A DNA stretch of 64,000 nucleotides, taken from the NCBI GenBank assembly GCA_028822585.1, contig JAPKDL010000006.1, positions 1 through 64,000 of the forward strand. The letters run 5' to 3'. Shown one piece after another: positions 1-64,000 of this stretch. This stretch comes from Alphaproteobacteria bacterium (lineage in GTDB: Bacteria; Pseudomonadota; Alphaproteobacteria; UBA8366; GCA-2717185). The notes under the pieces were generated by a model that ran no database searches, was not told the DNA's origin, and worked only from the letters and a program-made list of their open reading frames with translations. A program made the translations under genes and the position numbers. How positions within the stretch are numbered: the stretch's first letter is position 1; each line of letters starts with the position of its first letter.

Positions 1-1
1 C

Positions 2-223
2 CTAATCCTCACCTACAGTGCCCAAACAGCCTGCGCTAGCCCCGACATCGAGCGGACGGCGACATTCCGGCGGGCAATGTTGGCTTACGTCTCAACCATT
101 CACAATATCTATCAAGCGCTATGGGCCGACCAGAACGTCGGCTTGACGCGCGAGAGGCCAGCGGCTTATCTAGTCCGTACGTTAGCCACAGAAACCGCAG
201 TTCGCCTGAAAGCCTTTTTCTAG
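2..223 (+). CDS. C-terminal end of a CDS truncated by the window edge, product unknown
   Basis: Open frame from base 2 (LILTYSAQTACASPDIERTATFRRAMLAYVSTIHNIYQALWADQ...RLKAFF) to TAG at 221-223, directly upstream of the next plus-strand CDS. Confidence 0.45.
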   Translation, partial: LILTYSAQTACASPDIERTATFRRAMLAYVSTIHNIYQALWADQNVGLTRERPAAYLVRTLATETAVRLKAFF

Positions 224-235
224 GAGCCTCCTTCC

Positions 236-1123
236 ATGACCCCTCCCCGCCCGCGCCCGGTCTGGCGTTCCTTGCTGTTTGTACCGACGACAGCCGAAAA
301 ATTCATCGATAAAGCGCCGACCTCTGGCGCCGACGCCATTATCCTTGACCTTGAGGACGCCGTTGCGCCGAATGCTAAGGATTCGGCCCGTGCCGCTCTG
401 CCCGGCGTTGCCAAACGCCTCGCAGACCAGGGCCTAGACGTCACCGTCCGCATCAACCGCCCCTGGCGACTAGCCGTGAAGGATATCGAGGCTGCGGTCT
501 CCGAGAACGTCGTCGCACTGCTTCTGCCGATGACCGACACTGCAGCGCACGTGAAAGAAGTCGATCAGGTCGTTTCTGAGATCGAAGCCGAGAAGGGCCT
601 CCCGCACGGCCATACCTTCTTTTGCCCATTAATCGAAACGGCAGAAGGCTATCTAAATGCTCGCGAGATCGCGCAAGCCAGCCCACGAAGTATGTCACTA
701 TCACTGGGCTCAGAGGATTTCGCACTCTCCATGGGCATGGAGGCTGCGCCAGAGACGCTCTATGCGCCCAAGCAGCAAATCATCGCCTGCGCCTGCGCTG
801 CCGGCCTGACGCCAATGGGCTTTATAGGCTCAATTGCTGAATTCCGAGACATCGAGAAGCTCCAACAGATCTTTACGAACTCGAAGCGCGCCGGCTTCCG
901 CATGGCCTCATGCATCCACCCGAACCAGGTCAAGGTCTGCAACGAGATCTATGGCCCATCCAAAGCCGAAATCGCCCAGGCCCGCAAGATCGTCAACGCC
1001 TATGACGCGGCCCTCGCCGCCGGCCAGGGTGCCATTACGGTGGATGGTATCATGATCGACGTGCCAGTTGCCGACCGCTCCCGCGCTTTGCTGGAATTCG
1101 CTGACGCGTTAGCCAACCGCTAA
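236..1123 (+). CDS. HpcH/HpaI aldolase / citrate lyase beta (CoA ester lyase) family protein
   Basis: RSLLFVPTTAEKFIDKAPTSGADAIILDLEDAVAP N-terminus and SLGSEDFALSMG..CIHPNQV motifs typical of CitE-like lyases. Confidence 0.88.
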   Translation: MTPPRPRPVWRSLLFVPTTAEKFIDKAPTSGADAIILDLEDAVAPNAKDSARAALPGVAKRLADQGLDVTVRINRPWRLAVKDIEAAVSENVVALLLPMTDTAAHVKEVDQVVSEIEAEKGLPHGHTFFCPLIETAEGYLNAREIAQASPRSMSLSLGSEDFALSMGMEAAPETLYAPKQQIIACACAAGLTPMGFIGSIAEFRDIEKLQQIFTNSKRAGFRMASCIHPNQVKVCNEIYGPSKAEIAQARKIVNAYDAALAAGQGAITVDGIMIDVPVADRSRALLEFADALANR

Positions 1124-1330
1124 CCATTGGCCTGTCCACCTGAAAAATCATCATCCCGCGGTTAGACGGTCCCTACCGATAACATCCGTGGAGAGACTGC
1201 AATGGATCACGAGTGCCCAAAATGAACACCCGTTGGTTAGTCCGGTGCTGGCGGTCGAGCGGATTTGACTAACGCGAGAGTGGACATCAGTCCAATGGCA
1301 GGCCGATAAACGTCAAGCCGTTACTATGGC

Positions 1331-2203
1331 TTAATACGGTTTGTCGCCTTCGATGGTGCAGCGCTGCATCAGGCGGCGCAACGGCAGGGCGTAATCGAAT
1401 TTCGCTTTATGCTGTACGGCGCAATTGTCCCATATCAACACGTCGCCGACCCGCCACTGATGTTCATACTTAAAATCCGACCCGGTGATGTGGTCGAACA
1501 GGAATTCGAGTATTTCTTCGCTTTCCTCTTTGGTCAGGCCGATCAAGGCGTTGGTGTAGCCATTACAGACAAACAGACATTTCCTTCCGGTTTTTGGATG
1601 GATGCGGACCACGGGGTGGATGGCATCTTCGGGATATTTCGCCAACTCCGCTTCATTCAAATACGGGCGTACGCCGAACTCAATGGCTTTGCGGTTCCAC
1701 ATCGTCCGGTAGCTGTTGGCGCCCTGGACGCCCTCTAGGCGGTGCTTCATCTCGTCGGTCAACGCGTCATAGGCGGGAACGGTGCCGGCGAACTGGGTCA
1801 CGCCATAGGTCACCCCGTCCTTAGTGGGCACTTCCAGCGCGTTCAACACCGTCAGCTTGCTCGGCCTTTCCAGATAGCAGAGATCGGAATGCCAATACCG
1901 CCCTGCGTCATGGGACCCGACTTGCTTGCCGTCCTTCGTGACGTTGGAAATCCAGCCCACTTCCGGCGTGCCGTCGTTGTTGGCGGTTTGACGGACATTG
2001 ACTTGCGGGCGCCCAAACCGCCGGGAAAAATCGGCGAGCTGGGGCGCGGTTAAATTCTGGTCCCTAATGACGATGACGGCATAGTCGTCGATGGCCCCGT
2101 CGATGGCTTGAAAAATTTCAGTATCCAGGGGTCGGGACACATCGGCGCCGGTAATTTCTGCGCCAATGGGGCCAGCGGCGGCGGTGATTTTGAGGTTCGT
2201 CAT
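1331..2203 (-). CDS. TauD/TfdA family Fe(II)/2-oxoglutarate dioxygenase
   Basis: WHSDLCYLERPSKLTVLNALEVP (HxD) and VLIWDNCAVQHKAKFDY (distal His) motifs. Confidence 0.9.
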   Translation of the reverse strand: MTNLKITAAAGPIGAEITGADVSRPLDTEIFQAIDGAIDDYAVIVIRDQNLTAPQLADFSRRFGRPQVNVRQTANNDGTPEVGWISNVTKDGKQVGSHDAGRYWHSDLCYLERPSKLTVLNALEVPTKDGVTYGVTQFAGTVPAYDALTDEMKHRLEGVQGANSYRTMWNRKAIEFGVRPYLNEAELAKYPEDAIHPVVRIHPKTGRKCLFVCNGYTNALIGLTKEESEEILEFLFDHITGSDFKYEHQWRVGDVLIWDNCAVQHKAKFDYALPLRRLMQRCTIEGDKPY

Positions 2204-2794
2204 ATTGCTCTCCCATTTTCGTGACTATGTCGTCTAGATTTATAGCTGTTTTCCGGGGACCGGGGGAGTATTAACGAGCATGTCGGTGACCGCCTGCCCC
2301 TCCCCCTCAGCAATCTGGCTGAACGCCACCTTCGTCGCCGCCGCGGTTCCTGCACCCCCGTTCCGGTCGAATGACATATAGGATAAACCGCCGTTCGCAA
2401 CTATATGGGCACCGGCTACCCTTCCGTGAGCTGGTGGGCAGGTGGGCAGGCACACAGGGCGACGAAACTGTCTTCATAGCCGTTGCAGCGTTGCTCTCGT
2501 TGACTTTGAGCCGGTCCGTGGAATGCCCTTTTCATCCTTTGAAAATATCTAAACGTGGCACACGGGGCTTATTTCTGCCAGAACTTGTATTTACCGGGCA
2601 CACGAACTTTTCAGCCATCGCAACATTTGGTATTTCTGAGCCGGTTGTTTAAGGGGAGACTGAATTTCTGTGCCACATTTGTCTATGTCATGGCCTCAGT
2701 CTATACCCTACGGGTCAATACACTGGGAACCTTGCACCCGTTCTATCTGCAGCGGTAACATTCATAACCAATTAGACTCTAGAGAAAGACTGAC

Positions 2795-3553
2795 ATGCTC
2801 ATTTCCACCCACACCGAAACCGCCAAACAGACGGAAGCGATCTATATAGTCGACGACCAGCCTTATAAGGGACGCGAGTATATTGGTTCTGCGCCGAAGC
2901 CCGGCACGCCCGGCTACGGCCAGGATGTCGTGGGTGAAGAGGTACCCCAAGCCTATCTGGTGTTTCAACCGCCACATTCCGTCACTCGCCCACATTTTCA
3001 TCAGACCAATCAGTTTCAGATATTTGTCGAAGGTGGGGGCACCGTTGGGAAACTCCGGGTCGATCCCCTGACCGTGCAATATGCCGGTGGCAATACGCCT
3101 TACGGCCCCATTATGGCGGAGGCGGAAGGCATCCGTTATTTCACTTTACGTCAGACCTGGGATTCCGGGGCTAAATACCTCCCAGCAAACCGAAACCTAC
3201 TCGTAAAGGGACAACAACGGCAGGTCGTCGGCGTCCAAGAGAATAAAATGACGGCGGAAACTTCTAACGCAAATACTGAGACACTGATTGAAGCCACTGC
3301 TGATGGTTTGTTTGCACAAAATATCGTGCTTACGCCAAAGGCCAAATATTCTTTGCCCGACACGGCTGAGGGCGGCGGCCAATATCATGTCGTTGTCTCT
3401 GGCTCTCTCGCGCGCAATGGGGAAAACCTACCGCCACTGTCGGTAGAGTTCGCTTCATGCGACGAAGGCGTCGTCGAGATAGAGGCAGGACCAGACGGCC
3501 TGGAACTGTTGTTGGCGCGCTTCCCAAAAGGGCAAGCATCGGGAAACAATTAA
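2795..3553 (+). CDS. Hypothetical cupin-like protein
   Basis: 252-aa ORF; QPPHSVTRPHFHQTNQFQIFVEGGGTVGK resembles a cupin metal/substrate motif; second half looks like a repeated beta domain. Confidence 0.6.
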   Translation: MLISTHTETAKQTEAIYIVDDQPYKGREYIGSAPKPGTPGYGQDVVGEEVPQAYLVFQPPHSVTRPHFHQTNQFQIFVEGGGTVGKLRVDPLTVQYAGGNTPYGPIMAEAEGIRYFTLRQTWDSGAKYLPANRNLLVKGQQRQVVGVQENKMTAETSNANTETLIEATADGLFAQNIVLTPKAKYSLPDTAEGGGQYHVVVSGSLARNGENLPPLSVEFASCDEGVVEIEAGPDGLELLLARFPKGQASGNN

Positions 3554-3757
3554 GCGCTTTTTCTACCTATTCTTCGTACTTGCCTCAAACACACCTACAT
3601 AAGGGTCCATTGCGGTTGGGGCGAGTGCGCTAGGGGAGTTCCCAGCGATGCGTGTCGCCTACATGATACGCGTTTCTCAGAAATCATGGGGGCGAGCTCG
3701 GTGAGCAGAAGTCCTCTGCAATTTTCGGGGTGCCTTGCTGATTAGGCAAAATCTTGT

Positions 3758-3794
3758 AGTTGCCTGTCAGGCCAATTATTATGTTCAGGCAACT
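3758..3794 (+). promoter_or_regulatory. Stem-loop in the leader of the downstream MFS gene
   Basis: AGTTGCCTG (3758-3766) and CAGGCAACT (3786-3794) are perfect 9-bp complements; further complementary segments lie just upstream. Confidence 0.4.
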
Positions 3795-3900
3795 GGAACT
3801 ATGTATTCCGATGCAATTCAGGCTCAGATTTGAGTTTGAATTAGGCCGGGTTGCCAACCGGTTGCTGATTTTCCATCATTTGTGAAACTCCGAGGGCTTA

Positions 3901-5463
3901 ATGGCGGCTGACGAAACGAGTGTCGACGCCCTTTTTCGTCACTTCGGTCCTTCTTATCGTTGGTTTATCACATTTAACGTCATGATTGGCGCGATAGCCA
4001 TGGGGCTGGCCTCCTCCATTGTTAACGTGGCTGTACCGGCAGTGATGGGAGCCTACGGCGTGGGTCTTGATCAGGCCCAGTGGATTTCGATTGGCTTCCT
4101 CGGCACGATGTCCGTAACGATGTTGCTGAGTTCGTGGTTACTGGAGGCGTTCGGACAGCGGGTTACCTATATAGGCACCTTGATTGTGTTTATCGTGGGA
4201 TCGTTATTGAGCGCCTCGGCGCAAAGCATCGACATGATGGTGGTTGGGCGCGTGCTGCAGGGCGCGGCGTCCGGGGTGGGTCAACCGCTCGCAATGTACG
4301 CCATTTACCAGGTATTTCCCACTGACCGCCGCGGCATGGCGATGGGTCTTTATGGATTAGGAACCGTCCTGGCGCCAACGTTTGGACCCGTTCTAGGCGG
4401 CCTGGCGATTGACACGTTAAGCTGGCGATATTTATTTCTCCTGCCACTGCCCTTCTGCGCGCCGGCATTGTTATTGAGTACGATACTAATGCCGTCAAAA
4501 AAAATCAGCCGACCCTTTCCCACCTTTGATTGGACAGGCCTTATTTTAATGTTCATTGCGACATTCAGTCTTCTCGCCGGACTATCGAATGGCCCACGCT
4601 GGGGATGGGGCTCCAACGAAATTCTTCTGCTCCTGCTGGGCGGCGGCGGCGGCGGCACAGTCGCTTTTATCTTTTGGGAACTTCGCGCCAGTTATCCGAT
4701 GCTGGACTTAAGTCTGTTTCGAAACCGCAGCTTCGCCCTGACCATGCTCGCGGGGTTCGTCTTTGGTGCCGGACTCTTTTCATCTAGCTATTTCATCCCC
4801 GTTTTTGTGCAAACGGTGCAAAGTTACAACGCGACCCGCGCCGGGATGTTGTTAGCGCCTGGGGGCATGGTCATGATCTTATTTTTCCCCCTTGCAGGAC
4901 GGATCACCGACTCCATCCCGGCGCATATTCCCATTGCGACTGGATTGATGATTTTCTCGGTAAGTCTTTTTCTGATTAGCGTTGTCGATGTTAATACAAC
5001 CTTTTGGGCGCTTGTCGGCTTTACCTTGATCACACGCGTCGGGTTAAGTCTTGCAATTCCATCCCTGAGTGTTGCGGCGTTACGTGCGGTGCCGCCGAAT
5101 AAAATTTCACGCGGCGCGTCAAGTTCGACATTCATTCGTAACCTCGGAGGAGGGTTTGGGATCGCTCTTCTGACAGCATTTTTCCAACACCGCTCGCGCC
5201 ACCACGGCGACGCACTGACCGCGACGCAGACCGCCGCCAACACCACAACTGCCGAATTAATAGGCGAGGTGCGAGACCTTCTTGGATCAGCGGGATTTCC
5301 CTCACAAGATCAAACTGCCGGGGCCTTAAGCTACCTTTCATCCATCATTCAAGCACAGGCAAACACCTTGGGGTTTCAGGATACATTTCTTGCCATTTCC
5401 GTCGTCGCCTTTCTTGCAGCGGGCCCGGCCTGGTTGATCGGACATCGTCCACCACAGTCTTAA
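3901..5463 (+). CDS. MFS transporter, DHA2 (EmrB/QacA-like) family
   Basis: 520 aa with many hydrophobic segments; RVLQGAASGVGQPLAMYAIYQVFPTDRRGMAMGLYGLGTVLAPTFGPVLGG is a DHA2 drug:H+ antiporter motif. Confidence 0.9.
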   Translation: MAADETSVDALFRHFGPSYRWFITFNVMIGAIAMGLASSIVNVAVPAVMGAYGVGLDQAQWISIGFLGTMSVTMLLSSWLLEAFGQRVTYIGTLIVFIVGSLLSASAQSIDMMVVGRVLQGAASGVGQPLAMYAIYQVFPTDRRGMAMGLYGLGTVLAPTFGPVLGGLAIDTLSWRYLFLLPLPFCAPALLLSTILMPSKKISRPFPTFDWTGLILMFIATFSLLAGLSNGPRWGWGSNEILLLLLGGGGGGTVAFIFWELRASYPMLDLSLFRNRSFALTMLAGFVFGAGLFSSSYFIPVFVQTVQSYNATRAGMLLAPGGMVMILFFPLAGRITDSIPAHIPIATGLMIFSVSLFLISVVDVNTTFWALVGFTLITRVGLSLAIPSLSVAALRAVPPNKISRGASSSTFIRNLGGGFGIALLTAFFQHRSRHHGDALTATQTAANTTTAELIGEVRDLLGSAGFPSQDQTAGALSYLSSIIQAQANTLGFQDTFLAISVVAFLAAGPAWLIGHRPPQS

Positions 5464-5636
5464 TTGGGCTCGTTAAGGGACTCGATACGAGTCCTTACAT
5501 ATCTGTTGGGCCTTTTCGGACGTAAACTCGATCTGGAAAATTAATGCCGTGAATTTAATGTCCGAGATTGGCATGGGTGGCGTCGAGCTTCTGGTCGACA
5601 ACGGGTTGCTAAAACAGCACCAGGTGAATGACCGTC

Positions 5637-5774
5637 ATGCAGTCGGGGCAGCCTGTCTCGCGGGCCTTGAGCAGTGGGCCGGAAGAAATAGTCGACTGGA
5701 TCACGGGCATGATCGAATACATGCGTGAGAACAACTTGACCCGGGCCAAACCTCGCAAAACGGCGGTGGATTAA
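5637..5774 (+). pseudogene. Possible C-terminal remnant of a flavin monooxygenase
   Basis: MQSGQPVSRALSSGPEEIVDWITGMIEYMRENNLTRAKPRKTAVD* loosely resembles the tail of Baeyer-Villiger monooxygenases (compare EQHVDLVTDSLVHMRDQGLDLMEPE in the next intact gene). Confidence 0.25.
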
Positions 5775-6048
5775 TGGGCTAATCTTGACGAGAAGTCGTT
5801 CAAAAATTGCTTTCGAGCCAGATCGGGTCCTGGCAAACCGGCGTGAACCAGAATGTAGAAGACCGTAATGTCCCGCGCATCCTTGGTTACAATGGCGGAG
5901 CGGTCCGTTAACAAAAAATAGATCAGAAAGCCGCGGCAGGTCGTTATCAGAAATTTGACTTTCGCAACTGACTGGTAATTTAACCGATTTTCTTAATATA
6001 ATTGAGGTTCCGCCGGAATTTCCGGCACAGGATTGTTGGAAATTTTGT

Positions 6049-7683
6049 ATGTCAGATGAATTAAAAGCCGCTTCCTCGGTCGATGCGGTGATTGTCGGCG
6101 CCGGATTTTCAGGCCTTTATCTCTTGCACCGCTTGCGCAAATTGGGGTTTTCCACCCGCCTTTTTGAACGCGGCGGCGGCGTTGGCGGAACTTGGTATTG
6201 GAATCGTTATCCCGGCGCGCGTTGCGACGTCGAGAGCATGCAATATTCCTATTCCTTCGACGAAGACCTGCAGCAGGAATGGCCGTGGCCTGAAAAATTC
6301 TCGGCGCAACCCGATATTCTAGCATACGCCAACCATGTCGCCGACAGGTTCGAACTACGGCGCCATATCGATTTTGACACCGAAGTAAACGCCGCCCACT
6401 TCGAGTCAGGCAGTCGCCGCTGGAAGATAGAAACAGATTCCGGGGAACGACTGACCGCCAAGTACTTTATTATGGCGACCGGATGTATCTCGACCGCGCA
6501 AACGCCCAAACTTAACGGCCTGACGAGTTACCGGGGAAATACCTATCACACGGGCAGTTGGCCACATGAAAAAGTCGACTTTACCGGACAGAGAATTGCG
6601 GTGATCGGCACCGGATCATCGGGTATACAGACGATACCTGTGTTGGCGGAAGAAGCCGCGCATGTCACCGTCTTCCAACGTACGCCCAACTACTCGATCC
6701 CCTCGCGCAACGAACCGATGACACTTGAATATGCGGATTCCTGGAAAAATGGCTATCAGGAGAAGCGAGCGGAAATGCGCTATGCCCCAAACGGCGTTCT
6801 GCGAGAATTTAACAATAAATCAGCGCTGTCCGTTAGTGAATCGGAACGTCAAGCGACGTATGAAACCCGTTGGAAAAACGGCGGTTCCGGGTTCGTGGCA
6901 GCCTTCAATAATATCCTAACAGATCAGGCCTCCAATGATTCGGCGTCGGAATTCGTGCGCAATCAAATCAGACGAATTGTGAAAAATTCAGAAACCGCCG
7001 AATTACTAGCGCCGAAAGGCTATCCCATTGGAACAAAACGACTTTGCGTCGATTCCGACTATTTCGAAACCTATAATCGCGACAATGTCGACCTCGTAGA
7101 CATCAGCGACGCGCCCATAGACCGCGTCACGCCAGAGGGCTTGGTCGCCAACAGCCAACACTATACGTTTGACAGCATCGTGTTTGCGACTGGTTTTGAC
7201 GCTATGACCGGCACCCTCTTCAATGTTGACATCCGTGGTACCGATAGCGTGGCGTTAAAGAAAAAGTGGTATGCAGGACCACGCACTTATCTAGGCCTGA
7301 TGACGGCAGGGTTTCCCAACCTTTTCATGATTACGGGACCAGGCAGCCCATCCGTCAAAAGCAATATGATCACATCGATTGAACAACATGTCGATTTGGT
7401 GACGGACAGTCTTGTCCATATGCGTGACCAGGGTCTGGATTTGATGGAACCCGAATTGGACGCGGAAAACGACTGGGTTGAGCATGTTCAGGTCGTCGCC
7501 CACAAAACACTCTTTCCACAAGCCAATTCCTGGTACATGGGCGCTAACATCCCCGGAAAGCCACGCCTCTTCATGCCCTATATCGCAGGGGTTGGCGTGT
7601 ACCGGGAAATTTGTGAAAAAATGGTCGCCGATGGTTACGCTGGTTTTCACTTCGAAGCAAAAACGGCGATCGCCGCTGAATAA
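6049..7683 (+). CDS. Flavin-containing Baeyer-Villiger-type monooxygenase
   Basis: GAGFSGLYLLHRLRKLG FAD motif; GGTWYWNRYPGARCDVES; YRGNTYHTGSWP (BVMO fingerprint); GTGSSGIQ NADP motif. Confidence 0.93.
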   Translation: MSDELKAASSVDAVIVGAGFSGLYLLHRLRKLGFSTRLFERGGGVGGTWYWNRYPGARCDVESMQYSYSFDEDLQQEWPWPEKFSAQPDILAYANHVADRFELRRHIDFDTEVNAAHFESGSRRWKIETDSGERLTAKYFIMATGCISTAQTPKLNGLTSYRGNTYHTGSWPHEKVDFTGQRIAVIGTGSSGIQTIPVLAEEAAHVTVFQRTPNYSIPSRNEPMTLEYADSWKNGYQEKRAEMRYAPNGVLREFNNKSALSVSESERQATYETRWKNGGSGFVAAFNNILTDQASNDSASEFVRNQIRRIVKNSETAELLAPKGYPIGTKRLCVDSDYFETYNRDNVDLVDISDAPIDRVTPEGLVANSQHYTFDSIVFATGFDAMTGTLFNVDIRGTDSVALKKKWYAGPRTYLGLMTAGFPNLFMITGPGSPSVKSNMITSIEQHVDLVTDSLVHMRDQGLDLMEPELDAENDWVEHVQVVAHKTLFPQANSWYMGANIPGKPRLFMPYIAGVGVYREICEKMVADGYAGFHFEAKTAIAAE

Positions 7684-7790
7684 TTCATATCGAAAGTTAC
7701 AGGACAGCCGCTTGTAGGCGCGCGAAAGTTCAGCGGTTCCCCTATTTTGTTAATTTTAAACATCAAAGCCAATGAAAACTGGGTCACATT

Positions 7791-8630
7791 ATGTCTAATG
7801 AATCTAAAAACATAGAGGCGCCGCTGGCAATTGTTACCGGCGCGGCGCGTGGGATCGGCGCTGCCATCGCTCAACGTTTGTCCAGTGCGGGTTATGCCGT
7901 CGCCATATGGGATTTCAATGGAGACGGTGCCGCTGCAACAGCTGCTGAACTGACCGCTTCCGGCCGACGCGCGGTCTCGGCGCAAGTAGACGTGGCGGAT
8001 GAAAGCCAGGTTAAGGCCGCGACGCAGGCTGCGGAGGCGGCTTTCGGTTCACCTTGCTTGCTGGTCAACAATGCCGGTATCCGTCACCGCGAACCTCTGG
8101 AGACTCTGGCCCGCGCAAGCTGGGACCGGGAGATCGCGACGAACCTTACGGGCCCCTTCGTCTGCACACAAATCCTCGGGGGCCGAATGCTCGCAGCTGG
8201 CAAGGGCGCCATCGTCAACATCGCATCAATGTCCGGCTCCTACGGTCAAGCGATGCGCGGCGCTTATACACCATCCAAGGCAGGCATCATCGGTTTGACG
8301 AGTCTTACAGCTGTGGAATGGGGAGGGCGCGGGATTCGATGCAACGCGATAAGCCCAGGTATGATCTCGACACCGGCCCATGTCGAGGCATACAGCAACG
8401 AAGAATTGAAGACTGCGCGGGAAGCAATGGTTCCTTTGGGTCGGATTGGCGACGGTGCCGAGATCGCGGATGTGGTCGCCTTCCTCGCGTCTGACGCTGC
8501 GCGTTATATCAACGGCGCCAATATCCCCGTGGACGGCGGCGTCACCAAGGCGCTGCTCGCCCTGATGCCGGTGCCCACGGCCAATGGCGAAATTGAAACA
8601 ACGCTCGCCCAACTTGATTTGCGCAGCTGA
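7791..8630 (+). CDS. SDR family NAD(P)-dependent oxidoreductase
   Basis: VTGAARGIG, NNAG and YTPSKAG (YxxxK) motifs. Confidence 0.93.
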   Translation: MSNESKNIEAPLAIVTGAARGIGAAIAQRLSSAGYAVAIWDFNGDGAAATAAELTASGRRAVSAQVDVADESQVKAATQAAEAAFGSPCLLVNNAGIRHREPLETLARASWDREIATNLTGPFVCTQILGGRMLAAGKGAIVNIASMSGSYGQAMRGAYTPSKAGIIGLTSLTAVEWGGRGIRCNAISPGMISTPAHVEAYSNEELKTAREAMVPLGRIGDGAEIADVVAFLASDAARYINGANIPVDGGVTKALLALMPVPTANGEIETTLAQLDLRS

Positions 8631-8651
8631 CGAAACCTGCGCCATCGGCCC

Positions 8652-9998
8652 TTACCGCAACAGCTCAATCAACGCCGATGCCCCATCAGCGTTGCGGAAA
8701 TTATGAATGATCTCCAGGCTTGCGCCAATCTGCTGTTTATCCAGGGCCGCGTGTGGTGCCAGCGCCCGATATTTCGCGTCGACATCGGCCCAGTCAATAC
8801 CCAGGCAGGCAGCCCCTTTCGGCACAAAGACGGTGCTGGTTTCATGCCTCCCGTCTTTCGTCTCCAAGGTCACCGTCGCGCCTTGACGGTATTTTTCGGC
8901 GTTCTTCACGGGCTCCGGCCCGATCTTGATAAGGTCGATCAGGCCATGGATTACTGGGTCCAAAATTTTTTTCGAGGACGCGTTTGCCCAACCAAAGTCC
9001 CGGTCCGCCGCCCCGGCGGCCAGAAAATAGGCCGGGCTATGCGCCATATCGATCAGGTCTTTCGGATGGCGCGGACCGGAGAGCGCCGTCAAGCCAGGCC
9101 GAGAGGCAGTGATAGATACAATTTCATCTGGGGCTATATCGCCCGATCGCGCAGCGTCGGCAGCGGCCTCGGCGAACGCATGATACGGATGGCCCCCTGG
9201 CACCAGCTTCAGCGCCATGTCGGTAACTATATCCCAACCCTCGCCCAGCCCATCCAACACCTTTCCGCCATCCGACCCACCATAGACCTGAAAAAATCCT
9301 TTGGACGCTTCTAAAGTGTTCATTGCCCCCGTATAGCCCATTTTGGCCGCCAATACGGCCTCGATACTGAGCATCGCAGCCAAACCTGCGTGATATTCCC
9401 GCGCCACACTGGTTGACGCAGCTACGGACAGGCCGCCAATTGACGTCGCCGTCAACGTAATGGCGTGTGCGGTCTGTTCCGTATTTAATTTCAGTAAACG
9501 CGACGCAGCAATTGTTCCACCAAAGACCGCGCCCTTGCATCCATGATGTCCATGCGGATTAAATGTCGGTGAGATCGCTTCACCAATTCGCCCCGCCGCC
9601 TCATACCCCGTAACGATCGCAGCCAGTATATCCTTGCCCGACGCACCTGTCCTTTCTGCGACAGCCAAGGAAACCGCGGTGAGCGGCGTGCCAGCATGGA
9701 CAATATTACGCAAATCGCTGTCATCGGATGCGGCGGCGTCACTCATCATCGCGTTGACGCGAGCGGCGCTGACCAGCGGTAATTTTGGTCCGGGATCAAA
9801 CCAAATCGAAGCCTCGGGCGCGCCGCCACGGGCTTTCGCAAGATCACGAACAATTTGCGCCGACGAAATATTCACGCCATAGGCCGCACTGGCCAGCGTA
9901 CTAGATATAATCATCGCAGCGTGGTCAATCGCCTGGTCAGGCAGATCGTCAAACTGAGTGTTTAACAAGCTTTCGGCCATCGCTTCTGCAACCGTCAT
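8652..9998 (-). CDS. MmgE/PrpD family protein
   Basis: Full-length 448 aa; VTGYEAAGRIGEAISPTFNPHGHHGCKGAVFGGTIAASRLL is typical of the MmgE/PrpD (2-methylcitrate dehydratase/aconitate decarboxylase) family. Confidence 0.88.
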   Translation of the reverse strand: MTVAEAMAESLLNTQFDDLPDQAIDHAAMIISSTLASAAYGVNISSAQIVRDLAKARGGAPEASIWFDPGPKLPLVSAARVNAMMSDAAASDDSDLRNIVHAGTPLTAVSLAVAERTGASGKDILAAIVTGYEAAGRIGEAISPTFNPHGHHGCKGAVFGGTIAASRLLKLNTEQTAHAITLTATSIGGLSVAASTSVAREYHAGLAAMLSIEAVLAAKMGYTGAMNTLEASKGFFQVYGGSDGGKVLDGLGEGWDIVTDMALKLVPGGHPYHAFAEAAADAARSGDIAPDEIVSITASRPGLTALSGPRHPKDLIDMAHSPAYFLAAGAADRDFGWANASSKKILDPVIHGLIDLIKIGPEPVKNAEKYRQGATVTLETKDGRHETSTVFVPKGAACLGIDWADVDAKYRALAPHAALDKQQIGASLEIIHNFRNADGASALIELLR

Positions 9999-10054
9999 GT
10001 GAATTAACCCTTTTTATTGTCACGGCAACAGCCCGCTTGGATATATATTGCCAC

Positions 10055-10315
10055 TCATGTCGGAATATCGCCAATCACTGTCGTTCGATACATGTGACAC
10101 GCATAATCTGGATTGTAGGACACCGGGTTGTGCATGGTGCACCGGTTTTCCCAAAACATGAGATCATATGGCGAAATGTGTTGATCCTGGATGATGCAAA
10201 TTCCGATGTCCAACAGCCCGCAATGCAGAAAATTGGCCTATTCATCGCCATTGCGTCACGAAAGATCGGCGCCGATGACCTCGGCACCCAAAACTTCAAA
10301 TTTACTGAACTCCAT
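10055..10315 (-). pseudogene. Internally deleted TauD/TfdA dioxygenase remnant
   Basis: MEFSKFEVLGAEVIGADLS* at the 5' end and, in another frame, DQHISPYDLMFWENRCTMHNPVSYNPDYACHMYRTTVIGDIPT* at the 3' end (TauD C-terminal WENRCTMH motif). Confidence 0.7.
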
Positions 10316-10735
10316 TAAGATCTCCTGTTCAGCCAATGCTCACATCGTTCAAAGCGACGGAACCCAATGGTAGGATGCAGGGAGCATCAAAGCCAAGACC
10401 GGTTTCATAGGTAGCGTATGCTCTTGTGTTCCGTACGCCGTTTGACGCCACCCGGTCGCGACCGTAACTTGAGGAAATGCCTATCCACATTCATTTCGGT
10501 GATCGTATGAGCTTCATGAACCGTCTTGCCGAAGGTTATGGCTTCACTCCCATGATCGCGAAAACGACAAAAGCAGACCCACGACTGCACATCGACACGG
10601 GATTCCAGGATAACCATCTGGTATCCATTGAAGCCAGTAGGTGGTTTTTGTATTAAGGCGTAAAGTCGAAACTGCGCTCCAGCGCTAGATAAAAAGATAA
10701 ATAAAGGACCGTGCGTTCACCTATAGGACGCACTT

Positions 10736-11746
10736 TTGAAGGAGAACAAGATCATGGGGAATATTCCAATAACCATCGCGACAGGTGACTATGACCGAAC
10801 GAGACCGATTCGAGACGGACGAGTGTCAGTCGAAGGTTGCGACATCACACATCTGTCGATGAACTCCAGCGAAATTTTCTTTCGCGCCATCCGACATCAG
10901 GAATTTGATGTCTGCGAATTGTCGTTCAGCAATTACATGACTCAAAAACAACGCGGCGTCGCCGGTTATATCGCCATCCCCGTGTTTCTATCGCGCATCT
11001 TCCGCCATTCTGGTATCTACATCCGTACAGATCGCAACATCGACAAACCCGAGGATTTACGTGGTCGAACCGTTGGTGTTCAGGAATACCCGATGACGGC
11101 AGCGGTCTGGCAACGCGGAATGTTGCAAGACGAATACGGCGTCGCGCCCGGCGACATAAGCTGGCGCACCGGCGGAATGGAACAAGTTGGCCGCGCCGAA
11201 CGGGCACCGTTCACCCCGCCAGCCGGAGTCGACGTTACGCCAATCCCCGCAGACAAAACGCTCTCCACGATGCTTGCGGACGGCGAACTCGACGCTTTGA
11301 TCACCCCCGGCGCGCCCTCCAGCTTTGAACGAGGAGCGCCAAATATCGGTCGACTGTTTCCCAATTACCGTGAGGCCGAGCAGGCCTATTACGCCAAAAC
11401 CGGATTACACCCGATCATGCATCTCGTCGCCGTGCGAGAAAGCCTCGCCGAGCAATATCCCTGGCTGTGCGCCAGCTTGTACAAAGCTTTTCGCGATGCC
11501 AAAAAACTGGCCATCGCAGATCTTGAAAACCTCGGCTCTCTCTCGATTATGCTGCCTTGGGTCGGATCCGAGCTAAAGGCGACCCGCGCACTGCTGGGTG
11601 ATGATTTCTGGCCGTATGGCGTGGACGAAAATAAAAAGGATATTGACGCCTTGATCCGCTATTCTTTTGAACAAGGCCTGACCGAGCGGCGTCTTGATGT
11701 TGAAGAGTTATTCGCCGCCACGACCTTCGAGTACGCCAAAATTTAA
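10736..11746 (+). CDS. 4,5-dihydroxyphthalate decarboxylase-like / periplasmic-binding-fold protein
   Basis: ITIATGDYDRTRPIRDGRVSVEGCDITHL start and DLRGRTVGVQEYPMTAAVWQRGMLQDEYGV motif. Confidence 0.78.
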   Translation: MKENKIMGNIPITIATGDYDRTRPIRDGRVSVEGCDITHLSMNSSEIFFRAIRHQEFDVCELSFSNYMTQKQRGVAGYIAIPVFLSRIFRHSGIYIRTDRNIDKPEDLRGRTVGVQEYPMTAAVWQRGMLQDEYGVAPGDISWRTGGMEQVGRAERAPFTPPAGVDVTPIPADKTLSTMLADGELDALITPGAPSSFERGAPNIGRLFPNYREAEQAYYAKTGLHPIMHLVAVRESLAEQYPWLCASLYKAFRDAKKLAIADLENLGSLSIMLPWVGSELKATRALLGDDFWPYGVDENKKDIDALIRYSFEQGLTERRLDVEELFAATTFEYAKI

Positions 11747-11775
11747 TCCGTCGTCGCCAAGGCTCCCCATGAGGC

Positions 11776-11942
11776 TCCGTCGTGAACGAATGGAGCCGCT
11801 GCCACGACATGAAAACCTCTTCATCGTCGATAGTAGCATCTGGGTCACCTCCAGCAGCGTAAACCCAACCTCCACCATCCAGGCGTTGGTCCTTTACACC
11901 GCCGACTGTATCAAGAAGCGCTTGGCGAATTTATTCGATTGA
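11776..11942 (+). pseudogene. C-terminal remnant of a GMC oxidoreductase
   Basis: SVVNEWSRCHDMK (frame 1), then after a 1-nt shift [42 protein letters not shown]; matches [55 protein letters not shown] of the intact gene at 59683..61287. Confidence 0.88.
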
Positions 11943-12060
11943 GGCCGCGTTGAAATCGCCTTTCAGATATCTGAGCCCGGCTCTTTCCTGGCACACCGTA
12001 GACAAGATTACACCACTCGCAGACCTTAAAGTTAAAGCAAATGAATTTTAGGAGGCCGTC

Positions 12061-12828
12061 ATCGTAGACCTTATAAACGAACTAAAAGGCAAAGTCGCAA
12101 TCGTCACAGGCAGCGCCCGAAACATTGGCCGCTCGACGGCGGAAGAACTCGCCAACGCAGGCGCGGCCGTCGTCATTAACGCACTAAAGGCGAAAGACCT
12201 GTGCGAAGAAGTCGCCGAAGGCATCCGCACCAAGGGCGGCCAGGCGATCTCGATCCTCGCCGATTGCAGCAAGCCTGATGACGTCGCTACGCTTACCCAA
12301 GCGGCGATCAAGGAATTCGGTGGAATCGACATTTTGGTGCATAACGCAGCAACGCGGTCCCCGAAATCCTTCGACGACCTGACCCGCGAAGACTTCCAAC
12401 AGGTTATCGATTTGTCGGTCCTTGGCTGTTTTCACCTGGCAAAAGCAACCGTACCTTCGATGCGCCAGCGCGGCGGCGGCACCATTATCGGCGTTGGCGG
12501 GCTCAACTCCTACAAGGGGAAAAAAGGCCGCTCGCACCTGATGGTGGCGAAGGCCGGTCTCAACATGTACATCCGGGGCTTGGCGCTTGACCTTGCCGCT
12601 GATGGCATCACCGCCAATCAAGTCATAGTCGGCACTTACGACACGCGCGCCCCGGACTCGGCGATGACCGCCGAGCAGAAAACAGCGCGTGCCAACAGTG
12701 TCCCTCTTGGCCGCGAAGGTTTACCACAGGACATGGCCGACCTGATCCGCGTCCTATGTGGACCTGCAGGCGCCTATATCACAGGCCAGACGATCCATTC
12801 AAATGGTGGCGCGTTCATGAATTCGTAA
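12061..12828 (+). CDS. SDR family oxidoreductase with apparent non-canonical (ATC) or lost start codon
   Basis: The frame is open from 12052, giving IVDLINELKGKVAIVTGSARNIGRSTAEELANAGAAVV...; ORF track starts only at 12334. Strong Shine-Dalgarno TAGGAGG (12049-12055) sits 5 nt before ATC at 12061. Confidence 0.75.
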   Translation: MVDLINELKGKVAIVTGSARNIGRSTAEELANAGAAVVINALKAKDLCEEVAEGIRTKGGQAISILADCSKPDDVATLTQAAIKEFGGIDILVHNAATRSPKSFDDLTREDFQQVIDLSVLGCFHLAKATVPSMRQRGGGTIIGVGGLNSYKGKKGRSHLMVAKAGLNMYIRGLALDLAADGITANQVIVGTYDTRAPDSAMTAEQKTARANSVPLGREGLPQDMADLIRVLCGPAGAYITGQTIHSNGGAFMNS

Positions 12829-13107
12829 GGAGCAGGACATATTCGGTTAAAGAAATAAACATGGTCGCCAGGACCAGATTTGTGTCAACCTGTCTCCTGG
12901 CGCACCTGTACGCCAATTTATCTGGAACGCAATGTAGAGAAAAACCCCAGACTGAGTAGAACAGGCTCTGCGCAGCAATGCCGAAAAAGTAACGTCAGCG
13001 TTTACCGTCCTCAAAGCGTTCGGTCAGACCGAAGACGTTTCGTATGTCGCAGCATTGCTTCATTAATCATTGGGCGGGTTTCAGTACGGGGTCTCAAGCC
13101 TCGCCAG

Positions 13108-14118
13108 TCAAATACAGGCAACCGCATAAACGTTGTGCACACCCTGTGGCAGCCGAAAACCCTGCCAGGACGCCCCGGGATCATCCGCACCAATCACTTG
13201 CCCGCTCCGCGTGACACAAAACGCGCTGTCTTCGTCGGTTGGTTGTGTGGCAGCAGCCATAACCATGTATTCAGCCGTTACGCCATGATCAATGCGTCGC
13301 GAGGTTTGTGCGACATCAACACTACGGTACAGAGAGCCTACTTCACTGAAAGTAGCTTGTGACAAACAAGCAAAGAAGATTCGAGGGCCATGTTGTGACA
13401 CGGTCACATCACGGCAGTAGGTCAGTAGCAAAATTTATCGATATTTGTATCGTACCATACGCCGCCGTTACCGCTCCGGAAGAGAGCCATGCGTAGCGCG
13501 AAAAATGCCGAACCGGGTGCCGCGGAACTGATAGCGAGCGCATGTGAATCCAGCATGCATTCATAATGCCCACAATGACGGCCGCCGATGCTGCTTTGAA
13601 GGTTTGGTTGCTCTGCGAGTTCGAAGAGTGACGCCGACATGTCATTCAAGATTTTACCGTCGTCAGTACTCCAAAAAATGTCGCTGACCTCTAATGCGAC
13701 ATAAATATCATCTGGCCAACTTGGATCAAACGTGATGCGTATTATACGCGAATCAAATCCTTCACCTTCACAATGGTCGGGTGAAATCTCCTGCGGTATC
13801 CTAGGCCAATTGTCGTCGCCGTCTTCGCTGCAATACAACGCGATAGACTCGGCACCCGCATAGATTTTATTGGGTCACGTAGGATGAACCGACATTGTCC
13901 AGACCACACAGTCACCGTCTGGAAAGACCTAACCGTTCCCAATGATTCCTACCATCGACACTTCTGTAGGGCCCGTCTTGCGTACCGACGAAATTAACAT
14001 TTGAATTGCGCGGTTGAACAACAATCGAACGCATCTGAACATTCTCCGGCAAACCGGCCGGCACTAACGGCCAATCGCCCTCTCCGGGATTGAGCCTATA
14101 TAGCCCACCATGGCACAC
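13108..14118 (-). pseudogene. Frameshifted BNR/Asp-box beta-propeller (sialidase/PSII assembly factor-like) gene
   Basis: Successive minus-strand fragments in different frames: GGLYRLNPGEGDWPLVPAGLPENVQMRSIVVQPRNSNVNFVGTQDGPYRSVDGRNHWERLG; LYCSEDGDDNWPRIPQ...IRITFDPSWPDDIYVALEVSDIFWSTDDG; GSLYRSVDVAQTSRRIDHG...DDPGASWQGFRLPQG. Confidence 0.7.
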
Positions 14119-14214
14119 GCCTGAGTTCTTGCCTTCACCATACCCCGCACCGGCTCAAATGCAGCTCACGCGATTGGTCGCCATTCTTCACCTCCCGTGT
14201 CTGCAGGGACACAT

Positions 14215-16023
14215 TTACGCATAAGGGTCGGTATCGATCAGTCCTTCCTCCATAGCCTTAATCTGTAGCGCCATATATTTGGAATAAACCCGCGCTTGCG
14301 TAAGACTCCCAGCAATGAACCAGACCCCCTCATGCGGCGTGCGCTTGAACATATTAGCGAGTTCACCATCCTTGTCCTCGCCCCAGACCGGCCCAATCTC
14401 CTCGACCAATTTTTCGCCAAGCGCCCGACGCACCAACTCACTTTGCGGGTAGTAGCCAGTACCAAGCACGATGACGTCGGCGGGAACGACACTTCCATCT
14501 TTTAAAAGTGCGCCTTCGGGACAATAGCGCTCAATTTGTTCGTTCTGCAGCAGGTCAATATCGCCCTTAATCATCAACTCAGAACTACCGGCGTCCAAAT
14601 TGTAGCCCCCACCGCGGCGACGGTATTTCATCTGATGGCCTGTATTGTCGTCGCCAATATCAAACTTGAACCCGATCCCTTTAAGGCCCTCGATCATGTC
14701 CTTGTCCAACTCCACCATTCGTTTAACGGCGAGTTTGTAGCCTTCGAGAATCATTGGCGGCGTGGCGGCGGCTGCGATCAAATCGCAGTCTTCGATAGGT
14801 GGTCCTTCCTCATAAATTGCATAGTTAAGTTTGGCGGAAGGATCGATTGAAACGACAGTTGTTGAACCACGTTGGACGATTGTCGTGTGACAGTCGAAGC
14901 TGTGTAGATCAAGCGCAATATCATTCCCGCTCGAACCCGTACCAATGACAATCGCACGTTTGCCCACATAGGGAGCGCCGCTATCAAAGTCTTCGGAATG
15001 CAACACTTCGCCTTTAAATGTATCGAGGCCCGAAATTTCTGGAACCAATGGGTAACTACTCACGCCATTCGCGAAAACAATGTGCCGGGGGTGCAAAATG
15101 CGTTCTTCACCGTCTGCACGTTTTAGCGTGGCGGCCCATTGTTTTGCCGTCGCATCCCATTCGCCCTTGGTGAACTCGGTATTGGTCCAATTGTTGATCT
15201 CCATCACTTCGGCATAAATCTCGAACCACAAACCAAGCATGTCCTTGGGAATGTAATTCGGCCACGTCGCGGGGAAGGGCATATACGGTAAATGATTGAC
15301 CTGGATAGAATTATGCAGCGCCAACGAATGATAGCGATTCCTCCAACTATCTCCAATGCGTGGCCATTTCTCAACGACAAGCGTATCGATGCCAAGCTGG
15401 TTGAGACGCGCCGCGATAGACAGCCCTGCCTGAGCCCCGCCGACGACCAAAACTGTCGGATCATGATCCTCGTAAGTTTGGGTCTTTCGCCTAACGTCCA
15501 CCCAATTGTCACCCCCGAAATTGCGGGAATAGGCTGCGCCCGTCGGACGATTGTCGCCGGTTTTCTCCTCGAATCCCTTTAGCACCTCAAGAGACGTGGA
15601 TATAACCCAAGCCTTGTGGGCTGCAATCCCGTCATCATCCGTATTTGGCGTCAAACGCAACACACCCTCACATTGTCCAACCTTGGTTTCAAAACTAAAA
15701 ATAGCCTCAATGCAGTCGCGGCCCAAACGCTTGACCCGCCGTGGCGGGGTTCGTGTGGGACTGATCTTGAAGCCTTCTGCCCCAACCGCTGACTGACGGG
15801 AAACGAGGCGTTTGGCGATTTCATTTGCGCCCACACAAGGGCTCAAATGCCAGGTAAAGGCAACCACATCACGCCAGTTGCCCTCAAGCTCAAAAAGGGA
15901 GGCGATCGCCTGCTCGTCGCCGCTCACAAGAGCACGCTCGAAGGCTCCAAGCCATGTCGATACGGTTTCTTGGATTTTGACATCATCGCGCGCCTTGACG
16001 CTCGCAAGGTCTGAATAGTTCAT
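14215..16023 (-). CDS. Flavin-containing monooxygenase with N-terminal SnoaL/NTF2-like region
   Basis: VVGGAQAGLSIAARLNQLGIDTLVVEKWPRIGDSWRNRYHSLALHNS and IGTGSSGNDIALDL motifs. ORF track begins at 16200; MNYSDLASVKARDD at 16023 is the likelier start. Confidence 0.9.
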   Translation of the reverse strand: MNYSDLASVKARDDVKIQETVSTWLGAFERALVSGDEQAIASLFELEGNWRDVVAFTWHLSPCVGANEIAKRLVSRQSAVGAEGFKISPTRTPPRRVKRLGRDCIEAIFSFETKVGQCEGVLRLTPNTDDDGIAAHKAWVISTSLEVLKGFEEKTGDNRPTGAAYSRNFGGDNWVDVRRKTQTYEDHDPTVLVVGGAQAGLSIAARLNQLGIDTLVVEKWPRIGDSWRNRYHSLALHNSIQVNHLPYMPFPATWPNYIPKDMLGLWFEIYAEVMEINNWTNTEFTKGEWDATAKQWAATLKRADGEERILHPRHIVFANGVSSYPLVPEISGLDTFKGEVLHSEDFDSGAPYVGKRAIVIGTGSSGNDIALDLHSFDCHTTIVQRGSTTVVSIDPSAKLNYAIYEEGPPIEDCDLIAAAATPPMILEGYKLAVKRMVELDKDMIEGLKGIGFKFDIGDDNTGHQMKYRRRGGGYNLDAGSSELMIKGDIDLLQNEQIERYCPEGALLKDGSVVPADVIVLGTGYYPQSELVRRALGEKLVEEIGPVWGEDKDGELANMFKRTPHEGVWFIAGSLTQARVYSKYMALQIKAMEEGLIDTDPYA

Positions 16024-16709
16024 CGATGTTCCCTTGTAGATATAATTCGCCAAACTTGTCTGGTCCGCCAACGGCGAGAAAGTGGGCACCTTTAGGCCGC
16101 CTAATACGAGGTTATTTTTTAAAGTAGACCGACGGTTTGGCATTGTCACGTTAACCAGGGCTGCTAAATCACCGCAGCCCAAGACCTTGTTAAGGCGCAA
16201 TAAACTCTAATTTTTACAGATTCAGGCAGGCCTGCTTATACTTCCTGAGCCGACTCTCTTTCATACCGCCCATTGCAACACTTAATCAGTGCTATCTGGT
16301 ACAGCTCCTAATAGTTTTAATATTTTTCGACGCGTTAAAAGGCACAGTAGGCGCCTAGCGCATCGAATATATTACCAGTCTTATTCCGACTGCAATACTA
16401 TTCCCGGGTAAACTGGCGACGTTCTTCTCGGGTGATTTCTTTCTTATTCTTATCGATATCTTTCCTCTGTCGAGGAATTTTACAAATTGCTTTAAAAACG
16501 GGCTCCTAACGTAATATTAGGTAATGTTAGACAATTTTCGCACCAACTTTTAAAAGGCCCTTACTGTATTGATTTACACTGATATTGTGAGACTCCCCGC
16601 TGCGAGATAGCGGGCGCATATTGTAAATATATCGGAATATTTTACAGTTTTAGAGAAAGCCGTTTATTGAGCGGAAACAGACTTCTACAAAGTTTGGATT
16701 TCCCTAAGC

Positions 16710-18962
16710 CTAACCAACATTTGTTGGTTGGATTTCCACCCAGCCCGTGTTGTACGTCGTAGAGCCACTAGGTGCGGAGACGTCGCCGGTCACTGTGTTG
16801 GGGCACCCGCCCCTATCTACGCCGTCGGCACCTGGTGAATGATCCGGTGCGTACCAAGCGCCGTCCTTCATCGCGACAACGCCGGGCGCCATGTCATCGG
16901 TCACCTTGGCGGGGGTGATAGCGGCACCATATTGGTTGAAGACGCGCACCATTTCACCATCCCGGATGCCGCGTGCTTCAGCGTCAGCGGGGTTGAGCCA
17001 GACATTGTCTGGATCGACCCGGCCCAGCCTGTCCTGGTTGCCATGAATGGAGTGGGTCCGAGCGCGGGATTTCGAACTGCACATACTCAAGGGAAACTGC
17101 GCATCGTCATCGATATGGGGCACCCAGGTGGGAATCGCCGGAATGTCACCCAGGCCATAGGGGTCCGGGTTTTCACCCAGGACGGTCGAATAAATTTCGA
17201 TCTTGCCGGACGGCGTGGAGAACGGATGGTTTTCTGGATCTCGAATTTGTTGAGCGTAGGCGACGGCGTCTTTCGGCACAGGAAATCGCGCCACCCCGTT
17301 TTCACGGAAGGCATCAAAATCGGCTACGGTATCCTTAGTCAGTTCGCGCAGCCATTCTTCTTCGGTCTTATCGTTGTAGTCGTCAATGCCGACGCGCTCT
17401 GCCAGATCGGTGAATATGTCGATGTCGTTGCGGCATTCATACATGGGCTCGATCGCCTTTTGCATGAAGATGGCGTAATGACCGGCGCCGGCCCATGGGG
17501 TGTGTACGTCGTTACGTTCCCAAAAGGTCGTGGCGGGCAGGACGATATCGGCGTGTCGTGTGGTCGGGGTCAGAAAATGATCTTGGCCGACGATGAACTC
17601 TACACCGTCCAGGGATTCCGCCATTTTCTTTACGTTCGGGGCTTGGTTGAACAAATTCCCACCCGCCGCGTAAATGAACTTGATGTCAGCGGGATAACCA
17701 CCGCCCTCGCCACGCGCCAGCAAATCCGCGAGCAAAGGCGAGGAAACCTTGGCGTCAATGGGGTTGGGGCCTGAGGACAGACCGTTCAGACCGCTATACC
17801 CAGTGGCACCGTTGCTAACGCCGGAATTGCCGCCGACGATCCCGACATTGCCCGTGATCGCAGCCAATGCAAAGACGGCGCGGTGGAATTGTTCGCCATA
17901 CGCCGTACGCCCCGGCCCGTAACCATCTTGCAGGGCAGCGGGTTTAGCAGTGGCGAATTCGACGCCGAGACGGTGAATGACATCGGCGGGAATACCGGTG
18001 ATCTTCGAGGCCCATTCCGGGGTCTTGGGCACGCCATCCGCCTCCCCCATCAAATAGGAGCGGTAGGATGAGCCTTGGGGCGCGCCGGGCGGAAGGGTTG
18101 CTTCGTCGAAGCCTTGCACATGCCGATCGCAATAGGCCTGGTCATGCAAGTTTTCACTGACGGCAACATAGGCCATGGCGATTAACGCGGCGGCGTCGGT
18201 GGAAGGGCGAATGAAGATGTGCTCATCAGCAAGTTGACGGCTGGTGCGCGTCTGGCGCGGGTCAACGCAGATGATGCGAACGCCGCGTTTCTTGGCTTCT
18301 TGTAAATAGCGCATGGTGCCGGTGCCGAACGTGCCGTCTCCCGGGGACCAGCCCCACATAATGATGAGCTTGGAGTTGACGTAATCAGTCGGTTCACGCC
18401 CCGCCGCCTTATATGAAACCCCAGGACCATAGGTCATACGGATCGCGAACATTTCCGCTTCGCAGGACATGCTTGACCACAAATCGGTGCAGCCGCCGAA
18501 TTTATATAGAAATCGCTTCACCGCCGCGCGGCTGTGCAGCAAGGCAGTGTTGCCGGACCGGGATCCGTCCAGGATCGCCGCGTTGCCATAAGTATCTCGG
18601 ACCCGCACCAATTGCTGTGCGATTTCGTCCAACGCTTCGTCCCAGGTGATACGTTCATATTGCCCCGACCCCCGCGGACCGGTGCGACGCATGGGGTATT
18701 TCAATCGGTCGGGATGGTAGATCCGTTCGATCTGTCCAACACCGCGCGCACAAGCGGGCAGCGGTGGGTGGTCTGCATCCCAGGGGCGCATATCCGTCGA
18801 AATATGTTCGATCTTACCATCGACTACATGAGCGTTCACGACACAGCGCCCGCCACAATTATGACCACAGGTGCTGGTAACGACGGTCTCGCCAGGACCA
18901 GCAGGTTTGCGCGGTGCTTCGTAAATTGTACTCAAACTCATGCTGAAACCCTTTACCCTCAA
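16710..18962 (-). CDS. Molybdopterin-dependent oxidoreductase, DMSO reductase family
   Basis: CGHNCGGRCVVNAHVVDGKI...PACARG (Fe-S cysteines), WDEALDEIAQQL, IMWGWSPGDG, C-terminal molydopterin dinucleotide-binding region. True start likely MSLSTIYEAP, 6 codons in. Confidence 0.92.
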   Translation of the reverse strand: MRVKGFSMSLSTIYEAPRKPAGPGETVVTSTCGHNCGGRCVVNAHVVDGKIEHISTDMRPWDADHPPLPACARGVGQIERIYHPDRLKYPMRRTGPRGSGQYERITWDEALDEIAQQLVRVRDTYGNAAILDGSRSGNTALLHSRAAVKRFLYKFGGCTDLWSSMSCEAEMFAIRMTYGPGVSYKAAGREPTDYVNSKLIIMWGWSPGDGTFGTGTMRYLQEAKKRGVRIICVDPRQTRTSRQLADEHIFIRPSTDAAALIAMAYVAVSENLHDQAYCDRHVQGFDEATLPPGAPQGSSYRSYLMGEADGVPKTPEWASKITGIPADVIHRLGVEFATAKPAALQDGYGPGRTAYGEQFHRAVFALAAITGNVGIVGGNSGVSNGATGYSGLNGLSSGPNPIDAKVSSPLLADLLARGEGGGYPADIKFIYAAGGNLFNQAPNVKKMAESLDGVEFIVGQDHFLTPTTRHADIVLPATTFWERNDVHTPWAGAGHYAIFMQKAIEPMYECRNDIDIFTDLAERVGIDDYNDKTEEEWLRELTKDTVADFDAFRENGVARFPVPKDAVAYAQQIRDPENHPFSTPSGKIEIYSTVLGENPDPYGLGDIPAIPTWVPHIDDDAQFPLSMCSSKSRARTHSIHGNQDRLGRVDPDNVWLNPADAEARGIRDGEMVRVFNQYGAAITPAKVTDDMAPGVVAMKDGAWYAPDHSPGADGVDRGGCPNTVTGDVSAPSGSTTYNTGWVEIQPTNVG

Positions 18963-19004
18963 CGCATCAAATTTATCTTAGCGCGATTTGCGCTTTTGGA
19001 AACT

Positions 19005-20483
19005 TTAATTCAGCGAAATCTCGGCCAAAACATTGCGCGCGGCGATGCGGCCAAACGCCAGGCATTCACCAATGTTGCCCGTACCCTGGTATAGGTAGGA
19101 GTAAATTGAGCCCAGTTCACCTGCGCTATAAAGCCGTGGAATCGGCGACCCATCAGGGCGAACAATCTGCGCCTTTTCATTGCGCCGGGGGCCGCCCTGA
19201 GTGTTCAACATCGAAGGCGACATCTCGATGGCGTAATACGGCCCTTGGTCGAACTTGGCCATCATCAAGGTCCGACTGAATTCCGTATCCGCCCCGGCTT
19301 CGCAATCACGGTTCCAGCGCTCAACCGTAGTCGCCAACGCATCGGGATCAACGCCGATGGTCGCGGCCAACCCTGCCAGCGTATCAGATTTTTTGATCCA
19401 CCCCTTCGCCAATTCCGCACTGTTGTCGTCGCTCCAGTCAGGACGTTCGACGATCTGAGTCCAGCCATGGCTGGGTTCGCTGTCGTACAGAGGACCCCCG
19501 GACATCATGGTTTGGTCGAATACCATATGCATCGGGCATGGTGTCGGCATCGCCTTCCATGTGCCATGCCCGGCGATCTTGCCGTGACGAGTTTTGTATT
19601 TTTCGTCGGTAAAGCGGCGTCCGTCAGGGCCCACTACGACCATGCCGCCCTCAGGTTCCTTACTGTAGTGCAGCGCCTGCATCGAAAACGTGGTCGGGCA
19701 TTCCGGTACTTTCAACGCCATAGATGGCCCCGCGAAATTATTCATATGCCAAAGATCGGCACCCACCGCCATGGCCATAGATATCCCGTCGCCTTCATTG
19801 TGCGGGGACCCCGATGTATAACAATAGGGTAGTCCTAGATAGTCGCGGATCATCTGTTGGTTGTTCTCGAAACCACCACAGGTCAGAACGACGCCTTTAC
19901 GCGCCTTTACCCAAATTTGGGTGCCATCTTGCTCAGCCCTGACGCCAAGGATTTCGCCAGTTGCGCCATCTTGAATGAGTGACCGTCCTGGCGTTTCGTA
20001 ACACACGGGGATCGCACGTTCCTTCACCAGACTTTCAAACCGCTTCCAGGTGTAGGAATAGCCATAAGTCGGCCCATCGTGGAATTTATGAACGCAGTCC
20101 GATCCCGGCAAATCGGGAAATTCAATCCCCACGGGTGGATGTTGATGTTCTTGCGGATCGCCACCAACGCTGGTCAACCAGTCGTTGTTCTTGCACATCT
20201 CGTCCGCCCAAACCCGGATCATCGTTTTTGGCACCGTATAGGGTCCGCACAAGGCGGTCAGGTAGGCAACGGCACTGTCCGCGGACGAGGCGTTGAGATA
20301 CCCCTGCCCAGCGACTCGGGTGTTACCGCCCTCCTCGCCTTCCGGTGCTTTTTCCAATATCACGGCGTTGGCGCCCAGTTCATGCGCGGTGACAGCGGCG
20401 GCGACGCCGGCGGCGCCGAAACCGACCACCACGATATCGGCTTCCATATCCCATTTGGCGGGCGTGTTGGTAGATGATCCCAT
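19005..20483 (-). CDS. FAD-dependent fumarate reductase/succinate dehydrogenase flavoprotein-like (3-ketosteroid dehydrogenase-like) protein
   Basis: ADIVVVGFGAAGVAAAVTAHELGANAVILEKAPEGEEGGNTRVAGQG and LYSAGELGSIYSYLYQGTGNIGECLAFGRIAARN. Confidence 0.9.
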   Translation of the reverse strand: MGSSTNTPAKWDMEADIVVVGFGAAGVAAAVTAHELGANAVILEKAPEGEEGGNTRVAGQGYLNASSADSAVAYLTALCGPYTVPKTMIRVWADEMCKNNDWLTSVGGDPQEHQHPPVGIEFPDLPGSDCVHKFHDGPTYGYSYTWKRFESLVKERAIPVCYETPGRSLIQDGATGEILGVRAEQDGTQIWVKARKGVVLTCGGFENNQQMIRDYLGLPYCYTSGSPHNEGDGISMAMAVGADLWHMNNFAGPSMALKVPECPTTFSMQALHYSKEPEGGMVVVGPDGRRFTDEKYKTRHGKIAGHGTWKAMPTPCPMHMVFDQTMMSGGPLYDSEPSHGWTQIVERPDWSDDNSAELAKGWIKKSDTLAGLAATIGVDPDALATTVERWNRDCEAGADTEFSRTLMMAKFDQGPYYAIEMSPSMLNTQGGPRRNEKAQIVRPDGSPIPRLYSAGELGSIYSYLYQGTGNIGECLAFGRIAARNVLAEISLN

Positions 20484-20594
20484 GGGAATCCCCTCATGTT
20501 TTCAATAATGATGTGAGTTTTTAATCTGGTAGGCAGCCCCCGACTTTACAGCGCCGGATCAGCGGGTCAATCGCCATCACAACAACTAGGATAT

Positions 20595-21788
20595 TTACGG
20601 GATCGCTTTTGCCTTTCGCATCGCGCCTATCGCAGCGTCGTCATAGTTCGCCAGCGCACGCAGCACAGCGTCGGTGTCCGCGCCTAAATCAGGTGCCGCA
20701 ACCGGATCGACAACTGGCGTTTCAGACAAGTTCATAGGCGAGCGAATACCTCGTACATCGTCATAAACCGGGTGCGCTTGTTGCGTCACTAATTCACGCG
20801 CAGCGACCTCCATAGATTCCAGCGCTTGCCCGACATCGCGAACCTCACCCGCCGGAATTCCCGCTGCACCCAGTTTCGCTATCCAATGGACGCGCGTGTC
20901 TGTTGCAAAAATCGAATTGAGAAGATCTTCAAGCGCCAATCGATTGGCGACACGCGCCGTATTATCGTGGTACAGCGGGTCTTCAACCAAATCCGACCGC
21001 AACAACCCAACCTCGCAAAATACCCGCCACAAACGATTATTGGTCAGCGTGATCATAAAGGGGCCGTCACTTGCTTGGTACATGCCAACCGGTTGAGCAA
21101 CCAGGTTCCCATTGCCTACGCGTGGCATCACGATATCGTCCAACAAATAGGCGCTACCCGCGTGATGCAACATATTCACCGCCGTATCAAACAGCGGTAC
21201 ATCAATTTTCTGCCCTCGCCCCATGCGATCACGCGCCAACAATGCGCCCAACACGGCCTGTCCAGCAAACAAACCCGTCACAATGTCCATCATCGACACA
21301 CCGGTGCGCATTGGCGCGCCATTTTCTTCACCGGTTTGCGACATGAAACCGCTTTCCGCCTGTACGATGGGGTCATAACCGGCCCTCGCCTTCAACGGAC
21401 CTTCGCGGCCATAGGCCGAAATCGAGCAAAATACGAGTTTAGGATTGATCACTGACAGTTCTTCATAACCGAGGCCGTAGCGCTCCATCACGCCTGTGCG
21501 AAAATTTTCAACGACCACATCGACACCCTTCACCAGCGCCAAAATTGCATTCCGTCCTTCCTTCTTTCGGAAATCTATCGTCACGCTTCGCTTATTACGG
21601 TTGACCGCGTAAAAGTAGGTGGAAATCGGGCGACTTTTAGAAATATTAAACGTTCGAGAATCATCGCCCCCTTCCGGATTTTCAATCTTTATAATTTCCG
21701 CCCCAAGGTCGCCGAGCGTCATCGTGCAATACGGCCCTGACAAAACACGGGTGAAATCAAGAACGCGGATACCCTTAAGCGCAGTCAT
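20595..21788 (-). CDS. CaiB/BaiF family CoA-transferase
   Basis: ALKGIRVLDFTRVLSGPYCTMTLGDLGAEIIKIENPEGGDDSR and VVENFRTGVMERYGLGYEEL motifs. Confidence 0.95.
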   Translation of the reverse strand: MTALKGIRVLDFTRVLSGPYCTMTLGDLGAEIIKIENPEGGDDSRTFNISKSRPISTYFYAVNRNKRSVTIDFRKKEGRNAILALVKGVDVVVENFRTGVMERYGLGYEELSVINPKLVFCSISAYGREGPLKARAGYDPIVQAESGFMSQTGEENGAPMRTGVSMMDIVTGLFAGQAVLGALLARDRMGRGQKIDVPLFDTAVNMLHHAGSAYLLDDIVMPRVGNGNLVAQPVGMYQASDGPFMITLTNNRLWRVFCEVGLLRSDLVEDPLYHDNTARVANRLALEDLLNSIFATDTRVHWIAKLGAAGIPAGEVRDVGQALESMEVAARELVTQQAHPVYDDVRGIRSPMNLSETPVVDPVAAPDLGADTDAVLRALANYDDAAIGAMRKAKAIP

Positions 21789-21893
21789 AAAGATGAGGAC
21801 CTTTCCTGGAATTTTTCAACCCAGCGACATGAAAATCATCCGCCAACATCGTAAACAGAAAACTCGCCCCGTGAGGCTAACACGGCCAGTTTT

Positions 21894-22421
21894 TCAAACG
21901 ACCCCGAGTAAAATGTCGACACTGGCCGCGACAGCCTTTGACGCTTCTTCGTTTAATTTTTCCAAGGTCGCACTGCTGACCGGGTGATCGATCACCACAA
22001 AAGGATACCCATCGGCTCCCAATACTCGAGCCATTAGTTCCGCTGCGCTCACGAATTTAGTCGTCATAATTCCAATGGAGGGAATTCCGTTCCGGTCGGC
22101 TTCCACTGCATCATGCAAACTGCACGACGAGCAACTGCCTCAATCGCCAAGTCCGGCAATAAGGGCATCCCATTGTTGCGCCTCTTCCACAATATCCGCA
22201 TCGGCAGGCGCGCTGTAATTCGATTTGATGCGGCGAATAACTCTCGCCACACCGTATTTTTCAACCAACTCCTTTTCCATCATGTCGAAAAAGGGTTTGG
22301 TGCTTTTCTTTCCGTTTGAGATAACGCCAATTGTCATCCCGTCGAGCGTTTTCAAGCGCGGCGCCAAGGCAAATTCACGCGCTTCGCCTTCGTGGGTTGG
22401 GTCGAGTATTTCGAGGCTCAT
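21894..22421 (-). CDS. UGSC-type selenoprotein (TGA at 22140-22142 read as selenocysteine)
   Basis: ORFs 22140..22421 and 21894..22118 are in one frame, separated only by TGA: ...QQWDALIAGLGD-U-GSCSSCSLHDAVEADRNGIPSIGIMTTKF...LLGVV*. Same architecture in the paralog at 53389..53916. Confidence 0.85.
22109..22129 (-). promoter_or_regulatory. Candidate bacterial SECIS hairpin (locus 1)
   Basis: Starts 11 nt after UGA: CGUCGUGCA-GUU-UGCAUGAUG, 9 bp (two G-U), 3-nt loop beginning with G at +20. Confidence 0.7.
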
Positions 22422-22460
22422 AACGTCAAACCGCCTTTCTAAATTTAATGTCTATATCTA

Positions 22461-22520
22461 ACATATTTGATCTGCTGGTGGGCTAATTCACAGAAGGTTT
22501 GAAAACCAAAAAAATCGATT
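22461..22520. repeat. Partial copy of dispersed hairpin element (copy 3)
   Basis: tttgatctgctggtgggctaattcacagaaggtttgaaaaccaaa aligns with copies at 46164..46245 and 55221..55300. Confidence 0.45.
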
Positions 22521-22526
22521 AAACCT

Positions 22527-23606
22527 TTAGGGTTCACAGTCGATGCAGGCGCCAATGGCCATGGTCACCGCCTTACTCTTATGCCCAAGCCAAGGTGGAA
22601 TTACCGCGCCAAACCCACCGGCGGGGCCGCCCGCGGCGACTACCAACAGATGCTCCGGATCCGGCAACGCTGCATATTCATTATCGCCACGATGACCGAC
22701 GACAGCGCCTTTACCGCAATCGGCCCATTCCCGACGGAATATCCGTGCATTTTCAAAAACATATTTCTGTATATCAGCCTTGGACCAGCCAGCGTCCTTG
22801 AAATGCGTCCGTAGCTGAGGCGGAATGACAATGGCGTAGTTACCGGGCCAAATCGAATAGTGCCGCATGCTCGACTTTATTTCAGCCACAAAGGTGTCGA
22901 GGATTTCCGCCGGGTTGGTCGTCCATTCGTTCATTAATTGACGCGGCGCCCCCGCCGCCATTACCGTCACCGCCGACGCATGTTCGGGAACACCGCGTTC
23001 TTCAGCCAACGGCGGCCAGGATGAATTCGCCTCGTCTTCAGCTATGCAATAGCTAAGCTTACCCGGATGACCCAATGTGGAACGATCCACATCACCTGGT
23101 CGGGCGTCAAGAAGGTTGCACAGAATCAAGCGAATGGCACGGCCGATGACCGTGGTGGCGCGATCGCTGGATCCCAGCGCATTGAAAGTCCCGTCCATGC
23201 CCAGTTCATCGCGAACCGGACCATTAATAACGATAAGCACTGCGCAACCACCTGTGCTCGCCGTGGCACCGTGAAGCAAAAACGGTTCTTGAAGCATCGC
23301 AGTAAACGCCGCCACGACAACAGGGAAGTGCATGGGCAAACAGCCCGCCATGACGGCGTTAATAGCCAATTTTTCAGCGGTAATTGCACGCGCGCGCACC
23401 GTTTCCACGCCTACCAAATGATCGGAGGGCATCATAACCCAATCCAAACAGGCCTGAACTGCATTCGCCGTTGGCGGCACCACGGGCAGTCCGTCAGTCC
23501 ATTTTCGGCTGTGGTAAAACTCCTGCGCCGCCATCATGTCTTCGACATCGTAGCGTTTCGACATTAAGTTCATAGGGTCTTCCTTATTCCAACAAGGCTT
23601 TGCCAT
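22527..23606 (-). CDS. 'DGLP' family protein, uncharacterised; partner of UGSC selenoprotein
   Basis: WTDGLPVVPPT..., NAVMAGCLPMHFPVVVAAFTAML, DRATTVIGRAIRLILCNL.DARPGDVDRSTLGHPGKLSYCIAEDE shared with 52251..53324 and 51226..52278. Start may be MNLMSKRYD at 23573. Confidence 0.75.
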   Translation of the reverse strand: MAKPCWNKEDPMNLMSKRYDVEDMMAAQEFYHSRKWTDGLPVVPPTANAVQACLDWVMMPSDHLVGVETVRARAITAEKLAINAVMAGCLPMHFPVVVAAFTAMLQEPFLLHGATASTGGCAVLIVINGPVRDELGMDGTFNALGSSDRATTVIGRAIRLILCNLLDARPGDVDRSTLGHPGKLSYCIAEDEANSSWPPLAEERGVPEHASAVTVMAAGAPRQLMNEWTTNPAEILDTFVAEIKSSMRHYSIWPGNYAIVIPPQLRTHFKDAGWSKADIQKYVFENARIFRREWADCGKGAVVGHRGDNEYAALPDPEHLLVVAAGGPAGGFGAVIPPWLGHKSKAVTMAIGACIDCEP

Positions 23607-23746
23607 AGCGTCTTCAAACGGTAAAAGTGAAATTACCGTGGTTTTATTCCTTCGCCGTTATACACGCCCTTGTACACGACGCCAGTGCCTTCCCTGTCAC
23701 CTCTTTGGGAAACGATGAACACTTTGCGGCATCACTGAACCTGGTC

Positions 23747-23769
23747 TATCCATCATAATCTGATGGATA
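23747..23769. other. Strong hairpin in intergenic DNA
   Basis: TATCCATCA-taatc-TGATGGATA, 9-bp perfect stem. Confidence 0.5.
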
Positions 23770-23883
23770 CCGGTATGATGGGGTCTAAATCTTTAATTTT
23801 ACCTTAACGGAAATTTAAACTGTACGAAAGCAGGCGGCCCCGAAGAACCGCCCGTCATTAATTCGTCGTGCTTGTTTTACTGC

Positions 23884-26175
23884 TTAGGATACAGCGTCCA
23901 ACCCCGCCAACACTTTTGGCGGCGACATGGGCAAATCTTGCAAACGTAAGCCTGTTGCACTCTCGATTGCATTCGCGACCGCCGCCATGGGCGGTGCGAT
24001 TGGTACTTCACCGACACCACGAACGCCATGGGGGTGCGCATCGTTGGGAACTTCAACCACGACCGCCTCAATCATGGGCAAATCTGACGCGACTGGCATA
24101 CGGTAATCCAGGAAACCTGGGTTCTGCATTTGCCCATCATCACCGTAGATGTATTCCTCATTCAACGCCCAGCCAACGCCCTGCGCCACACCGCCTTGAA
24201 TTTGCCCTTCGACATAGCTGGGATGCACTGCACGTCCAACATCCTGGACCGCCGTATAGCGCAGGATTTCGACGCGGCCCGTATCCGGGTCAACTTCAAC
24301 GTCACAAATATGCGTCGCGAACGCGGGGGCAGCGCCTTGGGCGTTGATAGAAATTTGCCCCGCAATCGGACCACCGGTCGCCGCCGCCTTCGCTGCTAGA
24401 TCCGCCAAAGACAACGGTTCGAAATCACCTGCGTTGGATCCAGCTGGACTTGCCTCACCGTTTTCCCAAACGACCGCGTCCAAATCAATGTCCCAAATTT
24501 TCGCTGCACGTTCGCGTAGCGTCAGTATCACCTTTTCAGCAACCTGGGTCACCGCCATACCAGCGGCGAATGTGACTCGGCTGCCACCGGTCGTCGCACT
24601 GATGCCAATTGCGTTGGTGTCGCCGATTTGCGCACGCACTAAATTGTAATCAATGCCTAGCATTTCCGCGGTGATGTTAACCATGGACGCGCGGCTCCCC
24701 CCGATATCGGGGTGTCCGGTGATAACCGTCACCGTACCATCTTCGTTGACATGAATTTGAGCGCTGGATTCACCGCCGACGTTAAACCAGAATCCACTGG
24801 CCACGCCCCGGCCCTGGTTCGGACCCAACGGCGCGCTGTAATGCGGATGCCTCTTTGCGGCGTCCAAGGTTTCCACAAACCCAATTTTGCGAAACGTCGG
24901 CCCGTAAGCGGCGCGGGTACCTTCCTTCGCGGCGTTCTTTAACCGAAACTCCACTGGATCTAGGCCCAATTTGCGAGCGAGTTCATCTATTGCGCTTTCA
25001 ACCGAAAAGGCCGCAATGGGTGCCCCAGGTGCCCTATATGCATTACTTTTGGGTCGGTTCATCACCACGTCATACCCAATCGCCTGCACATTTTCGATTT
25101 CATACGGCGCGAAGGCGCAAGACGCTGCCGGGCGTGCGGGCGACCCTGGGAAAGCGCCTGCCTGAAACCGGAATGTCGCAGTTGCAGCCGTGATTTTCCC
25201 CTCTTTCGTGGCACCGATTTTTACAGTATTCCACGAGCCGGACGTTGGCCCTGTCGCTAAAAAAACTTCCTCCCGCGTCATGACCATCTTAACTGGAAAC
25301 CCAGAGATACGCGCCATGATCAAAGCCAGCGGCTCTAAATAAACAATTGTTTTCCCACCAAAACCACCGCCGATTTCAGCTGGAATCGCGCGAATATCCG
25401 CAACATTCAACCCTGTCATTATGGCGGTTGCGCTGCGAACCATGAAATGGCCCTGGCTACTGCTCCAAATAGTCGCTTGGCCATCCTTGGCGACGCTGAC
25501 CAGGCACGCGTGTGGTTCAAGATAACCCTGATGCACCGGTTTGGTTTTATAGGTGCGTTCCACGATGACATCAGCCGCCGCGAAACCCGCGTCTAAATCA
25601 CCAAGTTTGAATTCAAGCCGGCTGGCGACGTTCGATGCGCTTTCCGGTTTTGGGTCGACCCCACCGGTGCGCAGGAAGTCATGCAACACGGGCGCATCCG
25701 GCTTCATCGCATCTTCTACGTCGATAACATGAGGAAGAATTTCATATTCAACCTCAATCAACGCCAAAGCGTCCTGCGCATTTTTAACCGATGTCGCCGC
25801 AACAGCAGCCACAGCGTGCCCCGCATACAACACTTTGTCCCGCGCCAAAATATTGCGGCTAACAAAACGCATGTCCGCCGGACCGACCATGACTGGCGTG
25901 TCCAAAGGAAATTCAACCATATCATCCGAACAAATCACCGACTTGACCCCCGGCGCCGCTTTGGCCTTCTCCAGGTTGATGGATATTATCTTGGCGTGCG
26001 GATGTGGACTACGGAGCACTTTGCCCCACAACATTCCCGGTAGATTAAAGTCCGCGCCAAAGGTCGCACGTCCGGTCACCTTATCGGCACCATCCGGGCG
26101 AATCGTACGCTTGCCAATCCATTTGTTGTCCATGCTGCTACCGTCCATGCCAAACTTCTCCCTTTTCAGAACCAC
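23884..26175 (-). CDS. Xanthine dehydrogenase/aldehyde oxidase family molybdopterin-binding large subunit
   Basis: RPDGADKVTGRATFGADFNLPGMLWGKVLRSPHPHAKI; GGGFGGKT; YRAPGAP; GVGEVPIAPPMAAVANAI. True start probably MDGSSMDNKW. Confidence 0.93.
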   Translation of the reverse strand: MVLKREKFGMDGSSMDNKWIGKRTIRPDGADKVTGRATFGADFNLPGMLWGKVLRSPHPHAKIISINLEKAKAAPGVKSVICSDDMVEFPLDTPVMVGPADMRFVSRNILARDKVLYAGHAVAAVAATSVKNAQDALALIEVEYEILPHVIDVEDAMKPDAPVLHDFLRTGGVDPKPESASNVASRLEFKLGDLDAGFAAADVIVERTYKTKPVHQGYLEPHACLVSVAKDGQATIWSSSQGHFMVRSATAIMTGLNVADIRAIPAEIGGGFGGKTIVYLEPLALIMARISGFPVKMVMTREEVFLATGPTSGSWNTVKIGATKEGKITAATATFRFQAGAFPGSPARPAASCAFAPYEIENVQAIGYDVVMNRPKSNAYRAPGAPIAAFSVESAIDELARKLGLDPVEFRLKNAAKEGTRAAYGPTFRKIGFVETLDAAKRHPHYSAPLGPNQGRGVASGFWFNVGGESSAQIHVNEDGTVTVITGHPDIGGSRASMVNITAEMLGIDYNLVRAQIGDTNAIGISATTGGSRVTFAAGMAVTQVAEKVILTLRERAAKIWDIDLDAVVWENGEASPAGSNAGDFEPLSLADLAAKAAATGGPIAGQISINAQGAAPAFATHICDVEVDPDTGRVEILRYTAVQDVGRAVHPSYVEGQIQGGVAQGVGWALNEEYIYGDDGQMQNPGFLDYRMPVASDLPMIEAVVVEVPNDAHPHGVRGVGEVPIAPPMAAVANAIESATGLRLQDLPMSPPKVLAGLDAVS

Positions 26176-26324
26176 CCTTGAACGGACGGCGCTCCCACTA
26201 AATTTTCATAGAATTGCTTACGCGCTTGAGAAACCAAGTGCGAATATGTTTAAAGATCATTCTATCATGATAATCCGGTCAAGGACATGCGCCAATTTTG
26301 GGACTTGTCTAAACCCTTGCCGCC

Positions 26325-28079
26325 TTATCGTCGCAGAAGGAAATCTGCCGCAGCGCGAAGATCGGCGAACCGCGCCGTCGGTTCGCACCCCCCGGTCTCA
26401 CCAGGCGTCGAATTTCCCGACGCCACAAGAATTGAACACAATCCGGCAGCGTTCGCACCAGCGACATCGGTAGCCAACGTATCGCCGATCATTACAATTT
26501 CGTCCCGTGCTATCCCCAGAAGGTCGATTGCATACTTAAAAATTTCCGGCTTAGGTTTTCCGACGACCGTTGCCTGAACGCCAGTAGCGGCTTCAAGAAA
26601 CGCAATAACGGAACCGGTTTCAGGTTCCGGCCCGCCTGTCGTCGGGATCACAACGTCCCCGTTACTGGCGATCAATCGCGCGCCGTTGGCCACATATCGC
26701 ACCGCTGATATTAAGTCCGAAATTTTCATATCTAATTCGATGCCGACGACAACGAAATCAGGCGACTCACTTTCTACCGCACCTGCGTCACGCAGGGTTT
26801 GGCGAAGCACCGCACTACCCACGGCGTGTATTTTGGGTTCAGCATCCTGTGTCAAAAGATAACGAGCGGTCGCAACACCCGACGTAACGATGTTGGAGGC
26901 GTTGATGTCAAACCCCATACCACGCAACTTCCCGGCGTAATCATCCGGCGTGCCACGTGCGTTATTGGTCAGACACACAACGCCAATTCCATGCGTTTGA
27001 AGATCACGCACCGCCTCGACCGACCCGTCAATGACTTGCGCGCCGCGAAACAATACGCCGTCCATATCCAAAACGACGCCGTTTATGGCACCCCCAAATT
27101 TCAAATGCATTTCCATGCGGCCCGGAATTGGGGATGGTGGACGCGGCGGCGTCCAATGCATATTAAGCCCCCGCACCGGCGCTTGATACGTCATAGAATC
27201 GTTGCCATGGGCGCGCCAATGGACCTGGTCGTCTATATCAATTTCCGCCCAAGCGCCCGATGCTTCCGTCTGTGTCGTATAGCTTTCGGTAAGTGATTGC
27301 AGCGTCAAATACCGAATGCCATCAATCGTGCTGCTGTCATTCCAATGGACATGCCCCGCGACGCACATAACGACATTGCCTGACGCTTCAATTATCTCTC
27401 GGGCATCGGTCGTATGTTGTACCGTTGAAGAGGCCGTGTGATTTTGAAAATAGTAATTTCCAATCATGGCGCCATTATTTAACGGTATATGGGTGAAAAT
27501 TATCGATGGATGAGCCGTCTTCTCCAAATCCTTACTCAGCCATTCAAGCGCAGATTCAGACGGCGTGATGTTTGTCGCATAGCCGTGCGACAGGTCGAGT
27601 TGCCAAAAAATTAAATGCCACCCCTTCAAGTCAAAACTGTGGCTGGCGAGAGAGCAACCAAGAATCACTTCGTTCTCTTCACGAGAAAGATAATGCAGAT
27701 CATGATTACCTAAAAGATGCTCGTGGCGGGTTTCCATACCTTCAAAAACTGACATCACGTCCCGCATCAATCCCAAATCCGTATCGTGATCCACATTGGA
27801 AATCCGGTCGCCTAAATCAACCACAAGATCGACATCAAGTTTTGACACTCGGTCGCGGAAATCTTCGAGCAACGGCACGGCTAACGCACCCAACTTCGTA
27901 AACCGCGTTGGGCCGTGATGAATGTCGGTGACAACCGCCAATTTTATTTTTTTTGCCACGCTAGTTTCTTTCATAATTTCAGGACGACACCCTACGCAGG
28001 GAAGCGGAAGCTTACAATAATACAGAACCTGCTTTGGTTTGCCTTTACACCTTGGTTCATGGAAACTGTGTCCGGACAT
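26325..28079 (-). CDS. Fusion of metallophosphoesterase (N) and HAD/NagD-like phosphatase (C)
   Basis: N: KLAVVTDIHHG...VDLGDRI...LLGNHDLHYL...CVAGHVHW. C: INGVVLDMDGVLFRGAQVIDGSVEAVRDLQTHGIGVVCLTNNARG...MIGDTLATDVAGANAAGL. Start may be MKETSVAKKIK about 34 codons in. Confidence 0.88.
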   Translation of the reverse strand: MSGHSFHEPRCKGKPKQVLYYCKLPLPCVGCRPEIMKETSVAKKIKLAVVTDIHHGPTRFTKLGALAVPLLEDFRDRVSKLDVDLVVDLGDRISNVDHDTDLGLMRDVMSVFEGMETRHEHLLGNHDLHYLSREENEVILGCSLASHSFDLKGWHLIFWQLDLSHGYATNITPSESALEWLSKDLEKTAHPSIIFTHIPLNNGAMIGNYYFQNHTASSTVQHTTDAREIIEASGNVVMCVAGHVHWNDSSTIDGIRYLTLQSLTESYTTQTEASGAWAEIDIDDQVHWRAHGNDSMTYQAPVRGLNMHWTPPRPPSPIPGRMEMHLKFGGAINGVVLDMDGVLFRGAQVIDGSVEAVRDLQTHGIGVVCLTNNARGTPDDYAGKLRGMGFDINASNIVTSGVATARYLLTQDAEPKIHAVGSAVLRQTLRDAGAVESESPDFVVVGIELDMKISDLISAVRYVANGARLIASNGDVVIPTTGGPEPETGSVIAFLEAATGVQATVVGKPKPEIFKYAIDLLGIARDEIVMIGDTLATDVAGANAAGLCSILVASGNSTPGETGGCEPTARFADLRAAADFLLRR

Positions 28080-28107
28080 TATATTAATTCGCGGCTAGAG
28101 AGGTTTT

Positions 28108-29307
28108 ATGAGCACGCCACCATTGGACGGAATTCGGGTCTTGGATATCGGCACATTAATCGCGGGCCCGTTTGGAGCGACGTTACTGGGCGATTTTGGC
28201 GCTGAAATCATCAAGGTTGAACAACCCGGGCCTGGCGACGCTCTTCGCGGCACACCAGTAGATGGCGAAGCGGCCCGCCCAACGGGATGGCGCGTCGATG
28301 CGCGAAACAAAAAATCAGTGACGCTCAATTTGCGTGTTAAGGAAGGTCAGGAAATCCTCTATGATCTAGTTCGAAAATCAGATGTTTTGTTTGAAAATTT
28401 CACCCCTGGAACATTGGAAAAATGGAACATCGGCTGGGACGTTCTGCATAAGATCAATCCAAATCTGATCATGGTGCGCGTATCCGGGTACGGTCAAACC
28501 GGCCCATATTCTAAACGCTCCGGGTACGACCGCATCGCGCTGGGGTTTTCAGGTTATATGTATCCGACAGGTTTCCCAGACCGTTTCCCAGTGCGGCCCG
28601 CCTTTCCCACCGCCGATTACAACACGGGCACCTTCGGTGCTTACGCCGCAATGTTGGCGTTGTACGAACGCGATATGCGCGGTGGCGAAGGTCAAATGAT
28701 CGATCTCGCGCTCTACGAACCACCCTTCCGCATCACCGGGAACCTTCTCGCCAACTACAACGCAACTGGTGAAATTCGCGAACGCATCGGCAACCGAAAC
28801 CCAACCTTTTCACCCGCCGGCACCTTCGAGACCAAGGATGGTCGGTATGTGCAAATCGCAGCAGGTGGTCAAAATGTATACCAGCGGCTCATCGCCGCCA
28901 TGGAGATGCCTGAATTAGGCACGGATCCACGGTTCTCGGTAAGTCGGGAACGCATCGCGCACGCTGATGAGTTGGAGCAAATTTTAGCCGACTGGATCGG
29001 CGCTCACGATTACGCTGTCATCGAAAAAAGGTTGGTCGGCGGCAACGTTCCGTTTGGCGGCATCTACACGCCCGCCGACATCGTCGTTGATCCGCATTAT
29101 CAGGCCCGCGATAGCTTCATCACCGTGGAAGACCAGGATGACGGCCCCATGGCGATGCCCGGCGTCATTCCCAAACTCATGGGCACGCCCGGGAAAGTTA
29201 CATCCACCGGACCCAAGCTCGGTCAACACAACGACGAAATTTTTAAAGGCCTGCTCGAGAAGAGCGATGACGAACTGTCCGTGCTTTCAAAGGGTGGCAT
29301 TATTTAA
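28108..29307 (+). CDS. CaiB/BaiF family CoA-transferase
   Basis: PPLDGIRVLDIGTLIAGPFGATLLGDFGAEIIKVEQPGPGD; LFENFTPGTLEKWNIGWDVLHKINPNLIMVRVSGYGQTGP. Confidence 0.95.
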   Translation: MSTPPLDGIRVLDIGTLIAGPFGATLLGDFGAEIIKVEQPGPGDALRGTPVDGEAARPTGWRVDARNKKSVTLNLRVKEGQEILYDLVRKSDVLFENFTPGTLEKWNIGWDVLHKINPNLIMVRVSGYGQTGPYSKRSGYDRIALGFSGYMYPTGFPDRFPVRPAFPTADYNTGTFGAYAAMLALYERDMRGGEGQMIDLALYEPPFRITGNLLANYNATGEIRERIGNRNPTFSPAGTFETKDGRYVQIAAGGQNVYQRLIAAMEMPELGTDPRFSVSRERIAHADELEQILADWIGAHDYAVIEKRLVGGNVPFGGIYTPADIVVDPHYQARDSFITVEDQDDGPMAMPGVIPKLMGTPGKVTSTGPKLGQHNDEIFKGLLEKSDDELSVLSKGGII

Positions 29308-29349
29308 TGACGTCGGCGCATTCCGACGTTAGGTAACAAAGAAGATTTC

Positions 29350-30083
29350 ATGTCAATTTTAAAATTTCTACTCGCCAACCGTGGCCAGATCTCCATCCGT
29401 GTGATGCGCGCGGCGGCGGAGTAAAGAATTCAAACAGTCGAAATTCATTCAGAAGACGACGAGGCCACTCTATATGCATCAAAGGCCAACGCGTCCTAGC
29501 CAATAACCGGAAATATCTTGGCGGGGCCATCGACTTGAACGGTGCCGACAAGGGCTCGCGGTTCATGCAGTTGCGCGACGCCCATGACATTCCGACCCTG
29601 CATTTCTGCGACACGCCGGGTATCATGGTCGGGCCGGAAGTTAAAATAGGCTCTGGTCCGCCACGCCAATCGGATGTTTGTCACCGGTGCCAATCTCACC
29701 GTGCCGTTTTTCATCATTATCCTCGCAAAGCTTATGGGCTCGTCGTGATCATCATGGCGAGCAGCGCCTACAAGGCCGCCTATTTCTGCGTCTCTTGGTC
29801 CACCGAACAATTCGGCGGCATGGGCCTGGAAGGGGCGGTCAAGCTGGGCTATCGCAATGATCTAGCAGCCATCGAAGACCCGGAAGAGCGCTTGGCAAAA
29901 TGCGAGGGAATGGTCGCTAAATTATACGACAACGGCACAGCCATGAACCAAGCCTCCTATTTCGAATTCGACGACACGATAGAACCGGCTGATACCTGGA
30001 GGTGGGTGGTAAATCTGTTGAAATCCATCCACCTTGCGCCTAAACGCGAAGGCAGGAACGGCCCCGCCGCCGACACGCCGTAG
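29350..30083 (+). pseudogene. Decayed biotin-dependent carboxylase (biotin carboxylase N-terminus plus carboxyltransferase fragments)
   Basis: MSILKFLLANRGQISIRVMRAAAE* (BC N-terminus), then in other frames IHSEDDEATLYASKAN and LANNRKYLGGAIDLNGADKGSRFMQLRDAHDIPTLHFCDTPGIMVGPE, then ASSAYKAAYFCVSWSTEQFGGMGLEGAVKLGYRNDLAAIEDPEERL (CT). Confidence 0.85.
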
Positions 30084-30132
30084 AGAAGCGAATTCATCCT
30101 AAATAACAATTTATTAACAGAAGATTACATCA

Positions 30133-31392
30133 CTACGGTCCCAACTTATCGCGATATTGTATCACCACATCGTCAAGATCCGGGAACCGCGTCTTCACAT
30201 CGATAGGCCGCACACCGAACAATGCTGGATTGTGTGGCAAATCAGGCTCCTGGCCAGCCGCCAAATCTTTCGCCAGCTTTATCAGGATGCGTCTTGCGGC
30301 AATAACGGCGATATCCGACGTCCCCAGATATTCGTTCTCCCGATCCACTATGGGCCCCATACTCTCAACAATCGCCCTGTCCTGATTGTTGACGCCCGGC
30401 ATACCGGTGGCGCTGCCTCTTCGTTGCAGGTCCCGGTCCACCATGTATTCATTCGACTTGTTGGTTTCCGGAATGAACGTGCCGGGAAATGTTTTTGGCG
30501 CCGCACCCAGCCCGGTTTCCAGAAAATCCGTATCTTTTTTCGTCATTGGCGCATCCGGGTTGAAAGACGTGCCAAAAACCATTGTGTGTTCATCATCAAC
30601 CGGAATATACGCCCGCGACGAGATCGGAAATATTGGCTGTGGGATAATCGAATTACTGGGCAAAACCCATTGTGTGATGCGCCAGTTATAAGCGTCATCA
30701 TCCATTTTTCGTTGCGATCCGTAATAATATCCGTAGTCGGAAACGCGGACGTCCAGACTTGGCATGCCGTCCTTTTGCCAATTGGCGTGTGCTTCAGAAA
30801 GCCCCGGCGACAACGTAGCCGTGTCGTTTTCGCGATGCAGGAACGTGGTGTGGCACGTGTCGAGTTCGCCTTCCAGGCCTTGCATGTAATTTGCGTTGTA
30901 GAGCCATTTTTTCTGCCAACGATGTGCTGCAGGCAGCATCGCCCATTCAAATTCCGGTAAAGGCGGCTTTCGATCAGGAGGTCCCATGTAGACCCAGATA
31001 TAACCTCCCCACTCTTTCGCGGGGTAAGATTTGATCCGAACCTTGTGCTTAAAGTCGGTTTCAGCCCTCTCGTTTGGCATGTCGACGCAATTCCCATCAA
31101 CGTCAAATTTCCAACCGTGATACACGCATCTAAGCCCGCAGCCTTCGTTGAGGCCATAGAATAGAGAAGCCCGACGGTGCGGACACCGTTCTTCCAGGAC
31201 TCCGATTGTTCCGTTTGTGTCCCGAAATGCGACCAAATCCTCCCCTAAAAGACGCAATCGGACCGGATCGCAATCAGGCACCGGCAACTCTTTAGGAACC
31301 ATCGCGGGCATCCAGAACCGACGAAACAGTTCACCCATTGGCGCGCCCGGCCCAACCCTACAAAGTAAGTCGTTGTCCTCTGGATTCAGCAT
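30133..31392 (-). CDS. Rieske [2Fe-2S] aromatic ring-hydroxylating oxygenase alpha subunit (phthalate dioxygenase-like)
   Basis: EERCPHRRASLFYGLNEGCGLRCVYHGWKFDVDG Rieske motif; GELDTCHTTFLHRE. Confidence 0.93.
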   Translation of the reverse strand: MLNPEDNDLLCRVGPGAPMGELFRRFWMPAMVPKELPVPDCDPVRLRLLGEDLVAFRDTNGTIGVLEERCPHRRASLFYGLNEGCGLRCVYHGWKFDVDGNCVDMPNERAETDFKHKVRIKSYPAKEWGGYIWVYMGPPDRKPPLPEFEWAMLPAAHRWQKKWLYNANYMQGLEGELDTCHTTFLHRENDTATLSPGLSEAHANWQKDGMPSLDVRVSDYGYYYGSQRKMDDDAYNWRITQWVLPSNSIIPQPIFPISSRAYIPVDDEHTMVFGTSFNPDAPMTKKDTDFLETGLGAAPKTFPGTFIPETNKSNEYMVDRDLQRRGSATGMPGVNNQDRAIVESMGPIVDRENEYLGTSDIAVIAARRILIKLAKDLAAGQEPDLPHNPALFGVRPIDVKTRFPDLDDVVIQYRDKLGP

Positions 31393-31413
31393 ACTGCTCT
31401 CAATTTCTGTAAA

Positions 31414-32382
31414 TCATCCCAAATAAAACGGTCGCCCGGACTCGCGCAGCCAGATCCGCACAAGATGCCGGCGCCGTTCGGGTTCAGGCCAATCCCGGAA
31501 TGACGTACGGCGATGTCCCAATCGTTTGTTGTTCACAATCTGTATTTGCCCGCGTTCAAACTGGAATGTCTTGCCAAGCCCTTGACGTTCCGACGCCTTC
31601 ACCAAGGCGTCAATCGCCGCGCGTGTGGGCGCATCCATATCTTCGTGTTGCAATTCAAAGCCATGTTCCACGCGGCGCGGCGAAAAGCAGGCGTAGAGCC
31701 GCTCCCCATCCGACTCGAAGACTGGTTTGATCGACACCTGATTGTCATCCGGCGCATGTTCCATCTGGCGGTCAAAATAAAACGGTTCGTAGAGGCGCGG
31801 CAGAACGTCGGAAAATTCCGATAGCAAGATATTGTAAACCGTCTCCAAACTGACCAGTCCACTCACCCCGCCCTTTTGCGCGGTTTGCAAACAGAACAGC
31901 GCGACGAAATCCGGTGGCAGATTAAAGGCGTTATCGGTATGATAACTCTGTCCACCATTGGTTTTGGACGAGCGGACACCGCTCCCCGGCAACGCCTTCT
32001 TGCCCGTATCAATGACATCGTAAATTATCGCGCCGTCCCATTTCTGAGCGACGGGGCGGCTGACCATGGACATCAACAACCAATACAGTTTTTTCGCCAC
32101 ATCAGTGTCCAAACGGTCCACTGGCACGCGGTCGATAATGGCGAAACCAATGCCGTTGTATATCTGCGCGTGCGCCTGCGCCATCGCCGCGCGGCAGGCG
32201 GGCAAGTCGAAATCGTCAGGCATAAGGACTTCGACTGGCAGCGGGTTATCCCTCAACTCCGCTGCGGCCTGGTCCAGTTCCGCTAAACAAGCCCCGTCAA
32301 GGTCTATGCGCCCCTCGTCCGTCAACAGCGTTTTCGCATCCCACGTCATCGGGCTGGAAAAGGGTTGTTCAAGCATCGTCAC
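31414..32382 (-). CDS. TauD/TfdA family dioxygenase
   Basis: YHTDNAFNLPPDFVALFCLQTAQKGG and FERGQIQIVNNKRLGHRRTSFRDW motifs. Confidence 0.85.
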   Translation of the reverse strand: MTMLEQPFSSPMTWDAKTLLTDEGRIDLDGACLAELDQAAAELRDNPLPVEVLMPDDFDLPACRAAMAQAHAQIYNGIGFAIIDRVPVDRLDTDVAKKLYWLLMSMVSRPVAQKWDGAIIYDVIDTGKKALPGSGVRSSKTNGGQSYHTDNAFNLPPDFVALFCLQTAQKGGVSGLVSLETVYNILLSEFSDVLPRLYEPFYFDRQMEHAPDDNQVSIKPVFESDGERLYACFSPRRVEHGFELQHEDMDAPTRAAIDALVKASERQGLGKTFQFERGQIQIVNNKRLGHRRTSFRDWPEPERRRHLVRIWLRESGRPFYLG

Positions 32383-33190
32383 AATTATTCACCTATCTCG
32401 TTCCGTTCACAACTTTGCTAAACCGTACGAACTTAGCGCCATCTGTGTCAATCGGTGCCAAGCTCAATTGATGGATGCAAACACTTCGCCCTTCAAACTC
32501 TTAGTCCAGTGCAGCATTCCTTCCTTTTAACACCTTCGCCTTACATAATTAGAAAATTATTCCATAGATATTCCCTGAACTATTGATGAATCTCGATCAG
32601 CACTTCCGCAGGCGTTTGCATGGATGTAAATTTTGCTATGGCCCTCGAAATTTTGAGTTATCCAGAAGGGAAAAATCTCGTTGGGTTAACTTGCAATGTC
32701 CTGATTGAGCTTTGACTGGCGCGACGCTGAAACGTACTAACGTTTTTGAATCGCGGGATGAGTTACACGGATGTTGGGACAGCTCTTCATTCAGGCACGG
32801 AGCATCGAAAGCTCCAATCAGTGTCACGCAAACTTGATATGGCTAACAGAGGATTTTCATCAAGCCCTATGGCGCTCTCCTGAAACCCTGCTCGTCGATG
32901 GGGTCAGAGCTATACTCGTATGTGGGAAGTGCTCACTGTCGACGCTGGGCGTACCATTGCTCTGTTGCAGTTCATTGAAGTCCTGTAGGGTTTCGGAGTC
33001 CAATGTGTGATAGAAATAAAAGTGCCCTCACCAACTCCACCCTATTCGGACTTTAACCAAGTACTAGTAGAATTTGCTGGATTTAAAAAATGTTTTGCAT
33101 CGGCTCAAGTCACTTAATTTTCCCTGTTACATAAGCACGCCTTCCCCCTTGCTTGCTACACGACAAAAACTTTAAAGGAACGCGCATCTC

Positions 33191-33799
33191 ATGATTATCG
33201 GCCTTACCGGCGGCATAGCCTCGGGAAAATCTACCGCTGCTAACTTTTTAGGATCGAAAGGCGCGTCAGTAATCGACTGTGATGTCCTAGGGCATCGCGC
33301 TTATGAACCTCACACGCAGGCCTTTCGCGAAGTCGTTGAGACCTTTGACGACGAGGTTGTGGGCGCGGACGGCACGATTGACCGGAAGGTGTTGGGCGGC
33401 AAAGTCTTTGGAAACCCTGAAGCCTTGAACCAGTTAACTAGAATCCTCTGGCCAGAAATTCGCCGAATGGCCGAAGCCGAAATCGTACGATTACGAGACA
33501 CTAACCCTGATACGCATGTGGTGCTGGAAGCCGCCGTTTTGTTCGAAGCGGGATGGGAAGACGCAGTGGACGAAATTTGGGTCGCTGTTGTCGATGTAGA
33601 AACAGCCGTATCTCGCGCCATGGAGCGCGATAGTGCCAACGAAGCGGCAATACGCAAGCGCATTGATTCCCAACTTTCCAATGACGAACGGCGCCGACGT
33701 GCCGATATCGTCATCGACAACAATCGCGATGAGGCAGCATTACGAATACGATTGGAGGCAGAATGGCACCGGGTGATCACGAACAAGGCCGGTGTATAA
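33191..33799 (+). CDS. coaE: Dephospho-CoA kinase
   Basis: MIIGLTGGIASGKSTAANFLGSKGASVIDCDVLGHRAYEP P-loop and CoaE signature; VVLEAAVLFEAGWEDAVDEIWVAVV. Confidence 0.93.
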   Translation: MIIGLTGGIASGKSTAANFLGSKGASVIDCDVLGHRAYEPHTQAFREVVETFDDEVVGADGTIDRKVLGGKVFGNPEALNQLTRILWPEIRRMAEAEIVRLRDTNPDTHVVLEAAVLFEAGWEDAVDEIWVAVVDVETAVSRAMERDSANEAAIRKRIDSQLSNDERRRRADIVIDNNRDEAALRIRLEAEWHRVITNKAGV

Positions 33800-33804
33800 A
33801 TTCG

Positions 33805-35190
33805 ATGGGAGACGCGATTGAGGAATTTGCCAACTTCGTGACCAAAACGGATTTCGATCAGATTCCGGAAAAGGCGCGAGCGACAGCGAAGACATTTATT
33901 CTCGATAGCCTGGGAGTGGGCCTGATAGGATCTGCCGGTCCATGGGCGGCAGAATTGGTCAAAACGCAGACCTTATGGGGCAGTGGCGACGATTCGAGAG
34001 TTTGGGCTCAAGAAACCCGCCTACCCGCCCCAGCAGCGGCCATGTGCAACGCCTATCAGATGCACAACAGCGAGTTCGACTGCGTGCATGAGGGCGCTGT
34101 CGTCCACGCCCTGAGCGTCGTCCTCCCCTGCGCCCTAGCTGAAGCTGATAGGCAGGGCACCGTGGAAGGCCGCAGCGTGACTGGAGCCGAGCTCATAACA
34201 GCGGTCATTCTAGGCGTTGATATGGCCTGTAATCTCGGTCTGGCCGCCACATCCGGATTACGGTTTTTCCGCCCCGGGACCGCCGGGTTATTCGGCGGGG
34301 TCAGTGCAATTGCAAAATTGCGCAGGTTTGATTCCGAAACTTTGGTGCGCGCATATTCCATTGCCTATGCGCAGCTCTGCGGCACTATGCAGCCCCACAG
34401 CGAAGGGTCATTATTGCTGGGCATGCAAATGGGGTTTAGCGCACGCAACGCCGTGGTCTCATGCGATATGGCGCAGGCAGGGCTAGCCGGCTTGAAAAAT
34501 ATCTTAGAGGGACCCTTCGGTTACTTTTCAGTCATAGAATCAGGCGGCGATTTGACCGAGATCATCGCGCAAATGGGAACTCTGTGGCGCATCACAGAAA
34601 TGGCACATAAGCCACACCCATCGGGACGCGCCACCCATGGCGTCATAGATGCTGCCCTGAAACTTCGCGCCGACCACAATTTTAGCCCTGCGGCTATTGA
34701 GTCCATAACCTTGTCAATCCCACCGCTGACGCATCATTTAGTCGCACGACCGGTGCATAATGCCATGGAGATCAATTACGCCCGGCTTTGCTCGCCCTAC
34801 GTAGTCGCAGTGGCGTCGATGAACGGCGAAATACGAATCAAAGATTTCCATACCAAGGCCTTACGCAACCCGGATATCCTCGATTTAGCCCACCGCGTAA
34901 CAATTGAACGTACCGACCACCCCGACCCGAATGCACTAACGCCAGTAGAGGTCACCGTCGCCATAACTGACGGACGGGTATTGCGCCAACGCATTGATGT
35001 TGTCCTTGGCAATCCCGAAAACCCTCTGACGCGCGAGGCACATTTAGATAAATTTCGCGACAATGTCGCAGGCGCTACAATCCCACTCTCGAATGGTCAA
35101 ACTGAGGCCTTAATTCAACAAGTCGATGACTTAGAATTTATCTGTGACATTCGAGAGTTAATCGACAACCTCACTCTGCCACCGCAATAA
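33805..35190 (+). CDS. MmgE/PrpD family protein
   Basis: ARATAKTFILDSLGVGLIGSAGPWAAELV...; ORF track starts at 33763 but MGDAIEEFANFV at 33805 clears the upstream coaE stop. Confidence 0.9.
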   Translation: MGDAIEEFANFVTKTDFDQIPEKARATAKTFILDSLGVGLIGSAGPWAAELVKTQTLWGSGDDSRVWAQETRLPAPAAAMCNAYQMHNSEFDCVHEGAVVHALSVVLPCALAEADRQGTVEGRSVTGAELITAVILGVDMACNLGLAATSGLRFFRPGTAGLFGGVSAIAKLRRFDSETLVRAYSIAYAQLCGTMQPHSEGSLLLGMQMGFSARNAVVSCDMAQAGLAGLKNILEGPFGYFSVIESGGDLTEIIAQMGTLWRITEMAHKPHPSGRATHGVIDAALKLRADHNFSPAAIESITLSIPPLTHHLVARPVHNAMEINYARLCSPYVVAVASMNGEIRIKDFHTKALRNPDILDLAHRVTIERTDHPDPNALTPVEVTVAITDGRVLRQRIDVVLGNPENPLTREAHLDKFRDNVAGATIPLSNGQTEALIQQVDDLEFICDIRELIDNLTLPPQ

Positions 35191-35854
35191 ACCATTTATT
35201 ACGCAGTTGGAGAGAAGGCTCAAAGGTAACAGGTTGGTCGAGAAACGATTCATCTCCACCAATGAACTGTTGCAGGGCTCATACCGTCCAGGGCATCTAA
35301 TCCTGAAATCTGGGTTCAAGCCAAACCACATTTTCGGTGCTTAGCGTGGCGGTCCTCCTCTCAAAATTGCGGTGCGAGAATCGCCTAAATACCACGACGT
35401 CGCAACGGACCTCATAGCCATTTTCACATCGCCCTATGACGCCACCAAACATCGGCGCGGCACGGTCTAGGTTCATGGCCTCCACTACATCACCAAAATC
35501 ATGAATGTGGAGGATTATTTAAACATCATCGATAACTTGTTCAACAGCGGACACAGCGTCCAAGCGATCTTCATGACAATTCGCAATCTGTCCTAACGCA
35601 ATACACCCGCAATAAAAGTAACGACAGTTTATTGCACACAAGGCAAACGCGAGGTCGAAATCACCCCGGATTTATATGTGTGAAAAATCGAAAATTGACT
35701 GGTGTTACCTCACGAATTTCAGAGCTTCAACGAACAGAAAATTAAGCCGAATAAACCCTTCGCGTTAACAACACCGAAGGTTTCACCATCTGACATTGCC
35801 CCCGAAAGATCCAGCGACTAGGCTGTCTCTACAATAATTTTTGGAGAATTTTCT

Positions 35855-36781
35855 GTGGCCGCAGGCAACGGATTGAAATTAGGCGTAACCTTACCGCTGA
35901 CGGATATCGGCGGCGCTCCAGAGACAGTACGGCGCTTTGCCAGGGAGGCCGAAGCACTGGGGTATAATTATCTGGGAGCGCCCGAACACGTGATAGGCGT
36001 CAACGTTGCCAGCCGTCCGGACTGGGATACGGGCCGCAATTCATCAGTAGATATGTTTCACGACCCTTTTGTCTTGTTCGGCTTTCTATCTGGCTGCACT
36101 ACGCGGATCAGGTTTTCCACCCAGGTCATGATCCTGCCGCAACGACAAACCGCACTTGTCGCAAAACAAGCCGCCAGCCTCGACGTGCTTTCCGGCGGAC
36201 GATTTCGTTTTGGCGTAGGCATAGGCTGGAACTCAGTCGAATATGACGCCCTGAACGAAGATTTCACCAATCGCGGAATACGCTCGGAAGAACAGGTCGA
36301 AGTGATGCAGGCGCTTTGGGCCAACCCGCATGTTAAGTTTAAAGGCCGTTGGCATGATATCGACGACGCGGGGATTAATCCGTTACCGCTCAAACGCGCT
36401 ATCCCGCTCTGGTTCGGCGGTCATAAGGACGTTACGCTAAAACGTATCGCCAAATGGGGCGCGGGCTGGATTATGTTGGCCCATCCCCTCGGCCCCAAAG
36501 CTAACGCCGAATTCGCTAAGCTGAAGCGCTACACAGAAGAGGCTAGGCGTGACCCTGACGAGATTGGCATAGAGGTCTGGGTGTCCACGGGCGAAGGCCG
36601 TCCCGATGATTGGAAAAGAACCGCCGAATCCTGGGCCGAATCCGGCGTGACACACATTACAGTCAACAATGTATACAGTCGCAATCACAACAAACGGATT
36701 TCCGACAAATCTTTTGACGGACATTTACGTGCGATGGAAGCCTATTGGCGTGCCGTCGGCGACCTTGCCGGAGAAAATTAG
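35855..36781 (+). CDS. LLM class flavin-dependent oxidoreductase
   Basis: GVTLPLTDIGGAPETVRRFAREAEALGYNYLGAPEHV; LDVLSGGRFRFGVGIGWNSVEYDALNEDFTNRG; non-ATG (GTG) start likely (gtggccgcaggc). Confidence 0.92.
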   Translation: MAAGNGLKLGVTLPLTDIGGAPETVRRFAREAEALGYNYLGAPEHVIGVNVASRPDWDTGRNSSVDMFHDPFVLFGFLSGCTTRIRFSTQVMILPQRQTALVAKQAASLDVLSGGRFRFGVGIGWNSVEYDALNEDFTNRGIRSEEQVEVMQALWANPHVKFKGRWHDIDDAGINPLPLKRAIPLWFGGHKDVTLKRIAKWGAGWIMLAHPLGPKANAEFAKLKRYTEEARRDPDEIGIEVWVSTGEGRPDDWKRTAESWAESGVTHITVNNVYSRNHNKRISDKSFDGHLRAMEAYWRAVGDLAGEN

Positions 36782-36793
36782 AAAGGAAGACGC

Positions 36794-37903
36794 ATGAATG
36801 ACCTGACCTTTGGATGGTTCCTTCCCACGAGCGGCGACACGACGTGTCTCGCCAATAACGATGAACGCATTCCACAAAGCCCGGAATTATTCGACGACGT
36901 GGTCAAGGCGGTTGACAATGGCGGCTACAAATATCTGCTAATGCCCGTAAACGCGACCTGCTGGGAGGCCACGGTTGTCGCGTCGTATTATGTTGCGCAG
37001 ACCAAAAATGTTGCGCCCCTGGTCGCCCTGCGATCCGGTTATTGCAACCCGACGTTATCAGCCAAAATGTACGCGACCCTCGACCAGATGTCCGGGGGGC
37101 GACTCTGCATCAATCTGATTGCTGGGATTAGTGACGATGACACCCTAGCCGACGGTATTGCCGACACCAAACAGGTTCGTTACGAGAAGATGGACGAAGA
37201 AGTGTCAATCATGAAACGCCTATGGACGTCCGACAAGCCCATAGGATTCGAAGGTAAGCATTATCGGGTCAACCAGGTGATTGAACCCAAGCCATTGCAG
37301 CAGCCTCACCCGCCGTTCTTTCTGGGCGGCGGATCAGAACAGGCAATGGATATTTCAGCGAAACATTCCAGCGTGCATTTGTTCTGGGGCGACAAACCAG
37401 ACGTGATTGCCACAAAAATTAAGGACATGCGCGGACGCGCAGCCAAACATGGTCGGGGGCATGTTTTACAATTTGGCATGCGGTTACAGATCATTTGCGC
37501 TGACACCGAGATCGAAGCTTGGGACGAAGCCCATCGTTTGATCGCCGGTGCTACACAATTCAATTTGATCAACAACAAAGATGGCAAGGCAGCGGTCGAC
37601 GGCATTCGCCGCACCTCAGAGGCTAATCAACGGGTATGGAAATTGCTGGAAGAGTCCGGGGACGACATGAAAATTCACCCGCATCTCTGGACCGGAATTT
37701 CAATGGTGCGCGCCGGCGCCGGTATCGCCGTCGTTGGAACGCCCAAGCAAATCGCCGCGACTCTGGATGAGTTCGTGGAGGCCGGTTGCACCAGTTTCTG
37801 CCTATCGGGATACCCGCACGCCAAAGCCGCCCGAATGTTTTCCCAAAAAGTCCTGCCGTTGTTTAAGAGCCGCTTGTCCGATAGCCTTCCAACAGCGGCT
37901 TAA
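36794..37903 (+). CDS. LLM class flavin-dependent oxidoreductase (alkanesulfonate monooxygenase SsuD-like)
   Basis: FGWFLPTSGDTTCL; ATLDQMSGGRLCINLIAGISDDDTLADGI; PHPPFFLGGGSEQAMDISAKHSSVHLFWGD. Confidence 0.92.
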   Translation: MNDLTFGWFLPTSGDTTCLANNDERIPQSPELFDDVVKAVDNGGYKYLLMPVNATCWEATVVASYYVAQTKNVAPLVALRSGYCNPTLSAKMYATLDQMSGGRLCINLIAGISDDDTLADGIADTKQVRYEKMDEEVSIMKRLWTSDKPIGFEGKHYRVNQVIEPKPLQQPHPPFFLGGGSEQAMDISAKHSSVHLFWGDKPDVIATKIKDMRGRAAKHGRGHVLQFGMRLQIICADTEIEAWDEAHRLIAGATQFNLINNKDGKAAVDGIRRTSEANQRVWKLLEESGDDMKIHPHLWTGISMVRAGAGIAVVGTPKQIAATLDEFVEAGCTSFCLSGYPHAKAARMFSQKVLPLFKSRLSDSLPTAA

Positions 37904-37924
37904 GGCATCGAGGAGTAGGTTATC

Positions 37925-39520
37925 ATGCAAGCAGACTATATCGTCGTCGGCGCGGGATCTGCCGGTTGCGCCGTTGCATGCCGTCTGGTGGAAAGCGGCG
38001 CCCGCGTCACGCTGCTGGAAGCAGGACCGAAGGACACTAATCCGCGCATCCATATTCCCGCCGCCTTGCGCCCTTTGCTGAACCATCCCGTGTTGAACTG
38101 GAACTATTCTGCCGAACCGGTGGAAAGCGCGGGCGGTCGGCGTATCGGATTGCCGCGCGGTCGTGTGCTGGGGGGGTCCAGCTCCATCAATGCTATGTTG
38201 TATGTGCGCGGCAACCCGGCGGATTACGACGGCTGGGCGCAAATGGGCTGCCGAGGGTGGTCCTATGACGAAATATTGCCCTACTTCAAACAATCAGAAA
38301 CCTACAAACAAGTCGGGAACACGGAAATCCGTGGTGGCGGCGGACCGTTGAAGGTTGAAGATTATCGCACCATCCTGCCAATAACGCATCGGTTCGTCGA
38401 AGCCGCGCAGCAGGCGGGTTTCGCTTACACCCCGGACTATAATGGTGAGCGGCAGGAAGGCGTCGGTTATTCCCAAATGACGCGGCGGGGCCGGTTTCGT
38501 GGCTCTACGGCACAGACCTACCTACGTGCGGTGAAAGGCGACCCAAACCTCGACATCATCACTGGCGCCTTAGGGGGGCGGCTGTTGTTTGACGGCGCGA
38601 AATGCGTCGGCATGACCTACCGACAAGACGGGCAGGACAAGGAAGTTCGCGCAACAAAGGAAGTCATCCTCTGCGGTGGCACGTATAACTCGCCACATTT
38701 ACTACAAATTTCCGGCATTGGAGCGGGCGCACATCTCAAAGACATCGGCGTTGAGGTCCGCCATGAACTCCCCGGCGTCGGCGCAAACTTGGCGGACCAT
38801 TTTGGCGCCAAGATAAAACATCGCGTACGCGGCGAAATGACGATGAACCAACTGTCGCGCTTTCCTTACGTTGTGCCGGAAATCGCCAAATACGCCCTGT
38901 TCGGAAATGGCGCCCTCACCTTCGGTGTCACCAGCGCCATTGTGTTTTGTCGCAGTCGGGAGGGGCTCGCCAGTCCAGACCTACAGCTTTCCTTTACTCC
39001 GGCAACACCCAAGGACGAATCTCAGGGCGCGTTGGAAAAGGAACCCGGCGCCACCGTCACCGCCATTCCAGTTCGCGCGGAAAGCCGAGGCACCGTGATG
39101 GCAAAAAGCGCTGACCCGTATGTATACCCTGCCGTCACGCCAAGCTATCTCTCCGATGAAAACGACGTCAATGTCTTGTATTCCGGCGTTCAGATCGTGC
39201 GCCGTATATTTGATTCGCCCGCGTTGAAAGACGTCAGCATGGGCGAATTCGCTCCCGGATCAGATTTACAATCTCGTGACGAAATCCGCCAATACACGCG
39301 TGAAACCGGTGGCACTATTCACCACCCTGTCGGCACCTGCAAAATGGGTGAAGACCCTGCCTCCGTCGTTGACTCGCGCCTCCGCGTTCACGGGGTTCCT
39401 GGCCTGCGCGTGATCGACGCTTCTATAATGCCAACCTTGACGACCGGCAACACCAACGCGCCCGCCATCATGATCGGTGAAAAAGGTGCCGCCATGATTT
39501 TAGAGGACAACGCCGCCTAG
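37925..39520 (+). CDS. GMC family oxidoreductase (choline dehydrogenase-like)
   Basis: DYIVVGAGSAGCAVACRLVESGARVTLLEAG; GRVLGGSSSINAMLYVRGNPADYDGWAQMGCRGWSYDEILPYFKQSE. Confidence 0.97.
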   Translation: MQADYIVVGAGSAGCAVACRLVESGARVTLLEAGPKDTNPRIHIPAALRPLLNHPVLNWNYSAEPVESAGGRRIGLPRGRVLGGSSSINAMLYVRGNPADYDGWAQMGCRGWSYDEILPYFKQSETYKQVGNTEIRGGGGPLKVEDYRTILPITHRFVEAAQQAGFAYTPDYNGERQEGVGYSQMTRRGRFRGSTAQTYLRAVKGDPNLDIITGALGGRLLFDGAKCVGMTYRQDGQDKEVRATKEVILCGGTYNSPHLLQISGIGAGAHLKDIGVEVRHELPGVGANLADHFGAKIKHRVRGEMTMNQLSRFPYVVPEIAKYALFGNGALTFGVTSAIVFCRSREGLASPDLQLSFTPATPKDESQGALEKEPGATVTAIPVRAESRGTVMAKSADPYVYPAVTPSYLSDENDVNVLYSGVQIVRRIFDSPALKDVSMGEFAPGSDLQSRDEIRQYTRETGGTIHHPVGTCKMGEDPASVVDSRLRVHGVPGLRVIDASIMPTLTTGNTNAPAIMIGEKGAAMILEDNAA

Positions 39521-39757
39521 CGTCCTTAGGCAGGTAACACCACTGGCCGTTTTTCAACTCCCTACACCTGTCATACATGTGCGGCAGTCTGAGGAAGAAT
39601 ATACCACCGGGTTTCGCGGCCAGAATCTACGAATTGTGACGGACAGCGCAGTTCCCCCGCAGTACTATGCTAGATAGCGTTCACGAACACGACATGGAGT
39701 TCGTGAACGCCTCCAAACTGCTGCGGATTTCCTTCGATTGCTCGATAATCGCGTCAG

Positions 39758-41422
39758 TTACTCTTCCCCATAATGCACCCGGCGATAAGCGCGGGACGGA
39801 ATTTTATCGTCGGTGTGAATATCCCATAGGGTCGCGATATTCGCATTGTTGTGCTCGTCGAACAGTTTGGGGAACGCCCCCATCCGGGTCACCGTCTCGC
39901 TGCGCATCCCAAACCCAGTCGCAACGCCAGCCAAGTCCCCACGACCGTGGATCGCCGGTCCAGCGTCAAGGCCGTGCGCTCGGAATTTGTGGAACTCCGC
40001 GCCGTAACCGCCATCGTTCATGATGTTGATCAGCAGCTTAATGCCTTGTCTCCGGATGGTTTCCAATTCCTGCACATGCATCAACAAGCTGCCGTCGCCT
40101 TCAATCAATGCGACCTTGCCATCGCCACGCGCCGCCGCAATTCCAATGGCAGCGGGCAGCCCCGACCCGATGGCACCAAAGTCGTTCACCACATGGTATT
40201 TATCTGCCGCGCGACCCGTCATATGGGTCAAGGCGATAGAGAAATAATGCCCACCGCCGACAACAATATCCCAGTCCTTTGGAATCACCTGGTCAAGCTC
40301 CAGGATCATCTTACGAGGGTCGACCGTATCTGGCTGCACCGGATACACTTTACTATCGGGGCTATCACCTGAAATCTGCGCCGCCATGTCGCCTACGCGG
40401 AAGCCACTGCGCGACACGCCGCGTTCCTCCATACGGTTTGCGATGGCGTCCGCCGCCGCCCTGGCGTCCGCGCGTATGTGCATATCCGCCGTGCGCAACC
40501 CTTGCCATAAACCACGGGGATTGATATCAATTTGGACAACCTGTGCACCTGGATACAAATACCCGCCTTCGGTCGTGTAATGTCCAAGACCCGCACCGAC
40601 GCCGATCACCAAGTCTGATTCCGCAAACCGTTCGCGCGCAAAATCACTGGCGAAAGCCCCAGCGATATCCATGGCGTAAGGATTACCGTCGAACAGCCCT
40701 TTGCCAAACAGCGAGGTCGCTAACAACGCCCCCGATTTTTCTGCCAACGCTGCCAAAGACTCGCGTGCGCCGGAATGCAACGCGCCACGCCCGCCAATAA
40801 TAATCGGTTTTTCGGCTTCCGCGATCATGTCGATCAGTCGGTCCACAAGTGCCGGATCAGGCACGGGACGCTGCGCCGTTGGCACAATATCAGCCGACGG
40901 ATTGTAGTCAGCCATGTAGGGGTATTCCTGTGTCTGCAAATCCATTGGAATACTCAACACCACGGGGCGGCGTTCCACCTGTGCGACTTGGAAAGCCTCG
41001 CGCACATTGTCCAACAGCCGGTCGACCGAACGTACAGCGATGTAATGCGCGCCCGTCGCCAGGGTTAGCGGCGCCATGTCAATCTGTTGCAAATACCAGG
41101 CGGACCCCATCGGCGCATCGCCTGCGAACACGACCATCGGCACATTTCCCCGCGCCGCCATGGTCAACGCCGTCATGATCTGGGTGAAGCCCGGCCCGCA
41201 AGTTGTGGACGCGACGCCAACCTTACCGGTCGCGCGCGCGTAACCGTCCGCCATCGCGCAGGCGCAGTGTTCGTGCCGAGCGTGGACCAGGTTGGCACCG
41301 TACTTGTCGCCCATTTTAGCCGCCCAATACATATTGGCGTCACCCATCAGCGTGAAGACGAATTCCACCCCTTCGGCCTTAAACGCCAGGGCGAGCATGT
41401 CAGAAACCTGAAGTTTTTCCAT
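39758..41422 (-). CDS. Thiamine pyrophosphate enzyme, acetolactate synthase-like
   Basis: EGVEFVFTLMGDANMYW; ATGKVGVASTTCGPGFTQ; FGAIGSGLPAAIGIAAARGDGKVALIEGDGSLLMHVQELETIRRQGIKLLINIMNDGGYG. Confidence 0.93.
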   Translation of the reverse strand: MEKLQVSDMLALAFKAEGVEFVFTLMGDANMYWAAKMGDKYGANLVHARHEHCACAMADGYARATGKVGVASTTCGPGFTQIMTALTMAARGNVPMVVFAGDAPMGSAWYLQQIDMAPLTLATGAHYIAVRSVDRLLDNVREAFQVAQVERRPVVLSIPMDLQTQEYPYMADYNPSADIVPTAQRPVPDPALVDRLIDMIAEAEKPIIIGGRGALHSGARESLAALAEKSGALLATSLFGKGLFDGNPYAMDIAGAFASDFARERFAESDLVIGVGAGLGHYTTEGGYLYPGAQVVQIDINPRGLWQGLRTADMHIRADARAAADAIANRMEERGVSRSGFRVGDMAAQISGDSPDSKVYPVQPDTVDPRKMILELDQVIPKDWDIVVGGGHYFSIALTHMTGRAADKYHVVNDFGAIGSGLPAAIGIAAARGDGKVALIEGDGSLLMHVQELETIRRQGIKLLINIMNDGGYGAEFHKFRAHGLDAGPAIHGRGDLAGVATGFGMRSETVTRMGAFPKLFDEHNNANIATLWDIHTDDKIPSRAYRRVHYGEE

Positions 41423-41424
41423 TG

Positions 41425-42036
41425 TTAGTGTCCTTTTTTGCCGACAAGACCCATGAGCCCGGCAAGCATTGATTTAAAAGCCTTCCATAAAAGACTAAAG
41501 GCGTTTAATTCCGCGGCAGGTACCAGTTGCGGTTTTGGCGCGTCCGTCACAGACGCGTTTTCATCGGTTCCGAGGCCGCCTGACCCACACGCCTGATGCG
41601 TAACCAGGTTGGTCAGGTTTGTCGAAAATTCACCCAGCAACGCCCGTGCAACATGGACGCCTCCTGAATTGGCGAAGGCTTCCAGTGGACCCGTCACATT
41701 AAATTCACCCTGAATAGAAAGGTTCGTCTCCACGACGCCGGTAACGGCGAGTTTACCGGACGCTAAAGCGCGCGACGCGCCGCGTTGATCAATACCACGC
41801 CCTTCGACCGTGCAGGTCATCGTCGCATCGTCAAATTTCAACGCCGCCTCGCCGCGAAATATCGCAACGGTCGGCCCAAATTTAACCTTGATCGAACCGC
41901 TCCAAGAACCACCTTCGGATTCAGGTGACAATTCCGCGCCAGGAATGCAAGACGCGACAACTGCCGGGTCCCGCAGCAAGGGCCACACGACATCAGGAGA
42001 TGACGGTATGATGGTTTCTTCACTAATCGAAATCAT
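41425..42036 (-). CDS. SRPBCC / CoxG-like (CO dehydrogenase subunit G) protein
   Basis: SSPDVVWPLLRDPAVVASCIPGAELSPE...SGSIKVKFGPTVAIFRGEAALKFDDATMTCTVEGRGIDQRGASRA. Confidence 0.88.
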   Translation of the reverse strand: MISISEETIIPSSPDVVWPLLRDPAVVASCIPGAELSPESEGGSWSGSIKVKFGPTVAIFRGEAALKFDDATMTCTVEGRGIDQRGASRALASGKLAVTGVVETNLSIQGEFNVTGPLEAFANSGGVHVARALLGEFSTNLTNLVTHQACGSGGLGTDENASVTDAPKPQLVPAAELNAFSLLWKAFKSMLAGLMGLVGKKGH

Positions 42037-42138
42037 AACTTCAACAGGTCCCGTAAAATTTACAGGCGACCGCGTGCGGCACCCTTCATTCTATATTTCA
42101 AAAGGCGTTCACACCGGATTATTCTCTGTGACTTATTT

Positions 42139-43020
42139 CTAAAACGGCGTGTCGCCCGCGATGGTGATACGATGCATCCGCCGGCGTTCCGAGTAGTCGG
42201 CGATGGCATGATGTTGAACCGAGCGGTTGTCCCACAAGGTGATTGTTCCCGGTTTCCAATTGACGCGGCAGGTGAACTCCGGCCGGATGGCATGTTCGCG
42301 CAGGAAGTCCAGAATTGGCTCAGCTTCGGCGTCGTTAAACCCTTCAAGGGTTTGCACGTGATTTCCAAGATAAAGCGCCATCCGTCCAGTTTCCGGATGG
42401 GTGCGGTACAGCGGGTGCGCTGATTCCGTCTGCAAATTCCCCGCATCCCTAACTTTTGCCGCCATTTTTAAATTTCCCTGATAGCGATCTTTGCGGCGCG
42501 AGCCTCCAGAGCGTCGGAACTTATCGCCAACACACCACGTCTTTACATCCGCCAGCATTGTCTTCATGCCGTCCGACAACGCGTCATAGGCGTCATGCAT
42601 ATTTGCGAAGAGTGTATCGCCGCCAGTGCTCGGGCTTTCTTTGGCGTACAGCATTGTAGCTTTGGCGGGTTGTGGATTGAACATCTGATCCGTGTGCCAT
42701 GTCGACCCAAACGTATATTTGTCGCCGGGCTCTTTAATGATTTCCAAAATTTCCGGGTGATTATCCATCCCGTTCATGTAGGGATGAAAATGAATGCCAC
42801 CCAAGCGCATCGCAAAATCGACTTGCTGGTCCGGCGTAATATCCTGATCGCGCAGTACAACGACCTGATGGCGGAGCCACGCATTGTAAAATTCATCGTA
42901 AACTTCATCATTGAGCTTGGCGAGATCAACCCCGAAAATTTCAGCGCCCATCGTACCGGCGATTGGTCTCACCTGGATATGCTTGTATTCAACCGATTCC
43001 AACGTTGCCGTCCCATTCAT
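42139..43020 (-). CDS. TauD/TfdA family dioxygenase
   Basis: STWHTDQMFNPQPAKATMLYAKESPSTGGDTLFANMHDAYDALSDGMK and WKPGTITLWDNRSVQHHAIADYSERRRMHRITIAGDTPF. Confidence 0.96.
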   Translation of the reverse strand: MNGTATLESVEYKHIQVRPIAGTMGAEIFGVDLAKLNDEVYDEFYNAWLRHQVVVLRDQDITPDQQVDFAMRLGGIHFHPYMNGMDNHPEILEIIKEPGDKYTFGSTWHTDQMFNPQPAKATMLYAKESPSTGGDTLFANMHDAYDALSDGMKTMLADVKTWCVGDKFRRSGGSRRKDRYQGNLKMAAKVRDAGNLQTESAHPLYRTHPETGRMALYLGNHVQTLEGFNDAEAEPILDFLREHAIRPEFTCRVNWKPGTITLWDNRSVQHHAIADYSERRRMHRITIAGDTPF

Positions 43021-43128
43021 CTATCAGTCCCTCACGTGGCGCATAAAGTTATTTTGAACGATAATTGTCCGAATAATATCTACGGCGTCAGGGTCATGAA
43101 GAAAAGAACGATCTTGGCGTCGCGCCAG

Positions 43129-43536
43129 CTAGGCGTTATTTTCTAGCAATTCGATCCAGTTGCCATCGGGGTCTTCAATCATCGAAATTCGAACGCCCGG
43201 ACGCACGTCTTTCGGTTCAACCGCCACCGTATAACCGGCTGACCGGCATTTTTCAGTCATGGCGATCAAATCTTTCACCGTAATCGTCCAGTAACGAATG
43301 CCGGAAGCGCCACGCGGTCCGCCGCCATTGTCCGCTTTTACAGGAATATCATTATGCGCCACGATTTTCACCAAGGTCGATCCGCACATCAAGCGATGCA
43401 TGACCCCACCGCCCGTCGCCGGGGTGTCCGCGACGTGTTCCAAGCCCAACGTTTCGCAATAAAATTTCATCGCAGCTTCGCCATCACGCACGACAATACC
43501 GATATCGATGGAATCCTTACCCAGTTCTATACCCAT
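43129..43536 (-). CDS. VOC family (glyoxalase/bleomycin resistance-fold) protein
   Basis: IGIVVRDGEAAMKFYCETLGLEHV...ISMIEDPDGNWIELLEN. Confidence 0.92.
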   Translation of the reverse strand: MGIELGKDSIDIGIVVRDGEAAMKFYCETLGLEHVADTPATGGGVMHRLMCGSTLVKIVAHNDIPVKADNGGGPRGASGIRYWTITVKDLIAMTEKCRSAGYTVAVEPKDVRPGVRISMIEDPDGNWIELLENNA

Positions 43537-43644
43537 AATTTGTTTTCCTATTTTGAATTATTCACCGCCATTGCGCACCGAAGGTAACCCGAAGGTCAAG
43601 CGTGTTATAGTGACGTCGTTTATGAACACTTCAAGAGGAACACC

Positions 43645-44067
43645 ATGAGCAACCCCGCCTTTGAATTCGATCACATTCATATCATCAGCAAGGCGCCGAA
43701 AAAATCTGCCGCGTGGTACGTGGAAATGTTCGGCGCCACGATCACCGCCGAAACCGAAGCACGGCGGGCGCCGCAAATATTTCTAGAACTCGGAGGGTCC
43801 AACATCATCATTCGCGGCCAACGGCCCGGTGAAGCGCCGAGCACGGCCAAACCCGTTCAGCAATATGACGACTATTCCAGTCACGCTGAATGGGGAACCG
43901 ATCATTTCGGTTATCTGTACAGCGGCGATCTCCGCGCCTTCTGTAAGGAGCTTCAAGCCAAAGGGGTAACCTTCCCCGTCGCCTTGAAGGAAGGCGTGAA
44001 CGGTGCTCTGTTATGTTATATCGCAGCACCGGACGGAGTCAGCATCGAGTTGATGCAGCGGAGCTGA
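43645..44067 (+). CDS. VOC family protein
   Basis: FDHIHIISKAPKKSAAWYVEMFGATI...LLCYIAAPDGVSIELMQ. Confidence 0.9.
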   Translation: MSNPAFEFDHIHIISKAPKKSAAWYVEMFGATITAETEARRAPQIFLELGGSNIIIRGQRPGEAPSTAKPVQQYDDYSSHAEWGTDHFGYLYSGDLRAFCKELQAKGVTFPVALKEGVNGALLCYIAAPDGVSIELMQRS

Positions 44068-44075
44068 GGAGCCTA

Positions 44076-44297
44076 TCAATAGTGCGGTGGCGGCGGTTCT
44101 TGTGTTTCGCCGCTCTCCATCGAATCTTCGGCCGCCTGTAATTTGTTTTTCAGAAATTCCAGTTTTCCGGTCAGCTTTTCGATAGCGGCCCACTGTTGAA
44201 TAGTGACTTCATTCAATTCCTGTATGACGCTATCTTGATGCGTAATATGGATTTCTAGATCGTCGAGCCGTTGTTGCAGGTCGGGTATCTCGGCCAT
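44076..44297 (-). CDS. slyX: SlyX family protein
   Basis: MAEIPDLQQRLDDLEIHITHQDSVIQELNEVTIQQWAAIEKLTGKLEFLKNKL...QEPPPPHY, the SlyX coiled coil with PPPHY tail. ORF track starts upstream at 44402. Confidence 0.92.
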   Translation of the reverse strand: MAEIPDLQQRLDDLEIHITHQDSVIQELNEVTIQQWAAIEKLTGKLEFLKNKLQAAEDSMESGETQEPPPPHY

Positions 44298-44301
44298 GAC
44301 A

Positions 44302-45165
44302 TTAATCCGGTAGCATAAAACGTTGGGCCTGTTCATCATAATCGCCGTAGCCCAAATCTTCACGCAATTCCGCAGAAGGCAACGCGCCAGCAGATTCGGC
44401 ATGACCGGCCTTCAATGCAGCAAGCCCCGCCTTGATCGCCCCCACCACCGGCGAAATCATGCCCGTGGGATACGTGCCGATCTTGAATCCCAATTCGGCG
44501 GCTTCCGTTTGGGTTGGCGTGGCGCGCGGGGCACCGGGCGACAGCACCGCGAAGGATGGCTTACCCGCGGCGGCGTCAACAGCGCGGCGAATTTCTGCAT
44601 CGTCCGCAGGCGAATCCAGGAACAGGATATCGGCGCCCTCCTCCACATACATCTCAATCCGCGCCACCGCTTCGTCGATGCCTAATGTTGGCCGACAGTC
44701 AGTGCGCGCCAAAACCATAATGCCAGAGTCTTTTGCGGCCTCAACAGCGGCGCGGATCTTCATGCGGGCGACCTCAAACGGCAAGGTTGGTTTCCCCGCA
44801 GCCGTCAACGCACGTGGGCTGACCTTATCTTCAATCAAAACCGCCGCTGCCCCAGCGCGACCATAAGCCCGAACGGTTCGCTGGACATTCATGGCGTTGC
44901 CATACCCGTGGTCGCCATCGGCAAGAATCAGCAAATCCGATGCGGCGGCATGCGCTTGATTGAAGGAATCCATCATCTCCGCAAACGAAATCAGGTCGAG
45001 GTCCGGCCCCCCCAACCGGCTGGCCGCGACGCAGGAGCCGGATAGAAAGGCCGATTTGAATCCGGCCCGCGCCGTCAGTTTGGAAGATAGCCCATCCCAA
45101 ATGGCGGGCATGACCACAAAGTCAGGTTTTGCGAGCAGGGAGCGGAGCTGTTCAGGGGCTGTCAT
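44302..45165 (-). CDS. Isocitrate lyase/phosphoenolpyruvate mutase family protein
   Basis: VMPAIWDGLSSKLTARAGFKSAFLSGSCVAASRLGGPDL; LILADGDHGYGNAMNVQRTVRAYGRAGAAAVLIEDKVSPR. Confidence 0.93.
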   Translation of the reverse strand: MTAPEQLRSLLAKPDFVVMPAIWDGLSSKLTARAGFKSAFLSGSCVAASRLGGPDLDLISFAEMMDSFNQAHAAASDLLILADGDHGYGNAMNVQRTVRAYGRAGAAAVLIEDKVSPRALTAAGKPTLPFEVARMKIRAAVEAAKDSGIMVLARTDCRPTLGIDEAVARIEMYVEEGADILFLDSPADDAEIRRAVDAAAGKPSFAVLSPGAPRATPTQTEAAELGFKIGTYPTGMISPVVGAIKAGLAALKAGHAESAGALPSAELREDLGYGDYDEQAQRFMLPD

Positions 45166-45189
45166 GATACATCCTTTAATATGATAAAC

Positions 45190-46092
45190 TCAGGAATCAT
45201 TTGCGGGCCATTTTACTCCCGCCAGAGTTTCGTAATGTTCTATAATTTGCGTGGAATCTTCCGCCGCAGATCCTTTGTTTAAAGCGAAGGACCACGCTTG
45301 ACGCGCGCCGCTGCCAACGAACATCGTCACGCCTTGCGCCTCAGCCTCCTCCAGGCACAACCGGATATCCTTGAACATCAATCCGGTGCCGAAACCACCG
45401 TCAAATTTGCGGGTCAAAACGGAATTGGGAAACTTGGTCTCCGTCGCCGTATTTCGGCCACTGCTGGCGTTGAAAACATCGATCATCAATTTTGGGTCCA
45501 GCCCGGCCTTAATGCCCAGCGTGACCGCTTCTGACGTCACCGCCAGCGCCGTGCCCGATAGCAAATTATTCAGCAACTTCATCATCTGGCCCATACCGAT
45601 TTTGTCGCCGACGTAAAATACGTTCTTGCCAATTTTCTCCAACATCGGACGGTGGTGACCAAAATCGTTATGCGGCCCGGACACCATGACCGCCAAACTA
45701 CCCGAAATCGCGCCGATGACGCCGCCGCTGACCGGCGCGTCCAACGCGAGTATGCCCGCGCCCTTCAAACCTTCCGCCACGGGAACCGACGTCTGCGGAC
45801 CCGTGGTCGACAGGTCGATATAAGTCTTCACCATGGAGCCTTTGGCAATGCCGTCTTCACCCAACGCGACACTTTCAACAATAGCCGGTGTCGGTAAGCA
45901 CACCAAAATTGTTTCAACCTGATCCGCCAAATCTTTGGGCGACGACGCCGTGGTGGCGCCTTTCGCAGCACAGGCGTCCACGGCGGTCTTGTTGGGGTCG
46001 TAAACCCGCACCGCATAACCAGCCTCCAACAAATTGGAGACCATCGGACCTCCCATATTGCCAACGCCAATAAACCCGATTTCCGTCGCCAT
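45190..46092 (-). CDS. NAD(P)-dependent oxidoreductase, 3-hydroxyisobutyrate dehydrogenase family
   Basis: IGFIGVGNMGGPMVSNLLEAGYAVRVYDPN; DAPVSGGVIGAISGSLAVMVSG; KIGMGQMMKLLNN. Confidence 0.95.
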   Translation of the reverse strand: MATEIGFIGVGNMGGPMVSNLLEAGYAVRVYDPNKTAVDACAAKGATTASSPKDLADQVETILVCLPTPAIVESVALGEDGIAKGSMVKTYIDLSTTGPQTSVPVAEGLKGAGILALDAPVSGGVIGAISGSLAVMVSGPHNDFGHHRPMLEKIGKNVFYVGDKIGMGQMMKLLNNLLSGTALAVTSEAVTLGIKAGLDPKLMIDVFNASSGRNTATETKFPNSVLTRKFDGGFGTGLMFKDIRLCLEEAEAQGVTMFVGSGARQAWSFALNKGSAAEDSTQIIEHYETLAGVKWPANDS

Positions 46093-46136
46093 CTTGAATC
46101 CCGCTTTCCTGTAAAATTTATCGACCTCATGCTAAA

Positions 46137-46245
46137 ATCAAAACAGATGGTGCCCATCTGTTTTGATCAGTTGCCCCACCAGATCAATAGATTGGTGAGC
46201 TGATTCACAAAATGCTTGGGTACCAAGCGTTTTGATCAGACCACT
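46137..46245. repeat. Dispersed hairpin element (copy 1)
   Basis: Three consecutive hairpins: AAACAGATGG-TGC-CCATCTGTTT; CACCAgATCaataGATTGGTG; GCTTGG-GTA-CCAAGC. Core 46164..46245 aligns with 55221..55300. Confidence 0.6.
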
Positions 46246-46392
46246 AAGCCGACACGTTCCCTTAACGCTACCTTAATAGGCGGGAAACGGAAGGCCAAGG
46301 TCCAGATCACGTTAGATTTCGCGCAAGACTTGTTCATCCAGTTTTCTCGTGGAATGAATAGCGCGAAATCACTTACGTTGGAGCATTTTACC

Positions 46393-47055
46393 GTGACCAT
46401 AAAAATAATAGGCGCCGGATTTGGCCGGACCGCTACAAAATCCCTCAAAGCGGCGCTGGAGCAGCTGGGCTTTGGTCCTTGCTATCACATGATCGAACTG
46501 CACCAGAACTCGGAACGGCTAAGTTACTGGCAAGAAGCGGCGGCGACCGGGGGAACTGACTGGAATGCATTATTCGAAGGTTATAACGCCTGCGTCGATT
46601 GGCCCGCCGCACATTATTGGCGGGAACTGGCAGAATTTTACCCAGACGCGAAAATCTTGCTGTCGGTGCGTTCGGCGGAATCCTGGGTAAAAAGCATCCA
46701 ATCCACCATATTTAAAAGCTTGCGAACCTATCCTGACATGCAACCAGGCATTCACCGGGACCGGAGCGTGATGAATTATGAAATCATCGCCAAACGAACC
46801 TTTTATGAGAGATTGGATGATACAGACTACCTGATTGCCGCCTTCAACAATCACACCGCCGAAGTCCAACGGAGCATCGCGCCGGAGCGACTGTTAACCT
46901 ATGACGGGGCGCAAGGCTGGGAACCGCTGTCTAAATTTCTGGATGTTGCGATCCCGGATGAACCTTATCCCTTCACGAACACCACCGCCGATTTCCAAAA
47001 ACGTGCCCAAGAACGGGCTCAGGAATTGACTGGAACTACCGGATCAATAAACTAA
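46393..47055 (+). CDS. Sulfotransferase family protein
   Basis: (GTG)TIKIIGAGFGRTATKSLKAALEQLGFGPCYHM...FYPDAKILLSVRSAESWVKS. ORF track extends upstream to 46216. Confidence 0.9.
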   Translation: MTIKIIGAGFGRTATKSLKAALEQLGFGPCYHMIELHQNSERLSYWQEAAATGGTDWNALFEGYNACVDWPAAHYWRELAEFYPDAKILLSVRSAESWVKSIQSTIFKSLRTYPDMQPGIHRDRSVMNYEIIAKRTFYERLDDTDYLIAAFNNHTAEVQRSIAPERLLTYDGAQGWEPLSKFLDVAIPDEPYPFTNTTADFQKRAQERAQELTGTTGSIN

Positions 47056-47088
47056 CCTCTAAACAAATGTTCATGACAGGAGCCGCCT

Positions 47089-48117
47089 ATGGCCTCGAAC
47101 ACAGGGCAATCAGGCCCAGATAATGAATGGCTCGCCAGGCTTAAAGAGCCAATTTTGGAGCCAGACCTCGCCATCATTGATCCACATCACCATTTATGGC
47201 TACGGAATGGTTACACTTACTTGATGCCTGAATTGGCCGACGACCTGGCCAGCGGCCACAACATCGTTGGCACGGTCTTCGCCGAATGCCATTCCATGTA
47301 CAAACAAGACGGACCCGAGGCGGAACGCTCACTGGGCGAAACCGCGTTTGTCACCGGTCAGGCGGCGATGAGCGAAAGTGGCGGCTTTGGATCAGCACAA
47401 GCCTGCGCCGTCATGTTCGGCAATATCGACATGACCCTGGGCGCTGGCGTCGAGCCTTTATTGGAACGTCATATCACGGCGTCCGGGGGACGTTTTCGAG
47501 GCGTGCGTTATTCCAGCGGTTGGGACGCGGATGAGCGTATTCGCAACGTTGCGCCAAACGCTAACATGCTCGCCGACAACAATGTCCGTGACGCGGCCGC
47601 TGTGTTGAATCGCCTGAATCTATCACTCGACAGTTGGGTCTATCACACACAACTGGACGAGGTTGGCGCAATGGCCGACGCTTATCCGGACCTAACCATT
47701 ATCCTCAACCATGTCGGCAGCCCTATACTGGGCGGTCCGTACCGGGGGAAATCCAAAGAAGTATTTGAAGATTGGCGCGTCCGCATTCAACGCGTTGCGG
47801 AACGTCCGAATGTCGTTGTCAAACTCGGCGCGCTGCCCATCCGCATGGGGGATTTCGACGGTGACCGAAGCTTGCCGCCCGGTTCGGAGGAAGTAGCGAA
47901 CGTCTGGCGACCCTGGATTGAAACCTGTATCGACGCCTTCGGCCCTTCGCGCGCCATGTTTGAATCCAATTTCCCCGTTCACAAACGTTGGGTCAGCTAT
48001 CAGGTTAGCTGGAACGCCTTTAAACGCTTGGCAGAGAACGCCACGGATGAAGAAAAGAAAGATATGTTCGCTGGCGCCGCGATGCGCGCCTACCGAATGG
48101 AAAATGTAATCCGCTAA
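47089..48117 (+). CDS. Amidohydrolase family protein (2-pyrone-4,6-dicarboxylate lactonase-like TIM-barrel)
   Basis: LAIIDPHHHLWLRNGYTYLMPELADDL; LILNHVGSP-type motif TIILNHVGSPILGG; MFESNFPVHK. Confidence 0.92.
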   Translation: MASNTGQSGPDNEWLARLKEPILEPDLAIIDPHHHLWLRNGYTYLMPELADDLASGHNIVGTVFAECHSMYKQDGPEAERSLGETAFVTGQAAMSESGGFGSAQACAVMFGNIDMTLGAGVEPLLERHITASGGRFRGVRYSSGWDADERIRNVAPNANMLADNNVRDAAAVLNRLNLSLDSWVYHTQLDEVGAMADAYPDLTIILNHVGSPILGGPYRGKSKEVFEDWRVRIQRVAERPNVVVKLGALPIRMGDFDGDRSLPPGSEEVANVWRPWIETCIDAFGPSRAMFESNFPVHKRWVSYQVSWNAFKRLAENATDEEKKDMFAGAAMRAYRMENVIR

Positions 48118-48153
48118 CCGCAATTCCAAACGAAGTCTGGAGACACCTTTAAA

Positions 48154-49140
48154 ATGACACATTCGAAAACAACGTTGAACGGCGACTTTGGCATCCAATT
48201 GAATAACATCACGTGTGATGATCTGGCGGATCCGGACTTTCAATCCAAGGCCTACGAACTATGGGCGTCTCATGGCGGCTTGCTTGTTGTCAGAGGTAAA
48301 GACCTGTCCGAACTTTCTCCGGAGGCACTTGTCGCGTGGTCGAATGTTTTTGGGGCCGTTGAAAAGGAAAATTTGGCTGCGAGGGAAGACAAAATGGTCA
48401 AGGGATTTCCGATCCTGCGAATAGGGAACATCAAAGACGAGACCGGCAAGCGTTTGGCATCATTTGCAAAATCGGTGCAGCTCGAGAGCGACGACGATGT
48501 CCAATACAATCCGGAAACCCGCAAGCCTGTCTGGCATACGGATTCGACCTTTCGAAAATTTCCGCCCATTGGGTCAGTTTTTCATTGCAAAACCGCGCCA
48601 CCTGAAGGTTCGGAGACATTATTTGCCGACACCCGCAGCGCCTATGCGGACCTGGATAAGGCGTCGAAACAGAAACTCGAGCCGCTCGAGGCCGTCTGCT
48701 CGCTAGCGCATCATGATAAGAAAATCAGCCTGTATTCCCCAGATTTTCCGGTTCTGACCCCGGAACAGCGTGCGGCAAACCCGCCGAACCGGGTGCCGGT
48801 CGTCTTGAAACACCCAGTTACGGGCTCTCTGGCCTTATATGGTTTGAACAGCTCGACCTGCGCGTTGCTCCCTAAAGGTCAAAATTTGTCCGGTGAACAG
48901 ATGGATGTTTGCGATTTGGAGGGCATTGAGGATGACAGCGTTCTCATCTGGCGCGACTTACTGCCTTACGTCACTGGCCCTAAATATACAGTGCGGTGGC
49001 GCTGGCAGGCAGGTGATGTGGTGGTCTGGGACAATCGTTGCACCATCCATTCCGCGACGGGATATGATTCCGAGCGCTATAGCCGCGAAATGTGGCGGCT
49101 AACCCTGTTGGACAGAACTGAAACCAAGGCGGTCGCATAG
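48154..49140 (+). CDS. TauD/TfdA family dioxygenase
   Basis: VWHTDSTFRKFPPIGSVFHCKTAPPEGSETLFADTRSAYADL; WQAGDVVVWDNRCTIHSATGYDSERYSREMWR. Confidence 0.95.
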   Translation: MTHSKTTLNGDFGIQLNNITCDDLADPDFQSKAYELWASHGGLLVVRGKDLSELSPEALVAWSNVFGAVEKENLAAREDKMVKGFPILRIGNIKDETGKRLASFAKSVQLESDDDVQYNPETRKPVWHTDSTFRKFPPIGSVFHCKTAPPEGSETLFADTRSAYADLDKASKQKLEPLEAVCSLAHHDKKISLYSPDFPVLTPEQRAANPPNRVPVVLKHPVTGSLALYGLNSSTCALLPKGQNLSGEQMDVCDLEGIEDDSVLIWRDLLPYVTGPKYTVRWRWQAGDVVVWDNRCTIHSATGYDSERYSREMWRLTLLDRTETKAVA

Positions 49141-49219
49141 TAATATTTTAACAGCCCAAACCTTGCTTCTGGCACTCTTATAGCGAGCAACGCTTCTCCC
49201 GACAGCTGGTCCATATATG

Positions 49220-50320
49220 TTACGGGCTTGTAACCGTTCACGCCCCAGCTATCTCCAACTTTCTGCCCATTGGGCCCGTTCTGGTTGGCATGTTTCTCGG
49301 GTGGCGACCCCATCGCGCATCGGTCTGCCTGGCGCTTGGTGTATTCTTATTGGTGCATTTCACCATCAGCGCCATCACCGGATGGCCGCCAGCCAATGAC
49401 GCCTTTGGCCAAGTATTTTATCCCGCCGTTACCTTTCTCCTACCGGTCAATTTTATCATACTGACGTTTCTTGCGGATCAAGATTTTTTTCACGCCGGGG
49501 CTTATTGCGCATGTTCATCATTTTGGCGCGAACTGGAGCTATTTACTGGCTCACTTTATCCAATGGACCGGCAATTGGACACACCTACCACAGCCAACGT
49601 TAATCGTATTCACAATTTCGTTCGCCGCATTGATAGAGCGTTTATTTGTAACCACGTCAGCAGAACTTATCTGCGCCCTAACGGCCAACGCCGGAACCCG
49701 TCATTTCATCGCCAACCGTTTTGTCGTCGACGCATTTCTGACTGTCGCCGTGGTGACTTTGACCCTGGACGTTATCAAGGACGCCTATCAAACCTCATTC
49801 TTTAATAAGCTAACCCGAATCCCAGAGCGGCGCGCTTATGAGCGCCATGAAATAGTTCGAAAATTGATACGCTATCTCCATCTCTGATATAGATCACTGC
49901 AAAAAATTCAACGATCCGCACGGCCATGACACTCGCAATCAAGAGCAGAAAATACTGGCGACATGGTTGGCGCAGGCCAGCGGCGGCGGGACAGCCTATC
50001 GCTACGGTGGCGAAGAATTTACGATCCTTATACTCGGCCATGACATTGAACCCGCCTATGTTTACCTAGAAGAAAGCAGGCAACAGTTCGCGCAATCAAC
50101 ATTTCATATTCACGGCAGTGTGGGCCCTAAAAAGAAACCAAAAACAAGGCCGCTGGGATACGGCGCTCCGGTTTGTCGGTGACTATTCCAATTGGATTCG
50201 CCGAACCCCAAGAGCGCGGCGACAAACCCTCAACAATAATGATGACGACTGACAAGGCCCTGTACAGAGCAAAAAATGGCGGCAACAAAGTCTCTAAATA
50301 TGGCTTATCGCACGGCCTGA
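49220..50320 (+). pseudogene. Frameshifted membrane-anchored GGDEF (diguanylate cyclase) gene
   Basis: Hydrophobic N-terminal fragments, then ISDIDHCKKFNDPHGHDT...AQASGGGTAYRYGGEEFTILILG and VTIPIGFAEPQERGDKPSTIMMTTDKALYRAKNGGNKVSKY in different frames. Confidence 0.85.
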
Positions 50321-51222
50321 TGTATCCCCTGCGCCACCGTTTGGGCGTCGACCAATGCGTGAACAACCTGCCCGCCATATTGGGAACGGGTCGCACCAAT
50401 GGCATACAAACCGTTTTGATCCGTCTGCATATCGGCGCCCACGATCAAACCTCCGTAATCATCGCGCTTAGTCGTTTCTGGGGCGAGCGTGGTTTGCGGT
50501 GCTAGCCCAACAAACGGGAAGATGCCGTCAATCGCCATCGTTTCTTCGGCGTCCAACGACTGATCATACAACCGAACGGCGTCGACCCCATCGTCCCCGA
50601 TAATTTCTCGAACATCCGTATGCACGCGCAGGCGTACATTATTCTGACCCGTAACCTTGCCGACGAAACTCTGCCGCGCCCGCGGCGCCTGCCCCCGTAG
50701 AAGAATCGTGACATTTGCGCAGACTTCCGCCAGATGTAGCGCCTCTTGAAAGGCGGCATCCCCCCCGCCCACTACCACTACATCCTTGTCCCGATAAAGG
50801 CCGCCATCGCAGAACGCGCATTGGGAAACGCCTCGCCCCATCAACGCCGCCTCCCCTGCCACATCCAGATGGCGCAACTGCGCACCTGTCGCCAGGATGA
50901 CCCGCGGAACTATCACTTCCTCGTCACCAGACACGCGCCAATAATCACCGGCTGCAGTCAATTTGGCGACCGATCCCATTTGATAATCGACAGCCGCCTC
51001 CAGGGCTGCCCCCAGCATCGCGGTGACCAAATCGGCGCCAGCTTCGCCGTTATGGTTTGGGGGGCCATCTAGCGTACCGACGTTCGTGATCAATCCACCC
51101 AACATACCATCATCAAAAAGCGCCGTCTTCAAGCCAAGGCGCGCCACTTCTGTCGCGGCTGCAAGGCCCGCAACACCCGCGCCAATAACAGCAATCTGAT
51201 GGGTAAATTCAATTTTAGACAA
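50305..51222 (-). CDS. Thioredoxin reductase-like FAD/NAD(P) disulfide reductase
   Basis: AVIGAGVAGLAAATEVARLGLKTALFDD; GRGVSQCAFCDGGLYRDKDVVVVGGGDAAFQEALHLAEVCANVTILLRG (CxxC plus NAD(P) motif). Confidence 0.93.
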   Translation of the reverse strand: MSKIEFTHQIAVIGAGVAGLAAATEVARLGLKTALFDDGMLGGLITNVGTLDGPPNHNGEAGADLVTAMLGAALEAAVDYQMGSVAKLTAAGDYWRVSGDEEVIVPRVILATGAQLRHLDVAGEAALMGRGVSQCAFCDGGLYRDKDVVVVGGGDAAFQEALHLAEVCANVTILLRGQAPRARQSFVGKVTGQNNVRLRVHTDVREIIGDDGVDAVRLYDQSLDAEETMAIDGIFPFVGLAPQTTLAPETTKRDDYGGLIVGADMQTDQNGLYAIGATRSQYGGQVVHALVDAQTVAQGIHQAVR

Positions 51223-51225
51223 AGT

Positions 51226-52278
51226 TCAGCTCCGCAAATTTCGTATGGCCCTGGTGACCGACAGGACGCCACCGCCCCAAAGCGGCAGGTAGGTCATCTT
51301 GACCCCGGCGCCGCCAGTGATGATCGGGTGAATGTCCTCCGAACTGCGCGCAACCGGACGGTTTCTAGTGAAATCGGCGACCTTGGGCATCGAGACGCTG
51401 TCCGCGTTAAACAGGAAGTCTTGAACCCGCGCCAAATCCCATCCTCGATTTCGAATTCTTTCCGCCAGTTCCGGCGGCAACAGGAAAAACTGTTCCCCCG
51501 GTTCACGGTGGCGCCCGGCACTTGCGAGCGCGCCGCCTGTCGTGAGCGCGGCGGCCATGGCAGTTAGAACCGTTTCCGGCGTATCCGCATCATCGACCGG
51601 CAAGACCTCCACCGTTCCCGAAACCGCCAACACCGTCACCGCACTTTCGTCGGCGTTGAAGCCACGGCGCACCGCCAGAGACGGCGCCAACGCATCGACC
51701 CCTTCCGCGAAACAGAAAGTATATTTGCCCGGCTGTCCCATGGTCGCCATATCACCAACCAGCGCACGCGCGCCGCCAATATTGCGCATGACCAACGCGA
51801 TGGCGCGTCCCATCGTCGCATTGGCGCGGTTGCCTGGCCCTAACATATTCGTGCCAGAATTCATGCCTAGATCTTGCGCCAGCGGGCCATGCACGACCGT
51901 CGCAATGGCGGGCGTACCGGTTGTCGTTAGAACCCCCAACAGATTAAGTTTCGGCTCCAAACAGGCCTCGGCGGCTGTTAGCACGGCGGGCAATTCCGCC
52001 GGTCGACATCCAGCCAGCACGCAATTATACGCCACCGCCGCCGCCGTAAGATTACCAAACAACGGCGGAATCATGCCATAGGATTGCGCCGGATCGGCGA
52101 CCCCTTCCAGCATAGCCTCCAGCCGTTGATGCGTCGGCAAGACCATAGGCAAGCCATCATCTAGTTCGTGTTCCGCTAACACCGCCTGCGCCTCTTCCCA
52201 CAGCACAGACTCTGAAAATAACGGGCGCCCGTCTTTATCTTCCATAACTATCAGCGGCTCGGCAGCCGTTCCGAGCAC
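51226..52278 (-). CDS. 'DGLP' family protein, uncharacterised (paralog 2 at selenoprotein locus 2)
   Basis: ELDDGLPMVLPTHQRLEAML; NCVLAGCRPAELPAVLTAAEA; NMLGPGNRANATMGRAIALVMRNIGGARALVGDMATMGQPGKYTFCFAE. Confidence 0.75.
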   Translation of the reverse strand: MLGTAAEPLIVMEDKDGRPLFSESVLWEEAQAVLAEHELDDGLPMVLPTHQRLEAMLEGVADPAQSYGMIPPLFGNLTAAAVAYNCVLAGCRPAELPAVLTAAEACLEPKLNLLGVLTTTGTPAIATVVHGPLAQDLGMNSGTNMLGPGNRANATMGRAIALVMRNIGGARALVGDMATMGQPGKYTFCFAEGVDALAPSLAVRRGFNADESAVTVLAVSGTVEVLPVDDADTPETVLTAMAAALTTGGALASAGRHREPGEQFFLLPPELAERIRNRGWDLARVQDFLFNADSVSMPKVADFTRNRPVARSSEDIHPIITGGAGVKMTYLPLWGGGVLSVTRAIRNLRS

Positions 52279-53324
52279 ACCTCGGTAAAGCCAAACGTGG
52301 GAATAAATGCTGAGTGTTTACCGGGGCCACCGGCCACAAAAATTTGTATGTCATCCGGGGACCGACCCATATGGAAATGATCATTCACAATGACTTGATC
52401 GCGCTCTGCGAAATTACTTAGGTTTTCTTCGGAAACACGGGAGATATGAACCGCCGAAGCTTCATATAATTTTTCCTGCATATCCACGATGCTCCACCCG
52501 TCACGGAACAACGTCGCCGCGTGTTCCGGACCCAAGGCGATGAGATACGGCGCTGTACCATAAAGATTGTTTGACCCGATTTGCGCAACCGTGCCCGCAA
52601 TCGTCGTCAAAAGGCCTTCACCTGTCGTGCTGCCGTGGTCATTGATGTTATGCGGCGCTTCGCATGGCAGGGCGGTGACAACATTATCACTCACCTTAAA
52701 CCCTTGCCGGGCATGGTACGGCTCCCAGGGGCTTTCCTCTTCATTTTCACCAAAACAAAACGCGTATTTAGCGGGTGAACCCTGGGTGGATCGATCCATA
52801 ACACCAGGCTTAGCGCCGCCAACGTTCAACAACGTTAATTGCAGGGCGCGGCCAATCGTGGCGTTGGATCGATGCCCCTGACCAAAACAATTGCTACCGC
52901 AATTGATATCAAGGTCGAGCCGGATGGGTCCGTTCAACATCAACATGGGCGCACAAGGGTGCGTCGTCGCCAAGGTGCCGTGTAAATTATATTCAGGTTT
53001 CAGCACCGCACGTACAGCGGACACGACCACCGGAAAATATTCCGGACGACAACCCGCCATAACCGCATTCGCGGCGATACTCGACAGCGTCGGTAAAACG
53101 CGCCGCGGCGACATGGGAAGAAAGGGTTCGTTGTCGCCACGACAAATTTCAACGAAGCGCGCAACTTTTTCTTCTGTTGGCGCAACAAGCGGAAATCCAT
53201 CACTCCAGCCTTGTTCCAAGGCGTAGTCGTTCCATTCGTCGGAATCGAGCTCATCGAACTCAATCACTTCGCTGTCTTCTGCGTCTGACATTATTCCCCT
53301 CGCCTTAATCGTAAAACTACGCAA
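52251..53324 (-). CDS. 'DGLP' family protein, uncharacterised (paralog 1 at selenoprotein locus 2)
   Basis: GWSDGFPLVAPTEEKVARFVE; NAVMAGCRPEYFPVVVSAVRAVLKPEYNLHG; NCFGQGHRSNATIGRALQLTLLNVGGAKPGVMDRSTQGSPAKYAFCFGENEEESPWEPYHARQGF. Confidence 0.78.
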   Translation of the reverse strand: MRSFTIKARGIMSDAEDSEVIEFDELDSDEWNDYALEQGWSDGFPLVAPTEEKVARFVEICRGDNEPFLPMSPRRVLPTLSSIAANAVMAGCRPEYFPVVVSAVRAVLKPEYNLHGTLATTHPCAPMLMLNGPIRLDLDINCGSNCFGQGHRSNATIGRALQLTLLNVGGAKPGVMDRSTQGSPAKYAFCFGENEEESPWEPYHARQGFKVSDNVVTALPCEAPHNINDHGSTTGEGLLTTIAGTVAQIGSNNLYGTAPYLIALGPEHAATLFRDGWSIVDMQEKLYEASAVHISRVSEENLSNFAERDQVIVNDHFHMGRSPDDIQIFVAGGPGKHSAFIPTFGFTEVCSERLPSR

Positions 53325-53388
53325 TCGCCCTCACAATCGTCATTGTAGGGACAATTACAGGGGCGACTGGAAACAAGTCTAAACACCG

Positions 53389-53916
53389 TTAAACGCTAAC
53401 GGAGTCCTTCAAATTAGAAAATGCAGTACTGATACGGTCCGCCAGTTCCGCCTCGTTCAACCCCCCAACGGGATGCTTCACGATGAGCAATTTAGGCGAC
53501 GCTTTCCGCGCCTTAGCCTGCGCCTGGACAAGCGGCAGAAAGGTTTCAGTGATAACAATATAGGTTTCAACGCCGCGATTTTCGAGTTCGATACTGTCAT
53601 GGAAACTCCACGACGAGCACGACCCTCAATCAGCAAGTGCTAGTATAGCACCCTTGTAATTCGCCGCGAGCTTATCGATCAATTCAGGCGGCGCGGGTTT
53701 CGCGGCGCTGTCCTTATACAAATAATCGATGTTATCCGTCGACCTAAACACGCCCATTTGTTTACGCACGCCATCCAATAGTTCTTGAGCGTTGGGTTTT
53801 GAATTTGAAACGATCGCAATGGGGTCCTTCGCCCAATCGACTGAAAGTGTCTTTTCCACATCGCCTGGGCCGCCAGACTCATTCTGTAGGCCAAACGATG
53901 GATTAACGATCCGCAT
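53389..53916 (-). CDS. UGSC-type selenoprotein (TGA at 53626-53628 read as selenocysteine)
   Basis: MRIVNPSFGLQNE...NYKGAILALAD-U-GSCSSWSFHDSIELENRGVETYIVITETFLPLVQAQAKARKASPKLLIVKHPVGGLNEAELADRISTAFSNLKDSVSV*. The frame after TGA is absent from the ORF track because it has no ATG. AAGGAGG before ATG at 53916. Confidence 0.85.
53596..53614 (-). promoter_or_regulatory. Candidate bacterial SECIS hairpin (locus 2)
   Basis: GUCGUGGA-GUU-UCCAUGAC, 8 bp (one G-U), GUU loop starting at +20 after UGA, same position as locus 1. Confidence 0.7.
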
Positions 53917-53993
53917 TATAATCCTCCTTCTCAACACCTCTTGTTATACTAAAGCACTGTGACACAGTCAGAAGCGCTGTTAAAGTTCAGATA

Positions 53994-55193
53994 TCAGGCT
54001 TGTCGAGGCGACCGAAGTAACGCAACGCCAACAACAACCGCTGGAATGGCACAGACGAAGAATCCAATCCGATAACTATCCGTCTGACTGAGAATCAATG
54101 AGTAGACCAATGGCATCAAAAGTGCCCCGAGTTGCCCGAAAGACAACATCCCACCAGTCACCGATGCCGCTGCCCCTTTGGGTGCCAAGCGGACTGCTTC
54201 GGCCAGTAATACGCCGTGCCAGGAAAACACCGTAGCAGTCACGCCAGATGCAACACCGCCTATCATGAGTATGGGCCAGTCTGATTCAAAAAATCCGGTC
54301 GCAGCCACCGTCACCGCCATAGCAAAAGACAGTGTAACCATCAAGGAACGCGGCGAAAAATAGGAACTGCTCAGCCATCCCCAAAGGATGCGGCCCGGCA
54401 CAGCCACTGCCGTTGCTACGGAAAACAATACTCCTGCTGCCGCCAGGCTGTGACCCAGATGCACTAAATAGACAACAAAATACGTCGTAAACATCGCTTG
54501 CAGTCCATTAAAGGCGAAACAGGCAATAGATAAATTACGCATTTCCGGTTCGCCAATAGCCAAACCAATCGTACCTTTAAAGTCTGACAGCCTAAATTTT
54601 CGTGTCATATCTTTGTCGCTGTCGAATTCTTTGTGCAACGGTTCCAACATCACAGCGAACACCGTGCAGGCCCCGGCAACAAGCAATAAGGCTCCACGCC
54701 ACCCTATCCATTCGGTGAAAAAGGGGCCGAGCAAGCCCGCAAGCAACATGCCTGAAGGGACAGCCGTCTGTTTAATCGAGAACACCAGCGGCATGTATTT
54801 AGCAGACGAATATCTACCCAACAGATGTGAGCTTGCCGGGGTCGACAACGCCGCACCGCCCGCAATGATCGCGGAGAGCCCAAACATAATCAGCGATCCG
54901 TGCGCCGCCATCGCTATGCCCGCTGACAGCGAAACCAAAGCAAACTGACTAAGCCGCAACGCTCCATAACGCAGGATAAAACTGCCGCAACCGGTTTGCA
55001 CAACCAACGCCGCCGCCGATGTCAGGCTGACATAAACGCCCAGTAAGGCGGGGTCAATTTGCAAGTCCAGAAATACCGCCGGCGCAATAATAGCGGGCAA
55101 AACCTTACCCAACGCGATGAATGTTTGCTGCACAAACATGGACCCAAGGGCCAGCAGAAGCCAATTCACAATCTTGTTTCCCTCGTGGTGCAA
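53994..55193 (-). CDS. MFS transporter
   Basis: 399 aa with about 12 hydrophobic segments; RLAPKGAAASVTGGMLSFGQLGALLMPLVYSLIL. Confidence 0.9.
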   Translation of the reverse strand: MHHEGNKIVNWLLLALGSMFVQQTFIALGKVLPAIIAPAVFLDLQIDPALLGVYVSLTSAAALVVQTGCGSFILRYGALRLSQFALVSLSAGIAMAAHGSLIMFGLSAIIAGGAALSTPASSHLLGRYSSAKYMPLVFSIKQTAVPSGMLLAGLLGPFFTEWIGWRGALLLVAGACTVFAVMLEPLHKEFDSDKDMTRKFRLSDFKGTIGLAIGEPEMRNLSIACFAFNGLQAMFTTYFVVYLVHLGHSLAAAGVLFSVATAVAVPGRILWGWLSSSYFSPRSLMVTLSFAMAVTVAATGFFESDWPILMIGGVASGVTATVFSWHGVLLAEAVRLAPKGAAASVTGGMLSFGQLGALLMPLVYSLILSQTDSYRIGFFVCAIPAVVVGVALLRSPRQA

Positions 55194-55220
55194 CCGGAAC
55201 GAATGGGAACCATCCGTATC

Positions 55221-55300
55221 GATCAGTTACCCCACTAGAACATTATGTTGATGGGTTAAATCACGAAAGGCTTGGAAACCAAGCATTTCGATCTGACCAC
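55221..55300. repeat. Dispersed hairpin element (copy 2)
   Basis: gatcagttaccccactagaacattatgttgatgggttaaatcacgaaaggcttggaaaccaagcatttcgatctgaccac; aligns with copy 1; hairpin GCTTGG-AAA-CCAAGC retained. Confidence 0.6.
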
Positions 55301-55454
55301 AATGGCCTGTGGACGATTAGGCTGGTAAACTACGGGCGGCGCAGAATTCGGGAAAGTACTAATTTTTGCATGTTTGCATAGCGTTACTTGCATGGCGCTG
55401 AGTTAGGTTTCTAGCCACAATGCGCACACTAAGAACAAGTTTGGGATTAGAAAA

Positions 55455-57002
55455 ATGTTGGATCACTCCGAGAAAAAAATAACCGGGCCAGTCATTCGCC
55501 TCAATAGTGCTGACAATGTCGTCGTCGCGCGAACCAACGTTTCCGCGGGAACGTCGCTGGATGGTTACAACATCGTATCCCGGGACAAGGCACCCGCCGG
55601 ATACAAGCTCGCCATTCGCGATATTGAAGAAGGCGAACCCATCCTTAAATACAACACCATCATCGGGTTCGCCTCCGAATTCGTCCCGGCCGGTGCCATG
55701 GTCCACAATCACAACATTTCGTTTCAGGAATTCGACCGCGATTACGCCTATTGCCGCGATTACAAACCGCTGACGCTTTTGCCCGCATTGGACCGTGCGA
55801 CCTTTGAAGGATATATGCGCGCCGATGGCCGCGCCGGGACGCGCAACTATATCGCCATCGTCTCCACGGTGAATTGTTCCGCAACCGTCGTGCATGAAAT
55901 CGCGAGCTACTTCACGCGGGAACGGATGGCGGACTACCCCAATGTGGATGGCGTCGCCGCCTTTGCTCACGCCTTGGGTTGCGGCATGGAAATGACCGGA
56001 GAGCCGATGGACTTATTGCAGCGGACTCTGGCCGGCTATATCAACCACCCTAATGTTGGCGCAGCACTGGTCATCGGCCTGGGCTGTGAACGATGTCAGG
56101 TCGGCGGACTGTTTAGCGCTCAGAAACTTACCGAAAGCCCGACCTTGCGCACCATGGTGATGCAGGAAAGCGGCGGCACGCGTAAATCCATCGAAGAAGG
56201 AATCTCGGCGGTCAAGGAAATGCTGGTCGACGCCAATAAATGTACACGCGAAACCGTATCCGCCAGCCATATCAAGGTTGGCTTGCAATGCGGTGGGTCC
56301 GATGGGTTTTCATCGATCAGCGCCAACCCCGCACTGGGCGCTGCGGTAGATTTATTGGCCAAGCATGGCGGCACGGGCATTCTATCCGAAACGCCAGAAA
56401 TTTATGGCGTCGAACACACATTAACCGCCCGCGCCGCGACGCCGGAAATTGGTAAAAAATTAATTGAACGCATTCGCTGGTGGAAAGACGACTACGCGGT
56501 GGGCCGGGACGTCCAAATTAACGGCAAGGTCAGCCCCGGCAACCAGGTCGGCGGCCTCGCTAATATCCTGGAAAAATCCCTGGGGTCCTCGATGAAAGGC
56601 GGTACCGGCCCCCTGATGGCGGTGTATAACTATGCCGACCCGGTCACCAGCAGCGGATTCGTCTTTATGGATACACCGGGATTCGACCCCGTCTCCGCTA
56701 CGGGTCAAATCGCGGGTGGCGCCAATCTGGTCGCCTTCACCAGCGGTCGCGGGTCATGCTTTGGCGCCAAACCAACGCCGTCCATCAAGCTTGCCACCAA
56801 CACACCAATGTTCCATCATTTGGAAGAAGACATGGACATCAATTGTGGAGACATCATCGACGGGGACGCGACCGTAGAGGAAGTCGGGCAACGAATCTTC
56901 GACTACTTCCTGCACATCGCATCCGGCGGGGAAAGTAAAAGCGAAGCGTTGGGGTTAGGTCGACACGAATTCGTACCTTGGCAAATCGGCATCGTTGGAT
57001 AA
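55455..57002 (+). CDS. UxaA family (altronate/galactarate) hydrolase with N-terminal SAF domain
   Basis: Full-length: SAF-like N-terminus, GYMRADGRAGTRNYIAIVSTVNCSATVVHEIA; LQCGGSDGFSSISANPALGAAVDLL. Confidence 0.92.
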   Translation: MLDHSEKKITGPVIRLNSADNVVVARTNVSAGTSLDGYNIVSRDKAPAGYKLAIRDIEEGEPILKYNTIIGFASEFVPAGAMVHNHNISFQEFDRDYAYCRDYKPLTLLPALDRATFEGYMRADGRAGTRNYIAIVSTVNCSATVVHEIASYFTRERMADYPNVDGVAAFAHALGCGMEMTGEPMDLLQRTLAGYINHPNVGAALVIGLGCERCQVGGLFSAQKLTESPTLRTMVMQESGGTRKSIEEGISAVKEMLVDANKCTRETVSASHIKVGLQCGGSDGFSSISANPALGAAVDLLAKHGGTGILSETPEIYGVEHTLTARAATPEIGKKLIERIRWWKDDYAVGRDVQINGKVSPGNQVGGLANILEKSLGSSMKGGTGPLMAVYNYADPVTSSGFVFMDTPGFDPVSATGQIAGGANLVAFTSGRGSCFGAKPTPSIKLATNTPMFHHLEEDMDINCGDIIDGDATVEEVGQRIFDYFLHIASGGESKSEALGLGRHEFVPWQIGIVG

Positions 57003-57015
57003 GCGTAAACCAAGT

Positions 57016-57336
57016 TCACTCCGACGCGTCGATTTCCTGTCCTAGCAAAATATAGCTGAACGACTTGCCATGCCCATCCAAGTTGAGCGACCCGTTAACG
57101 CCACCTTCCAACGCGTTGGTGAAGACAAAATTTAGCCCGTGCAGGTGGTCCAGCGTGTAGCGTTTCACGGAACCTTCTAATAGCCGCCCAAACGCCTGCG
57201 CCGCCCAGTCTTCCGTGCATTGCGCCTTCATGGCCGGATAATGCTTAGGATCATACGCCCACACCGAAATGCTAGAAATGTTGCCTTTGTCCCCGGCCCG
57301 CGCATGGGCGATTTCGCGCAACGTTACCTTACTCAT
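57016..57336 (-). CDS. AtuA-like C-terminal (ferredoxin-fold) domain protein
   Basis: VTLREIAHARAGDKGNISSISVWAYDPKHYPAMK...LHGLNFVFTNALEGGVNGSLNLDGHGKSFSYILLGQEI. Confidence 0.85.
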   Translation of the reverse strand: MSKVTLREIAHARAGDKGNISSISVWAYDPKHYPAMKAQCTEDWAAQAFGRLLEGSVKRYTLDHLHGLNFVFTNALEGGVNGSLNLDGHGKSFSYILLGQEIDASE

Positions 57337-58688
57337 GTGGTCAACATCTGAAATTTGGTCGGCACATTTTCACGCGCTATATAGGTCGATTCCGTATGGA
57401 CCGATGCCTGAATTTGACCGCGAAAACCACCCCCGCCCGCCGGGCCACAACACAACAGCGATTCAACTTCCCACAACAGCATTTCCGCACTTTCCTGGTT
57501 TTCAGTCCTCATGCCGACATGCAGCCGCACATCTTCGCTGTCCGGTCCAACCCCGGCTTTTGCTGTCGCCAGCAAAGATTGAACGCCGATCAAATCGCAG
57601 CGAATTTTCTCCTGCAGTCCGTGTATTTCCCGCATCCGTGTTTCAACGACTTGCGCCGCCAGACGCGCCCGGCTCGACGCCCCGGGGCCTGCATACGAGA
57701 CGCCACCTTCGGCCAACACGCCACCGTCAAAGGCTAGCGTCACCTTTAACAACTCCGGCCACTCGCGACCAGTCGCTTCGGCAATGCGAACTCGGTTCGG
57801 CGCTTCTTGATCAATATGGGTATGCGAAAAATCCGCCGTCACGTCTGGGGTAAGATACCGTTCCGGGTCGTGCACTTCGTAGAGCATCTGTTCTTTAACC
57901 GTGCGTGTATCCACCAGACCGCCCGCGCTGTCCAACTTCGTAATGACTGCCGACCCGTCGCTTTCAACTTCGGCGATGGGATAACCGCAATGCACAAGAT
58001 CCAGCACGTCCTTGCGCCCCGGATCGGCAAAATATCCCCCGGTAATCTGCATTCCGCATTCCATCAAGTGACCCACCAGCGTTCCCGCGCCCATCCGCGA
58101 CCAATCGTCACTTTCCCAACCATAATGATGGCGTAACGGCGCCAGAAACAACGAGGGATCAGCGCAACGCCCGGTGATAATAACATCGGCGCCCGCGGCC
58201 AACGCAGGCAATAACGCATCTGCGCCAATATAGGCGTTCGCGCCCACCACGGGTTTTCTGACGTCCTTCACGACGCCGTTAATTTCTGGAATTTCGGTGT
58301 TGGGCCCAATGAGATTGGAAACGTCATCGCCTTCGATAAATGCGACTTTCAAGCCTTCGATGCCCAGCGAACGCGCCACCGCGACCGTCCGTTCCGCCGC
58401 CATTGAAGGGTTGGCGACGCCCATGTTTGTTATAATTTTCACACCATGCTTGACCGCCAGCGGCAACACCGCGCGCATTCGAATTTCAAGCTGCTTGTTA
58501 TAACCTTTGGCCGGGTCAGCCATGCGGTCCCGATGACCGAACGCCAGCGTCCGCTCCCCGACACATTCGAAGATTATGTAGTCGAGATTACCTTCCTCGA
58601 TCAGTTTGAGCGCCGGGTCCAATCGATCTGAGGAAAACCCCGCGCCTGTTCCAATTCGCACTGTCATTCTAAAATTCTCCTCCCCCAC
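57333..58688 (-). CDS. AtuA family acyclic terpene utilisation / DUF1446-like protein
   Basis: VRIGTGAGFSSDRLDPALKLIEEGNLDYIIFECVGERTLAFGHRDRMADPAKGYN; VIITGRCADPSLFLAPLRHHYGW. Confidence 0.9.
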   Translation of the reverse strand: MGEENFRMTVRIGTGAGFSSDRLDPALKLIEEGNLDYIIFECVGERTLAFGHRDRMADPAKGYNKQLEIRMRAVLPLAVKHGVKIITNMGVANPSMAAERTVAVARSLGIEGLKVAFIEGDDVSNLIGPNTEIPEINGVVKDVRKPVVGANAYIGADALLPALAAGADVIITGRCADPSLFLAPLRHHYGWESDDWSRMGAGTLVGHLMECGMQITGGYFADPGRKDVLDLVHCGYPIAEVESDGSAVITKLDSAGGLVDTRTVKEQMLYEVHDPERYLTPDVTADFSHTHIDQEAPNRVRIAEATGREWPELLKVTLAFDGGVLAEGGVSYAGPGASSRARLAAQVVETRMREIHGLQEKIRCDLIGVQSLLATAKAGVGPDSEDVRLHVGMRTENQESAEMLLWEVESLLCCGPAGGGGFRGQIQASVHTESTYIARENVPTKFQMLTT

Positions 58689-58791
58689 TTTATCGTATCC
58701 ATGTTATACATCTCTCGTTATTTAACGAGGATCGAATTTCCTTTTCGCCGTTCACGAATTTGGATAGCGTCGGATGTAGCAAATAATTTTA

Positions 58792-59655
58792 ATGAATTCG
58801 GGCGTTCCAATGACCCTACAGACTTCCACCATCGCCGTAGATTACGAACGCGACGGTTTCGTCTCTCCCTTCGACATCGTGAGCGAAGGTGAGGCGAAAG
58901 AACTTCGCGCGGACCTTGAATCCGCTGAGACCGAATTCGCAGACCACAGTGAAAAGCTATCCATCGTGCGAAGCTACCCCGCACGCTTGCTGCCCTCCTT
59001 CGATAAATTAATCCGCCACCCCAATCTCATCGATGCTGTTTCCCGTATACTAGGGCCCAATATGTTAGTGTGGGGCAGCGGACTGTTCATCAAAGAAGCG
59101 AACACGCCACATTACGTCTCCTGGCACCAGGATTTAAATTACTGGGGCCTCGACGACATCGACAAGGTCACCGCCTGGGTCGCCCTGTCACCCGCCACAA
59201 CCGAAAGCGGTTGCATGCGCTTCATTCCCGGCAGCCAGAAACAACGCGGCGTCTCTCATGTGGATACGTTCTCCGACGACAACCTGCTGTCACGCGGCCA
59301 GGAACTTGCCGTTGAGGTCGATGAATCGGAAGCAGTCAATATTGTGTTACAATCTGGCCAGGCCTCACTGCATCACGGACATCTCTTTCACGCCTCCGGA
59401 CCAAACACCACAAACGACCGGCGCATCGGTGTTTCGATTCGCTATATCAAGCCGTCTATGAAACAGGAAACCGGTGACCGTTCGCTGGTAGCACATGTCA
59501 GCGGGGAAGATAATTTCAATCATTTCACGGTGGCGTCACCGCCGACCGACAGGCTTCTTGAATCGGACTTCGCCCTCTGTCGGGATGACCAGGAAATTAA
59601 ACGCCGCGTCCTTTACGCGGGCGCTAAAAGCGAAAAAGGCCAACGTTATCGGTAA
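58792..59655 (+). CDS. Phytanoyl-CoA dioxygenase (PhyH) family protein
   Basis: YVSWHQDLNYWGLDDIDKVTAWVALSPATTESGCMRFIPGSQ and LQSGQASLHHGHLFHASGPNTTNDRRIGVSIRYI. MTLQTSTIAVDYERD at 58810 may be the true start. Confidence 0.94.
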   Translation: MNSGVPMTLQTSTIAVDYERDGFVSPFDIVSEGEAKELRADLESAETEFADHSEKLSIVRSYPARLLPSFDKLIRHPNLIDAVSRILGPNMLVWGSGLFIKEANTPHYVSWHQDLNYWGLDDIDKVTAWVALSPATTESGCMRFIPGSQKQRGVSHVDTFSDDNLLSRGQELAVEVDESEAVNIVLQSGQASLHHGHLFHASGPNTTNDRRIGVSIRYIKPSMKQETGDRSLVAHVSGEDNFNHFTVASPPTDRLLESDFALCRDDQEIKRRVLYAGAKSEKGQRYR

Positions 59656-59682
59656 GCAATTTAGCTAAGTGAAAGAAGGCTA

Positions 59683-61287
59683 ATGTCTGAAGAACCTGTA
59701 GACGTACTGATTATCGGCGCTGGCGCCTCTGGTGCCGCCATGTCCTGGAGCCTTGCGGACACACGCATGCATATTGTGTGTCTTGAACAGGGCGGGTTGA
59801 TGAACCCCCTGACCTACCCTAGCACCAGCCGTGACTGGGAAACCCGCGCCCAAGGCGAGTTCGCTATTAACCCCAATCAACGCAATTTGCCTACCGACTA
59901 CCCCATCAACGAAGACGAGTCTCCCATCAAGATCGCCAACTTTAATGGCGTTGGTGGGGGCACTGTGTTGTATGCGGGTCACTATCCCCGCTTTCATCCG
60001 TCCGATTTCAAGGTAAAGAGCCTGGATGGAATCGCCGAAGACTGGCCCATCAGCTATGACGACTTGGCGCCGTTTTACGGAGAAAACGACCGCATGACCG
60101 GTGTAGCAGGGCTAGCGGGCGACCCGGCCTACCCCCAAGACAACGCCCACAGATTGCCGCCGCTGCCATTGGGCAAGTCAGGGCAAATCTTGGCCAAGGG
60201 ATACAACAAGCTGGGCTGGCATTGGTGGCCATCGGACACCGCCATCATCACCGAAGATTATGACGGTCGGGCGAAGTGCATCAATCTTGGCGCTTGTGGG
60301 TCGGGTTGTGCACAAGGTGCCAAGGGCAGCGCCGACGTAACCTATTGGCCACATGCGTTACGCGCGGGCGTCGAACTCCGAACCCACTGCCGGGTGCGTG
60401 AAGTCACTATTGGTAAAGACGGCATGGCAACGGGTGCGGTCTATTACGATGGCAATGGCGATGAACAGGTTATCAAATCGCATATTGTGGTCATGGCCAG
60501 CAATGGCGTCGGAACGCCGCGTTTGTTGTTGAATTCAAAATCCCCGCAATTCCCTGACGGTCTTGCGAACAGCAGCGGCCTTGTCGGTAAGAACCTCATG
60601 TTCCACCCTTACGCGTCCATTCAGGGCGTATTCAACGAACTGACCGACGGTTTTGCCGGGCCACACAAAGCTATCCGGAGTCAGCAATTCTACGAAACCG
60701 ACCCCTCGCGTGATTTCGTTCGCGGCTATACGATGGAAATACAGCGCGGCATGCCGCCGGTTCGCACCGCGCATACTGGCATGCGCCTTGGTCGAATTCC
60801 ATGGGGTGATGACCATCACAGCGCTTTTCGCCGCCTGTACAATCACGTCACGGGCATGGTTGCGGTCTGCGAAGATTTGCCCGAAGAACATAATAGGGTC
60901 ACACTCGACCCACACCTGAAAGACGGTAACGGCATTCCGGCACCGAAAATTAACTATACTCTTAGCGACAACAGCCGAAAGATGCTGGATCACGGCGTTG
61001 CGCGGGCGACCGAAATACTCGAAGCGGCGGGCGCAACAGATGTCATGTCGGAGGCTCCCATAAGTTGGGGCGGTTGGCATTTGATGGGCACTGCGCGCAT
61101 GGGTCTCGATCCAGCCAAGTCCGTTGTCAATGAATGGGGGCGCAGCCACGATGTGAAAAACCTGTTCATTATTGATGGCAGCGTGTTTGTGACCAGCGCC
61201 GGGGTCAATCCCACCAGCACCATTCAAGCGCTCGCGCTCTATATCGCGGACCAGATGAAAAGCCGTCTGACCAATTTGTTCGATTGA
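59683..61287 (+). CDS. GMC family oxidoreductase (gluconate dehydrogenase-like catalytic subunit)
   Basis: VDVLIIGAGASGAAMSWSLAD; GVGGGTVLYAGHYPRFHPSDF; HLMGTARMGLDPAKSVVNEWGRSHDVKNLFIIDGSVFVTSAGVNPTSTIQAL. Confidence 0.95.
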   Translation: MSEEPVDVLIIGAGASGAAMSWSLADTRMHIVCLEQGGLMNPLTYPSTSRDWETRAQGEFAINPNQRNLPTDYPINEDESPIKIANFNGVGGGTVLYAGHYPRFHPSDFKVKSLDGIAEDWPISYDDLAPFYGENDRMTGVAGLAGDPAYPQDNAHRLPPLPLGKSGQILAKGYNKLGWHWWPSDTAIITEDYDGRAKCINLGACGSGCAQGAKGSADVTYWPHALRAGVELRTHCRVREVTIGKDGMATGAVYYDGNGDEQVIKSHIVVMASNGVGTPRLLLNSKSPQFPDGLANSSGLVGKNLMFHPYASIQGVFNELTDGFAGPHKAIRSQQFYETDPSRDFVRGYTMEIQRGMPPVRTAHTGMRLGRIPWGDDHHSAFRRLYNHVTGMVAVCEDLPEEHNRVTLDPHLKDGNGIPAPKINYTLSDNSRKMLDHGVARATEILEAAGATDVMSEAPISWGGWHLMGTARMGLDPAKSVVNEWGRSHDVKNLFIIDGSVFVTSAGVNPTSTIQALALYIADQMKSRLTNLFD

Positions 61288-61787
61288 GGATGCTAACCAT
61301 GAACGACCCCGACAATCCCATCGAACGGCCGTTTACAGTGGAAGAAAAGCACGCCCTATCGCTTCTTATGGACATGGTCATTCCCCCCAGCAAGACCTAC
61401 GGCGTGCCCGGCGCCGGCGACACTTTAATTTTAAACACGATTATCAACGACGCTGGGCGCCGCACGCCTCGGTTAATGGATGCGTTGGCTGCTCTGGAGG
61501 AGATGTCTCAAGAAGGCTGCGGCGTTGGCTTTGCAGAACTTCCCGTCGAACAGCGTGGCAGCATTGTTAACGCCTTTCGCGAAGCCCATCCTGGCGTTGC
61601 CAACCTCATCGCGAACCTGGCCACGCAATGCTATTATCGGGATGACCGGGTCATGATCGCATTGGACATGGAAACACGCCCGCCGCATCCTGAGGGCTAC
61701 GTTGTCGAACAGGGTGACTGGTCCTTGCTGAACCCGGTGCGCAAACGCGCGGCGTTTTATCGAAAACTGGACCAACCGTCCAGCTAA
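61284..61787 (+). CDS. Gluconate 2-dehydrogenase subunit 3 family protein
   Basis: FTVEEKHALSLLMDMVIPPSKTYGVPGAGD and position immediately after the GMC gene. Start uncertain (TTG 61284, ATG 61290 or ATG 61299). Confidence 0.85.
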   Translation: MRMLTMNDPDNPIERPFTVEEKHALSLLMDMVIPPSKTYGVPGAGDTLILNTIINDAGRRTPRLMDALAALEEMSQEGCGVGFAELPVEQRGSIVNAFREAHPGVANLIANLATQCYYRDDRVMIALDMETRPPHPEGYVVEQGDWSLLNPVRKRAAFYRKLDQPSS

Positions 61788-63859
61788 GCGAGCCCTTCTT
61801 TCGCCAACAACGCATCCGGCGTCGGCAATTTTCCGCGAAAGGCGATGTAGGCGTCTTCGGGATCCATGGAGCCGCCGGAGGTATATATGAACCTTTTGAG
61901 CTTTTCAGCCGTCACGGCGTCAAAGGCGCCGCCTGCTTCCTCAAACGCCTGAAAGGCGTCCGCGTCCAACACGCCGGACCACATATACGAATAATACCCG
62001 GCGGAATATCCATCTCCAGCGAAAACATGGGCGAAATGCGGGGTTGCGTGGCGCATGACGATGGCTTCGGGCATGTTCAACCCCGCTAATACGTCCGCTT
62101 GGAACGCCATGGGGTCGATATCCGCCGCGCGATCAGGGTCCAAGGCGTGGAATTCCATATCAACCAACGCCGATGACGTGAACTCCACATTGGCGAAACC
62201 TTTGTTGAATTTTTCAGCGGCGCGCATTTTGTCCAACAGCGCCTGTGGAATCACCTCCCCGGTTTCATGGTGGACAGCGAAGCGTTGCAACACTTCCGGC
62301 GTCATAAGCCAGTGCTCGAAGAGTTGAGAGGGTAGTTCAACGAAATCGCGATTAACGGAGGTGCCTGAAATCGAGGGATACGTCACATTCGACAACATCC
62401 CATGCAGGGCGTGTCCGAATTCGTGAAACAGTGTCCGCGCATTCTCCATATCGATCAGAATTGGTTCCCCCGCGGGCGCCTTAGCAAAATTCATTACGTT
62501 CACCACGATGGGCGTCTGTCCGTCCCCCAATTTGTGCTGATCCTGGAACGAACTCATCCAGGCACCAGATCTCTTGGAGGATCTGGCGAAATAATCACCA
62601 AGGAAGACGGCGACACGCTGACCCACCGAATTCAGCGCTTCAAAGACCCGTACATCGGGATGATAGGCGGTCACGTCGTCAACCTTGCGAAACGTGACTC
62701 CAAAGAGCCGCTCGGCGGTGTAAAAGGCCGCCTCAATCATCTTCTCCAATTGAAGATACGGTTTTACTTCCGCCTCATTGAACGCGTATCTCTCAGAACG
62801 CACTTTTTCTGAATAGTGCCGCCAATCCCAAGGCTGAACCGAGTGGTTTTGGCCTTCCATCGCGACCATGTCCGCAAGTTCGACCGTTTCCTCAAGCGCG
62901 CGAGTTCGGGCTTTTCCCCACACGGTTTCCAACAGCGCACACACGTTTTCCGGCGTCTTGGCCATGGTGTTGTCGAGCTTGAAATGCGCGAAAGAATCAT
63001 ACCCCAGAAGCGCCGCCTTTTCCGCCCGCAACTTTACGGTCTCCGCTACGAGCGGCCGGTTGTCCCGCACGCCGGATTTTTCGCCCCGCGCGACCCAGGC
63101 GCAAAAAGCAGTTTCTCGCAGGTCTCGCCGCTCGGAAAACGTCAGGAACGGTTCGATAATCGCGCGGGACAGCGTCACCGCATGTTTGCCGACATAATTC
63201 CGTTCATCCGCCGCCGCCGCCATATTAGCGATCAACGAGTCCGGTAATCCTTTTAAGTCTTCCGCCGTTTCAAGCACCAACGCGTATCCCGCCTCATCAG
63301 CCAGAACGTTTTGCGAAAAAATAGTGCCCAGCGTTGCGAGACGTTCGTTGATCGCCTTTAACTTCGTTTGGTCTTCCGCGTCCAATTGCGCGCCCGCTCG
63401 GACGAAGGATTTCCAAGTCAACTTCAGCACACGGGCGGCTTCAGCATCAAGGTCGAGACCATCCCGCGCCTGATAAAGCGCATTGATACGCGCGAACAAC
63501 GCCGGATTCATCGTGATCGCTGAATAATGCCGTGAAAATTCTGGGGACAGTTTAAGTTCCAGCGCTTGCAACGTCTCATTCGTGTTCGACCCAGTTAGGT
63601 TCCAGAATATGCCAGCCGCCCGATCTAACAGTTCGCCCGATTTTTCCAGCGCGACAATTGTGTTTTCAAAACTCGGGGTGGCATAATTGTCGGCGATTGC
63701 GTCCATTTCCACCAGGTGAGCGGGAAAGGCAGTCGCCAGTGCGGCTTCGAAATCCGCATCGGCGATTTTGTTGAATTCCGGTAAACCAAGTGGCCCCTCC
63801 CAAACAGCAATGGCGGGATTAACGCTGGAATCAAAGTCAGTAACGTTTGGCATATGCAT
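61784..63859 (-). CDS. M3 family metallopeptidase (oligopeptidase/peptidyl-dipeptidase Dcp-like)
   Basis: TLFHEFGHALHGMLSNV zinc motif; full-length 691 aa. Confidence 0.95.
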   Translation of the reverse strand: MHMPNVTDFDSSVNPAIAVWEGPLGLPEFNKIADADFEAALATAFPAHLVEMDAIADNYATPSFENTIVALEKSGELLDRAAGIFWNLTGSNTNETLQALELKLSPEFSRHYSAITMNPALFARINALYQARDGLDLDAEAARVLKLTWKSFVRAGAQLDAEDQTKLKAINERLATLGTIFSQNVLADEAGYALVLETAEDLKGLPDSLIANMAAAADERNYVGKHAVTLSRAIIEPFLTFSERRDLRETAFCAWVARGEKSGVRDNRPLVAETVKLRAEKAALLGYDSFAHFKLDNTMAKTPENVCALLETVWGKARTRALEETVELADMVAMEGQNHSVQPWDWRHYSEKVRSERYAFNEAEVKPYLQLEKMIEAAFYTAERLFGVTFRKVDDVTAYHPDVRVFEALNSVGQRVAVFLGDYFARSSKRSGAWMSSFQDQHKLGDGQTPIVVNVMNFAKAPAGEPILIDMENARTLFHEFGHALHGMLSNVTYPSISGTSVNRDFVELPSQLFEHWLMTPEVLQRFAVHHETGEVIPQALLDKMRAAEKFNKGFANVEFTSSALVDMEFHALDPDRAADIDPMAFQADVLAGLNMPEAIVMRHATPHFAHVFAGDGYSAGYYSYMWSGVLDADAFQAFEEAGGAFDAVTAEKLKRFIYTSGGSMDPEDAYIAFRGKLPTPDALLAKEGLA

Positions 63860-63927
63860 CCTATCTGTTGAAATCTAACCGCCGCCCTGAGATGATACAG
63901 CGAACAACACTATATTAGGGGACTCCC

Positions 63928-64000
63928 ATGCCAAAGGCGACGACCAACAATATCGAACTCGAATATAAAATTTGGGGCGATGACTCCGCGCCGCCTCTCC
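63928..64000 (+). CDS. N-terminus of a probable alpha/beta hydrolase, truncated by window end
   Basis: MPKATTNNIELEYKIWGDDSAPPL..., typical alpha/beta hydrolase opening. Confidence 0.5.
   Translation, partial: MPKATTNNIELEYKIWGDDSAPPL

Follow-up and report, generated by a model that had tools for sequence, protein, structure and literature searches.

Selenoproteins of the UGSC family are common in the ocean, and the selenoproteome surveys consulted list them without a function or a partner. In the window, by which we mean the whole 64,000-nucleotide stretch of DNA analysed here, a UGSC gene is accompanied by one or two DGLP genes at two separate loci, and the DGLP protein of locus 1 ends in a CxxC motif. 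The question raised by locus 1 is what such a pair of proteins might do together, and what part the CxxC tail might play. The features are as follows.

21894..22421, minus strand: UGSC gene of locus 1 (PF24696), with Sec at codon 94 in the motif GDUGSCSSCSLHD (UxxCxxC)
22140..22142, minus strand: in-frame TGA of the locus 1 UGSC gene (codon 94), very probably read as Sec
22109..22129, minus strand: SECIS stem-loop of the locus 1 UGSC gene, at offsets 13-33 from the T of the TGA, with a 3-nt loop
22527..23573, minus strand: DGLP gene of locus 1, 348 aa from the likelier start; the ORF extends to 23606 (359 aa)
22530..22547, minus strand: CIDCEP tail with the CxxC of the locus 1 DGLP (C354 and C357 in the numbering of the 359-aa ORF)
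53398..53916, minus strand: UGSC selenoprotein of locus 2, with UGSCSSW and without the third Cys
52251..53324, minus strand: DGLP protein 1 of locus 2
51226..52278, minus strand: DGLP protein 2 of locus 2
50305..51222, minus strand: thioredoxin-reductase-like (TrxR-like) protein of locus 2, with a CAFC active site and a Pyr_redox_2 match (TIGR01292 at 211.8 bits, under the cut-off of 343)

The two loci and the decoding of selenocysteine

The DGLP ORF (23606..22527) and the UGSC gene (22421..21894) of locus 1 were found again where the preliminary description had placed them, both on the minus strand. Since homologs align from the second ATG (23573), where the Shine-Dalgarno sequence is also better, the 348-aa form of DGLP is the likelier one. 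Its C-terminus reads AVTMAIGACIDCEP and ends in GACIDCEP, and a search around locus 1 found no TrxR-like gene nearby; both points agree with what had been reported. The second pairing, likewise reported before, runs in the order UGSC, DGLP, DGLP, TrxR-like (53916..50305), and neither of its two DGLP copies has a C-terminal CxxC, as had been claimed.

The locus 1 UGSC protein scores above both curated cut-offs of its family, with 170.6 bits against PF24696 (cut-off 25) and 126.3 bits against NF041046 (cut-off 125). The TGA is kept at the same place for 150 of the 157 DGLP genes that have a UGSC neighbour. At a fixed distance 3' of it, a SECIS stem has 84.6% of its cells paired in 127 UGSC sequences; none of 500 shuffles exceeded 79.4%, and sliding the partner gave 46% at the highest. 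A compensatory change in the stem is seen between the UGSCSSC form (TGCAGTTTGCA) and the UGSCSSW form (TGGAGTTTCCA). The genome encodes tRNA-Sec (70 bits) as well as SelB (437 bits), the latter on the same contig. The features that define a UGSC selenoprotein, namely the UGSC motif with a TGA-encoded Sec, a SECIS element, and Sec machinery in the genome, were thus all found, and the TGA of the locus 1 gene very probably encodes Sec.

Pairing of UGSC with DGLP

The source genome holds five UGSC genes, all with the TGA, and seven DGLP genes, and each UGSC gene adjoins a DGLP gene. Among 40 related genomes, UGSC and DGLP are present in an identical set of 22; among 399 genomes across the phylum, they are present in an identical set of six, which fall in six families. 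With random placement the probability of identical sets in the 399-genome sample would be about 2e-13, a figure that relatedness makes less extreme. A UGSC gene lies at most 1.5 kb away at 132 of 137 DGLP blocks; as most of the collected blocks came from DGLP queries, this count measures adjacency in a non-independent sample, and the two genome-level samples are the cleaner test of linkage. On contig C254, UGSC and DGLP follow each other within a single ORF. The pairing is still present where Cys replaces Sec in UGSC (L147, L188, and L192). Overall, the pairing goes far beyond chance. Shared occurrence, adjacency, and fusion of the two genes lend strong support to the functional linkage proposed in the preliminary description.

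Single-ORF fusions of UGSC and DGLP were seen at L023:1110-2753 (the ORF on contig C254), L177, L178, and L137, with the motif UGxC(A/S)(T/S)AC, and most of them carry a C-terminal GCxxxxC pair. A fusion of UGSC with a domain called Unknown_1 is mentioned in PMC2398784, and Unknown_1 is possibly DGLP. An orphan DGLP of the locus 2 type lies just outside the window (contig C262:64944-65927; L022:4936-5949), with UGSC absent within the fetched 14 kb, and L180 is another orphan. One pair of the locus 1 type (G005:C17:69478-71109; L033 and L212), with internal stops and frameshifts in DGLP and a broken UGSC, is apparently decaying or misassembled.

In 21 of the 22 carriers among the related genomes, there are 3 to 10 UGSC matches. 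Since multiple divergent paralogs occur per genome, several substrates are suggested, and these probably differ between paralogs. When only Pfam-checked clusters were used, the recurrent neighbours of the pairs were CoA-transferases, SDRs, acyl-CoA dehydrogenases, TauD, and GMC enzymes. Type III CoA-transferases recur close to pairs of the locus 1 type; however, they say little because the source genome has about 70 CoA-transferases, and a substrate deduced from them was not adopted. Of the genes next to locus 1, those for the Mo-hydroxylase, the FAD enzyme, and HAD do not generally accompany the pair elsewhere. These neighbours also bear on the idea that the pair serves to handle metals or metalloids (e.g. 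mercury or arsenic), with Sec and the CxxC tail as ligands. Sec and Cys ligands have been proposed for metals in the Sao and UXX-star selenoproteins (PMC13188914), but metal-resistance genes are absent among the recurrent neighbours, and we regard this idea as highly improbable.

Relationship of UGSC to protein B, and the nature of DGLP

The GrdB model TIGR01917 was matched by 18 of 44 UGSC sequences at E <=1 (best 2.3e-6), and the PrdB model TIGR04483 by 15 of the 44 (best 6e-4); other UGSC sequences match the sarcosine and betaine B models. The UGSC protein of the window shows this relation at E 0.001, with 18.1 bits against a curated GrdB/PrdB cut-off of 602. Sequence comparison makes UGSC a homolog of the Sec domain in protein B of glycine/D-proline reductase, as a distant relative and not as a member. 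GrdB is the selenoprotein that binds the substrate in an enzyme system which thioredoxin recharges, and PrdB is a 26 kDa homolog of GrdB (PMC13188914); the UxxCxxC motif has been described for GrdB/F/H (PMC6778437). In the source genome, short and weak matches to GRDB (PF07355) also occur at L182, L185, L186, and L187 (contigs C69, C194, C167, and C236, respectively); they have no in-frame TGA and were rejected as UGSC genes.

The AF2 model of UGSC (pLDDT 94) has alternating strands and helices in a five-strand Rossmann/flavodoxin-like arrangement, with Sec predicted at the N-end of a helix, and its top fold matches are lumazine synthase, PTS IIB, and flavodoxin-like proteins. A thioredoxin-like fold was suggested for UGSC in PMC2398784; the Rossmann/flavodoxin-like model predicted here speaks against it.

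By alignment, DGLP is a conserved protein family for which Pfam and NCBIfam have no existing model: searches against both collections gave no family match, and no relatives were found in the PDB by sequence. Its AF2 model reaches a pLDDT of 91, and the fold search with it gave no convincing match (TM 0.2-0.3, rmsd ~12-17). In 54 diverse members, D38, N83, R156, N164, D174, K183, and E190 are invariant and C89 has one variant, a set that looks like an enzyme active site. DGLP might accordingly be thought a hydrolase, lyase, or hydratase, for which the Sec of UGSC primes the substrate as a covalent nucleophile, with a net non-reductive reaction and cysteines that only protect Sec. Such an enzyme would fit the strong conservation of these polar residues (D, N, R, D, K, E, and C), and the fold search ranked class I fumarase and the cyclic amide hydrolases highest. 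However, those matches are too weak to convince, both folds were rejected for DGLP on the values above, and the dithiol tails and TrxR neighbours described below point to electron input; we consider this explanation improbable.

Compared with the glycine reductase system, the DGLP-UGSC pair resembles GrdB/F/H with GrdE/G/I in its homologous Sec domain, the UxxCxxC motif, the presence of a partner subunit, and, as proposed below, reduction by a thioredoxin system. It differs in size (UGSC has ~175 aa, whereas GrdB/F/H have ~430), in a partner without detectable relation to GrdE, and in its loci, where no GrdA, GrdC, or GrdD component was seen. The hosts differ as well: most are bacteria of the sea or of soil and belong to several phyla, in contrast to the clostridia of the Grd system. 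With PrdA/PrdB the pair shares the combination of a small Sec subunit and a larger partner; however, homology of DGLP to PrdA was not detected, DGLP members match neither PF09338 (pyruvoyl proprotein) nor any NCBIfam model, and there is no sign of pyruvoyl formation. A search with PF09338 gave no match in the source genome, and control genomes likewise gave none.

Dithiols of DGLP and the proposed supply of electrons

A lack of conservation of the CxxC among locus-1-type homologs had been set beforehand as what would refute the idea of the tail. This refutation does not hold. Among homologs with at least 55% identity to the window DGLP copy, the motif is kept in 37 of the 39 complete ones, typically as GxC[ILV][DNE]C, across Alpha- and Gammaproteobacteria, Acidimicrobiia, SAR324, Myxococcota, and Binatia as judged by record titles; of the two exceptions, L090 is a frameshift and L114 is the most distant homolog. 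Judged by the aligned sequences, the C-terminal CxxC is a real feature of locus-1-type DGLP. It is probably mobile, since in the AF2 model it is located in a low-confidence C-terminal stretch (last-block pLDDT 57) that is predicted to be disordered. Other DGLP clades have C-terminal Cys pairs such as CVDGTC, GCADDLC, and CGPAGC, and some have instead an N-terminal thioredoxin-like domain (CPTC/CETC). Two such proteins are L020:6229-7632 and L021:7118-8545 (CETC and CPTC); the thioredoxin-like domain of the latter gave no match in NCBIfam.

Locus-2-type pairs adjoin a TrxR-like gene not only in the window but also in several relatives, and such a gene is found beside the fusion loci L175 and L176. 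A TrxR-like neighbour occurs at 0 of 80 loci whose DGLP has its own dithiol and at about 8 of 56 loci without one (Fisher p ~6e-4, or 0.055 with 3-kb-flank loci only, relatedness being uncorrected in both). In the sampled loci, own dithiol and TrxR-like neighbour thus exclude each other. This is the part that stands of the expectation that single-DGLP loci carry the CxxC and two-DGLP loci a TrxR-like gene. As a rule it fails, because among the 117 single-DGLP loci that lack TrxR there are 39 with no Cys-pair tail and no Trx domain either, several multi-DGLP loci show no TrxR-like gene (L164 and L168, of the locus 2 type and with adequate flanks), and one single-DGLP type (L051/L052) has one. 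At 48 of the 56 dithiol-less loci TrxR is absent too, and no local electron donor is seen. The earlier suggestion that the CxxC might replace the missing reductase agrees with the exclusion; the replacement of the reductase step itself goes further than these counts, and reduction of the tail presumably still falls to a general Trx/TrxR.

The most economical scheme, which we favour at slightly less than an even chance, is that DGLP and UGSC are two components of one selenoenzyme of the GrdB/PrdB type, in which the tail or another dithiol re-reduces the Sec. The shared genomes, the adjacency, the fusions, the relation to GrdB/PrdB, the conserved tail, the covariation with the third Cys described below, and the confinement of TrxR-like neighbours to DGLPs that lack a dithiol favour it; the 48 loci with no local donor, and the lack of homology of DGLP to GrdE or PrdA and of a convincing fold match, speak against it. 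UGSC would be the Sec domain of protein B in the form of a separate protein. DGLP, through D38, N83, R156, N164, D174, K183, E190, and C89, may bind and activate the substrate, and by analogy it would play toward UGSC the role of GrdE or PrdA toward GrdB or PrdB. The selenolate (U of UxxCxxC) would attack the substrate, after which the neighbouring Cys would close it into an Se-S bond. We infer that the chemistry is reductive and that electrons run from a dithiol, which would reopen the oxidised Se-S bond and whose source would vary by clade: the C-terminal CxxC tail at locus 1, other Cys pairs, the N-terminal thioredoxin-like domain, or the TrxR-like flavoprotein at locus 2.

It is also conceivable, though unlikely, that the pair serves detoxification in the manner of a selenol/thiol peroxidase or disulfide reductase, with Sec reducing a peroxide or mixed disulfide and the CxxC tail as the resolving group, so that it would provide redox protection rather than carbon-heteroatom cleavage. 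Thiol oxidoreductases typically have UxxC motifs and dithiol donors, a Trx-like domain and a TrxR-like gene are associated with the pair, and many of the bacteria that carry it come from marine surface waters or soil and are likely aerobic, judging by record titles. However, UGSC is predicted to have neither a Trx nor a peroxiredoxin fold, its relatives are GrdB and PrdB, and divergent paralogs per genome together with catabolic neighbours fit substrate diversification better than a general defence.

With the GrdB/PrdB-type selenoenzyme, the obligate partner, the fusions, the homology to glycine/proline reductase, and the modular dithiol supply would make of UGSC a concrete two-protein enzyme candidate. 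In a broader and somewhat more tentative form, DGLP-UGSC pairs of marine and soil bacteria may be widespread, unrecognised two-component selenium reductases that combine GrdB/PrdB-like Sec chemistry with a substrate-binding partner of new fold, paralogs for different organic substrates, and an electron donor wired into each of them. If the chemistry is reductive cleavage, Stickland-type selenium chemistry would take place in probably aerobic marine bacteria.

The third Cys of UGSC, scored as that of UxxCxxC or one residue later in fusions, varies together with the dithiol of DGLP. Among 95 non-redundant pairs it is present with 52 of 52 DGLPs that have their own dithiol and with 8 of 43 that do not. 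This covariation is suggestive only, as the pattern amounts to about seven changes on the tree, with which an independent-pairs test cannot reach significance, and as the third-Cys codon falls inside the SECIS stem; it was not accepted as proof of a relay. A further variant of the motif, UGSSSPW (read in L173), belongs to the UGSC genes at L173:4687-5121 and L174:4498-4932, in which the TGA is kept and the resolving Cys is gone.

Follow-up and report, generated by a model that had tools for sequence, protein, structure and literature searches.

In the selenoproteins of glycine and proline reductase, the selenol attacks the bound substrate and is reset through thiols. These enzymes belong to amino-acid-fermenting anaerobes, and their Sec proteins GrdB and PrdB work with GrdE and PrdA, which form a pyruvoyl group from Cys (PMC3091704). 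During glycine reduction the electrons pass from NADPH via thioredoxin reductase (TrxR) and thioredoxin (Trx) to GrdA and on to GrdB (PMC3091704). A GrdB-like pair has also been proposed to cleave the C-F bond of fluoroacetate (PMC10838667). This farB/farE operon of Cloacibacillus resembles the system treated here in that, on genomic and expression evidence, a GrdB-like Sec protein was recruited for the reductive cleavage of a non-amino-acid substrate; however, it is built of GrdB and GrdE homologues, and no member of the DGLP family discussed below is described in it. For the UGSC family of selenoproteins (NF041046 / PF24696), descriptions so far give neither a function nor a partner of its own. 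In aquatic metagenomes the family is one of the more abundant among selenoproteins and, to our knowledge, its function has gone unassigned for well over a decade.

Gene order and selenocysteine coding in the window

The window, the whole stretch of 64,000 nucleotides of alphaproteobacterial DNA that was analysed, carries UGSC genes next to DGLP genes at two places:

53389-53916, minus strand: UGSC selenoprotein of 175 aa with one in-frame TGA (Sec), directly upstream of DGLP-1
53626-53628, minus strand: Sec codon TGA (AD-U-GSC)
53579-53628, minus strand: bSECIS-like hairpin starting at the UGA (MFE -20.7 kcal/mol; z -4.08 against shuffles)
52251-53291, minus strand: DGLP-1, putative alpha subfamily, with both the AGC Cys and the FC Cys
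51226-52245, minus strand: DGLP-2, putative beta subfamily
50305-51222, minus strand: TrxR-like FAD/NAD(P) protein with a CAFC motif, directly downstream of DGLP-2
22527-23606, minus strand: DGLP-3, the third window copy
21909-22421, minus strand: second UGSC selenoprotein, downstream of DGLP-3 (Sec codon 22140-22142; 3' end not fixed)

An earlier note on this DNA had described two tandem genes at 51226-53324, and both were found there on the minus strand, with stops at 52251 (DGLP-1) and 51226 (DGLP-2). They are ~30% identical to each other, as is each to the third copy, and a fourth DGLP follows just beyond the window edge (contig position 64938-65969). The common motifs that had been pointed out, DG(L/F)P, AGC, NAT and FC, are all present in both genes, as DGFPLVAPT / DGLPMVLPT, MAGCRPEYFPVV / LAGCRPAELPAV, GHRSNATIGRA / GNRANATMGRA and YAFCFGE / YTFCFAE, respectively. 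Whole-family profiles matched both genes with E-values of 1e-100 or better, and the matches are thus not due to chance. The reported 28-nt overlap, on the other hand, requires a DGLP-2 start at GTG 52278, where the sole purine-rich stretch lies 1 nt upstream; the in-frame ATG 52245, 5 nt past the DGLP-1 stop, is the preferred start, and with it the overlap is replaced by a 5-nt gap. Since the genes are close or overlapping with either start, the translational coupling proposed together with the overlap is still plausible. For DGLP-1, ATG 53291, which is preceded by GCGAGGGGAATA, is probably the start rather than TTG 53324. The likely operon order is UGSC, DGLP-1, DGLP-2 and TrxR-like gene, a larger unit than had been described.

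The ATG of the UGSC gene at 53389-53916 comes after GAAGGAGG. This gene encodes Sec by TGA and has the hairpin listed above, and the decoding machinery is present in the source genome: SelB was detected at 437 bits and tRNA-Sec (anticodon TCA) at 70 bits. For the second UGSC, beside DGLP-3, the SECIS-like hairpin reached a z of -2.19. Both window copies carry the UGSC motif with TGA, and the first is a family member by Pfam (PF24696, E 4.7e-31, 108.6 bits, above the gathering cut-off of 25); its NF041046 score is 111 bits (E 3.7e-32), and both copies score under the equivalog cut-off of 125 bits. UGSC genes of Blastococcus and Geodermatophilus use TAG as their Sec codon (L027:3452-3454, L029:4717-4719), which matches the already published UAG-Sec tRNA system (PMC5330540). 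A UGSC from Arthrobacter (L204:8997-9812) has a C-terminal extension resembling, as judged by eye, a NifU-type domain.

DGLP as an unnamed family and partner of UGSC

The previous assignment of DGLP as a family of unknown function is borne out, as it has no match among family models or solved structures. Pfam and NCBIfam searches of a test set of 82 diverse members gave no consistent match, a PDB sequence search with the DGLP profile gave none, and annotated copies in RefSeq-derived plasmid records are labelled 'hypothetical protein'. The AlphaFold2 model of DGLP-1 was of high confidence (pLDDT 93.4, pTM 0.91), and a fold search with it returned no PDB chain at E 1e-3 and no match in a viral fold library. 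The top PDB match was the class I fumarase alpha subunit (7xky; E 3.6e-3, probability 0.82, TM ~0.3), which is treated as insignificant and finds no matching Fe-S cysteines in DGLP; MmgE/PrpD dehydratases and cysteine desulfidase were also returned, insignificantly, with TM-scores of ~0.35 or lower. These fold scores are too weak, and DGLP was rejected as a relative of fumarase, MmgE or desulfidase.

The genomic association of the two families is close. Among DGLP loci in GTDB genomes, 77 of 80 have a UGSC gene on the same strand at most 700 nt away, and one of the three exceptions (L024) ends at a contig edge. When the search was instead started from UGSC only, an adjacent or fused DGLP was present in 70/72 loci of the window's class and order. 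For other lineages the corresponding figure was 28 of 30 loci (25 genomes), a less independent set as each of these genomes had been picked because it holds a DGLP. Across 44 genomes of the window's order, both families occurred in the same 23 and neither in the remaining 21. DGLP is thus almost certainly a near-obligate partner of UGSC as judged from gene content and order, and it is the first clear partner for this selenoprotein family of so far unassigned function. Departures from the window layout were also seen: in two related genomes (L156, L157) one DGLP is followed by two tandem UGSC genes, the reverse of the window, and a UGAC-type selenoprotein gene (L102/L103; L182, L183) is without a DGLP in the surrounding 1.5 kb; the closest one is ~4-6 kb upstream.

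The two proteins also occur as a single chain. At least 27 fusion frames were found, with UGSC first in all of them, indicating that a single UGSC with a single DGLP forms the basic unit. Canonical fusions are present at L118, L119 and L155, with a single TGA in L155 and L118; the remainder, here called type II, include several with a UGxCxxxCG motif. The model of the L155 fusion forms one confident unit (pLDDT 94.2, pTM 0.93). In a 2008 metagenome paper, UGSC is noted as fused to a domain called 'Unknown_1' (PMC2398784), which may be DGLP; apart from that note, as far as the available text of the paper extends, no literature on UGSC partners was found. Adjacency, fusions and co-occurrence together lend strong support to the earlier proposal that DGLP is associated with the Sec centre.

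The same proposal had singled out the conserved cysteines of DGLP as candidate partners of Sec, and this part is only partly supported. As the 80 DGLP loci had been found by patterns that include both cysteines, conservation was recounted on 211 distinct sequences, including those found via UGSC. Most unfused DGLPs retain Cys92 and Cys190 (numbered on DGLP-1, counting from TTG 53324), with scattered losses, so that this wider alignment bears out their conservation in part. However, in the type-II fusions Cys190 is replaced by Val in 24/24 sequences and Cys92 by Gly in 13/24, which contradicts an essential role for either residue. Conversely, all 24 retain Asp42, Arg159 and Glu193. From this pattern of conservation, the DGLP cysteines are probably auxiliary. 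Fused UGSC-DGLP genes on Sporomusa and Vibrio plasmids (L202:7320-9044, L203:7374-9059) have DMGTS at the UGSC site while keeping both DGLP cysteines, and genes for aconitase X and DUF126 lie close by. The DMGTS sequence implies that redox catalysis may not be common to all members; as a hint to the substrate, aconitase X near two plasmid fusions was set aside because of the small number of cases.

Relation to selenoprotein B and the proposed reductase

Profile comparison identified UGSC as a distant homologue of selenoprotein B (GrdB/PrdB). The model for glycine-reductase selenoprotein B (TIGR01917) matched 16 of 30 UGSC proteins, with a best E of 1.1e-6, and matches to the GrdF, GrdH and PrdB models were also obtained, the last at 12 bits against an equivalog cut-off of 300. 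With GrdB/F/H and PrdB, UGSC thus has in common a homologous Sec domain and the UxxC motif, and TrxR or Trx genes lie in some UGSC-DGLP operons. The systems differ in the partner, which is GrdE or PrdA for GrdB/PrdB and DGLP, with no pyruvoyl proprotein seen, for UGSC. They also differ in distribution, as UGSC-DGLP occurs in many lineages including haloarchaea, among them Halalkalicoccus jeotgali (L200), whose UGSC is of the Cys type.

Starting from the observed gene partnership and fusions, the Sec coding, the homology to GrdB and the TrxR linkage of the tandem class, we infer a physical complex with a substrate site, a chemistry and an electron path as follows. On balance, and by analogy, UGSC-DGLP is probably a Sec-dependent reductase that resembles GrdB/PrdB in its chemistry, with DGLP as substrate-binding partner. 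UGSC, a small protein of the alpha/beta type akin to the domain that bears the Sec in selenoprotein B, would be the first component of a two-component enzyme, the Sec (or Cys) of its UxxC motif serving as nucleophile and redox centre, and DGLP would be the dedicated second component. A small organic substrate would be held and polarised by DGLP beside the Sec via the invariant Asp42, Arg159 and Glu193, with the two usual cysteines as auxiliary thiols. Attack of the selenol on the substrate would lead to reductive bond cleavage and leave a selenenyl-sulfide or disulfide, to be reset by thiol transfer from a flavoprotein of the thioredoxin reductase type. In the tandem class of the window, one such enzyme would comprise DGLP-1 as alpha and DGLP-2 as beta subunit, and the TrxR-like protein encoded downstream would serve as its reductase.

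A closer correspondence to the described enzymes can be envisaged, in which UGSC-DGLP is of the true glycine/proline-reductase type and DGLP, as a remote homologue of GrdE/PrdA, carries a pyruvoyl group formed from Cys. UGSC does relate to GrdB, and the cysteines of DGLP, the residue from which the pyruvoyl of GrdE/PrdA originates (PMC3091704), lie in conserved contexts. Still, none of the 82 DGLPs matched a GrdE or PrdA model from NCBIfam or Pfam at E 1, the candidate Cys is missing in half or more of the type-II fusions, and this reading is highly improbable; a search of the source genome with PF09338 found nothing, its control being equally empty. DGLP was hence discarded as a GrdE/PrdA homologue, and as no GrdE/PrdA-like pyruvoyl partner was found, substrate activation must differ from that in glycine and proline reductase. 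Alternatively, UGSC could act on its own as a Sec/Cys thiol oxidoreductase or peroxidase, and DGLP could be the protein that it acts on, or a scaffold for it. In favour of this are the UxxC motif, which is typical of redox proteins, the two mostly conserved cysteines of DGLP, and the Trx-like fold assumed for UGSC in the 2008 paper (PMC2398784). We nevertheless consider this unlikely: in a fold search the UGSC part of the fusion model weakly resembled flavodoxin-like and Rossmann-type domains, none significantly, and not thioredoxin, a fold that was rejected on this basis; Cys190 of DGLP is gone in all type-II fusions that retain Sec; and more than 100 paralogs beside solute-binding proteins are unexpected for a pure redox relay.

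The catalytic role could also rest with DGLP, in a pair of the lyase or hydratase type where UGSC is regulatory or structural and its Sec/Cys acts as a ligand or thiol switch. The fumarase match and the insignificant ones to MmgE/PrpD dehydratases and cysteine desulfidase point in this direction, as do the Sporomusa and Vibrio fusions, in which the UGSC site is without Sec/Cys and which have aconitase X genes nearby. However, the TM-scores are low, and with fewer than three conserved Cys, DGLP has no fumarase-type Fe-S site. Moreover, throughout the phyla almost every UGSC copy retains the costly Sec, which suggests selenium chemistry, and a lyase or hydratase is accordingly rather improbable.

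Returning to the Sec-dependent reductase, the TrxR-like protein at 50305-51222 is the likely electron donor, as suggested by its family and position. It matched TIGR01292 (E 9.5e-63, 212 bits, under the cut-off of 343) as well as PF07992. A TrxR-like gene within 1.5 kb was found at 13/20 tandem-DGLP loci as compared to 0/60 single-DGLP loci (Fisher p 2.5e-10, uncorrected for relatedness). Plasmid operons with the order trxB-trxA-DGLP-UGSC (Arthrobacter) and DGLP-UGSC-trxB (Roseovarius) were also observed.

The earlier suggestion of a DGLP-1/DGLP-2 heterodimer was considered in the light of the family tree. Downstream tandem copies from Alphaproteobacteria and Actinobacteria fall, in 23 of 24 cases, into one clade of 26 with a support of only 0.59; alpha and beta thus look like old, co-inherited subfamilies, and such a pair makes a heterodimer plausible. 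On the other side, most DGLPs are single copies paired with UGSC, close relatives have UGSC followed by three DGLPs in a row, and the fusions join one UGSC to one DGLP. We give the alpha/beta heterodimer an even chance.

Neighbouring genes and expansion in Chloroflexi

TctC binding proteins made up 15 of 126 neighbours of DGLP copies, and SBP_bac_5 accounted for 17/51 in a Chloroflexi genome with an expanded family. The remaining neighbours are catabolic genes of varied kinds, including TauD, CoA-transferase III, SDR and amidase. This combination of importer binding proteins and varied catabolic genes suggests many substrates, perhaps one per DGLP-UGSC paralog, and the neighbours are too diverse for one common substrate to be read from them. 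Near triple-DGLP clusters of two related genomes, a proline racemase-family gene lies on the opposite strand (L216:3675-4703, L217:17140-18171); these cases are too few for proline to be taken as the substrate.

The largest expansion was seen in the 5.0 Mb Chloroflexi genome NC_groundwater_644 (L073, L282-L287; G309, JACPQD01), where UGSC matched at least 101 times and DGLP at least 150 times; these counts are lower bounds, not all candidates having been scored, and the copy number in this metagenome assembly awaits confirmation. Nearly all of the UGSC matches listed have one TGA, and several UGSC-DGLP pairs lie along single contigs. The copies are distinct: 31 sampled UGSC had a nearest-neighbour identity of at most 80%, with UGxC in 31/31, and 34 sampled DGLPs an identity of at most 86%. 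SelB was detected (353 bits), and the search for tRNA-Sec gave none over threshold. The largest bacterial selenoproteomes comprise 57 and 63 genes according to a 2026 review (PMC13188914), and the UGSC count of this genome, as obtained from the metagenome assembly, exceeds any reported one.

It is possible, though rather doubtful, that UGSC-DGLP constitutes a large superfamily of Sec-dependent reductases in bacteria and haloarchaea, with a partner fold unmatched in the PDB and one paralog per imported substrate. The more than 100 Sec genes in one Chloroflexi genome would then be an expansion in the style of the reductive dehalogenases, and the selenol would cleave C-X bonds (X = N, S, O or halogen). 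Should the reading as a reductase be correct, Sec-dependent reductive cleavage would reach well past the clostridial fermenters and have Cys variants in haloarchaea, and the selenoprotein investment of some groundwater Chloroflexi would be of a size not recognised before. The obligate partner, the natural one-chain fusion and the linked importer and reductase genes open the function of UGSC to direct experiment, the fusion being suited to expression and crystallography. In a further genome with 24 UGSC matches (L031, G314), the search for SelB gave nothing above the cut-off although its UGSC genes carry in-frame TGA; two other genomes with expansions, L070 (G316) and L050 (G300), hold 33 and 12 UGSC matches, respectively.
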